DNA of 40,369 nt. Origin: a virus. The notes below the pieces were generated by a model. The model was given only the letters and a program-made list of their open reading frames with translations. It had not been told where the DNA came from and ran no database searches. The number at the start of each line of letters is the position of its first letter. Position 1 is the stretch's first letter. Made by a program: the position numbers and the translations under genes. Below, one piece after another: positions 1-40,369 of the stretch. The stretch lies in IMG/VR virus record IMGVR_UViG_3300049225_000425, positions 1-40,369 of that record; one strand, 5' to 3'.

Positions 1-597
1 TATAATTTTATCTATATCTTGCATTCTATCATCTAATGTGTTGGCTACTGCTACAAAATTATTACCAAATAATTCTTCATATTTAGGTAAATTATCTGTT
101 ACACTTTTCCAAGTACGCATTACAATTGCAGGTGCTAAACTTCTATCTTTACCTCCTGATTTTACATATCTGTCTTGGTTTTGACTTAACGAACGTTCTA
201 AATCTGTATAGACATAAAGCATAAATGTATCATATCCTGCTTCTTCTAGTTCTGATTTTAATTCTGCTGTTTTCTTAAATGAAGCTGCTGTACCATCTAA
301 TATAAATGATTCTTTACCTGCTATTACTTGTTCTAATTCACCTTTAAATTGTTTATTAGCTGCGGCCATTTGTTTGGCTTGCTCACTTCTTTCTTCAGGT
401 GTAGCGTTTTTTAAATCTAAACTAACGTTAGCTTTTTTTAGTAAAGGAACATAAATATCATCTACATTCATTGTTTTTAGACCTCCTAAGTCTAAACCAC
501 GTAAAATATACCCTTTACCTGCTCCAGGTGCTCCTGCTAAGATAACCGCTTTTGGATTACCTTGTGCTTCTCTTAATAATTGTACTAAACTTATCAT
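1..597 (-). CDS. P-loop (zeta-toxin/AAA_33-like) kinase, 3' end cut by window
   Basis: The reading frame opens at an ATG (complement of 595-597) and stays open to the window edge, so 199 codons are visible and the C-terminus is missing. The protein begins MISLVQLLREAQ and has a Walker A motif, AGAPGAGKGYILRG, at about residues 20-33, followed by NVDDIY. A later FILDGTAAS segment has the form of a Walker B/lid region. This is the pattern of small ATP-dependent kinases of the zeta-toxin/AAA_33 group that phosphorylate nucleotides, polynucleotide ends or sugars; the substrate cannot be told from sequence. Its ATG overlaps the stop codon of the upstream gene (ATGA), indicating translational coupling. 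A polynucleotide-kinase-like role would suit a replication/repair neighbourhood, but that is inference. Confidence 0.75.
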   Translation of the reverse strand, partial: MISLVQLLREAQGNPKAVILAGAPGAGKGYILRGLDLGGLKTMNVDDIYVPLLKKANVSLDLKNATPEERSEQAKQMAAANKQFKGELEQVIAGKESFILDGTAASFKKTAELKSELEEAGYDTFMLYVYTDLERSLSQNQDRYVKSGGKDRSLAPAIVMRTWKSVTDNLPKYEELFGNNFVAVANTLDDRMQDIDKII

Positions 598-1139
598 ACT
601 GTTGGTTTTCCCATTAATGCTTTGGTAAATAATTTACCACCAATTGTTCTTTTATATTCTCCATTACCTAACCACTCAATTTCTTTTCCTTTAAGTACTT
701 TGCGTACTAATTCTTCATCGTTAATAGGTTCTACACCTTTAGCTTTAAAGATATCTTTTATTTTACCTGATACTTCAACATAATATCCTCCAGATTTTAA
801 TTGATTTACCTTATGATTTACAACACTGGATTTAGCTGGTTTAGATCCATCATGTCCCGTTGCTGTAAACTTTTTACCTGCAGGTTTTTGTTTAGCTGCT
901 GATACTGCATCAATTTCAGGGTCATCGTCTAAATCAATTATTTCATATTCTGCATCAGATTCACTACCTGATACATTGTCTGCGGATTTATAGTTAGGAT
1001 GACCACCAATTGGTGCATAAGCGTTATCAATTAACTTATAAATTTCTTCATTATAGTCTTTTAATTCAGAAGCAGGAATAGTAACCCATTTATTCTTAGG
1101 TATATCTATCTCATTTAATAGATCTATTAATTTGATCAT
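594..1139 (-). CDS. Hypothetical protein, possible virion-associated
   Basis: A 181-residue acidic protein that I do not recognise by family name. It starts MIKLIDLLNEI, an amphipathic stretch resembling the start of the next gene (MISLVQLLREA). A compact segment with NAYAPIGGHPNY follows at about residues 39-50, then an acidic low-complexity linker (about 55-80), a basic KPAGKKF stretch, and a C-terminal globular part ending GEYKRTIGGKLFTKALMGK. The AYAPIGGHPNY stretch is reminiscent of phage acetyltransferase-like or structural proteins, but I would not assign a function. It lies 2 bases from the upstream hydrolase gene and overlaps the kinase gene by 4 bases, so the three are probably co-transcribed. 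Confidence 0.7.
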   Translation of the reverse strand: MIKLIDLLNEIDIPKNKWVTIPASELKDYNEEIYKLIDNAYAPIGGHPNYKSADNVSGSESDAEYEIIDLDDDPEIDAVSAAKQKPAGKKFTATGHDGSKPAKSSVVNHKVNQLKSGGYYVEVSGKIKDIFKAKGVEPINDEELVRKVLKGKEIEWLGNGEYKRTIGGKLFTKALMGKPTV

Positions 1140-1141
1140 AA

Positions 1142-1600
1142 TTAAGCATGTTTATTATACATATTGATAAAAACATCAAGTGGCGTTCTATGACCCATAC
1201 CCTCTACTTCATCATACTTAGCATGATTACCATAAACAGACCATAGTTTTTTAGTTGTTTCAGGGTCAATAACATTATCTTCAGTACCTAAAACAATTGT
1301 ACGTTTATAATGTTGGGAACCATAATCAACATTAAAATTATCAATACTTCTACTATGTAAAGCAGGATTAAACAATAAAACATCTACTCCTAATTGAGAA
1401 CCAATAATATCGGCAACATAACCACCCATACTAGAACCAATAATTAAATCAGGCATACCTAAAGTAAAAATAAATTCACTTAAATCTAATGTTACATAAT
1501 CCATATTAGGTGCATAAACCATCCCTTTTTCTGCTAGGAAAGACACTTTTGTTCCTCCTGATTCACTTTCTAAACCGTGTAAATATACTATTTTTTTCAT
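1142..1600 (-). CDS. Alpha/beta hydrolase, YqiA/UPF0227-like esterase
   Basis: A 152-residue, single-domain serine hydrolase. The opening IVYLHGLES is the usual beta-strand plus oxyanion HG motif. The nucleophile elbow is GSSMGG with Ser57; the acid is probably Asp108 in GTEDNVID, and the catalytic His is H137 in GMGHR. The FNPAL segment after the elbow and the small size fit the YqiA-type (UPF0227) esterases rather than lipases with a lid. The substrate is unknown; in a phage it could act on a host ester or acyl-modified molecule (inference). The start codon is preceded by the leader AAAATAAAGGTT seen at several genes in this window, which supports this ATG. It sits 5 bases after the upstream gene. 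Confidence 0.85.
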   Translation of the reverse strand: MKKIVYLHGLESESGGTKVSFLAEKGMVYAPNMDYVTLDLSEFIFTLGMPDLIIGSSMGGYVADIIGSQLGVDVLLFNPALHSRSIDNFNVDYGSQHYKRTIVLGTEDNVIDPETTKKLWSVYGNHAKYDEVEGMGHRTPLDVFINMYNKHA

Positions 1601-1605
1601 AACCT

Positions 1606-1932
1606 TTATTTTATAATTGTAAGTTCGTTTAACCCTTCCATAGTTCCTTCAAAACCTGGAATGTCTTTTATTTTAAGAGTAATATTATTAACTGGAATTT
1701 TATATGTTGATCTAACATTAAATAAGTTATAATCATATAATGAAATATACTTTTTGGTAATTTTTTCAACATTCATCCCTGCACCCAAAAAGCTGCTTGC
1801 ATCACGAACTGAGTAATATTTTTTTTCATCTGAATAAGAATAACAACAAAATTCATATTCTTTATCCTTATAGATAAAATTAAAACTTTCTCCGTCGTTT
1901 AAACTTTTGATTTTTTTACTTAAAATTGACAT
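1606..1932 (-). CDS. Hypothetical protein
   Basis: A 108-residue protein with no family I recognise. The N-terminus is basic (MSILSKKIKSLNDGESF), followed by aromatic-rich beta-like segments (YKDKEYEFCCYSYSDEKKYYSVRDASSF) and a C-terminal half rich in isoleucine. There is no signal peptide or membrane segment. The start is well supported: the leader AAAATAAAGGTT lies immediately upstream and a class A promoter (1962-1992) sits about 30 bases further up, so this is the first gene of a transcript that probably continues into the hydrolase and the two genes beyond it. Small size and its own host-type promoter suggest an early accessory role, which is inference. Confidence 0.7.
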   Translation of the reverse strand: MSILSKKIKSLNDGESFNFIYKDKEYEFCCYSYSDEKKYYSVRDASSFLGAGMNVEKITKKYISLYDYNLFNVRSTYKIPVNNITLKIKDIPGFEGTMEGLNELTIIK

Positions 1933-1961
1933 AACCTTTATTTTTAATCATTAATACGTGG

Positions 1962-1999
1962 TGAATATACGAACTCTAGCCCGGGAAGCCAAGCCTCCC
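1962..1999 (-). promoter_or_regulatory. Class A (host-type) promoter with -33 dyad
   Basis: Read on the minus strand there is TTG (1990-1992), a 20-base spacer (1970-1989) and TATATTCA (1962-1969), matching the Bacteroidota pattern TTTG-N19-21-TAnnTTTG. The -33 TTG is the three-base loop of an inverted repeat with 7-bp arms, GGGAGGC / GCTTCCC (1983-1989 and 1993-1999, one G-T pair). No T-tract follows the dyad, so it does not look like an intrinsic terminator; an operator is possible. The site drives the 108-residue gene that starts at 1932. Confidence 0.75.
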
Positions 2000-2010
2000 G
2001 TGCATTATTT

Positions 2011-2241
2011 TTACCAGTTGTTTACATCATCTTCTCCACGTTTTTCGTGGTCATGTTCACTATAAACCCTTAGGTTTAAATATTTACTATCTCCTAGATA
2101 AGAGGTATCTTCTCTAATATCTTTGTCATATGCAAAACAAAAATCATACTCCTCTTTTGAGATAACTTCTTTTGTATTCATAATCTCTTCAAACCTGTGA
2201 TACTCTAATTCTGCAATGTAAAGACTTTCTGGACTCATCAT
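2011..2241 (-). CDS. Hypothetical small acidic protein
   Basis: A 76-residue protein rich in Glu, Asp and Tyr, starting MMSPESLYIAELEYHRFEE and ending in an acidic HDHEKRGEDDVNNW tail. I recognise no domain. The start is supported by the leader AATTAAGGTT directly before the ATG and by the class A promoter at 2285-2316. The gene ends only ten bases before the dyad of the next class A promoter, so it appears to form a one-gene unit between two promoters. Charge and size resemble host-takeover proteins of T4-type phages, but there is no specific evidence of function. Confidence 0.65.
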   Translation of the reverse strand: MMSPESLYIAELEYHRFEEIMNTKEVISKEEYDFCFAYDKDIREDTSYLGDSKYLNLRVYSEHDHEKRGEDDVNNW

Positions 2242-2284
2242 AACCTTAATTATTTAATGCATTGACTTAATTATCAATACATGG

Positions 2285-2316
2285 TAAATATACGAACCCT
2301 ACTCCAGGTAACCAAA
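2285..2316 (-). promoter_or_regulatory. Class A (host-type) promoter
   Basis: On the minus strand: TTTG (2313-2316), a spacer of exactly 20 bases, then TATATTTA (2285-2292), preceded by the conserved GTTCG. It overlaps the last codons of the nucleotidyltransferase gene. An imperfect inverted repeat (GGTGAC / GTTACC) again flanks the -33 element. It drives the 76-residue gene starting at 2241. Confidence 0.72.
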
Positions 2317-2766
2317 TCTAGTCACCCATTTCTTTTGATAAAGTTTTTTATTAAAAACATCTCCATGTTTTTTATTTATCCACTTTAAATTAACCAAATC
2401 AAAATAAGGGGGATTTGATAATTTTTCCATATGAGGTAAAAAATAATTTTTATTATTAGGAATTAATTGAATCCTTTTATTTAATTTTTTTCTTAATATT
2501 TTTTCATATTTAGCAAAATAATTAACCATATCATACCCTACCCCACTATTTGAGGGGAATTCAATTATTTTATATTTTTCTGGAATACAATATATTATAT
2601 CTATATCCTTAGATTTACCTACATTAAAACAGAAACTTCCTACTATATAGATATCTTCAAAAGGTTCAGATACATATTCTTTTATAGTAGAAAGTAATTG
2701 GGTATGAAGTATATTTATGTCTTCTAAATCTTCTATTGATTTATAAATAGAAAAATCATAATCCAT
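2299..2766 (-). CDS. Minimal nucleotidyltransferase (NTase-fold) protein
   Basis: A 155-residue protein with the signature of the DNA polymerase beta-like nucleotidyltransferase fold: IYIVGSF with Gly43-Ser44, followed ten residues later by the metal-binding pair D54-I-D56 in KSKDIDII. The protein has little beyond the catalytic core, as in minimal NTases. The third carboxylate expected on a later strand is not obvious; candidates lie in the second half, which is rich in Lys, Asn and aromatic residues. Possible roles include nucleotide or tRNA modification, or the NTase half of a toxin-antitoxin-like pair, but no HEPN-like partner is visible beside it. The ATG overlaps the stop of the upstream nuclease gene by one base, implying coupled translation. 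Confidence 0.7.
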   Translation of the reverse strand: MDYDFSIYKSIEDLEDINILHTQLLSTIKEYVSEPFEDIYIVGSFCFNVGKSKDIDIIYCIPEKYKIIEFPSNSGVGYDMVNYFAKYEKILRKKLNKRIQLIPNNKNYFLPHMEKLSNPPYFDLVNLKWINKKHGDVFNKKLYQKKWVTRFGYLE

Positions 2767-3545
2767 TATATTTTTCTTTTTGAAACTGTCTGGAATGTAT
2801 TGGTGTATGGTTTTGGTTTGGGATTTTCAATGTCAAATAACGCTTTAACATGAGTAAATATTTCTATATTTTGTTCCTGTGTACGAGGTGACTCATATAC
2901 TTCCCAATTTTTACCTTTTAAACGTTTACCTGATTTATCTTCACCTCTAGATTTAGATTTTAACCATAATACACCTATGCGATTAATTTTTTTACCATAA
3001 CATTCTTCGTAACATTGAGCATATATTGCACTTTGTAAATCGTAAGTTGTTTGTAAATGATTAGATGTTTTAAAATCTATAATCCAGCGTTCCATTTTAC
3101 CATCTATTTCAATTTCACATACTAAATCACAAGTACCTGCTACTTGTATTTTATCTGAGAATAAATGTACTTCGGCTTCAATTAATGTTGGATTATAAGT
3201 TTCCCAAAAATCTACAAATCTAAGGAACATTTGCCATACATTTGAAGGCATTCTAGGATTTCCATCATCATATAAAAATTTGATTTCTTTACCATTTAAC
3301 CAGTCTTCAATCATTTCATGGACTAGTGTTCCTTCTTCTGCTGCTTTCTTGACAATCCATTCAGCACTATAACCTACTTTTTTAAGCCAGTCTTCAAAAT
3401 ATTTGCCTTTTGGATAAGCATTTAATACATGAGTTACTGATGGGTAATATTTACCGTTACGTCTGTAATACCTTGAATCAGGCATTGTAACTTGTTGGTA
3501 ATCATCTGAAATTTCTAATAATCTTTTATATGATTTTTTGATCAT
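2766..3545 (-). CDS. PD-(D/E)XK nuclease, RecB/Cas4-like
   Basis: A 259-residue protein with the ordered motifs of the RecB-family nuclease domain: YYPSVTHVL near residue 35, the helix GTLVHEMIEDW with His76, E-x-HLFSD near 125-131, GTCDLV with Asp140, the core IIDFKTS with D157-x-K159, and the downstream Q171-x3-Y175. All key positions are present, so it is probably active on single- or double-stranded DNA ends. It overlaps the upstream primase by 4 bases and the downstream nucleotidyltransferase by 1, forming a primase-nuclease unit. In T4-type phages of marine bacteria such proteins are usually grouped with replication and recombination; an exonuclease role is inference. It lacks a four-Cys Fe-S cluster such as Cas4 carries. 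Confidence 0.85.
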   Translation of the reverse strand: MIKKSYKRLLEISDDYQQVTMPDSRYYRRNGKYYPSVTHVLNAYPKGKYFEDWLKKVGYSAEWIVKKAAEEGTLVHEMIEDWLNGKEIKFLYDDGNPRMPSNVWQMFLRFVDFWETYNPTLIEAEVHLFSDKIQVAGTCDLVCEIEIDGKMERWIIDFKTSNHLQTTYDLQSAIYAQCYEECYGKKINRIGVLWLKSKSRGEDKSGKRLKGKNWEVYESPRTQEQNIEIFTHVKALFDIENPKPKPYTNTFQTVSKRKI

Positions 3546-4471
3546 AAAGCTAGTTTTTGTTCCATTAAATCATAATAGGTTAATGGAACTGTTTTTTGTA
3601 TTAATTTAGTGAAATTTTCGAAACCCATTTCACTCGGATCCTTATCTTGTAAATCTACAAGATAGACTTCTTTACCTTCTGCCATTAATCGTTCACAGAA
3701 TTTTAAAGCTTGTTTAATTGCATCCCTATCTAATGCAATATAAATTTTATCTACTATAGAAGTAACTATCTTTTTCATTAAGCTACTTTGTATATTTTTA
3801 CCTAACAAAGGTACTGCGTTTCTTTTTATAGCTATAGCATCAAATAATCCTTCACATATAATAACTGGTACATTCCAGTTTATTAAATGCTCATTTGGAA
3901 TTATATCTCTACTTGCTGATGGGTTTCTATATTTAACATATGGTTCTTTTTCAAATGAACGAGCAGTAAAGTAATTTAACCTACCATCTGCATCATATGT
4001 TGGTATAATAATCATATTTTTATATAAACCTTCTTTACAATAACCTATATTATATTTTATAATATCGTATTTACTCACGTGCCTATTTTTTAGGTACGCG
4101 AGCGCGTGTCTAGCCATAATTCCGCTGTTATCAACGTTATTTAGGCTAATATATTCATTTGGAAGCGATACGCTAGACACAACTTGTGTCTCTTTAATTG
4201 ATTTTGATGTTTTAACAAGTGATTTAAGTTCAGTAAACTTACTTACATCTACTTTTAACTGTTTAAATAAAGAATATATAGTAGTACCCCTTACATCACA
4301 AGCCCAACAGTGCCAAGGGTTTTTACCTTCACGATTTTCTGTTAGATTAACCTCCATTTTTGGTTTATGGTGGTGACAGAAAGGACAGTGGTAAGCATAA
4401 TTGTTTCGAGCAGTAGCTTTGCCCGAACCCAATACTGAATTTACTAATGTAACTAATAACTGGTTTACCAT
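3542..4471 (-). CDS. DNA primase (CHC2 zinc finger plus TOPRIM)
   Basis: A 309-residue DnaG-type primase. The N-terminal zinc-binding motif is C29-x2-C32 (HCPFCHHHKP) and C55-x2-C58 (WHCWACDV), which reads the template. The TOPRIM catalytic domain follows: VIICEGLFDA with the metal-binding Glu207, YIALDRD with Asp248 and Asp250, and a third acidic patch, DLQDKDPSE, near 273-281. It is shorter than bacterial DnaG (about 600 residues) and lacks a helicase-interaction domain, so it matches the short primases of T4-type phages (gp61 class), which work with a separate helicase not seen in this window. Its product is RNA primers for lagging-strand synthesis. Confidence 0.9.
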   Translation of the reverse strand: MVNQLLVTLVNSVLGSGKATARNNYAYHCPFCHHHKPKMEVNLTENREGKNPWHCWACDVRGTTIYSLFKQLKVDVSKFTELKSLVKTSKSIKETQVVSSVSLPNEYISLNNVDNSGIMARHALAYLKNRHVSKYDIIKYNIGYCKEGLYKNMIIIPTYDADGRLNYFTARSFEKEPYVKYRNPSASRDIIPNEHLINWNVPVIICEGLFDAIAIKRNAVPLLGKNIQSSLMKKIVTSIVDKIYIALDRDAIKQALKFCERLMAEGKEVYLVDLQDKDPSEMGFENFTKLIQKTVPLTYYDLMEQKLAL

Positions 4472-4489
4472 GAATGGTAATATATAAAA

Positions 4490-4972
4490 CTATATTGTAT
4501 CAGACACGAAATCCTCAAATTCAATGTCTTTTAAATCTTTTGTATAAAATTTACCTAAAATATTATCATTGAAAAATTCATCTGGTTTTTCTAATACCTG
4601 GTATATCATTTGGTATTTAACCTCAAAATAAGTTAAAGATTTTTTATTAGGGCACATTTTTAAGATAATACGCTCAAATTCATCTTTTTTACCCTCAAGT
4701 AATAATTGTTTAATGTCTGATTGAGACCCGTAATATGTTTTCCAATCTGATTCTTTAACTACTAGTTTATATGAAGGTCTTCTACCTACTATACCTTGAA
4801 GTTTAGCTAAGTCTTTTTTACCCAGCTTTTGTTTTCTATTATGAAATAATACTTTTTTCCCAATATAAGATTTACCCGTAGGTTTATGTGTTGTTATATA
4901 AACGAAGCCAAATGTATTTTCTGGGAATTGAGTAATGTCTCCTATTTCATGTGTTTTATAGGTCCAACTCAT
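4490..4972 (-). CDS. GIY-YIG-like nuclease domain protein
   Basis: A 160-residue protein whose N-terminal part contains FVYIT at about 23-27 and SYIGKK at about 35-40, the two halves of a degenerate GIY-YIG motif (V-Y-I and Y-I-G). A basic stretch follows (HNRKQKLGKKDLAK), then WKTYYGSQ, and a helix with FEVKYQMIYQVL whose Glu could be the catalytic acid of this family. Related stand-alone nucleases occur widely in T4-type phages as Seg-like homing endonucleases or repair enzymes. It is preceded by a class B (late-type) box at 4992-5002, unlike the primase downstream, which may be co-transcribed. Confidence 0.72.
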   Translation of the reverse strand: MSWTYKTHEIGDITQFPENTFGFVYITTHKPTGKSYIGKKVLFHNRKQKLGKKDLAKLQGIVGRRPSYKLVVKESDWKTYYGSQSDIKQLLLEGKKDEFERIILKMCPNKKSLTYFEVKYQMIYQVLEKPDEFFNDNILGKFYTKDLKDIEFEDFVSDTI

Positions 4973-4991
4973 ATGTTTAATTTAAGGTTAA

Positions 4992-5002
4992 TTATAAATA
5001 TA
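4992..5002 (-). promoter_or_regulatory. Class B (late-type) promoter box
   Basis: On the minus strand the sequence TATATTTATAA lies 20 bases before the ATG of the GIY-YIG-like gene, in a very AT-rich gap after the stop region of the large fibre gene. The same ATATTTATAA core recurs upstream of structural genes at several other places in this window and is read as a phage late promoter; the assignment is inference from recurrence and position. Confidence 0.55.
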
Positions 5003-5011
5003 ACTAAAAAA

Positions 5012-8000
5012 TTATAAACTATCAAGTTGTTTTTTATTGTAATTAGTTGTTTCCTCTTCATTTTTTAGAGTTTCAACTCCTTTCCAATATTTATTTGCAT
5101 CCTTATCTTTTCTAGTTCCAATAAGTAATACATTATACTTACCATCTTGATTAGAAGTTATTGTAAGTATAGTGGTTTCTAAGTTAATTAAACCAAAAGC
5201 TTGACCAAAATGACCATCAGCAGATACCCATATTTGATTGTCTTTATTTAAATCTTTATAATAATTAGGTAATGTAATTTCTGCTTTATTATTAACCGTA
5301 GTTACAGAATATCTATATATATTATCTCCAGCTGTTGGTGATTCAACAAAACTATGTATTAAATTGTGAGTTGAAGATTTGCTAGGGGTTGGATGGTCAA
5401 TTTTAAATGAACCTGCTGCTTTAGCTAATGTACCTACTACACATAAATTACAAACATATGTTGTATGATTTGCTGCGGTTGTATATTGGGATAAACCAAT
5501 TATATGAGAGTTTTCATGGATGTTATTAGCACGATCACTTCCTATAATAGTAGAACAATTTGGATCATTTGTTCCTGTTTTTTTAATTTCATTACCATAA
5601 CCCCCAAGAATAGCAGCTTGTTGAACACAATTTCCTGTTATCACATTACAAGTACCTCCTACTACAGAATTACGTCCTCTACTTCCTGAAATTTGGTTTC
5701 TACATCCTCCTCCAATAAAGTTATTAGATATATAACATAATTCACCCCCACTAGCTAAATCCTGTTGGGTATCTGTAATAGTATTGCAAAAGCCACCAAC
5801 TATAGAATTCATTCCCATATTACTAGCATCGTAAAATGATGATGATCCTTGTAATATTTGATTTAAATTACCTCCCCCAATAAAGTTTTGTGGGAATTTT
5901 CCTTTATAACCACATATAGCATTTTTAAGCCCACCAACAATAGCATTACCACAATTAGTTCTATCAGCAGTACTACCCCCTTCATCTTGAACTTGAATAC
6001 AATTGCTAATTACATTACATTTACCAGATCCTATAAATGAATCTATAACAAATGATTCTATTGTATTGCATGTCCCTGCTCCAATAATGTTTTGACCATA
6101 ATCACTATCTGTTGGTTTATATGTTGCTTGTGCCCGGGTTTGTATTATATTACACATCCCTGATAAAATAGCACTATTATCATTTAAGCAATACCCTTTC
6201 CCAGCTCCATCATCAAATGAACCTGATACTGAGTTTAGTCGACCTGATATAATAGATGAATTAGTAGTTTTTGTTATTATATTGGATGCCCCTCCCATTG
6301 ATGCATTACTTGAGATACTATAAATGCAATTTGAAGTTCCCCACATTGCAGCATTTTTAATATCATCAAAAGTATTGTCTTCTCCAGCCATTAAAGACGA
6401 AGGAGTCATTAAAACATTGTTATTACATCCTACTACAACATTCCAATCGGGGTTACTTTTAGCAGCACCTCCCGTTCCTTCTACATTATTATTACAACCT
6501 CCTATAAGATTATATTGGCCTGAGCTAGTGTTTCTGAAACCAACTATAATTTGTCCTTTACCTGCACTTGTAGAAGTATTACAAAAACCAAATACAGTAT
6601 CACCTGGTCCTTCTGCACGGTTATAACATCCTCCTAATACAGTATGATTTGTTAAAGTAGTATTACAACTACCACCTACAATAGTAGAACATGCTGCATT
6701 GCAAGTAATCCAGTTACAACATCCTCCTAATATAGAATTGTAATCATTATCTCCATTACCATCAATACAGTTATTCCTACCCCCTCCAATTATATTAGCA
6801 CACGCACCTAAAATAATATTGCTAAAACCACCAGCAATAGTATTAAAAGATAGACCTTTTGCTTGATTAGATTTACCACCACCAATAAACGATTGGGGAG
6901 AAAATACACCATTATTAATACCACCTGCAATACTGGATGCAACTGAACTACCAGCTATTAAGTTTGTGCAACCTGATAAAATAGCATTAAATTGGCAGTC
7001 TCCTTCAGGTTCAATGCAGTTAACTAAACCACCTCCTATAAATTGAAAACTTCCTCCTTTTGACCAATGTCCTTTACCCCCTACAATTACATCAAAAGTT
7101 CCAAAAGAACAATTTTGGAATCCTCCAAGGGTAGAAGCCACATTTCCCCCAGCGTAATTACATTGTCCTCCACCAATGATACTAGCTTCTCCGTCATCTA
7201 TTGAGTTACAGTTTCCTCCCCCAATAGTTTGAATATATCCTTTAGCAGTGTTCCCAGCACCACCTCCTATAAAATTCCATCCTTTACCCTCTATGCAATT
7301 ATCTTGGCCTCCCCCAATAAAACTAAGCTCTTGACTAGCATTTGTTGAGTTGCTAGCTCCTCCAACTATGGTACTAGCACCACCCAATGCATTGTTGCCA
7401 GTCCCTCCTAAAACTGAAGAATGAGTTCCAGAAGTTCTATTATTATCTCCTCCCGCTATAACACCATAACTACCAAGTATATCATGACAACGACCCCCAC
7501 CTATAAAAGAATGGATTACTGTTGATCCTTTTCCAGCTACAATATTTGAGCAACCACCAGAAATAACATTAAAACCTCCTACTATAGTATTTGTACATCC
7601 ACCACCTATAAAAGATCCACTTGATTGGATATTATCAACCCCACCATCACATATTTTATTAGTGTTACCACCTCCAATAAAAGAACTAGTAGCTTGTACT
7701 ATATTACTTTGCCCACCACCAATAGTTGAAAAACATCCGGTAGCAGTATTTGAACCACTTACAGGTTGAATACCTGAGTCTATATCTCCAGGAACATTAT
7801 ATTCGTAAGGACCCTCTGGTCCACCACCACCACCAATAGTTACAGTAACATTATCAGCTGTAGGTTCTGTAATAGTAGCTCCTACAAAATTAATAGATTC
7901 TACATCTGTAGTAATTGAAGTACCATTGTCTAAAATTTCTACTGCTTGACCTGTACCCGATGTACCCGATGTACCCGATGTACCGTTTATACCTGATGTT

Positions 8001-10852
8001 CCACTAGTTCCATTTATACCACTTGTACCACTTGTACCACTTTCGCCGGATGTTCCACTAGTTCCATCTATACCGCTTGTACCACTTGTGCCACTTTCGC
8101 CTGAAGTACCTGAAGTACCTGATTCACCTGAAGTTCCTGATGTACCATCTATACCACTTGTACCTGATGTACCTGATTCACCTGAAGTTCCACTTGTACC
8201 ATCAATACCACTTGTGCCAGAGGTTCCTGATTCGCCTGAAGTTCCTGATGTGCCATCTATACCAGAGGTTCCTGATGTGCCACTTTCGCCTGAAGTGCCT
8301 GAAGTGCCTGATTCCCCTGATGTTCCGCTAGTACCATCTATACCTGAAGTTCCACTTGTGCCGCTTTCGCCTGAAGTTCCGCTTGTTCCATCAATACCAC
8401 TTGTACCTGATGTTCCTGATTCGCCTGAAGTTCCACTTGTTCCATTTATTCCTGATGTGCCTGATGTTCCTGATTCGCCTGAAGTTCCGCTTGTTCCATC
8501 TATTCCTGATGTTCCGCTAGTCCCATTTATTCCTGAAGTACCTGATGTTCCGTCTATTCCTGATGTTCCGCTAGTCCCATTTATTCCTGAAGTTCCGCTA
8601 GTTCCATCTATACCACTTGTGCCACTTGTACCATTAATTCCTGATGTACCTGATGTTCCGTCTATACCACTTGTACCACTTGTACCATTTATACCTGAAG
8701 TTCCTGATGTACCACTTTCACCAGAAGTTCCTGAAGTTCCTGATTCACCAGAAGTTCCACTTGTACCGTCTATACCACTTGTGCCACTTGTACCATTAAT
8801 TCCTGATGTACCCGAAGTTCCATCTATACCTGAAGTGCCTGATGTGCCGCTTTCACCTGAAGTTCCGCTTGTTCCATCTATTCCGGAAGTTCCACTTGTG
8901 CCACTTTCACCTGATGTACCTGAAGTACCGTCTATACCTGAAGTACCAGATGTTCCGTTTATACCACTTGTACCTGAAGTACCATCTATCCCAGAAGTTC
9001 CGCTTGTGCCACTTTCACCAGAAGTTCCTGATGTGCCGCTTTCGCCTGAAGTTCCTGATGTGCCGCTTTCGCCTGAAGTTCCTGATGTGCCGCTTTCGCC
9101 TGAAGTTCCTGAAGTACCGTCTATACCTGAAGTTCCGCTAGTTCCATTTATACCGCTTGTACCACTAGTTCCATTTATACCGCTTGTACCACTAGTTCCA
9201 TCTATACCTGAAGTACCGCTTGTACCACTTTCGCCTGATGTTCCTGAAGTTCCTGATTCGCCTGAAGTACCTGATGTTCCATTTTCTCCAGAAGTACCTG
9301 ATGTGCCATCTATACCACTTGTACCTGATGTGCCATCTATCCCACTTGTGCCACTTGTACCATCTATACCTGAAGTACCTGATGTTCCGTCTGCACCTGA
9401 AGTTCCTGAAGTGCCATCTATTCCTGATGTGCCTGATGTGCCATCTATACCACTTGTACCAGATGTTCCATTTATACCACTTGTACCAGATGTTCCATTT
9501 ATACCACTTGTACCTGATGTGCCATCTATACCTGAAGTTCCTGATGTGCCATCTATTCCACTTGTACCACTAGTTCCGTCTATTCCGCTTGTACCTGAAG
9601 TTCCTGATTCGCCTGAAGTACCGCTTGTACCACTTTCGCCTGATGTTCCTGAAGTTCCTGATTCGCCTGAAGTACCACTTGTACCATTAATTCCTGATGT
9701 ACCCGAAGTTCCATCTATTCCTGATGTTCCACTTGTGCCATCTATTCCTGATGTACCTGAAGTTCCTGATTCGCCTGAAGTACCGCTTGTGCCACTTTCG
9801 CCTGATGTTCCTGATGTGCCACTTTCACCTGAGGTTCCTGATGTGCCATCTATTCCTGAAGTTCCGCTTGTACCATCTATTCCTGATGTGCCTGAGGTTC
9901 CTGATTCGCCTGATGTCCCACTTGTACCATCTATACCTGAAGTTCCGCTTGTACCATCTATTCCTGATGTGCCTGATGTGCCACTTGTTCCTGTTCCACC
10001 ACTTGTACCCGATAAAATATTTACTTTTACAGCATCTTCTATTGAACTATCAATAGTAACATCTACCCCTCCAACAAAGTTTATTGCTCTAACATTTTTC
10101 TTTTCTAGAACATCATCTTCATATATATCAGTAATAGTTAAGTCATCAAAAAAATTATTTAATGCAATTTGATATCCAGCTACGTCACTACCTAAAGTAG
10201 TACCCATTCCGGCAATATCATTATTAAAAATAGTTGATAAAGATTCAGTTGTAGTTAATGCAGCTATAGGTAAAGATTGACCTGATCCCCTAAATATTTG
10301 GTCTCCACTTTCTGCTTCAGTTCCATTTTCATTCCATGAAGTAAAAAAAGCTATTTCACTATTTCCTATATCTCTATAAGTAACATCTGTAATTAAATAT
10401 TCGTGAAATCTTCCATTAATAGCTGTTCCACCTGAATCGGCTGCTTGACCAATTAAAGAATATTTGGGAGTGAGATTAATTTTAAAATCAACTTCATCAC
10501 TACCTGTAATATTATTTACATTAATTTCTTGGGCAGGATCTGTAAAAGAAGAAGTTCCTACAAAATAAGTTCCTGCTGGAGTATTTAAGCCTAATGTTTG
10601 ACCACTACCTGCATTTGCATTTGCTGTTTGATCTACTGTTACAGTATTTCCTACAATATTTGTAATTGTAACTATCCCGGCAAATTGGTTATCTATATAA
10701 GTAATTGTTTGACCAATACGTGCTAAATGGGGTAAAGTAATAGTAAATTGATTAGACCCATCAGTAAAATTTCCAGTTGTAACTAAGAAATTTTCATTTT
10801 GTGGATAGGTACTACTTAATTTTCCATAAAAGGGTTGTGATGTATAGGCCAT
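5012..10852 (-). CDS. Giant repeat-containing tail fibre / adhesin
   Basis: A 1946-residue protein in four parts. Residues 1-282 form a beta-rich N-terminus that probably attaches to the virion. Residues about 283-967 are an unbroken run of nine-residue units, GTSGTSG plus a variable pair (ID, ES, IN, rarely AD or EN), collagen-like in glycine spacing. Residues about 1010-1800 contain dozens of IGGGxxN-type repeats typical of a YadA-head-like beta-roll, unusually rich in Cys before Asn (GGQCN, GGCSN, GGCCN). The last 130 residues start [10 protein letters not shown] and include HSFVESP and a [13 protein letters not shown] segment; similar C-terminal modules occur in bacterial and phage surface proteins, possibly for trimer folding or release. 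It is the best candidate for the receptor-binding fibre. The start has no class A leader; an imperfect class B box (AAATTTATATT) lies just upstream. Confidence 0.85.
7950..10005 (-). repeat. 27-bp tandem coding repeat (GTSGTSG-xx units)
   Basis: About 2.05 kb of near-identical 27-bp units, roughly 76 copies, encodes the nine-residue repeat of the giant fibre. Units differ mainly in the two residues between GTSGTSG blocks and in synonymous third positions, so the array is a mosaic of a few unit types in irregular order. This is the pattern expected from repeated unequal recombination or slippage. The same unit recurs at about 11500-11630 in the neighbouring fibre gene. Confidence 0.95.
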
Positions 10853-10862
10853 TCATTTTATT

Positions 10863-11891
10863 TTAAAATATAAATTTAATTGAATAAATACGGAGTGAGT
10901 TTAACCCACCAACAGGAAATATATTAAAATTATTACTTGTATTTGCAATTATATATACACTAGGTTCCATTTGTCCTGTATCCATTCTATAAGCTTGACA
11001 TACAGGAATATTAGATGAGGCCTTAGTTGAATTTGCTCCTGCTCCATTATCTATAGATTGAGGCATTGTTAAAGAATATTCACTTCCACCAATAACACCT
11101 CCTGTATATACTCTTATTGAGTTTACTTGAACATTGCCTGCATTAGGGGATTCAATTGTTGATGATGAAGTTCCAACATTTGTTGATTTTACTGCTGGAA
11201 TGTATGCTCCATCTGTACCGTTTATATTTCCAGAGGTTGCAGAAGCATAGTCAAATGAATCTGTTGTAACATTTGCAATTAATGTATATAAATAATTATC
11301 AGCTCCTCCTCTTATTACAACATAGTCTCCTGCATTTAAACCATGGGCTATTGATGTTACTGTTACTGTAGTTCCTATTCTTTGCCATATTAATCCAGAA
11401 TAAAGATTACCAGTTGATAATACTTCAATCTCACCAGAATTTAATGTTGAAGTAACATACCTTACTGCTTGGTTAGGAATGTTTGGGATAACACCTGAAG
11501 TACCAGATGTACCTGATTCGCCTGATGTTCCTGAAGTTCCGTTTATACCACTTGTGCCACTTGTACCATTGATTCCTGATGTACCTGATGTTCCGTTTAT
11601 GCCACTTGTTCCACTTGTTCCACTTGTCCCGGCTCCTCCTCCACCATTATTAGGTGCTTTAAAAACCTGACCAGTAGTATTATCATAAGATAATATATAA
11701 TTTTGTTCTTGTTCTAATAAAACACTAGGTTCTATATATATTGAACTGGTTGCTTTAAAAGATCCTGATATTGATATATCATAAGCTTGTTGGTTAGTAG
11801 CGGAAAAGGCATCAACAGATTGAGAAACATGCCATGATTGGACTATTTTTCCCTGTTCAATATCATTTTTATACTCAAATTCTTTTGCCAT
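10863..11891 (-). CDS. Tail fibre / appendage protein with GTSG repeats
   Basis: A 342-residue protein. Residues 1-85 are an N-terminal domain of mixed strands (for example ISGSFKATSSIYIEPS). Residues about 87-135 are the same GTSGTSG(IN/ES) units as in the giant fibre, only about five copies here. The rest is a beta-rich C-terminal domain with AGDYVVIRGGADNYLYTLIANVT and a final SGRIYSIKFIF-like strand set. Short fibres with a Gly-Ser-Thr shaft and a globular tip suit an accessory fibre or the part that holds the giant fibre. It lies between the giant fibre and the paralogous structural pair, and a class B box stands directly before its start (11908-11917). Confidence 0.75.
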   Translation of the reverse strand: MAKEFEYKNDIEQGKIVQSWHVSQSVDAFSATNQQAYDISISGSFKATSSIYIEPSVLLEQEQNYILSYDNTTGQVFKAPNNGGGGAGTSGTSGTSGINGTSGTSGINGTSGTSGINGTSGTSGESGTSGTSGVIPNIPNQAVRYVTSTLNSGEIEVLSTGNLYSGLIWQRIGTTVTVTSIAHGLNAGDYVVIRGGADNYLYTLIANVTTDSFDYASATSGNINGTDGAYIPAVKSTNVGTSSSTIESPNAGNVQVNSIRVYTGGVIGGSEYSLTMPQSIDNGAGANSTKASSNIPVCQAYRMDTGQMEPSVYIIANTSNNFNIFPVGGLNSLRIYSIKFIF

Positions 11892-11907
11892 TTTACCTTA
11901 TTATTTA

Positions 11908-11917
11908 TTATAAATAT
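11908..11917 (-). promoter_or_regulatory. Class B (late-type) promoter box
   Basis: ATATTTATAA on the minus strand, 17 bases before the ATG of the short fibre gene and just inside the gap after the structural gene that ends at 11921. It matches the boxes at 14778-14787, 27946-27955, 31277-31286, 34490-34499 and 37146-37155. Confidence 0.6.
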
Positions 11918-11920
11918 TTA

Positions 11921-13000
11921 CTATCTATCTATATTCACTAAAATTGTTGTATCCGTTGTAGGAGATGATTGTAAGGGTTGAGCTAGTTTACCTACAGCTA
12001 ACAGTTGATAATCTTCATCATATAAACCTACAGTTGTAATATAAGGACTAAAATAAGAACTTGTTACAAAATCAAAAGGTTTTCCTATAGAAGCTGTATT
12101 TTCCCATTGTATTTCACCTGTATTTTGGAATTTTGTTGGTATTTGACTTCCTGTTATTGAACTTGGGTTTAAACTATAATTAAATTCATTTTCATTTATT
12201 GTGCATTGATATTGTGTTTCAAATAACTTATAAGAGCTTGAAAAAGACATAGTTACATCATTTGAAATAATATAAGCATCTACAAAATTTTTTATCTCTG
12301 TAACTAAATTGCCACCGTATAATGATGTCCCATATATTGCTGTACCATAAACATCATCATATTCTATTGAAGAAATAGAAGAATTTCCTATAATTATAAT
12401 ACCATGTTGATAAATTATATTACCATCTATATATTCATAAGTTAAATCTGAGTCTGCAGGATAACCTCTCCATAAAAGTCTTCCTTCACCATCATCTTTT
12501 ATTGACCCACTATCAGGGGATTCAATATAAAAAGAATTAGGTTGAATATAGTCCCCAAATAATTTTGATGGTATTGAGATAACACCTAAAGATGCAGTTG
12601 GTAAATTTTTATTAGGCCAAAGAGTAGTTTGTTCATAATTATAAAAATTAGATTGTTGTACTCCTCCTATATTAACATTTCCTTCTTCACTAGCTCCTAA
12701 TAAAATACTAGAAGTAATAGCATTTTGGGTAAACCCACTACTTCCTGAGATATAATTTGTGTAATAAAGTTGTTTTATAGAATCGTAAACTAATACAGAA
12801 GAAAGTTGTTCTTCTACTGGTAAGTTAGTACCAGTAAGAATACTACCAGAGTCAAGATAGTTTCCATTTAAACCAATATATCTATTTATACCAACATTAG
12901 ATTCTACTAAAACATCACCTCCAATGAAATGAAATCCTTTATTTACCTCAAATGGAGATATTATTAAATCTTGTGTGTTGAATTGTTTGTAAGCGCTCAT
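11921..13000 (-). CDS. Virion structural protein, paralogue of next gene upstream
   Basis: A 359-residue Ser/Thr/Asn-rich protein without membrane segments. Its last third contains FNYSLNPSSITGSQ, then YITTVGLYDEDYQLLAVGKLAQP and a closing VNIDR. The neighbouring 354-residue protein has FNYTENPSFISGST, PTTVGLYNDGNDLLAVAKLSRP and VKLDF at matching places, so the two arose by duplication of a common C-terminal domain, while the N-terminal halves differ. The position between fibre and baseplate genes suggests baseplate-fibre connectors, but no T4 counterpart can be named. It follows its paralogue by 5 bases, so the two are co-transcribed. Confidence 0.75.
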   Translation of the reverse strand: MSAYKQFNTQDLIISPFEVNKGFHFIGGDVLVESNVGINRYIGLNGNYLDSGSILTGTNLPVEEQLSSVLVYDSIKQLYYTNYISGSSGFTQNAITSSILLGASEEGNVNIGGVQQSNFYNYEQTTLWPNKNLPTASLGVISIPSKLFGDYIQPNSFYIESPDSGSIKDDGEGRLLWRGYPADSDLTYEYIDGNIIYQHGIIIIGNSSISSIEYDDVYGTAIYGTSLYGGNLVTEIKNFVDAYIISNDVTMSFSSSYKLFETQYQCTINENEFNYSLNPSSITGSQIPTKFQNTGEIQWENTASIGKPFDFVTSSYFSPYITTVGLYDEDYQLLAVGKLAQPLQSSPTTDTTILVNIDR

Positions 13001-13005
13001 TCATT

Positions 13006-14070
13006 TTAGAAATCTAATTTCACTCGTACTAGAGCTTCTTTTGTAAAATCTTTTTGTATTGGTCTTGATAATTTAGCTACAGCTAATAAATCGTTCCCAT
13101 CATTGTATAAACCTACAGTTGTTGGGAATGTTTGAGGATTATTTATAAAATAAGGATAAATTACTTCACCAGTTGATCCCGATATAAATGAGGGATTTTC
13201 TGTATAGTTGAATTCATTATTTCTAGCTCTAATAAAAACATAATCCGAAGAAATAGTTTCTTGACAATTTAATTGAAATGTTTCTATATCATTATTAAAA
13301 GCATGAGACCCAGATATTCGTTGAAATAACTTTACAGGGTTTTGAGAATTAGTATCTGAAGCTATCTCTGTGTCTAAGTTAATACCCCCATCTGATGGGT
13401 CATTTCCTCTTAAAGCTTGTGCATTTAATAAAATAGTAGAAATATCAGGACAAAACCACCCATAAGAACCACTATCAGGAGTAAATCCTTTAGGATTTAA
13501 TGAAGTATTTGCTACACCGTTTGATCCACTGATTAATTGGTATACTCTTTGTGTGCCGTAATAATCTGGAGTTGTTACCATTCCTGAATTGTCTGTCAAC
13601 TGGATAGCATCATATGCACCATTACTAGAAGAAAGAACTAAATTTAAAGTTCCAGGCATTAAAGATTGTTTATACCTTGCTCTTTCTATACTAATAGCAT
13701 AAAAATCATTATCAGCACTACCTGTATTTGTATCCCCCCAGACAAAATTTGAATTTTCATCCTCTAAAATTAATGTTCTATATTGGCCGTAAATAGTTGT
13801 AGTTGGAGAAATGTAAGGTACATTAGGATCAAAATTTACACCACCACCACCTCTTTTATTACCATAAGCTATTTGAAATTGCACTGCTGCTTCTGGTGCT
13901 GTAGTGTCTGATTGATATACACTTAAATAATAAGGACCTGAAGATCCTTCTTTTTGGGTAGAAGAAGTAAAAAAAGTATTTAATGTAGGAGAGTTATTAC
14001 TCCATACTGTTGAAGTTACCGAATCGGAACTTACTACGAAATCTTCTGGATCTAATCTTTTAAAAGCCAT
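13006..14070 (-). CDS. Virion structural protein, paralogue of neighbour
   Basis: A 354-residue protein starting MAFKRLDPEDFVVSSDSVTST. A central region has YRTLILEDENSNFVWG and IYAISIERARYKQSLMPG-like strands; the C-terminal domain (from about residue 280) carries NEFNYTENPSFISGS and TTVGLYNDGNDLLAVAKLSRPIQK, shared with the neighbouring 359-residue protein. This closing module recurs in structural proteins of T4-type marine phages as I recall it; the exact position in the particle is unknown. It lies 7 bases after the 222-residue structural gene and 5 bases before its paralogue, within a tightly packed late operon. Confidence 0.75.
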   Translation of the reverse strand: MAFKRLDPEDFVVSSDSVTSTVWSNNSPTLNTFFTSSTQKEGSSGPYYLSVYQSDTTAPEAAVQFQIAYGNKRGGGGVNFDPNVPYISPTTTIYGQYRTLILEDENSNFVWGDTNTGSADNDFYAISIERARYKQSLMPGTLNLVLSSSNGAYDAIQLTDNSGMVTTPDYYGTQRVYQLISGSNGVANTSLNPKGFTPDSGSYGWFCPDISTILLNAQALRGNDPSDGGINLDTEIASDTNSQNPVKLFQRISGSHAFNNDIETFQLNCQETISSDYVFIRARNNEFNYTENPSFISGSTGEVIYPYFINNPQTFPTTVGLYNDGNDLLAVAKLSRPIQKDFTKEALVRVKLDF

Positions 14071-14077
14071 GTTTTTA

Positions 14078-14746
14078 TTATGTTAAGGATTGTTTTGTTA
14101 TTGTTACTGGAATTGTTAATCTAGCGCCACTATCTAATCCTGTTACTGTTAATGTTGTTCTTAATTGAGAATTTGAACCAAATAAAGTATTAACTGTTGT
14201 TGATGTTAAATTAATTTGAGTACCTATTACAGTTTTAGAAACACTAGTACCAATAGTTTGAGTAGCATTTTGATTAGCTGCAATAGAAGCTTCAGATTGT
14301 ATTCCTTGACCTGTAAATGTACTTAATAATCTTACATCACCAATAGTTGCACTATACCCACTTGTTTCAAATGTTTGCTCATTACCTAAATAATTTAAGG
14401 TTTGTGGTGTAACTGATAATTGAGCTCCTTGTTTCATTGTAATTGCAGCATAACCTAAATCTAGTACAGGTAATTTAGCTGTACCTCTTGGTAATGTAGT
14501 CAATTTATACTTCATTATCTGCAATTCACTTGGAAATGCTTCTAATAAAGGCATGTTATCAATAGCTTCACCATAATATGCAGATCCAGATGGATGATTT
14601 GGATTATATAATGTATAATCAATTTCATCATCTGCAAGTGCAAATTGTGTTATTTGGAATGAACCATCATTACGAGATAATGCTTCTCTTCCTTTTGTAG
14701 TTAATATAGCATCAACTGTAATTACTGCGTTATTTAAATATCCCAT
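14078..14746 (-). CDS. Virion structural protein
   Basis: A 222-residue protein starting MGYLNNAVITVDAILTTKGREALSRNDG, followed by FQITQFALADDEIDYTLYNPNHP and MKYKLTTLPRGTAKLPVLDLGY. This N-terminal half is a pattern I recall from conserved structural proteins of marine T4-type phages, where it is annotated only as a structural protein. The C-terminal half is Thr/Ser-rich and beta-like (TLTVTGLDSGARLTIPVTITKQSLT), resembling an Ig-like domain. Two class B boxes stand in the gap before it, implying strong late expression. Confidence 0.75.
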   Translation of the reverse strand: MGYLNNAVITVDAILTTKGREALSRNDGSFQITQFALADDEIDYTLYNPNHPSGSAYYGEAIDNMPLLEAFPSELQIMKYKLTTLPRGTAKLPVLDLGYAAITMKQGAQLSVTPQTLNYLGNEQTFETSGYSATIGDVRLLSTFTGQGIQSEASIAANQNATQTIGTSVSKTVIGTQINLTSTTVNTLFGSNSQLRTTLTVTGLDSGARLTIPVTITKQSLT

Positions 14747-14759
14747 TGTATTGTTTTTA

Positions 14760-14787
14760 TATAAATATTGTTATATGTTATAAATAT
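14760..14787 (-). promoter_or_regulatory. Tandem class B (late-type) promoter boxes
   Basis: Two boxes on the minus strand, ATATTTATA at 14760-14768 and ATATTTATAA at 14778-14787, lie about 14 and 32 bases before the ATG at 14746. The distal box has the better spacing for a transcribed leader. This 50-base gap after the giant structural gene is otherwise nearly pure AT. Confidence 0.6.
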
Positions 14788-14795
14788 GTATTCTG

Positions 14796-17700
14796 TTAAG
14801 ATTCTATTATTCCTTTGGAAATTAAATCATTTACTATCATAGATGCACTTTGAACTAAATAATCTGTAGGAAAATCCGGATATAATATACCAGGAGTAGT
14901 TGCTACTTCCAAACTACTTAATGAAGCAGTATAAAAACCATCTTCACTAGCATCAGGTGTAAAAAATGATTCTGTTAAAGCAAATGATGATGTCGGTTGT
15001 ATAATCTGAGATATACTTGAACTTGCTAAAGATTCATAAGGGAACGGAAGATCCAAATATAATGAATTAGGATTAACAACTGGTCTTCTTACTAGAAAGA
15101 AATCTTTATTTATAGATCTATCTACTGGTCCATTTAATATTATTTTTAGTCTAGCTGTACCATTAACAATATTTTCTTGTGGAGAAAATACCTTTATAAT
15201 TTTATAAGTATAATTTTCATTATTATTAAATCTAATTTCATCCCCCTCTTGTAATAAGATTGTACTTTCAATAGGATCAAAAGCAGTATTTGCTGGTTCT
15301 ACTCCTCCTGGGAAATAATCAGATTGTCCAGGGAAATAAGGCAAATCACCTTGACGGAAATCTGTACCATATGCTTCATTTATATTAGGGGACATCATTA
15401 CAAGTACAGTTTGGTCAAAGCCATTATATAATGAATCATTAGTTGGTAAACCAAAATCCCAGAATGGAGCTTCTGCAGTATTAATTTCGGACATTAAATA
15501 ATCATTAGCCCCCTGACCTTGTAAACTAATAGCGGTATAAGATCCTTCATAATCAAGTGGGAAGAAGTAACCTTGTCTATAACCGCTTTTAGCAGGTTTA
15601 AAGCCACCTTTAATTCTCCAGTTAATTAAATCATCACCTTTAATTGTATATTTTCCACTATTAGCAGTAATAATCCATTCTAATGCTTTAACTTCGTATA
15701 AACTACTTCTCCATAATCCTAAATCATATAAAGTTTCATACATTTCCCAATCAACCGTACATTTAATTCCACCTGTAGGAACTGGTACTTTAGAATATAT
15801 CCATCTTTTAAATCTCCATCTTTTAAGATAATCTGCAATTGTACCTCTTCTTCTTACAGTTACATATTTTATTATATTAGTCATATCAAACCACCCATAT
15901 CCTAATACGCTACCAATATTTTTTACTCTACCATCATCTGTATAAACTTTACATTCTATATCTTCTAGATTAAATGGTCTTTCCTCTTCTCCCTGCCATT
16001 CAGAACCTTCAAAAGATCCACTACTGTACATATGTAATTCAAATCTGAGTTCATCTCTTACATATCTTGTTTCACTAACAAAAGATGTTACAAATGATGA
16101 TTGAAGAGACACAATCTGTGAAGATGGCAAATCTTGGTTAGCAATAATATATGGATTTATATTAGTTGATGCTGTGTAATATACAGCCGGGCCTCTTGTT
16201 GGATCCAAATAATAAGGATCAAAATCATTTTGTGTACTATACGTTATATCTTCTGATGGGTTTAAATAATAATCAACATATTGTTGTGGGGATGAAGTAT
16301 CAATACTAGCAGTACCTCTTGCTGTAAATCGAGTAAATAATACATCATTTTCGTCACCATTATCATATTGAGATATATAACCTGAACCTGATAGAGGAAT
16401 AAGGTTAGAATAATTATTTGATGAATTTTGTGTGTATAGAATTGGAGAAACATATTGCATTGTTCTTTCTATACTTGAAGGAGTTCCTAAAGTTTTATAT
16501 TTACTTTCCCCACTTTTAGCTGCTATTTTTCCTAAAGTACTATTTGGGAAAACTGCTTCAAATGTATCTATACTTAATTCGTTTAATGAAGGGGGTAAAG
16601 CATTACCTTGTTCATCAATTAAATAATTTAAATTAACTCTTGTTAATCCATTAATATTCGGGTAAGGGTCATCTAAATCATTAAAATACCCAAAATAAGC
16701 ATCTCTTAATTCTATAGTTGGTAATTTACCAAATGTTCCTGTATCTCCAATGTTCCAAACATTTAATTCTCTACTTGTGGATTTTGATCCATTATATTTA
16801 TTTAATATAGAAGCAAATTGAGTATAGTTTGAAACAGGAACTGTTGCTCTAGTTGCACTACCACTAATAATTTGTTTAATATTTACAGGAGCTAAAGAAC
16901 TAGAATAGAATAACGTAGTTGATTGGTAATTATAATCTACATCTTCTAGATAAGGATTTGGTCTTTGAGTATTATAATTATTTAATAGTGGTTGACAATC
17001 TACAGCAAATTGGAAAGGTAATACTCCATTTCCATAAAAAGTTTCTACTATAAAATCAGTAACTGCAGGTACTCTATAATTCCCTGGTTCTAGATTTAAA
17101 TTAGCATTAGACATTTTTGAGGTATCGTTAAAAGGAGACCATATAGAACTACTATTGTAAATACTCATAGAATATTCTGTAATATCTAAACCAAATTGAG
17201 GATTTTTATTAACATTAAGATTAACTCTAAAAGCATCATTTAAATTGTAACTTTGGTTAAATAAGTTTAATGAACCTGTTATTGAAACTCTACCAATTGA
17301 TTCAGTATCATCTGTTTCTAAAAATAATTCTTGGAAAATTGGAGGGCCTAAAGCAGAATTATCATTAGCTTTACCCTGGAATACACCTACAGATCCTGTA
17401 AGTTCTAATGGAGTTACTGTATTTAGTACAGATTGAGATATAATTAATTTTTCATCTGTGTTGAGGGGATTAGGTGCACCTATAAATCTTATTTCGGGTT
17501 GTACTCCTCGTGCAGGTGTATTTTGAGGGAGATATTTTGAAAATTTATATTTTATATAATAAATATCTCCTTCATCATTACGTGTAGAACCTTTATCTAT
17601 AAAAGCACCTTGATCAAAATCATGTTTAATGTTTAAAAATGGACTATCATTAAACGTACCATTTACGTTTAACCAAGTCGAACCTTGACCAGGAGGAAGA

Positions 17701-20700
17701 TGTATACTTATTCTTGCAGATTGGGTTACTATAGTTTCAGGTTGAACTAAGGAACTAGGATCATAACTACCACTTTTTCTTATTAGTTGTGCATCTACAG
17801 ATACTGCCCCATTTCCAAATACACTAGTCCCTAAATTTACAGTATTTGTTGTAATAGTAGGATTTACTAACGTTCCTGTACCCTGGAATCCAGATATAAG
17901 AGGGTTAGCGTTTGTCAGCGGATTATTTGGATTTTTATTACCAAATCCAGGAACACTATCAGTACAAAAAGTGATAACTTGGGATGGGGCTTGTGTATTA
18001 CTTACTGTCCATCTTAGAACTACCCTCATATTTTTTATTTGATAATCAACTAAATTACTAGGAAAATTTGTCCCTTTTACTATAGGTTTATAACAATTAA
18101 TTGAATCCCAAGGCTGAACTGCAAATGTGTATTGGCCTAGGGTATTTTGTGAGGCCGCAAAATTATTATTCATACTACCTGTAAATCTCCATACACCTGT
18201 ACTTCCATCTTCTACTACATATCTACCTCCAGTACCATTTGCGATAATGGGATCAGATGTTGAAATTAAAAGATTTCTTTCATATCCTTGAGTAAAAGTT
18301 CCTTGGGTTGTTGATACTGTATTATTAAAATTTGCTAAATCAGTTAATTGAGTATTTAAACCTCCTAAATTTGGATTAATACCATTACCCCCGGATCCAT
18401 CACAAGTAGCAGTTGCATAACAACTTGCAGAAATATTTGTTCCTGTTGGTGCTACAAGATCATACATATAAAGAGCCCTCATGCCTGTAACTTGCATATA
18501 TTGAGGATCTAATATTTGATAATAAATAGCCCATGTATTTGTAGTTAATGTTCTTAACCAATCCCATTTGACTCCTACAGTACCATCTGTATCTTTACGA
18601 CTTGTATTGATACTGGTTGAGCCGTATGGGGAAAAAGTATTAAATACCCACGCGTCATTACTTCCAAGACTATTAAATGATACATCTGTAGGGGTTATAA
18701 CGCTAGGTGGTTGTGCTCTATATTGGAAATTTATACTAGGAAAATACCAATCTAATGAAGAAGTTCCTGCAAATATCATCTGAGGGTGGCCTGCTAAATC
18801 TGTTGTATCTGGTTTTGGGGCAGTAGAGCTATCCCACCATGATGCTGAACCTCCGGGAATTAAATCATTGTAATTTGTATAATATACAGGAGATAATCCT
18901 TCAGTTATATAAGGAGATGGTTCGTATGATGCTGTATTGGCAGGAAATTGTAAAGGACTTAAGAAAAAACCTTGGGGTTCAACATGACCCGTATTATTAC
19001 TCGCACTATGATATACTCCACTTTGTGTAAAATATTGACCTGGGTCTTCTAACCCTGAAGCACTATATGCAAAAGAAAGAGAGAAAAATAAAGGTATATT
19101 TGGGGTTCTGTCTATATTAAATGACCCATGATTAAAATAATCTCCTGTACCATCTAAAACAGCATTAGTAGTAATATTAGACGAACCTGTATTAAATTGA
19201 TTTAATACATCTGTTGTAGGGTTATTTAGAATTGGGTTACCATTTTCATCCCCCCAAAAGAAAATAGTTTGGTTTTGAGAATTTAATTGATTATTCTTAA
19301 ATGAATTTTGTGAATTAGCATCAATTGTTGATTGAATTTTATAATTACCTCTAGCTTCTACAACAGTCCAATCTTCTGATCCTCCATTAATAGATCCTGT
19401 TATATTAGCATCCCCACCAAATGGGTTAATAGTTAAAATTGTATTTCCAGCATTACTAGTAACTCCTATTACAAAATATTCTGAAGCTACTCTACTATTT
19501 GGTAAATTAGAATCTGGGAATATTATTTCAATTTTTGTACCAGGGAATATATAATCCCCAACTAAATTTCCACCTAAATCAACATTAGAAAGTTTTATAA
19601 GTACAACTCGACTTTCATTAAGACCTTCTAATTCTGTGAAGATTTGGGAAGCTATCCAAGCATCCCCCGGTAATGGGGAATTAGTATTATTAGAAAAATC
19701 TGCAAGGTCTGTTGCTCCTTGTAATACATTATCAAACCCATAAAATATAGGGTTATATCTAATATTTGTATCTGCTACTGAAAGATAAGGACCACAATCC
19801 GGATTTAAAATACCATCTTCAACTGGTATATAAGAACCACTAAAAATACCATCATAAAATTCTGATTGGTTACTTTTAATAAGTACAGATGAACCAGGAT
19901 ATTTTCCTTCACCCCCACTTGCACTTATATATTGAGAACTACTTTGGTTAAAATTAATACTATTAATTACTGATGATGAAAAAGATTGACTCCAACTTTG
20001 TGTTAAAAAGAATCTATTAGATAACCCAAATACAGATGCTGAAGGAGAAGTATTTAATCCGTTAAATCTTTCAAATGATCCACCAGTACCTCCACTAAAT
20101 TTATATAAAGCAGAACCTTGAGTTGAGTATTGGGGAAAATCTGACGATCCTGAGCTATAGTTTTTAGGTAAATTAACTACTAAACCTTCATAATCATGTA
20201 ATGATGATGTTACTTGTGCAGGTCTTTGTCTGTTTCTTTCTAATATGTGTTGTTTTACTACTACACCAGAAGCTAAACTTGTTCTAGCTGGGGTAAAGTC
20301 TTTGATCATTTTAAATAATGAATTATCAAAGAATTTAATTAATCTAATAAAATCAACTATATCATACCCTCGAATATATTTTTCAAAATATGCATCTCTT
20401 AATCTATCTAAATCTGGGTATGAATCTAATGATGAAGATATAAATCTTGGATCTCCTATATAATCTCCTAAGTTAAAATATCCTAATTGTGCATTAATGT
20501 CATCGTTTATTTGGTTTGATGGTGAAAATGCTACTTCTAAATAATTTACATTTGGGGTATAACTTTGGCTTACAAAGGAATGTTGTTGAATAGACTCTAT
20601 TGGAGATATAACATCACTATTTGTATTAGAAATTGTAGCTTCAGATGAAGTTGGTGTTTGGAAACCATAAGGTGCTTCAGCTAAAATTAAATTTTCAGTT

Positions 20701-23552
20701 TGTATTTTATTTGTAATTCTATTTTTTATACCTGCTGGTACTTGATCTTGGTATATAAATTCTTTATTTTCTACATATAATTTTTCACCTTTAGATTGTG
20801 GTAATTGAATAAAATAATCACTAGTACCATTACTAAATGATTGTGTAATCTGTACTGCTGATCCTGTTACTCTAGGGTGAATAGATGTTGGTGCTATATT
20901 AGGTATACCAAGAAGGGTACGGTCTCTACTTAATTGACTACCCAAAGCAGCTCTAAACATTAATTCATCAGGTGTACTATTAACTGTATTGCCTTCAGCA
21001 GAATAAGGGTTTAAAGTATAATCAAAGAATTTACTTTCGCTAACCATAACATTTGGGGCAAACATTCTATATTCTTGGAATGATCCCGAAAAAGGTTGGT
21101 ATACTGTACTATTAATGGTTCTATTTACTGATAAATTTAAAGCTGCAAAATCTGATCTTTCCCATGATCTACTATCTAAAGCAATTTTTGTTTCTGACCC
21201 ACTAAATCCAACTTTACCATCAATTTTATTAGCAGCAAATAAAGATGCTGAAACAGTTGAACTAGCTCCACCTATTCCACTCCCAGTATAAGTAAGTTGT
21301 ATTGACCACCAATCTTCATTAAAGAAAGGGGCAAATACACTACAAGTTACATCAGAATTGTATGCTAAATCTGGGTAAAATTTTAAAGTACCCCAAGTAT
21401 CATAAGGACTAGCTATAGACCCTGAATAAGAACCTGTTGTAAACCCTGATCCAGTATATTCTAAAACAACAGCCGCCCCTAATGAGTTAAAAGAATTTGT
21501 AGATCTATCACTTACCCATAAAAGTTGATTATCTCTAATATCGGGGGATGGTTGATTATTTGGACCTGTTGGTATAGGAGCAGATTTAAATCTAAATTGA
21601 ACTGTACCTGGGGAGTATCCTGCTTGCCCAGTTGTTTGTGGGATAAAATCATTATTAGGAGTAAATGAAGAAGTTAAATACTTAGTTGCATTTTCTCCTG
21701 TATCAAATGCATAATTAAATACATTTTGTTTTAGATCCCAATCTTGAGATTCATTTCTATCTTTACCCCCAAATTCACTAATTCTTAAAATAGTATCTGG
21801 TATTCCATAAGAAGTAATTAATGCTCTTATACCAGCTACTGTACCTTTAGTTTTAAGTAAATATGGTATGTTATGGTAAATTCGTTTATATAATTGTTTT
21901 TGAACATCATTTAATGGGACTATATCATTTGAAGAAGATATTTGAGTATTTACGTACTCATACCCAGAAGGTATAGCTAAATCACCATTTCCATCTACAA
22001 CTGAACCAGTTATTTCGGGGAATGGGAATGTGCTGCCCGAAGGAGTTAATCCTAAAAAGGCTGTAAATAAGTCGTTCGTATTAAAATTACTAGCATATAA
22101 TTTTACACCAAAATCTCTAATAGCATCTGCTACTAAATCTTTAGCAATACCATATTCTAAACGATTATCTGCATCAAATTTATTTGAAATATCTTTTGTA
22201 TAAACCCAAACATTATCATAATATTGGGCAACCATATCAACAAACAATTCATATCCTTCATTTGCGGGGTCATCTCTTAAATATTCTGGGATAGACCAAT
22301 ATAGCCAATTTTTATTATCTTGGTCATAATTAGAAGCTGATAGTGCTTGTCCTCCATAATAAGGGGCTCCTACTGTTGCATTACCTATCCATTCTAAAAC
22401 TTCAGTACTTCCTGTTGAATATAGTACAAAAGGGGGTTCTGTATTTTGTTTAGGATATGAAAACTGAGATCCACTATTAAAATATAGAAACGATTCATAA
22501 CCATCAAAGTTTTTTATAACATTATCAATTCGACTTGTTAATTGGGCTTTACTTGAACTATAAGATACAGTATTAATAGTACCACTATTTATTTCATTTA
22601 AAAAACCTGAAATTTGGTTACTAGCTGATTCAATTAATCCTACTTTGTAATAAAAATTTTCTAAACGAATTTTAGCAGAACTAAAATGTACAAAATTTGA
22701 ATAATTTTCATAATTAACATTTATATCAATTTCTTTTTGGTTTAAAAGATTTTTGATTTGATTAATCGAACTTGTTACATCAGATTGTAATAAAGTATTA
22801 AAGGAAAAAGATTCACCACCAGTTGAAGTTTCTTGGGTAACATTTAAATTATAATTTGGACCCGCTATATAAGTAAAATCATCTTCTACAATAGGTACAA
22901 ATGGAAAATTTAATTCATAAGCTTGGGGTAAAGATAATTCTTCAACTACCCACAATTCATCTTTAATATTAAAATTAGAAGGTAAGGGTTCATACAACTT
23001 AATTAAAATTGTAGGATCTATTCCTTCTTCTGTTTCTAACTTAATGTTATTGGCAATTACTGTTTGATTATTACCAAAGTTTAAGTAAAAGTCAACAAAA
23101 TAATCAGCTGTTTCTCTGTATTGGATAAAAGAATTAGATGAAGATATTATTAAATCATTATTAATAACATTACTATCTAATCTAATTTCGGTTCTATCAG
23201 AAGATATATTAGATATAAAATATTTTTGAGATAAATCCGATGATAATCTTTTTCTATAAAAATTATATAAAATATTATATGTACCTAAATCATACCCTGA
23301 ATTTTCTAGGTCTTTTTGTGGGTCTAAAATTACATCCCCATCTCTAATATCATATCCTACTAAAGGGATAGTTGTCCCTGGGTATATTAAATTTTGGTTT
23401 TGGTCATAAACATAATATTCAATATAATCTGTACCTTGTGAAAATACCGTATCTAACTGTGACTGGATAATCAGTTCGGAGTCTGAATTTGAATAGGTTT
23501 GGTATTCAAATGTGTTTGGATCTAATAGTTGAATTGTTATATCTTGAGCCAT
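14796..23552 (-). CDS. Giant (2918-residue) virion structural protein
   Basis: The largest gene here, about a fifth of the window. The N-terminus, MAQDITIQLLDPNTFEYQTY, leads into beta-rich segments; a helical part near residues 430-510 contains YELFVDMVAQYYDNVWVYTK and RLEYGIAKDLVADAIRDFG; further on are YGIPDTILRISEFGGKDRN and, near 1090-1120, FDNSLFKMIKDFTPARTSL followed by KQHILERNRQRPAQ. The remaining 1700 residues are mostly Ser/Asn/Thr-rich strands with several globular repeats. There is no signal peptide or obvious enzyme motif. Its position after the gp6-like gene and two intermediates corresponds to gp7-gp10 of T4, so a giant baseplate wedge or periphery protein is the best guess. 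No frameshift is visible. Shadow frames on the other strand are not genes. Confidence 0.82.
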   Translation of the reverse strand: MAQDITIQLLDPNTFEYQTYSNSDSELIIQSQLDTVFSQGTDYIEYYVYDQNQNLIYPGTTIPLVGYDIRDGDVILDPQKDLENSGYDLGTYNILYNFYRKRLSSDLSQKYFISNISSDRTEIRLDSNVINNDLIISSSNSFIQYRETADYFVDFYLNFGNNQTVIANNIKLETEEGIDPTILIKLYEPLPSNFNIKDELWVVEELSLPQAYELNFPFVPIVEDDFTYIAGPNYNLNVTQETSTGGESFSFNTLLQSDVTSSINQIKNLLNQKEIDINVNYENYSNFVHFSSAKIRLENFYYKVGLIESASNQISGFLNEINSGTINTVSYSSSKAQLTSRIDNVIKNFDGYESFLYFNSGSQFSYPKQNTEPPFVLYSTGSTEVLEWIGNATVGAPYYGGQALSASNYDQDNKNWLYWSIPEYLRDDPANEGYELFVDMVAQYYDNVWVYTKDISNKFDADNRLEYGIAKDLVADAIRDFGVKLYASNFNTNDLFTAFLGLTPSGSTFPFPEITGSVVDGNGDLAIPSGYEYVNTQISSSNDIVPLNDVQKQLYKRIYHNIPYLLKTKGTVAGIRALITSYGIPDTILRISEFGGKDRNESQDWDLKQNVFNYAFDTGENATKYLTSSFTPNNDFIPQTTGQAGYSPGTVQFRFKSAPIPTGPNNQPSPDIRDNQLLWVSDRSTNSFNSLGAAVVLEYTGSGFTTGSYSGSIASPYDTWGTLKFYPDLAYNSDVTCSVFAPFFNEDWWSIQLTYTGSGIGGASSTVSASLFAANKIDGKVGFSGSETKIALDSRSWERSDFAALNLSVNRTINSTVYQPFSGSFQEYRMFAPNVMVSESKFFDYTLNPYSAEGNTVNSTPDELMFRAALGSQLSRDRTLLGIPNIAPTSIHPRVTGSAVQITQSFSNGTSDYFIQLPQSKGEKLYVENKEFIYQDQVPAGIKNRITNKIQTENLILAEAPYGFQTPTSSEATISNTNSDVISPIESIQQHSFVSQSYTPNVNYLEVAFSPSNQINDDINAQLGYFNLGDYIGDPRFISSSLDSYPDLDRLRDAYFEKYIRGYDIVDFIRLIKFFDNSLFKMIKDFTPARTSLASGVVVKQHILERNRQRPAQVTSSLHDYEGLVVNLPKNYSSGSSDFPQYSTQGSALYKFSGGTGGSFERFNGLNTSPSASVFGLSNRFFLTQSWSQSFSSSVINSINFNQSSSQYISASGGEGKYPGSSVLIKSNQSEFYDGIFSGSYIPVEDGILNPDCGPYLSVADTNIRYNPIFYGFDNVLQGATDLADFSNNTNSPLPGDAWIASQIFTELEGLNESRVVLIKLSNVDLGGNLVGDYIFPGTKIEIIFPDSNLPNSRVASEYFVIGVTSNAGNTILTINPFGGDANITGSINGGSEDWTVVEARGNYKIQSTIDANSQNSFKNNQLNSQNQTIFFWGDENGNPILNNPTTDVLNQFNTGSSNITTNAVLDGTGDYFNHGSFNIDRTPNIPLFFSLSFAYSASGLEDPGQYFTQSGVYHSASNNTGHVEPQGFFLSPLQFPANTASYEPSPYITEGLSPVYYTNYNDLIPGGSASWWDSSTAPKPDTTDLAGHPQMIFAGTSSLDWYFPSINFQYRAQPPSVITPTDVSFNSLGSNDAWVFNTFSPYGSTSINTSRKDTDGTVGVKWDWLRTLTTNTWAIYYQILDPQYMQVTGMRALYMYDLVAPTGTNISASCYATATCDGSGGNGINPNLGGLNTQLTDLANFNNTVSTTQGTFTQGYERNLLISTSDPIIANGTGGRYVVEDGSTGVWRFTGSMNNNFAASQNTLGQYTFAVQPWDSINCYKPIVKGTNFPSNLVDYQIKNMRVVLRWTVSNTQAPSQVITFCTDSVPGFGNKNPNNPLTNANPLISGFQGTGTLVNPTITTNTVNLGTSVFGNGAVSVDAQLIRKSGSYDPSSLVQPETIVTQSARISIHLPPGQGSTWLNVNGTFNDSPFLNIKHDFDQGAFIDKGSTRNDEGDIYYIKYKFSKYLPQNTPARGVQPEIRFIGAPNPLNTDEKLIISQSVLNTVTPLELTGSVGVFQGKANDNSALGPPIFQELFLETDDTESIGRVSITGSLNLFNQSYNLNDAFRVNLNVNKNPQFGLDITEYSMSIYNSSSIWSPFNDTSKMSNANLNLEPGNYRVPAVTDFIVETFYGNGVLPFQFAVDCQPLLNNYNTQRPNPYLEDVDYNYQSTTLFYSSSLAPVNIKQIISGSATRATVPVSNYTQFASILNKYNGSKSTSRELNVWNIGDTGTFGKLPTIELRDAYFGYFNDLDDPYPNINGLTRVNLNYLIDEQGNALPPSLNELSIDTFEAVFPNSTLGKIAAKSGESKYKTLGTPSSIERTMQYVSPILYTQNSSNNYSNLIPLSGSGYISQYDNGDENDVLFTRFTARGTASIDTSSPQQYVDYYLNPSEDITYSTQNDFDPYYLDPTRGPAVYYTASTNINPYIIANQDLPSSQIVSLQSSFVTSFVSETRYVRDELRFELHMYSSGSFEGSEWQGEEERPFNLEDIECKVYTDDGRVKNIGSVLGYGWFDMTNIIKYVTVRRRGTIADYLKRWRFKRWIYSKVPVPTGGIKCTVDWEMYETLYDLGLWRSSLYEVKALEWIITANSGKYTIKGDDLINWRIKGGFKPAKSGYRQGYFFPLDYEGSYTAISLQGQGANDYLMSEINTAEAPFWDFGLPTNDSLYNGFDQTVLVMMSPNINEAYGTDFRQGDLPYFPGQSDYFPGGVEPANTAFDPIESTILLQEGDEIRFNNNENYTYKIIKVFSPQENIVNGTARLKIILNGPVDRSINKDFFLVRRPVVNPNSLYLDLPFPYESLASSSISQIIQPTSSFALTESFFTPDASEDGFYTASLSSLEVATTPGILYPDFPTDYLVQSASMIVNDLISKGIIES

Positions 23553-23561
23553 ATATTTTTA

Positions 23562-24107
23562 TTAATATCCCCCTCCACCACCTGATGAAGTTCCTCCACT
23601 TAAATTACTAATACTTGAATCTCCTTCAGAATCAGATGGAGTATTTTGTGAAGCATTAGTATTCTCAGAAAGAGTAGTATTAGTTTGTATTAAATTTTCA
23701 TTTGCCTTTTTAAGTTCATCTTCAAAAACAGCTAATGCTTCATTAGTTTGAGAATCATCTACAATTTTTGCTTCTGTTCTTATACTTTGCATTTGGGCTG
23801 ATAGGAGATCACTTCTTAATTGAGCGATTTCTGCTTGTAAAGCTTCAATTTCTTCATTTACTTCATTAAAATTAATATACTCACCACTAGTTTTAACTAA
23901 ATATTCATGTGAATTAGTTTCACCTAGAGCCGGTATATCATAAAAAAGAGAGTTGTATAATCCAAAGAATTCTTCAACAGTTGGTTGAACTTGTTGATCT
24001 TCTGTTATTGAAGCAACACCTAATTCATTAAAACTAGTATCAATAGTCTTAATATATTCTGCTTTGTTAAAGACATCTTTAATTAAATCTAATCTTTCTT
24101 CTCCCAT
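23562..24107 (-). CDS. Coiled-coil protein, probable baseplate-associated
   Basis: A 181-residue protein. Residues 1-75 form a mixed domain (MGEERLDLIKDVFNKAEYIKT, then FFGLYNSLFYDIPALGE). Residues about 78-150 are a predicted coiled coil (NEEIEALQAEIAQLRSDLLSAQMQ, shown here in pieces: EEIEALQAEIAQLRSDLL and FEDELKKANENLIQ). The tail is low-complexity Ser/Gly ending GGTSSGGGGGY. A coiled coil with a glycine tail suits a linker or trimerisation part. Its start overlaps the stop of the preceding baseplate gene by one base and it is 9 bases ahead of the giant structural gene, so it may assemble with it. Confidence 0.7.
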   Translation of the reverse strand: MGEERLDLIKDVFNKAEYIKTIDTSFNELGVASITEDQQVQPTVEEFFGLYNSLFYDIPALGETNSHEYLVKTSGEYINFNEVNEEIEALQAEIAQLRSDLLSAQMQSIRTEAKIVDDSQTNEALAVFEDELKKANENLIQTNTTLSENTNASQNTPSDSEGDSSISNLSGGTSSGGGGGY

Positions 24108-25273
24108 TATCTATTAATAACTTTAAAATAATAATTATCATCTTTTACTATTGTACTACCACTAATAGTTGTTTGAATTAAAATTTTATAATATCTTTCT
24201 GGTTGTAACCCATTCATATAAATATCAAAATAATTACTTTGGTTATCACAACTTATCTTTGTAAATTCGGGATCAAATTCAATCAATGTTTCATTTGTAT
24301 CTAGATCTTTAACAGAATAAAGTGAATTATTAGGTAAATAATGATTTTGAGTATCTAAAGATGAAGTTAAAAACGTTCTAGTTGGAAAATCAGGTCTAAC
24401 ATTTAATCTAAACCTATTTATACTTTCACTATAAAATATTCCTGGGTTACTATCTAAGGCAACAAATAAATCTGTTGTTTGTATTGGAGGTAAACTGCCT
24501 GTTTCAAATATTTGGTCATCCCATTTTATTTCTAAGCATGGTGGGTATATAGTATTTGTATCTACTGAGTAGAATTGCATAATTGGTTGTACAGCATCAG
24601 CTGTATTGAATTCTAATGGGTTTTCCCATTTTACTATAAATCCATTATTTTCTATGTCAAGATAATTTCCTATATTATTTGAACTGGAATACCATACTTT
24701 AACAATATCTGTAACTGGAGCGTTTAAATCTTTTTGGGATCTTAAAGTAAAAGATTGTGTTACTTCTAAATTAGTATTATAAGGATCATTTGATCCTGTA
24801 TACCAAGTAGCGCCACCTTGATTTTGGCTCCCTGACCATGAAGCTGTTACATAAGGTCCCCAACTTGCCAAATCCCAATATGCTGCTCCAGTACCGACGG
24901 ATCCAGAAAATGTTCTTGCTGTCCAACTTACTCCATTAACTGTTGCTGGAGAATCTAGGTAAGTTCCTGTTCCATTATTCCATGAACCTGATACAGGATA
25001 TATTTCTAAATTGGTATTAAAATCAACTCCTTGAGCATTAGCTATAAAACATTTTAAACTACTAGAAAATTGAGTACCTCCTACTCTATGATTAACAATA
25101 CTATTAATTTCATTTTGGTCAAATTCAACTAAATACCTAAATACTTGAGGAAGTGGGTTAATGTTTACATTTAAATTTCCAACTTCAATTATAGGATCTA
25201 TCCCTGTATTCATATAAGGATAAAATGAATATATTGTAGCGTCTTGTAAAGGAAATAATTTATATACTGCCAT
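24107..25273 (-). CDS. Baseplate-associated structural protein, DNRLRE-like N-terminus
   Basis: A 388-residue protein beginning MAVYKLFPLQDATIYSFYPYMNTG, a pattern like the start of DNRLRE-type beta-sandwich domains (DATI-S, then NTG and a beta strand such as IEVGNLNV). The middle is rich in Trp/Ser/Gly (WNNGTGTYLDSPATVNGVSW, ATWYTGSNDPYNTN). The last 120 residues look like an Ig-like fold ending KILIQTTISGSTIVKDDNYYFKV. It lies directly after the gp6-like gene (12 bases) and before the coiled-coil protein, where T4 has gp7/gp8, but no T4 homologue can be named. It is likely a wedge-attached structural part. Confidence 0.72.
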   Translation of the reverse strand: MAVYKLFPLQDATIYSFYPYMNTGIDPIIEVGNLNVNINPLPQVFRYLVEFDQNEINSIVNHRVGGTQFSSSLKCFIANAQGVDFNTNLEIYPVSGSWNNGTGTYLDSPATVNGVSWTARTFSGSVGTGAAYWDLASWGPYVTASWSGSQNQGGATWYTGSNDPYNTNLEVTQSFTLRSQKDLNAPVTDIVKVWYSSSNNIGNYLDIENNGFIVKWENPLEFNTADAVQPIMQFYSVDTNTIYPPCLEIKWDDQIFETGSLPPIQTTDLFVALDSNPGIFYSESINRFRLNVRPDFPTRTFLTSSLDTQNHYLPNNSLYSVKDLDTNETLIEFDPEFTKISCDNQSNYFDIYMNGLQPERYYKILIQTTISGSTIVKDDNYYFKVINR

Positions 25274-25284
25274 AATTTTTTATT

Positions 25285-27159
25285 TTAATACCCCCCTATT
25301 GAATTAAATGTTCCTGTTCCTAATGATATAACTTTACCTTTAATATCAGTTTGTGGGTATTTTATTTCAAATATACTAGGGTCTAAAGAAGGGTATATAA
25401 TACCACTTTGAGTAGCCCCTTTAATATCATATGCATATTGAGAATACCCACTATTTGTACCTGCTTTATTAGAAATTAATATACTTTGAACAGTCTGAAC
25501 TCCAGGTATATTATCTAATAATACTGAAATTTCTGAAATTATAATTGGTTGGTTTATCTGCCAATTATTTATATTAAAATATCCTTGTAAAGCTGTTATA
25601 CATCTAGCTAACACATCACTATTATTAAAGTTAGGTAATGTTACTATTTCAAAGTCACAACTTATATTAATAATAAAAGCATTTTTTATATTAACAGTAT
25701 CCCCTATCATTCTATATTGATTAAGGTAAGTTTGTAAATTACTTTTTATAGTATCAGAAGATATCACTAATTTACTATTTGTATCATAAGCTAATACATA
25801 TAAATCTAAAATAGTATCAGGATCTTTTACACTAGGTTTTGTTGTATATGCTTTAGCAATATCTCCATATTTTGAAGGCATACTTAAAGCTCTAACTAAA
25901 TAATCATCTGCTGTAACATTTCTTTGTTGAGTGTTAAAATTAGATAATGAATTTTGTCTAATTTCTTCAATAGTATCACCATCACTTCCCCCTGATGCTG
26001 CTGTTGGGTTATTAACTGCTAAAGAGTTAAAAACAAATTGAGCAATTGAAGTATTATTTAAATTTGAATTTTTAAATAAACTATTATTCGTATTAAGGGT
26101 ATTAATTGAATTTGCTTCTACATTTGACCTTACTCCTCCTCCTGTTAAATACCTTACTGTTAGAGTAGTATTACTTGGAGCTGTTCCATAAGTATTTGTA
26201 AATACAAAATTAGTTGGTGAATAAGCAGTTGTTAATTTACTTTGACCAAAGGGTAACCCAAGTCCTACGTTATCGGGATTTGGAGTAACTTGTTCATCTA
26301 TTTGTAATGCATTACCTGAACCAAATTGGATTTGTAAGGTTGTTTCATTTAAAAATCTAGTAACAAATCTTCTATTTGTTGATTTAGTTCTTAATATATA
26401 AGGAGCATCTCCATTTTGATAATTATTTGGGTCATTAGTATTAGTATTTTCAATATTATCATACACTAAATCTTGTCCTAAATAATCTACTTCATAATAT
26501 TGATTACCATCACTATCAAAAATATCGATTATACCACCAATATTACTAGCATTAATTTCTATGGTTGGAAATTGTTGATATGCTCCAATAGTATAATCTA
26601 ATGTTTGAATTATCCCTGAAGATGCTTTACGTGTTTTCTTAAGTAAATAATATGTTGGTTCTCCTCCTGATATCTGAGAAATGGATACTTCTGTAGGGTC
26701 TGAAGAAGAAGAAATAGAAAAATCAATTGCCTCATTTATAACAAATGAAGAACCATTTTGAGTAGTTGTTGTAGTATTTTCATTTACTATTATACTATAA
26801 TCATAATCTGGGATTATGGTTACCCCTTCTACTTTAGAAGGGACTTGTTGATAAAAATCAAGATCTACTGAGGATAATCCAGTTGCTTTAGGTTTATAAC
26901 TAAACATATAGGCCAAATCATATAAATTATCAAATTGTCTAGCATACTGTAAGTATGTTTCTTGGATTTGATTATCTAAATAAAAAGATAATACGTCACT
27001 TACATAAGCAGCTTGTTCCATAAACATCATCCCAGGAGAAGCAGGACTAAAATCTGTATAAGTATTTGGGAAATAAGTTTGTGAAAAATTAATAAGTTGA
27101 GCTCTAATATCATTAAAGTCCTTATTAATATATGTTATATCTTTATTTAATAATGCCAT
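25285..27159 (-). CDS. gp6: Baseplate wedge protein, gp6/BaseplateJ-like
   Basis: A 624-residue protein. The N-terminus, INKDFNDIRAQLINFSQTYFP and FSPASPGMMFMEQAAYVSDVLSFYLDNQ (in pieces: ASPGMMFMEQAAYVSDVL), is the classic start of the T4 gp6/BaseplateJ family. Around residues 370-430 is AASGGSDGDTIEEIRQNSL and VTADDYLVRALSMPSKYG, the GG-D-E-R-N and RN-A-T-x-x-D-Y signatures of the J domain. gp6 forms the ring that holds baseplate wedges together. Its ATG overlaps the stop of the gp25-like gene by one base, the usual partner in this complex. Confidence 0.92.
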   Translation of the reverse strand: MALLNKDITYINKDFNDIRAQLINFSQTYFPNTYTDFSPASPGMMFMEQAAYVSDVLSFYLDNQIQETYLQYARQFDNLYDLAYMFSYKPKATGLSSVDLDFYQQVPSKVEGVTIIPDYDYSIIVNENTTTTTQNGSSFVINEAIDFSISSSSDPTEVSISQISGGEPTYYLLKKTRKASSGIIQTLDYTIGAYQQFPTIEINASNIGGIIDIFDSDGNQYYEVDYLGQDLVYDNIENTNTNDPNNYQNGDAPYILRTKSTNRRFVTRFLNETTLQIQFGSGNALQIDEQVTPNPDNVGLGLPFGQSKLTTAYSPTNFVFTNTYGTAPSNTTLTVRYLTGGGVRSNVEANSINTLNTNNSLFKNSNLNNTSIAQFVFNSLAVNNPTAASGGSDGDTIEEIRQNSLSNFNTQQRNVTADDYLVRALSMPSKYGDIAKAYTTKPSVKDPDTILDLYVLAYDTNSKLVISSDTIKSNLQTYLNQYRMIGDTVNIKNAFIINISCDFEIVTLPNFNNSDVLARCITALQGYFNINNWQINQPIIISEISVLLDNIPGVQTVQSILISNKAGTNSGYSQYAYDIKGATQSGIIYPSLDPSIFEIKYPQTDIKGKVISLGTGTFNSIGGY

Positions 27160-27566
27160 TATCTAAAGTTTAATTCTAAAGTATCATTTATACCTGTGTT
27201 AGGAATGTTATATGTTATTTTTATTTGGATTGTATTTACATCAATGCTTCTTAATACTTCTACTTCTTCAACATTTATATTAGAAAAATTTTCATTAAGT
27301 TTAGTTTGAACATCTTCTTTTATAAAATCTAGATTACCAGTTTCTATTTGAGTAAAAATATATTTTCTTAAACCAGCCCCAAATAAAGGATTTTCAATTC
27401 TTTCTCCAGGGTTAGTTAAAAAATAGTTAATTAAATTATTTTTAATAGCATCTTTAGTTTGATAATTAGGTTGGAATACCCCCGGGTTGCTAAAAGGTAA
27501 GTTAACACCAATAGCTACTCTAGGGCGTAAATCGTTAGGATATACTCTTCTTGCTCCAAATGCCAT
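27159..27566 (-). CDS. gp25: Baseplate wedge protein, gp25-like
   Basis: A 135-residue protein with the gp25/W family pattern: KDAIKNNLINYFLTNPGERI, then ENPLFGAGLRKYIFTQ, and a C-terminal strand set VDVNTIQIKITYNIP-like. The L-T-N-P-G-E-R and FG-x-x-L elements are the best-conserved parts of this family, which caps the sheath-baseplate junction and has a lysozyme-like fold without lysozyme activity. T4 gp25 is 132 residues, the same length. It overlaps the gp6-like gene by one base. Confidence 0.93.
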   Translation of the reverse strand: MAFGARRVYPNDLRPRVAIGVNLPFSNPGVFQPNYQTKDAIKNNLINYFLTNPGERIENPLFGAGLRKYIFTQIETGNLDFIKEDVQTKLNENFSNINVEEVEVLRSIDVNTIQIKITYNIPNTGINDTLELNFR

Positions 27567-27571
27567 AATTA

Positions 27572-27931
27572 TTATCCTTTGCTATTCATTAAACCCATTA
27601 TTTGATCCATACTAACATTCCCTTGTGGTAAACTGCCATTAGGAGAAGTTGTATCTACAGGACCAGTCATTTTTAAAGGTACATCTTTTGATGTAGCATT
27701 TAATGTTCCATTAGCTCCGGGCATCATTCCACCTAAAACACTCATCATGTTTTCTCTTAATTGAGCTTTATCAGCTTGTGGAAGGGGTTGAGGTGTTACT
27801 TTTTCTTGTACTATAGGTTGTACACTTGTTTTAGGAACACGAACCGCTTCAAGAAGAATATCTTTCATTTCTTCTTGGATTGCCTCTTTTACTGCATCTT
27901 TTACAATGGTTTTTAATTGACTTAATTTCAT
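27572..27931 (-). CDS. Small hypothetical protein in baseplate cluster
   Basis: A 119-residue protein. The first 30 residues form a charged amphipathic helix (KLSQLKTIVKDAVKEAIQEE), followed by a Pro/Gln-rich linker, MMSVLGGMMPGANG, and a closing MDQIMGLMNSKG. There is no membrane segment. The helical start resembles scaffold or targeting segments of T4-type structural proteins, and a similar short amphipathic start is seen at 597 and 1139. It lies 5 bases ahead of the gp25-like gene and directly after a class B box, so it is probably the first gene of the gp25-gp6 transcript. Confidence 0.65.
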   Translation of the reverse strand: MKLSQLKTIVKDAVKEAIQEEMKDILLEAVRVPKTSVQPIVQEKVTPQPLPQADKAQLRENMMSVLGGMMPGANGTLNATSKDVPLKMTGPVDTTSPNGSLPQGNVSMDQIMGLMNSKG

Positions 27932-27945
27932 ATTGTATTGATTTA

Positions 27946-27955
27946 TTATAAATAT
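27946..27955 (-). promoter_or_regulatory. Class B (late-type) promoter box
   Basis: ATATTTATAA on the minus strand, 15 bases before the ATG at 27931, in the 28-base gap between two baseplate-cluster genes. Its recurrence before structural genes marks it as a late promoter candidate. Confidence 0.6.
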
Positions 27956-27959
27956 TAAA

Positions 27960-29642
27960 CTAGTTAGCTTTTAAATCATTTTGTTGTATATAAAATACAA
28001 GTTCATCAATCAAAATTTGATCACTTGAACTAAATGAAGGTTCACCCTTTAATAGGGTAATTCCTCTAGTATCTTTTGCAACTGCAAATCTACGTTTTAA
28101 TGTTCCTACAGGATTTTTATTATCTGTTTCTACACTTAAGACAAACCCATTAACATTTTTTAAAATAGGATTGCCATCTTCTGCTTGTTCTTCAGCTAAA
28201 TCTAATAATTCTTGATTAATAGCTGTCAATTCTAAATCATCAACCCCACTTTCTTCAGCACATTCTTGAGCCATTTTATCAATGGCTTGTAAAATTATAA
28301 CGGCAGTTGCTGCTCCCGCTATTAAAAATATAAGAGATGTTAAAGTAGCTCTATTTAAACCTTTATATTGTTCTTCTAATTTTTCTAATTCATCATTAAT
28401 ATGTTGGAGTTTTGCTGAAAAAGAATAGGGTAAAGCAGAAATTAAACCACCAAAATCTTTTGCTGGAGGGGTACCAATAGCTTGTGGTGCAGGAATTGCA
28501 TCCATTGATAATCTAATTCCTTTTAATACTTGGGATAAAGCAGCAAAAGCTACGGCTAATGCAGTGTTAGCTGCAATCATAGCAAACATCTGGTTTAATT
28601 GTCTAACTGTTCTATTTCTAGTTCTAACTATGTCTCTTAAAGCTTCAGGAGTTGGGCAAGTTTTTCTATTTGCTTGAGTTATTTTAGATATTCCAAATTG
28701 TATTAATAAACCTACAACTAAAGGAAGGAGTTTTGTTTTAATAGCATCTACTACTTTTGCAATACTAAATTTTTTAGCAGATATAATTTTATCAAATAAA
28801 TCCATTGCTAAAGCCTTAACTGCAGATTGTGCTAAATCAATAGCATCACTATATTGTTGAGATATTTTTTCTGCTGATTCTTTTAAGTTAATTAAACTTG
28901 TTAAAGAAAGATCAGTTTTTATTGTTTTATCCCCATTTATAATAATTTGAGTTCCTGGTAGATAACCACTTTTGGAATAAAGTAATCCTAGATTAATAGG
29001 TGTTTTTTGATTTTCAGGAATAATAGGTACTTTAACTTTTATTGAAAAATTTCCTTTTTTATCTGTTCGAGTACCTTGACCCGGAATTGGGATAAATACT
29101 AAATCATTTAAATCTATAGGATTACTAGAAGGAAGAAGATTAGAATCTACATTAAGTGGATTTGATGAAGGTTGTTCTTTTATAACGTCAGCATTTACTC
29201 CTAGAGTTACCTTTGCCCCACTTAATGGGGTATTAGTATTTTTATCTTGCAATCTTCCAGTTATAGTATATTCTTGAAGAATAGGAATTTGACTTTTTAA
29301 TTTTTCTTTTAAAAGAGCAATCTCAGCTTTAACTTTTTGAGTAGAAGAAACTCCAGTTATTTTTGCTTCATCTAATTTTTCTTGTAATCTTTCCCGTGAT
29401 GTTAATCTTTTTTGTCTTCTTTTTTCTCTTCTTTGATCACGAGTTAAATTTGAACCTAAAGTAAAATTAATTTTTTCGGTTGAGATATTTTCTAAAGAAG
29501 AAAGATCAATATTATATTTAGAAGAAAGTTCTTGAATTCTATTTGTTATGTCAGTAATATTAAGTGAATCTCCTAATAAAGATTTACCAGCTGAGGTTTT
29601 TAGTGCATTTTGGGCTAACTGTAAAATTTGTTCCTCTCCCAT
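27960..29642 (-). CDS. Structural protein with CarboxypepD_reg-like domain and hydrophobic segments
   Basis: A 560-residue protein of unusual build. Residues 1-65 are helical; 68-85 are strongly basic (RDQRREKRRQKR); about 100-120 form a coiled coil. From about 124 there is a beta-sandwich of the carboxypeptidase-regulatory/CnaB type (TITGRLQDKNTNTPLSGAKV, then TDKKGNFSIKVKVP). The second half is helical with three hydrophobic stretches, LLPLVVGLLIQFGI, NTALAVAFAALSQVL and LIFLIAGAATAVIILQAI, which could be membrane-inserting. It lies between the gp5-like and gp25-like genes. A hub or tail-tube protein that enters the host membrane is possible, but no T4 counterpart is recognised. Confidence 0.7.
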   Translation of the reverse strand: MGEEQILQLAQNALKTSAGKSLLGDSLNITDITNRIQELSSKYNIDLSSLENISTEKINFTLGSNLTRDQRREKRRQKRLTSRERLQEKLDEAKITGVSSTQKVKAEIALLKEKLKSQIPILQEYTITGRLQDKNTNTPLSGAKVTLGVNADVIKEQPSSNPLNVDSNLLPSSNPIDLNDLVFIPIPGQGTRTDKKGNFSIKVKVPIIPENQKTPINLGLLYSKSGYLPGTQIIINGDKTIKTDLSLTSLINLKESAEKISQQYSDAIDLAQSAVKALAMDLFDKIISAKKFSIAKVVDAIKTKLLPLVVGLLIQFGISKITQANRKTCPTPEALRDIVRTRNRTVRQLNQMFAMIAANTALAVAFAALSQVLKGIRLSMDAIPAPQAIGTPPAKDFGGLISALPYSFSAKLQHINDELEKLEEQYKGLNRATLTSLIFLIAGAATAVIILQAIDKMAQECAEESGVDDLELTAINQELLDLAEEQAEDGNPILKNVNGFVLSVETDNKNPVGTLKRRFAVAKDTRGITLLKGEPSFSSSDQILIDELVFYIQQNDLKAN

Positions 29643-29643
29643 C

Positions 29644-30918
29644 TTATATAGATTTTACAATTTTTGATTTATAATTCTTAATATTATTTAACATAAAAGA
29701 TGCTTGGGTTTTTACTGAACCCGCAGCACCCGTTGATAGGTATAATTTTGGTTCCCCCTGCATAAGTTGACACATTGATTGGATTTTTTTAAGTAATTTT
29801 TCAAAATCATCCATAAAAGTATCCCCTAAAACCAGAGATTGACTTGCATTAGAATCCCCTAATCTAACATTATTTTTTGCTGATTGTAATACTATATCCC
29901 CTTCTTGAGAATAAATACCTACTGTATTAATTGAAGTTAATGATATAGTACTTTGAGAATTTAGTATAATACTATCTGCTTTAGTATTAAAAACTAACCT
30001 ATTTGAATTTATTAATACTTGACTTCCTTCATATGAACCAATAGATTCAGGTATATTATTTTTTATTGTAGGATTATTAGTAATTTCAGTATTTAAGGGT
30101 ATAGTTTGATTAGATGTTAAGTAAATTGATGATAAATCTTTATTAATATTTTCAACTATAGGTAAATATCCTTCTTCACTAGAATCATCTGGTTGTCCAT
30201 TTCTTATTATTGTAATGGGGTTGCCATCTTCTCCGGTATCAGACCAATTATTACCATATAAAATACTATCAGTTTTTGCAGTACTACCTAGTCTAATACT
30301 ATTACCCCATCTACCTTCTGTAATAATGTCCCCAGCAAAAGCTAATAAAGAATGAATATTTGATCTTTCAATAAAGGTTCCACCTACTAAAGGGGAATTA
30401 TAAGAGTATTCTATTTCTTCATTCGAAGATTTCCTAGTTTGACCCTGTTCTATTGCTTGATAACTTTTTTGTTGTGAAGGTTGAACTTGCCCAGATGATT
30501 GTAAATTAGGATAAGCATTTAAATGAGGATGATTCCAAATAGATATTGGATTAATATAAAAATATTGTTTAGTATTACTATTTAAATTTACACTATTATT
30601 AGGAACAAAAAATAGTAAAACTAATTCATTAACTAAAGGATAATTTTTTAAATAAGGAATTAAAGGAGTAGCAATTGTAGGTATATCTGAGGATAAGCTA
30701 GGGGAGCCTTCTACTGCTTCAAAAAATATAGTCCCAACCCCTCCCCATTGACCATTATTTTCAAATTCAGGATGTTGGTCATCTAATATAATATCAGTTA
30801 CTCTAGCAGATATCATATTAGATGCTAGAGCATTAATTTGTTGTTGTACAACAGATTGGTTATCTCTCCCAGAATTTAATTGAGAGTTAACTGAAGCAAA
30901 TCCATATTTATGCGCCAT
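29644..30918 (-). CDS. Baseplate hub / central spike, gp5-like without lysozyme
   Basis: A 424-residue protein. The N-terminal region has ISARVTDIILDDQHPEFENNG, GVGTIFFEAVEG and LIPYLKNYPLVNELVLLFF, which fits an OB-fold as in T4 gp5. A middle part (PLVGGTFIERSNIHSLLAFAG and WGNSIRLGSTAKTDS) resembles the same proteins in marine T4-type phages. From about 325 a beta-helix is visible as short repeats (RLVFNTKADSIILNSQ, TISLTSINTVGIYSQEG, DIVLQSAKNNVRLG). The T4 gp5 lysozyme domain (E-D-T triad, about 160 residues) is not visible, so cell wall digestion would come from another protein. It overlaps the 118-residue gene by 11 bases. Confidence 0.75.
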   Translation of the reverse strand: MAHKYGFASVNSQLNSGRDNQSVVQQQINALASNMISARVTDIILDDQHPEFENNGQWGGVGTIFFEAVEGSPSLSSDIPTIATPLIPYLKNYPLVNELVLLFFVPNNSVNLNSNTKQYFYINPISIWNHPHLNAYPNLQSSGQVQPSQQKSYQAIEQGQTRKSSNEEIEYSYNSPLVGGTFIERSNIHSLLAFAGDIITEGRWGNSIRLGSTAKTDSILYGNNWSDTGEDGNPITIIRNGQPDDSSEEGYLPIVENINKDLSSIYLTSNQTIPLNTEITNNPTIKNNIPESIGSYEGSQVLINSNRLVFNTKADSIILNSQSTISLTSINTVGIYSQEGDIVLQSAKNNVRLGDSNASQSLVLGDTFMDDFEKLLKKIQSMCQLMQGEPKLYLSTGAAGSVKTQASFMLNNIKNYKSKIVKSI

Positions 30919-31264
30919 CTTTTTTCTCTTCGAAATTAGTATTAAGTTTATCTAATTCCTCCATTAATTGTTGTTTTTCTTCTTCCGTTATACCCATAGA
31001 TTCTTCACCACCACTATTATTAAGCGCACGTTGTACTATAGTAGCCATCTTAATTAATTGTTCATCGTTACGTACACCAATTTCCATATATTCTTTAATA
31101 AGTGGAACAATTAAAGTAGCATCACCAATATCATTTATAAGTGGTTTTAATTCTGAGATTAAACCTGTGATTTGGGTTTCTTTTTTCTTTTGATTATCGT
31201 AAATTTCGCTTAGGATATCCGAAAACTTTTTTTTCTTAAATACAATATTATCTAATGATCCCAT
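30908..31264 (-). CDS. Hypothetical protein, tail/baseplate cluster
   Basis: A 118-residue protein, helical throughout: MGSLDNIVFKKKKFSDILSEIYD, then LISELKPLINDIGDATLIVPLIKEYMEIGV and a C-terminal EEEKQQLMEELDKLNTNFEEKKDGA segment (quoted in part: EEEKQQLMEELDKLN). I recall a conserved protein with this start in T4-type phages but no named function. The high Lys/Glu content and helix suit a chaperone or assembly factor. Its 3' end overlaps the start of the spike gene by 11 bases, so translation is coupled, and a class B box precedes it. Confidence 0.7.
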   Translation of the reverse strand: MGSLDNIVFKKKKFSDILSEIYDNQKKKETQITGLISELKPLINDIGDATLIVPLIKEYMEIGVRNDEQLIKMATIVQRALNNSGGEESMGITEEEKQQLMEELDKLNTNFEEKKDGA

Positions 31265-31276
31265 AATGTTATTTTA

Positions 31277-31286
31277 TTATAAATAT
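31277..31286 (-). promoter_or_regulatory. Class B (late-type) promoter box
   Basis: ATATTTATAA on the minus strand, 13 bases before the ATG at 31264. It separates the structural block from the late sigma factor gene upstream, which would itself be under another promoter. Confidence 0.6.
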
Positions 31287-31301
31287 GGATATAGGAAGGG
31301 G

Positions 31302-32006
31302 TTAGAATCTAGCGTAACCGTTTTCTAAATAAAAAATATATTGTTCCTTAAATATGCCATGAAGTTTATCAGCTATTTTAGTAATCTTTGGGGTTTTAAC
31401 ATCTACCATTTCTCTAATATAAATGTAAAGTGCTTTTTTATTAAATACTTCTAAATCCTCTCTTTTACGAAATAATTCTAAAATAGCATCAGCTATTTGA
31501 GCGTCATTTTTCTTTGGAAATAATTCAAATATATTTTCTGAAACATGGTCCACAAAGATATCTACATATTTGTCTAAATCACTTTTTACTTTTTCATCTC
31601 CTTGGGAATAGGTGTGAGTAGAATTTTCACTTGTTAATACTTCTACTCCAACTTTATTAATTTTCTTTTTATAATTTTTAGTATTATACAAAATTAACCA
31701 ACGTTTTACTATAGTACCAAAGTATGAATATGCTTTTGCCCCCCTACTTGGGTCAAATAAATGTATTTTGGATAAAAGAAATGTAATTATTTCATGTTGT
31801 AAATGTTCTAGATTTTCTACTTCAGTATGATAAAATTTAAATGTATGAATTATATTTTGTGTAAGTTTAAAAAACGCGAAATGGATTTCACGTTCATATA
31901 TTTTAGATCTAATTTCAGAATCTTTAGTATTATTATATAACACTATAGCATTTTCTGTATCTTGAGTAAAATAATTTTTACTTTTTTTTCTTCTTTTTCT
32001 TACCAT
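31302..32006 (-). CDS. gp55: RNA polymerase sigma factor for late transcription, gp55-like
   Basis: A 234-residue protein with a basic start (MVRKRRKKSKNYF). Residues 45-110 have the region 2 pattern: LEHLQHEIITFLLSKIHLFD, then SRGAKAYSYFGTIVKRWLI, where the aromatic and basic residues recognise and melt the -10. T4 gp55 is 185 residues and has the same reduced layout without a full region 4. In T4, late genes need gp55 with the clamp. Here it would recognise the ATATTTATAA boxes found in the window; this link is inference. It lies at the border between structural genes and metabolic genes and is followed by a small membrane protein gene upstream. Confidence 0.82.
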   Translation of the reverse strand: MVRKRRKKSKNYFTQDTENAIVLYNNTKDSEIRSKIYEREIHFAFFKLTQNIIHTFKFYHTEVENLEHLQHEIITFLLSKIHLFDPSRGAKAYSYFGTIVKRWLILYNTKNYKKKINKVGVEVLTSENSTHTYSQGDEKVKSDLDKYVDIFVDHVSENIFELFPKKNDAQIADAILELFRKREDLEVFNKKALYIYIREMVDVKTPKITKIADKLHGIFKEQYIFYLENGYARF

Positions 32007-32009
32007 TAT

Positions 32010-32288
32010 TTAAGAGTTAGTTTTAAATTGAGATAAACCTTTTTGTAAAACCTTTATTTCATTAAAAAACCAACCTATTTCATCATCACTTTTAAACATA
32101 CCTTTTTTATCAATTTGTTCTAATCTTTTTTCTGAAAAGGTAACCTGTTCATCTACTTTATTGATGAATTTTTGTTGAGAAACTATAATATCTTCTGATT
32201 TTTCATTTTTGCGTAAAAGGTTGAAAGTCGTATATCCAAAGATAACGACTAATAAACCTAATATTAATGTAATAATTTCTAATATCAT
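32010..32288 (-). CDS. Small membrane protein with coiled coil
   Basis: A 92-residue protein. Residues 1-24 (ILEIITLILGLLVVIFGYTTF) form one transmembrane segment without a cleavage site; the rest is charged and helical (KFINKVDEQVTFSEKRLEQI). It is probably anchored with its C-terminal coil in the cytoplasm. The same layout, one N-terminal segment then a coil, is seen in the 135-residue gene at 38282 on the other strand. Its start overlaps the HD hydrolase stop by 4 bases. The function is unknown. Confidence 0.7.
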   Translation of the reverse strand: MILEIITLILGLLVVIFGYTTFNLLRKNEKSEDIIVSQQKFINKVDEQVTFSEKRLEQIDKKGMFKSDDEIGWFFNEIKVLQKGLSQFKTNS

Positions 32289-33055
32289 AAACTATCTAAC
32301 ATACTTTTTAATCCTGGACTTGCTATAGTGTTAAGTGCTTTGGATTTAGCAGTTGTCTTGGACTTCAATGTATAATTTTTCTTTTGGGGTTCCACGCTAT
32401 CTTTATAAAACTTTGGAAGCCATTCAATTTCAAATTCAATACGCGCCGCCATCATATCTGCTTGATGTAAAATAAATGGGAGTGATGTGCGAGGTTTTTG
32501 TTCTGGCATAAATGATTTTAAATATTTCTCATTTGCTGCATCATATAAACCATCATGTGTCTGGATAGCAATCATTTCATTAAAAGTATATTTAATATCA
32601 TGTTGTTGGAGTAGAAATAATCCACGATCTGGAACGGATGAAAATGGTAATGCTTTATTAAACATATAATCCTCACCTAACTTATCACGTCTCCATTGAT
32701 CAGTCTGGGGGATATATGCTTCATGATCCTTATCACCCATTTTACCTAAATCGTGGTTAATAGCAGAAAATACTAATTCTTCAATAGTAAATGTAGTTAC
32801 ATCACAACCTTCTTCTTTCCATAATTCATATTGTTTCAAAGCGCAACGAACTACTCTATTAACATGATCAACATATCCTCCTGGAAATGCAGAATGGTAT
32901 TCTTTTTTATGAGCAGCGGGCATTAATATAATACGCTCCTCATACCGTTTATAAAAATTGGTTAATTGTTCTCCTCGGTTTCCTGGGATATGTGTTTTAA
33001 TATTATCTAAAAATATTTCCCAATTTGATTGAATTTGTTCTGCTGTTAATTTCAT
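32285..33055 (-). CDS. HD-domain phosphohydrolase
   Basis: A 256-residue protein with an HD domain: PGGYVDHVNRVV with His64, then AINHDLGKMGD with His101-Asp102, and a later LHQADMMAARIE that provides the distal Asp. These are the metal ligands of the HD superfamily, which removes phosphates from nucleotides. Phage members are often dNTP or nucleotide-monophosphate hydrolases that help recycle host nucleotides; the substrate here is unknown. Related proteins are common in T4-type phages. It lies 5 bases after the zinc-finger gene and overlaps the small membrane protein gene by 4. Confidence 0.85.
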   Translation of the reverse strand: MKLTAEQIQSNWEIFLDNIKTHIPGNRGEQLTNFYKRYEERIILMPAAHKKEYHSAFPGGYVDHVNRVVRCALKQYELWKEEGCDVTTFTIEELVFSAINHDLGKMGDKDHEAYIPQTDQWRRDKLGEDYMFNKALPFSSVPDRGLFLLQQHDIKYTFNEMIAIQTHDGLYDAANEKYLKSFMPEQKPRTSLPFILHQADMMAARIEFEIEWLPKFYKDSVEPQKKNYTLKSKTTAKSKALNTIASPGLKSMLDSL

Positions 33056-33060
33056 AACTC

Positions 33061-33375
33061 TTATTTTATATTATTTTTTAATTTTTCTTCTGTTTGCTTA
33101 TCCATAAAGGCAAACCATTTATTTTTAGGACAACCTTGAGATAATGCTCTAACTTTCAATGATAAATTACAACCACAATCAGAACAACAAGGTTGAGTTC
33201 CTGGTATAGCACAATTAGTGCCTATAAAATCAAAATATTTGCATTTTTGACATATAGACCATCTAATAGCAGCTATTTCCTCAATTTCTTCTTGTTTAAA
33301 AATTTTATTCTTAACCCCTTCATATATCGCAGGTAAATTACCAAAGGCTCTTATTAATTGGTTAATTTTTTTCAC
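33061..33375 (-). CDS. Cys-rich zinc-binding protein
   Basis: With a GTG start directly after the upstream stop (33377-33379) the product is 104 residues and begins VKKINQLIRAF. Eight cysteines cluster in the second half (ICQKCKYFDF, TNCAIPG, PCCSDCGCN, GCPKNKW), enough for two zinc sites of a ribbon type. A longer frame starting at a TTG at 33426 (121 residues) is open but would overlap the upstream gene by 50 bases, and neither start has a clear leader. Small zinc ribbons of this kind in T4-type phages are mostly unassigned and may bind nucleic acid or polymerase. Confidence 0.7.
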   Translation of the reverse strand: MKKINQLIRAFGNLPAIYEGVKNKIFKQEEIEEIAAIRWSICQKCKYFDFIGTNCAIPGTQPCCSDCGCNLSLKVRALSQGCPKNKWFAFMDKQTEEKLKNNIK

Positions 33376-33376
33376 C

Positions 33377-33580
33377 TTAAATAATTGAACTATTTTGCTC
33401 CTGGGGAGAACGGGGTTCTCTTTCAATCATAGATTTAACATCTTCAACTAACCCTTGTGCCTTAATTATATTAGCTCTATAGGATTCAATTGGTTCCTGA
33501 GTGTTTACTATGCGTTGGAGATTTATTAATGTGTGTTCTAAACTTTCTAATTTTCGATATAATAATTGTCTATTTCTCAT
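33377..33580 (-). CDS. Small coiled-coil protein
   Basis: A 67-residue, entirely helical and charged protein (RNRQLLYRKLESLEHTLINL, then YRANIIKAQGLVEDVKSMIE), with no membrane segment. It directly precedes the zinc-binding gene. About 130 bases of AT-rich DNA with C-runs separate it from the next gene upstream; in that gap a weak class A-like sequence (CTCGTACATTAG) is visible but lacks a good -33. The function is unknown. Confidence 0.6.
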   Translation of the reverse strand: MRNRQLLYRKLESLEHTLINLQRIVNTQEPIESYRANIIKAQGLVEDVKSMIEREPRSPQEQNSSII

Positions 33581-33710
33581 AACTTATATATTTAACAGGG
33601 TATCCCTTAACCCCTTTTATTACCTTTATTTCCATCCCTTCTTATTCCCTTTTCTTACAAAACCTGTAATACTAATGTACGAGAGATTTTTTGCTTATCC
33701 TAGTTATTTT

Positions 33711-34136
33711 TTAAATTCTTTTAACTACTTCTTTAATTTTATAGAGATGTGCACATTTTTCATATTCTTCATATTGTTCAAAAAATCTAATTGCACTATC
33801 TAATGCCTTATAAAATACTTTATTATCAAAATTTATAATAGCATTTACATCATCATGATTATCTAAACTAATATTTTTTATATAAGCCCATGCTCTATTA
33901 TAAACTGTAAACTCAGATGCTTCTTTTGTGGATTCTACATTATAATTAGGTTGTTCTTTTTTAAGAAATTTTTCTAATTTTTTATGGAATATTTCATGGT
34001 TTTGAATTAATTTAACAAACATCCCAATTTTAGCAAATGGGCCATTCATAAAATCTTTGATTTCTTTTTTAGTTTTATCATCATCGATTTCTTTCCCATC
34101 TACGAATAACTGAAATATTTTGTTTTTATCTATCAT
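33711..34136 (-). CDS. Hypothetical protein
   Basis: A 141-residue helical protein (IFQLFVDGKEIDDDKTKKEI, then IGMFVKLIQNHEIFHKKLEKF and a C-terminal AIRFFEQYEEYEKCAHLYKIK). It has no recognised motif, membrane segment or signal. The start overlaps the end of the SNase gene by 4 bases (ATGA), so it is translated after it from the class B box at 34490. A role in DNA metabolism is only suggested by this neighbour. Confidence 0.65.
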   Translation of the reverse strand: MIDKNKIFQLFVDGKEIDDDKTKKEIKDFMNGPFAKIGMFVKLIQNHEIFHKKLEKFLKKEQPNYNVESTKEASEFTVYNRAWAYIKNISLDNHDDVNAIINFDNKVFYKALDSAIRFFEQYEEYEKCAHLYKIKEVVKRI

Positions 34137-34477
34137 CTCTTACCACCAAAATAAGCTACAGCATGTCCTTCTGTAATTAATAAATCATTTAATTTAACAT
34201 CTCCCAAGAATATATCACCTAAACATCTACCATATTTTCCAACACCTTGTGAGTGTAGTACAAATTCATTATTATGTTTGGCTAGAATATCTTTAACATA
34301 TTGTTTAGCAGCTAGTCCTCTTGCTTTTTCCTCAAGATCTCTAGTTCTAGATTCTGCCGCATTAATTCCAACTAACCTAATTCTTATCTTTTTCCAAGTA
34401 TCAAAACCAAGATCAATAATAGCATCAATGGTATCTCCATCTACTACTCTTTCACATTTTGCTTTATAAATGTACAT
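34133..34477 (-). CDS. Thermonuclease (SNase-fold) nuclease
   Basis: A 114-residue SNase-domain protein. VVDGDTID contains the calcium-binding Asp pair (D13, D15) and Thr16; RIRLVGINAAE carries the catalytic Arg34 and Glu42; GVGKYGRCLGDI has the second Arg84. All catalytic positions of staphylococcal nuclease are present, so it should cut DNA or RNA. No signal peptide is present, so it acts inside the cell, perhaps degrading host DNA or processing phage DNA. It is shorter than secreted nucleases (about 150 residues), as expected without the C-terminal part. A class B box precedes it. Confidence 0.88.
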   Translation of the reverse strand: MYIYKAKCERVVDGDTIDAIIDLGFDTWKKIRIRLVGINAAESRTRDLEEKARGLAAKQYVKDILAKHNNEFVLHSQGVGKYGRCLGDIFLGDVKLNDLLITEGHAVAYFGGKR

Positions 34478-34489
34478 AATAACGTTTAG

Positions 34490-34499
34490 TTATAAATAT
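34490..34499 (-). promoter_or_regulatory. Class B (late-type) promoter box
   Basis: ATATTTATAA on the minus strand, 13 bases before the start of the SNase gene at 34477. This is the only class B box outside the structural blocks apart from the one before the GIY-YIG-like gene, so nucleases may be expressed late. Confidence 0.55.
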
Positions 34500-34502
34500 A
34501 CA

Positions 34503-34697
34503 TTATTTATCTAAATCTGCTAACTCAGATTCAATATCTTTTTGAATTTGTTTTAGGATATTATATTCTTCTATTACATCTTTTTTTTCTGGGTTTTCTG
34601 GGTGGTATCTCCAAACTTCCTCCATTACAGTAGATGTTGCTAATAAATCATTAATTAATTCTGCCTTTTGCTGATCTAATTCTTCTTGTTTTGTCAT
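34503..34697 (-). CDS. Small coiled-coil protein
   Basis: A 64-residue helical protein (TKQEELDQQKAELINDLLAT and VIEEYNILKQIQKDIESELA). It begins one base after the T5orf172 gene ends and stops just before the class B box of the SNase gene. No leader or domain is visible. Size and composition are like the 67-residue gene at 33377. Confidence 0.6.
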   Translation of the reverse strand: MTKQEELDQQKAELINDLLATSTVMEEVWRYHPENPEKKDVIEEYNILKQIQKDIESELADLDK

Positions 34698-34698
34698 T

Positions 34699-35175
34699 TT
34701 ATTTAAATTTACTTCCTATTAAGTTAATTGTTTCTTTTGCCTCTTCCAAACTAATTTGAAAAAATTCTTTACTACTATTGACACGCTGTGCCTTTAATTT
34801 ATGGTGTACTTCTCTTTCTACCATTTCACCATTAAAACATTGATATGCCCATTCTACTTTATATGGTAAAGCAACACCTGTTGCTGAAGATATTTGTTTA
34901 GCTCTTTCTTCTGGGAGTTTTTTAGTATAACCTATTTTTAACAACCCAGGTTGAGTTGGGTTAGATAAAACATATACCCATTGATCCCCATCACCCTTAT
35001 CCGCATATATTCCATATTTTTTATCGGTATAATACGTTACTGTTTCCCATCCATCTCCCTTTTCACTGGGTGTTAGGGTGAAATATCTAGCATATTCTAA
35101 ATCCGTATTCCCATAATTTTCCTTTAATGGGATAAATTGCTTAGCTTTTTCAACTGTAATCTTACTTAAACTCAT
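34699..35175 (-). CDS. T5orf172/MUG113-type (GIY-YIG fold) protein
   Basis: A 158-residue protein. Its second half, WVYVLSNPTQPGLLKIGYTK, then RAKQISSATGVALPYKVEWA and VEREVHHKLKAQRV with EFFQISLEEA, matches the T5orf172 domain (a GIY-YIG relative) in order and length. The catalytic pattern V-Y-V ... K-I-G and Glu in VEREVH are kept, so nuclease activity is possible. The N-terminal 60 residues are a separate region of unknown role. It overlaps the lipoprotein gene by 4 bases. Confidence 0.82.
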   Translation of the reverse strand: MSLSKITVEKAKQFIPLKENYGNTDLEYARYFTLTPSEKGDGWETVTYYTDKKYGIYADKGDGDQWVYVLSNPTQPGLLKIGYTKKLPEERAKQISSATGVALPYKVEWAYQCFNGEMVEREVHHKLKAQRVNSSKEFFQISLEEAKETINLIGSKFK

Positions 35176-35789
35176 TCGAATATAATTTTAAATTCTTTTT
35201 CTATTTCAATATCACTATTAAAGGCTGTTTTAATAAAAACTTTAGCTGTATCACCAACCATCTGATTATCAAAAAATATTTGTTGTTGAGGTTCATAGGT
35301 ATATTTACTATAAGTTCCTAAACTTTGAATATCAGAATTAGGATTATATGAATATCCTGCTATATTAAGTGGTGGATGATTATTAGCCATATCTTCAATA
35401 GTATACGTTAGATTACCAATGGGTATAGGATTTACAAACCCTCCCCCAGTAAAGTAACCTAATACACTATATAACGGAACTGTAAATGTAATTCCATCAA
35501 TCCATACCCAATAATCCGAATCAAATAATGTTTCAACTAATGGTACTCCATTAACAACATAATCAGGGTGCAATTCATCTAATTGACCTTTAATTGTAAA
35601 GTAATTGTAACCTTGATGTTCAATATGAAAATAACCATTAGCATCCTGATATACACCAGGTGATACTAAGGGATCAATTTCAAAAAATGATTCACAATCA
35701 CCACTTAAACAAGGGTAAGGTGAAATAAGCTCCTCTGGGCTACATGCCCAGAAGAAACTTATTAAGGTTATGTAAACTAACTTTTTCAT
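35172..35789 (-). CDS. Predicted lipoprotein
   Basis: A 205-residue protein with a lipoprotein signal: basic start MKKL, hydrophobic VYITLISFFWA and Cys16 followed by Ser-Pro. The mature part is beta-rich and aromatic (YFTIKGQLDELHPDYV and DSDYWVWIDGITFTVPL), with two further Cys near the anchor (CLSGDC). It would be attached to a membrane of the host envelope, perhaps the outer membrane. Lipoproteins made by phages are often superinfection-exclusion factors or receptor blockers (Llp of T5 is a known example); the sequence does not show which. It overlaps both neighbours, the DUF932 gene by 1 base. Confidence 0.75.
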   Translation of the reverse strand: MKKLVYITLISFFWACSPEELISPYPCLSGDCESFFEIDPLVSPGVYQDANGYFHIEHQGYNYFTIKGQLDELHPDYVVNGVPLVETLFDSDYWVWIDGITFTVPLYSVLGYFTGGGFVNPIPIGNLTYTIEDMANNHPPLNIAGYSYNPNSDIQSLGTYSKYTYEPQQQIFFDNQMVGDTAKVFIKTAFNSDIEIEKEFKIIFE

Positions 35790-36592
35790 TATGCTACAAA
35801 TTCTAATGCTTTACTAAACATTTTCTTATTCAAGTCCTGGTCTTGCTTGAAATTTTTAATAATTCGAGCTTGACGAGATTTACCTTTAACTGTAAGGTAT
35901 TCAAAATTACCTTCCATAATATTCTCTTGAACACGATTAAATACTTCCCATAATCCATTCCCCATATCTTCTGAACGTTGAGGATCTAAAACTTCTTGAA
36001 TTGCATCTTTAGAATATGTATTACTTGTACCTTCAACTCTCATATCAAGGAATGATTTTGCTAAATTAAACATTTGCTCTTCATTAAGCTCTGTTTCTTT
36101 CATCTTATTCATTGATTCAACAGTTAAATCAAGATTACCAACAATCTCTTTAATTGTATCTTGAAGTGTTTCAAAATCATAACCCATATGCTTAACTTTA
36201 AAATCTTCAAACTTAGTATCGGCAACAACCAAACCATTTTCACAGATCATTCTAAACAAACCTGCAGTAAAGGTAAATGAATTTTTACCATCATGAGAAT
36301 TAGTAAGTAATACTTGTGGGTAAACAGTATCACCATCTTCCCCATTAATAACAACATCAGGATTTCTAAACACAACTAAATGCTTCTGGAAACCAACATT
36401 TTGTCGGGCTTTAACCTCTTTAGCATCAACAACTTTCCAACCTAATAACTCCATATCTGCAATAACTCGATCAGTAGGAATGTGTGTGTACTTATCTGAA
36501 GTACTTTCTGCACCTTTTGTAGTAAAAATACTAGGAGCGATTTCTTTTAACTCTTCTAAACTTTTGAAATTTGAACTTGTGTAATCTAACAT
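35789..36592 (-). CDS. DUF932-family protein
   Basis: A 267-residue protein with the DUF932 (phage/plasmid-like TIGR03299) pattern: YTHIPTDRVIADMELLGWKV, KHLVVFRNPDV, then LLTNSHDGKNSFTFTAGLFR and ICENGLVVAD. Family function is unknown, though it is common on phages and plasmids. The start is fixed by the leader AAAATAAAAGTT and by a class A promoter at 36644-36674, which is followed by a TCGAA-ACA-TTCGA dyad at 36626-36638. It heads an operon that runs through the lipoprotein and T5orf172 genes, so this set may be expressed early. Confidence 0.88.
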   Translation of the reverse strand: MLDYTSSNFKSLEELKEIAPSIFTTKGAESTSDKYTHIPTDRVIADMELLGWKVVDAKEVKARQNVGFQKHLVVFRNPDVVINGEDGDTVYPQVLLTNSHDGKNSFTFTAGLFRMICENGLVVADTKFEDFKVKHMGYDFETLQDTIKEIVGNLDLTVESMNKMKETELNEEQMFNLAKSFLDMRVEGTSNTYSKDAIQEVLDPQRSEDMGNGLWEVFNRVQENIMEGNFEYLTVKGKSRQARIIKNFKQDQDLNKKMFSKALEFVA

Positions 36593-36625
36593 AACTTTTA
36601 TTTTAATTTAATTAATTTTAATAGC

Positions 36626-36681
36626 TCGAAACATTCGAACACGTGAATATACGAAGGGCTGCCTGGGAAGCCAAGCTTCCC
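36626..36681 (-). promoter_or_regulatory. Class A (host-type) promoter with two dyads
   Basis: On the minus strand: TTG (36672-36674), 20-base spacer, TATATTCA (36644-36651). The -33 TTG is the exact loop of a perfect 7-bp inverted repeat, GGGAAGC / GCTTCCC (36665-36671 and 36675-36681). Downstream, near the expected start of transcription, lies a second perfect dyad, TCGAA-ACA-TTCGA (36626-36638). It drives the DUF932 gene starting at 36592. The dyads could be operators. Confidence 0.75.
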
Positions 36682-36692
36682 GTGCATTACTT

Positions 36693-37037
36693 TTAAAGCT
36701 TTTCTAATAAACTTGGTGAAACTCTAACTTGACCTCCAATACGACCTTTAGGAAGATTAATTTCTGTAACCCTAACATTTTTAGTCATAATTTTTTCAAC
36801 TCTAAATTGCTTACCAATAGCACTTTTATGGTTGATTTTAACTGTATCACCTACTTGGAATGCTTCTTTAGTTAATTTAGGAGCAACTTTACCTTTACGA
36901 GCGGTAACTTTAAACCTTAATTCACTATCTGAATAACGGATAGCACCTGTGCTAATATTAACACCATACTTTTTCTGCAATTCTGTAACTGCATTTTCAA
37001 AATCTACTCTGAAATTTTTAACTTCTTGAACTGTCAT
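36693..37037 (-). CDS. Hypothetical protein with KOW/SH3-like core
   Basis: A 114-residue basic protein. The first 50 residues are helical then strand-like (VENAVTELQKKYGV-like, SELRFKVTARKGK); the last 55 contain FQVGDTVKINHKSAIGKQF and VEKIMTKNVRVTEI, the spacing of a KOW or SH3-like barrel. Such domains bind RNA, DNA or ribosomes, which would fit an early regulator. The start is supported by the leader AAATAAAGGTT and by the class A promoter at 37082-37113. The gene ends 12 bases before the -33 dyad of the next promoter. Confidence 0.7.
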   Translation of the reverse strand: MTVQEVKNFRVDFENAVTELQKKYGVNISTGAIRYSDSELRFKVTARKGKVAPKLTKEAFQVGDTVKINHKSAIGKQFRVEKIMTKNVRVTEINLPKGRIGGQVRVSPSLLEKL

Positions 37038-37081
37038 AACCTTTATTTATTTAGTGCTGTAACTTCATTATCACAACATGG

Positions 37082-37113
37082 TGAATATACGAACGATATC
37101 CCGGGTAGCCAAA
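37082..37113 (-). promoter_or_regulatory. Class A (host-type) promoter
   Basis: On the minus strand: TTTG (37110-37113), 20-base spacer, TATATTCA (37082-37089) with GTTCG directly before it. The inverted repeat around -33 is degraded here (only partial pairing), while the surrounding bases are still similar to the sites at 1962 and 36644. It drives the KOW-like gene at 37037 and stands back to back with the class B box for the plus-strand gene at 37175. Confidence 0.75.
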
Positions 37114-37145
37114 CCTCCGGCGCATTATCTTTGTTTTCTTTTTAT

Positions 37146-37155
37146 ATATTTATAA
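37146..37155 (+). promoter_or_regulatory. Class B (late-type) promoter box, plus strand
   Basis: ATATTTATAA on the plus strand, 19 bases before the ATG at 37175. It is the only class B box found on this strand and links the plus-strand structural-like gene to the late set. Confidence 0.6.
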
Positions 37156-37174
37156 CAAATCAATTCATAGAAAA

Positions 37175-38029
37175 ATGCCATATACAGCAGACGAACTTAA
37201 AGGAGCAGGCCATTTATTAAAAAACCCAATGTTAAGTGGTGGTACATACACTTTCATATTATATAGACCTAAAAACCAAACTGGGGTATCACAAAACCTA
37301 TCAGGATCAGGGTATTTTACCTTTGAAACTGTTAGAGATGCTCAAGGATTTTATCCCCAGGGAACTTTACCTTTAGCTTCAGGAACTAAAATTGCAATTT
37401 CAGGTTCAAATACTTTAATTTCTTCTCCTTATATATTTTCTTATGAGTTAAATACAAATAGTAATACTCCTATGACATCTTCATTTGAATTTATCCCAAG
37501 TGTAGATGTTCCTATAAGTGGGGCTTATTTAAGAGCAACAGGAGATTATGATATGTATGTATCCCCTGAAGCTAATTCTTGTGGGGTGGAAACAACATAT
37601 AGTGGAGGCCCTAATTATCCTACAGTATTACAATCTATTTTAGGATCCACAACAGGAACGGTTACATTAACTACAGATCCACGAGCTACTATTCCCGATA
37701 GATGGAGGGTACAATGGGATAATAATGTTGTAATAGACACAGGTTATATATCCCCATCAGGAAATTATGGTTTAGGAGGTACAAATAGAAATACATTTAA
37801 TAACTCACTAACAGGAAGAATAGCCCCAGAAGGAGGGACATACCCTTTACCCCCAGGTGGAACATTCCCTAATGTAATTGAATCGGATGGTTATCCAAGA
37901 ATTAATATTACAGCAAGAGGTACCCAATATACTTTTACTAAAAATAATGCTACAAGTTCGGCACTTGTAAGAATATACGCTCCAACTACAGGAACACTTT
38001 GGGACTCAACTTTAAGCTGTCCAGTATAA
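37175..38029 (+). CDS. Probable virion structural protein
   Basis: A 284-residue Gly/Ser/Thr/Pro-rich, beta-like protein starting MPYTADELKGAGHLLKNPML. It includes FILYRPKNQTGV, SPYIFSYELNTNSN, RWRVQWDNNVVIDTGYISPS and a closing FTKNNATSSALVRIYAPT. There is no signal peptide or enzyme motif. Composition is like the minus-strand structural genes, and a class B box precedes it, so it is probably a virion protein such as a decoration or fibre part, although I do not recognise the family. It is set apart from the structural block and on the opposite strand, which is odd. No terminator hairpin is obvious after it. Confidence 0.7.
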   Translation: MPYTADELKGAGHLLKNPMLSGGTYTFILYRPKNQTGVSQNLSGSGYFTFETVRDAQGFYPQGTLPLASGTKIAISGSNTLISSPYIFSYELNTNSNTPMTSSFEFIPSVDVPISGAYLRATGDYDMYVSPEANSCGVETTYSGGPNYPTVLQSILGSTTGTVTLTTDPRATIPDRWRVQWDNNVVIDTGYISPSGNYGLGGTNRNTFNNSLTGRIAPEGGTYPLPPGGTFPNVIESDGYPRINITARGTQYTFTKNNATSSALVRIYAPTTGTLWDSTLSCPV

Positions 38030-38115
38030 AGGCGGAAAACGACTCTTTCTCTTATACATATTCACATCTATACATCCGTATATACTAAATTATTTATACA
38101 TTTTTTATAAAATTG

Positions 38116-38147
38116 TGTGGATCCCTTGATTGGGGTTCGTATATTAA
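38116..38147 (+). promoter_or_regulatory. Class A (host-type) promoter of the tRNA-like gene
   Basis: On the plus strand: TGTG (38116-38119) in place of TTTG, a spacer of 20 bases, then TATATTAA (38140-38147) with GTTCG before it, as in the minus-strand class A sites. The expected start of transcription falls only a few bases before the 5' end of the tRNA-like gene at 38155. It may also serve the two genes that follow. Confidence 0.75.
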
Positions 38148-38154
38148 TGTAAAT

Positions 38155-38266
38155 AAAAGGGTGGAGCAGTAGGTAGCTCACCTTGGCTAAACCGAGCGCA
38201 TAATAGATACGATCGTGAAAAGCAAACGGGTCAAGGAGGTCGTGGGTTCGAGTCCCACCCCTTATG
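38155..38266 (+). tRNA. tRNA-like gene with a 46-nt anticodon loop (39-nt insertion)
   Basis: All arms except the anticodon loop are canonical. Acceptor AAAAGGG (38155-38161) pairs with CCCTTAT (38259-38265) with one mismatch; the D-arm is GAGC-AGTAGGTA-GCTC; the T-arm is GTGGG-TTCGAGT-CCCAC (38242-38258); the variable loop is AGGTC. The anticodon stem CCTTG (38181-38185) pairs perfectly with CAAGG (38232-38236), but the loop between them has 46 instead of 7 nt. Without 39 nt the length would be exactly 73. Removing 39 nt at any point leaves no loop with U at position 33, so the isotype cannot be named. A competing local hairpin CTTGG-CTAAA-CCGAG uses the same 5' strand. The body resembles initiator tRNAs (GGTGGAGCAG, GGTAGCTC). 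CCA is not encoded. It is too short for a group I intron. Confidence 0.65.
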
Positions 38267-38281
38267 CTAAATTAATGTTAT

Positions 38282-38689
38282 ATGGAATTAATATATTTTA
38301 TTAGTGGGATATTGACTGTGGGTGTTGTTTACGGTATTATTTTACTACGTGCGGTTAAATCTTCACATACGGAATTGCTGGCGCGATATCAATTACAATC
38401 AAATCTCTCCTCTATTAGGAATGCAGATATTGATGATGCAATAGATGGTCTGAAATTATTGGTTAAAGATATTCAGACGAATATGGAGAAGGATCAGTAT
38501 GAGAGTCTGGGTAGTATAAACAAACGCATAAAAGAATTGGATACTGTTGTATATGGTAATATGGATAAAATTAAACAGTCGAACCAAGTGTTTAATAAAA
38601 ATGTTACGGATGCGTTTAATGAGATAACACAATTAAAACAAAATTTAAAAATCTTGGGTCAAGATCCAAATATGTTAAGTAGATATTAG
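38282..38689 (+). CDS. Membrane-anchored coiled-coil protein
   Basis: A 135-residue protein. Residues 2-24 (ELIYFISGILTVGVVYGIIL) form one membrane segment; the rest is a charged coil with a RYQLQSNLSSI stretch and VVYGNMDKIKQSNQVF-like heptads. No signal cleavage site is seen. The stop codon is followed immediately by the ATG of the methylglyoxal synthase gene at 38690 with no gap, so the two are co-translated. The function is unknown; it may anchor a partner at the membrane. The start has no clear ribosome site, but lies 16 bases after the tRNA-like gene. Confidence 0.75.
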   Translation: MELIYFISGILTVGVVYGIILLRAVKSSHTELLARYQLQSNLSSIRNADIDDAIDGLKLLVKDIQTNMEKDQYESLGSINKRIKELDTVVYGNMDKIKQSNQVFNKNVTDAFNEITQLKQNLKILGQDPNMLSRY

Positions 38690-39067
38690 ATGAAGTTTGC
38701 ATTAATAGCACATGATAACAAAAAAGCCGACATGGTTGCGTTTGTATCTAAACGTTTACCCTTCTTTAACCGAAAAGATGTCCAAATTGTAACAACAGGT
38801 ACTACGGGGAAGAAAGTAAAGCATGCGGGGATAGATAATGTAGATACAGTAAATTCAGGTCCATTAGGTGGGGACGCAGAAATTGCTGCCATGGTTGTGA
38901 GAAAAGAGATTACTGGTGTTATATTCATGAGAGACCCACTAGATAAACACCCACATGACGTAGATATTAATATGCTAATGCGTTTATGTGATGTCCATGA
39001 TATACCACTGGCGACTAATTATAGAACTGCATCTATATTGATAAAGTATTTTAAACAGAGTAAATAA
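38690..39067 (+). CDS. mgsA: Methylglyoxal synthase
   Basis: A 125-residue protein that matches methylglyoxal synthase along its whole length: FALIAHDNKK (His8, Asp9, Lys12), TTGTTGKKV (Thr36-Thr39), NSGPLGGDAEI (Asp62), FMRDPLDKHPHDVDI (Asp82, His89, Asp92) and RLCDVHDIPLATN. These include the phosphate-binding and catalytic residues known from E. coli MgsA, so it should turn dihydroxyacetone phosphate into methylglyoxal and phosphate. It is shorter than the E. coli enzyme (152 residues), lacking the C-terminal extension that contains an Arg near the active site, but is closer to short bacterial forms (about 137). In a phage it would shunt triose phosphate away from glycolysis and free phosphate; both effects are inference. 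Confidence 0.93.
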   Translation: MKFALIAHDNKKADMVAFVSKRLPFFNRKDVQIVTTGTTGKKVKHAGIDNVDTVNSGPLGGDAEIAAMVVRKEITGVIFMRDPLDKHPHDVDINMLMRLCDVHDIPLATNYRTASILIKYFKQSK

Positions 39068-39158
39068 TATAAGTATATATTTTCCTCGACGCCAAAAAGG
39101 TTTTGGAATAAGAAGGTTGCCATTTTACTATTTTTAAAATTTTGGCGTTAAATGGAAA

Positions 39159-39180
39159 AAGCCCCCTTAATTGGGGGCTT
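39159..39180 (-). terminator. Rho-independent terminator, best for minus strand
   Basis: An 8-bp perfect hairpin, AAGCCCCC / GGGGGCTT, with a six-base AT loop. Read on the minus strand it is followed by TTTTTCC, the usual T-tract; read on the plus strand only CGTTAT follows. It therefore ends the transcript of the three small genes at 39457-39943 and may also stop plus-strand transcripts less well. Confidence 0.82.
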
Positions 39181-39221
39181 CGTTATATCCACATATACAT
39201 TATATAAGTATATATTATCCG

Positions 39222-39266
39222 GGGTGTAGATACGTGTGCGAGTTATAAATTGTGCTACACCCTTTT
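39222..39266 (+). terminator. Possible terminator for the mgsA transcript
   Basis: GGGTGTAG (39222-39229) pairs with CTACACCC (39255-39262) over 8 bp, with a 25-base loop, and TTTT (39263-39266) follows on the plus strand. The long loop makes it weaker than the hairpin at 39159. It may instead be part of a structured leader or RNA. Confidence 0.45.
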
Positions 39267-39456
39267 CCTCATATATACACGCTATATGGATACCAACGCG
39301 CGTGGTATTATGGCGATATATATGCGGCGGTACGCCGGCATAACTTATGCATTAAGTATGTAATCAGTATGTACGGGTAAGGTAGTAAGTACCACGTACA
39401 GAAGTACCACCGCGGTAAGGAGTACCACGGTAGTAAGTAATGTGTTTGTTATAATG

Positions 39457-39633
39457 TTATTCGGCTGGCAATAGCGCTACAGCGTCTTTGCCCCAATGTT
39501 TAATTGCGATATCTCTATAGTGTATACCCTCTTTAATGTCATCACCACGCCATATGTTTTCATAGCCAATGTTGATATCAACTGTTAACACATACTTGGG
39601 GATTGGACTGTTGCCTTTAATTATATTGTTCAT
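39457..39633 (-). CDS. Very small hypothetical protein
   Basis: A 58-residue protein beginning MNNIIKGNSPIPKYVLTVDI and containing YENIWRGDDIKEGIHYRDIA, ending in ALLPAE. No domain is recognised; the strand-helix look and several charged residues suggest a soluble protein. The leader AAAATAAAGGTT precedes its ATG and overlaps the stop of the upstream 48-residue gene. It is the last of three small genes behind the class A promoter at 39984, ending before the terminator at 39159. Confidence 0.72.
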   Translation of the reverse strand: MNNIIKGNSPIPKYVLTVDINIGYENIWRGDDIKEGIHYRDIAIKHWGKDAVALLPAE

Positions 39634-39643
39634 AACCTTTATT

Positions 39644-39790
39644 TTATGCTGCCATACAGGCAGCGTTTACTTTATCATTCTCAATTTTCTGTAATGCCTC
39701 TTCACTAATACCTAGCTCAATTGCTCGTGCTACGGTGATAGAATTGAAGAATAATGCTGTTTCTACTGCTGCGGTGAAATGTTTGCTCAT
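39644..39790 (-). CDS. Very small hypothetical protein
   Basis: A 48-residue protein starting MSKHFTAAVETALFFNSITV and then ARAIELGISEEALQKIENDK. It looks like a small helical domain; the ELGISEEALQKIEN part resembles a helix-turn-helix or UBA-like segment, but the protein is too short to assign. The leader AAATAAAGGTT lies directly before its ATG. It lies between two other small genes with the same leader, so the three are one operon. Confidence 0.72.
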   Translation of the reverse strand: MSKHFTAAVETALFFNSITVARAIELGISEEALQKIENDKVNAACMAA

Positions 39791-39799
39791 AACCTTTAT

Positions 39800-39943
39800 T
39801 TATTTAAATTCAACTTCTTTATGTGCTTTGATACACGTGATTAAATCATCTACTACACAAGGGTCGGTTATTTTACCTTCGGCTTGCAATTTGTAAATAT
39901 AAAACTCTAATTCTTTGTGTGAAAACATTGTTGCTTGTGTCAT
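39800..39943 (-). CDS. Very small hypothetical protein
   Basis: A 47-residue protein starting MTQATMFSHKELEFYIYKLQ and ending in DDLITCIKAHKEVEFK. The frame is open further upstream to 40039 (79 codons), but that longer form would have to be translated from a start upstream of the class A promoter at 39984-40015. The ATG at 39943, with the leader AAAATTAAGGTT directly before it, is the proper start. It is helical and probably soluble, of unknown function, and is the first of three small genes. Confidence 0.75.
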   Translation of the reverse strand: MTQATMFSHKELEFYIYKLQAEGKITDPCVVDDLITCIKAHKEVEFK

Positions 39944-39955
39944 AACCTTAATTTT
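39944..39955 (-). promoter_or_regulatory. Conserved leader / ribosome-binding site (AAAATTAAGGTT)
   Basis: This leader decides the start at 39943. Near-identical versions (AAATAAAGGTT or AAATTAAGGTT directly before ATG) precede the starts at 1600, 1932, 2241, 37037, 39633 and 39790, with a variant AAAATAAAAGTT at 36592. The AAGG could pair weakly with 16S rRNA, and the A-rich part is typical of Bacteroidota leaders. Structural genes do not have it. Confidence 0.65.
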
Positions 39956-39983
39956 AATCGTGATGCTTAATTGCTCAACATGG

Positions 39984-40015
39984 TAAATATACGAACTATC
40001 TCCCGTGTATCCAAA
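39984..40015 (-). promoter_or_regulatory. Class A (host-type) promoter
   Basis: On the minus strand: TTTG (40012-40015), spacer of 20 bases, TATATTTA (39984-39991), with GTTCG before it. No inverted repeat surrounds the -33 here. It drives the three small genes from 39943 to 39457. Confidence 0.78.
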
Positions 40016-40039
40016 TTTATTCGTGAACAATGTGTTCAT

Positions 40040-40369
40040 GCTTTATTACAAATGTATTTGGCTTTGTCACATGCTCATTTTTAACACGTGTTTATTGACG
40101 TATATTCATTTGTATCAGAATGTTCACGTGTGGCAATTGCGGATACTGCAATTCGACGTATATACTTTAGGGTAGGTCGAAGAGGGTTGGCTCGCGCTGT
40201 AAAGGGGTTAATACCACCTTAACTCCATCTCACATAACACACCCACCATTTGTCACCTACTATATCCAAATTTACGTACATTTAAATATCATAATATTCG
40301 TATTCCACATTTTGTACATGGTTAGTCATACGTTGCTATATTTTATTATTATCAATAGCCAATTGTTTA
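40040..40369. other. Gene-poor right end with short frames and dyads
   Basis: No well-supported gene lies in these 330 bases. On the minus strand one reading frame shows the end of a possible gene from beyond the window (KQLAIDNNKI then TAG at 40336-40338), a 15-codon frame (40282-40329) and a 20-codon frame (40219-40281), separated only by in-frame stops. On the plus strand GACGTATAT is repeated at 40098 and 40155, the first with a TATATTCA box but a poor -33. AATTGC-GGATACT-GCAATT at about 40135-40153 is a 6-bp dyad. These may be regulatory sites. Confidence 0.5.

Follow-up and report, generated by a model that had tools for sequence, protein, structure and literature searches.

A conserved phage RNA with an initiator-tRNA-like body and exchangeable heads in place of the anticodon loop

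A tRNA-shaped RNA encoded at positions 38155–38266 of the window (the whole stretch of viral DNA analyzed here, 40,369 nucleotides, IMG/VR record IMGVR_UViG_3300049225_000425) was found to be a conserved, non-decoding and modular RNA. The same RNA was detected in 40 viral contigs, 36 of them with one head (type I, window counted) and four with another (type II) in the anticodon loop. Judged by its sequence, the body of this RNA is closest to initiator tRNA.

Structure and detection of the RNA

The first-pass annotation of this DNA had described a tRNA-like gene with an insertion in the anticodon loop, and its placement of the arms (GAGC/GCTC, CCTTG/CAAGG, AGGTC and GTGGG/CCCAC, with a 46-nt loop) was borne out (Table 1). 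The statement that every arm fits a tRNA was correct for the D, anticodon and T arms, but not for the acceptor, which has five contiguous pairs plus 1:72 and an A2.A71 mismatch. Inside what had been counted as loop, two further pairs of the anticodon stem (G.U and C-G) were found; beyond them lie the TAAA bulge and then another helix, CCG/CGG, which covaries. The RNA thus has tRNA hallmarks (D arm, T arm, variable loop, and acceptor), while the 7-nt anticodon loop with U33 is absent. The hairpin CTTGG-CTAAA-CCGAG, offered earlier as an alternative fold, was not conserved (CTTGA in L014 and CCACAAG in L194).

Table 1. Parts of the RNA and neighboring features in the window.
Feature	Position	Strand	Remark
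Promoter-like element, TTGATT region and TATATT	38127–38145	+	Occupied and empty slots aligned
Acceptor 5' strand, AAAAGGG	38155–38161	+	Partner is 38259–38265; 2:71 is A.A
D arm, GAGC-AGTAGGTA-GCTC	38164–38179	+	A11:U24, G18 G19
Extended anticodon stem 5' strand, CCTTGGC	38181–38187	+	Seven pairs with 38230–38236
5' bulge, TAAA (TTAA in most relatives)	38188–38191	+	Same position in both head classes
Type I head: inner helix CCG/CGG, 2-bp GC/GC, loop	38192–38229	+	Inner helix covaries
Head motif, CGATCGTGAAAAGCAAA	38210–38226	+	Near-invariant; includes palindrome CGATCG
Extended anticodon stem 3' strand, GTCAAGG	38230–38236	+	
Variable loop, AGGTC	38237–38241	+	Matches many host initiator tRNAs
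T arm, GTGGG-TTCGAGT-CCCAC	38242–38258	+	
Acceptor 3' strand, CCCTTAT, and discriminator G	38259–38266	+	CCA not encoded
Downstream gene, 135 aa, no family match	38282–38689	+	Marks the locus in relatives

No tRNA was reported in the window by ARAGORN under default settings, and all copies of the family were missed by the standard program. When introns were allowed, ARAGORN called a tRNA here whose insert of 37 nt follows position 37, and each complete family copy tested was likewise called as a tRNA with the insert at 36–39, except L001, for which the anticodon and the insert were placed elsewhere. The T arm was the only part of the window RNA matched by Rfam, as a fragment of tmRNA (14.8 bits), and no Rfam family covered the inserted head. 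The gathering score of RF00005 was passed by the RNA in 4 of 18 records (41.2, 36.2, 33.7, and 33.7 bits), the rest falling below it.

Conservation, relatives and exchange of heads

Relatives were gathered from IMG/VR with differing sequence patterns and through neighboring genes. Eighteen records were searched over their whole length, and each had a single copy; many of these records had no other tRNA, so that the RNA was often the sole tRNA-like gene. The 40 contigs came from many metagenomes, and the position of the insert and the arms were constant in all of them; neither random insert positions nor decaying arms, the signs of decay named beforehand, were seen.

Folded alone, the window sequence was no more stable than its shuffles (z −0.67), so the case for the structure rests on the relatives. 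When 29 type I sequences were compared against a structure of 34 pairs, 96.6% of the pairs were kept, vs. 82.1% after shuffling. Double changes were observed at 21 pairs in these sequences (134 cells vs. 38 shuffled, 0/500), and pairing fell to 31–54% when the partners were slid by 1–3 columns. Double changes affected six of the seven pairs of the acceptor helix, whose outermost pair was mostly unpaired. The D arm was 100% paired in the 29 sequences, with variants such as CCTC/GAGG and GTTC/GAAC. The seven pairs of the extended anticodon stem were also 100% paired, with double changes at five of them, as was the T arm, with double changes at three pairs. In the family, five to six pairs of the acceptor are firm, the D and T arms are normal, and the anticodon stem has seven pairs. 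Beyond this stem there are a 5' bulge, UUAA, which reads UAAA in the window and L014, then an inner helix with three pairs, two G-C pairs and a loop. In type I, this loop carries the near-invariant CGAUCGUGAAAAG. Many copies also have an extra hairpin (helices 6 and 7), about 30 nt in length, in which some covariation is seen.

These comparisons indicate that the RNA is maintained by selection and is not decaying, decay being ruled out because of the strong covariation; the stem pairs co-vary and the insert is kept in related phages, and the earlier view that the RNA is not decaying, which had been drawn from the promoter, was confirmed on these other grounds. Decay of a tRNA, a pseudo tRNA or an artefact of assembly might have been suspected given that the standard tRNA finder is blind to the RNA and that the fold of the single sequence is not significant. 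The number of contigs and metagenomes, the 21 pairs with double changes and the near-invariant loop speak against it, as does a 3'-anchored search blind to the head, which yielded no degraded or insert-free copies. This reading was rejected as already refuted by the comparative data, and its probability is negligible.

The conservation of the head was not created by the search, since patterns without the motif still retrieved it. The 16-mer GATCGTGAAAAGCAAA was present in all 23 contigs retrieved by a motif-free pattern (5' body, CTTAAC and GCGC only), and every contig returned by a pattern confined to the 3' body carried head I or head II. Exceptions to the type I motif were found in L194 (AAAAGT) and in L216/L217 (GTAAAAAGC). 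The type II members (L001, L149, L212, and L215) keep the body, the bulge and the position of the inner helix, which is formed by CUUAU/AUAAG, CUCAA/UUGAG or CUGAAGA/UCUUCAG. Their loop differs from that of type I, with conserved UAAUUAA and RUGCAYAUACCA. The sequences of L194 (type I) and L215 (type II) have near-identical bodies and different heads, and comparison of the family shows, at the level of sequence, that heads I and II have been exchanged on one scaffold. Palindromes of 6 nt occur in both heads, CGATCG in all aligned type I sequences and ATGCAT/GTGCAC in type II. A short coding frame in the head was also considered and rejected after a check by eye, in which the spacing of the apparent stop triplets shifted among relatives.

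The ordinary tRNAs that scored best with the family model were intact CAU tRNAs of other phages (L186, 68.5 bits; L002, 61.2 bits), in both of which 1:72 is mismatched and the anticodon stem is GGG:CCC. In the Bacteroidota initiator tRNAs that were fetched, the pattern of the D arm, variable region and T arm was the same as in the RNA family; the tRNA-fMet of Bacteroidota also shares with it the weak acceptor end and, in most copies, A11:U24. A mismatch at 1:72, or at 2:71 where 1:72 can pair, was observed in the tabulated copies (2:71 in the window). The A11:U24 pair was found in 25 of 31 copies, window included, and the others had T:A or C:G; one of these non-A:U rows, L084, is misparsed (the search string recurs in its acceptor stem). 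Unlike tRNA-fMet, which has CAU, U33 and a GGG:CCC stem, the RNA has a head inserted in the anticodon loop, the CAU anticodon is absent from the family copies, and the three G-C pairs 29–31:39–41 are not kept, the stems being CTTTG/CAAAG-like. The likeness suggests that the RNA descends from an initiator tRNA.

Searches beyond these contigs gave no further members. Only T arm matches and no copy of the RNA were found in the cultured phages searched, nor was the RNA found in the plasmids searched. No copy was detected in 395 Bacteroidota genomes, where the first of two scans scored only eight candidates in each genome, and the matches to the head motif in GTDB contigs had no tRNA-like surroundings. 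Flavobacterium phage immuto, the closest cultured relative that was found, had no copy according to the family model. The NrdA of the L036 phage showed 80% identity to that of immuto, and one window protein had immuto as its sole match; on these two likenesses, the host of the phages carrying the RNA is probably a member of the Bacteroidota. No description of the RNA was found in the literature, and no described family covers it in the sources searched.

Locus and genomic contexts

In the window, the start codon of the downstream gene lies 16 nt past the RNA, which is therefore located in the leader, behind an element which we take to be a promoter motif of the Bacteroidota type. The same locus was found in four states. 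It was empty, with the promoter and the downstream gene present, in L193, L196, L197, L200, L201, and L205–L210; it carried an intact initiator-like CAU tRNA in L198 and L199, head I in the window, L014, L059, and L194, and head II in L215. The promoter at the 5' end of the RNA, proposed earlier, is hence real and conserved, but its use as evidence for the RNA itself does not stand, since in relatives without the RNA it serves the downstream gene and so is not specific to the RNA.

Other copies followed queC in clusters of 7-deazaguanine genes, followed tRNA-Gln, or lay between unrelated genes. Since the RNA appears in several contexts, between genes or behind tRNAs, its ends would have to be generated by processing. 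The position after queC was frequent in L036, L038, L043, L045, L049, and L088, and several of these loci also had queD-, queE- or dpdA-like genes for 7-deazaguanine DNA, called by similarity to annotated immuto genes and by reading of the sequences. Near the queC gene of immuto itself (L104), an 86-nt "tRNA-Cys" is annotated downstream (20246–20331) that was not accepted by ARAGORN; it folds into an acceptor stem and a T arm that enclose two irregular hairpins, and is possibly another non-decoding tRNA-like RNA.

Additionally, several other features of the window were recorded. Directly downstream, at 38690–39067 (+), there is a methylglyoxal-synthase-like gene (Pfam MGS, 50.5 bits), an unusual cargo for a phage, and a stretch without a long frame contains short degenerate direct repeats, GGTAGTAAGTACCACG, at 39381–39444. 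A protein of 1946 aa with collagen-like repeats (Pfam Collagen, 309 bits) is encoded at 5012–10852 (−), and near it lies a frame of 2918 aa at 14796–23552.

Possible function, alternatives and comparison with known systems

The reading that we favor, with slightly better than even confidence, is that of a dedicated phage non-coding RNA in which an initiator-tRNA scaffold carries a working head and acts in trans on a cellular partner, likely as a decoy or antagonist. The body of an initiator tRNA (fMet-type) without anticodon would be a stable scaffold, trimmed from longer transcripts by the host tRNA-processing enzymes, presumably RNase P and those of the 3' end. The anticodon stem, lengthened, bulged by UUAA and capped, would present the head as the working part; the head would bind the partner, and the initiator body would give processing, stability and perhaps recognition. 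In trans, the RNA may be a non-cleavable decoy or antagonist of a factor recognizing initiator tRNA or translation initiation, with an anticodon nuclease or an initiation-stage factor as candidate partners. Such a role is suggested by the ancestry of the body. The earlier proposal of a decoy or regulatory RNA would point to the right region. The loss of the GGG:CCC stem of initiators and the other 11:24 pairs of some members were counted against it. VapC acting on initiator tRNA is among the nucleases discussed in relation to phage tRNAs, and altered phage tRNAs have been proposed as an answer to tRNA-cutting defences (PMC10264068), which makes an anti-defence decoy attractive. Those nuclease-resistant tRNAs (van den Berg 2023, PMC10264068) are also phage tRNA genes with altered anticodon loops; however, they bear mutations in the loop, whereas the RNA has no decoding loop at all.

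A function in cis was also weighed, in which the RNA would be a riboswitch-like 5' leader element controlling the 38282–38689 gene. Its closeness to the start codon in the window, under the gene's own promoter, would fit; nevertheless, the majority of copies are found in other places (behind queC, behind tRNA-Gln or before unrelated genes), relatives with the same gene and promoter have an empty leader, and a leader switch needs no full tRNA body, which leaves this an improbable explanation. Somewhat less unlikely, and still doubtful, is that the heads work by RNA–RNA pairing, through dimerization of the loop palindromes or as antisense to a host transcript. Palindromes of 6 nt are exposed, and the outer letters of ATGCAT/GTGCAC in type II change together, but this change was seen in one of four sequences and the type I palindrome is invariant, hence without covariation. 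Moreover, the reverse complement of the motif gave 15 matches in 16 phage records, each of them the RNA itself, and the complementarity of the head to host 16S and 23S rRNA showed no excess over shuffles. With no complement elsewhere in the phage records and no excess in rRNA, an antisense role against the phage's own genes or host rRNA was unsupported and was rejected.

A tRNA with a short intron, spliced by an unknown or protein-dependent reaction into a working tRNA, would agree with the usual intron position of the insert (after 36–39 in nearly all copies by ARAGORN with introns), with flanks held together by stems, with two unrelated heads at one site and with relatives carrying an intact initiator-like tRNA at the same locus. 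The products of excision do not fit. As the first-pass annotation had stated, no simple excision leaves U33: a 7-nt loop with U33 is impossible in the window and in all listed type I copies except L059, none of the excisions leaves CAU, and T33 is possible in type II, but only with inconsistent anticodons. Positions 34–36 would furthermore vary among relatives, since the window would have TAA there and most others TTA. The annotation was also right that no group I or II intron fits, since the insert is too short and has no Rfam match to such introns or to a known ribozyme. Intron-bearing tRNAs of archaea and eukaryotes share a short insert at the anticodon loop. In the archaeal bulge-helix-bulge (BHB), each strand has a 3-nt bulge on the 3' side of a central helix of 4 bp; here, in a phage of a bacterial host, the bulge of each strand is on the 5' side of a helix of 3 bp. 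The tRNA-splicing endonuclease (PF01974) and RtcB (PF01139) were not found in 24 phage records, which were mostly fragments. A BHB intron was rejected on bulge geometry and, as far as these fragmentary records go, on the enzyme search, and the unknown splicing suggested earlier lost ground for the same reasons, together with the two unrelated heads and the lack of a constant anticodon. We regard an intron as very improbable.

Among known systems, the T4 RNA C (species 1 RNA; rnaC) is also a stable phage RNA that comes from a tRNA region and resembles tRNA in its T arm and 3' end, but it has long helices in place of the D arm and head and no sequence relation. By this comparison the RNA resembles RNA C in kind and is not its homologue; T4 rnaC gave no match with the family model, though T4 tRNAs did. 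In the T4 record (L251, 1409–1547, −), rnaC has the T arm GGGTTCGAATCCC and a tRNA-like 3' end, and its 3' part was called by ARAGORN with introns as a tRNA with an insert. The function of RNA C is still listed as unknown (PMC9697503), as is that of T4 RNA D, another phage RNA from the tRNA region. As in tmRNA, a domain resembling tRNA carries an insert at the place of the anticodon arm; unlike tmRNA, the RNA lacks G3:U70 (the window has A-T at 3:70) and a tag frame, its D stem is normal, and its insert is far too small. Identity with tmRNA was rejected, the Rfam match covering the T arm only.

In the engineered "tRNA scaffold" vectors, an insert on a tRNA body replaces the anticodon loop for stability. 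These are man-made, whereas the RNA is natural, conserved and has exchangeable heads. A wider reading, which we hold more tentatively and with a little less than even confidence, is that it belongs to a natural class of tRNA-scaffold RNAs, in which initiator tRNA would be the carrier of interchangeable trans-acting heads, directed for example at host translation initiation or tRNA-cleaving immunity, with more head classes to come.

These results add a conserved, structured RNA, previously unlisted, to phages in which little is known about non-coding RNAs, and it is of a sort that standard tRNA software discards. They indicate that a tRNA gene of a phage need not serve decoding. Finally, the four states in which the locus of the window was found are a ready comparative set that bears on the role of phage tRNA-like RNAs, a question also posed by the T4 RNAs C and D.
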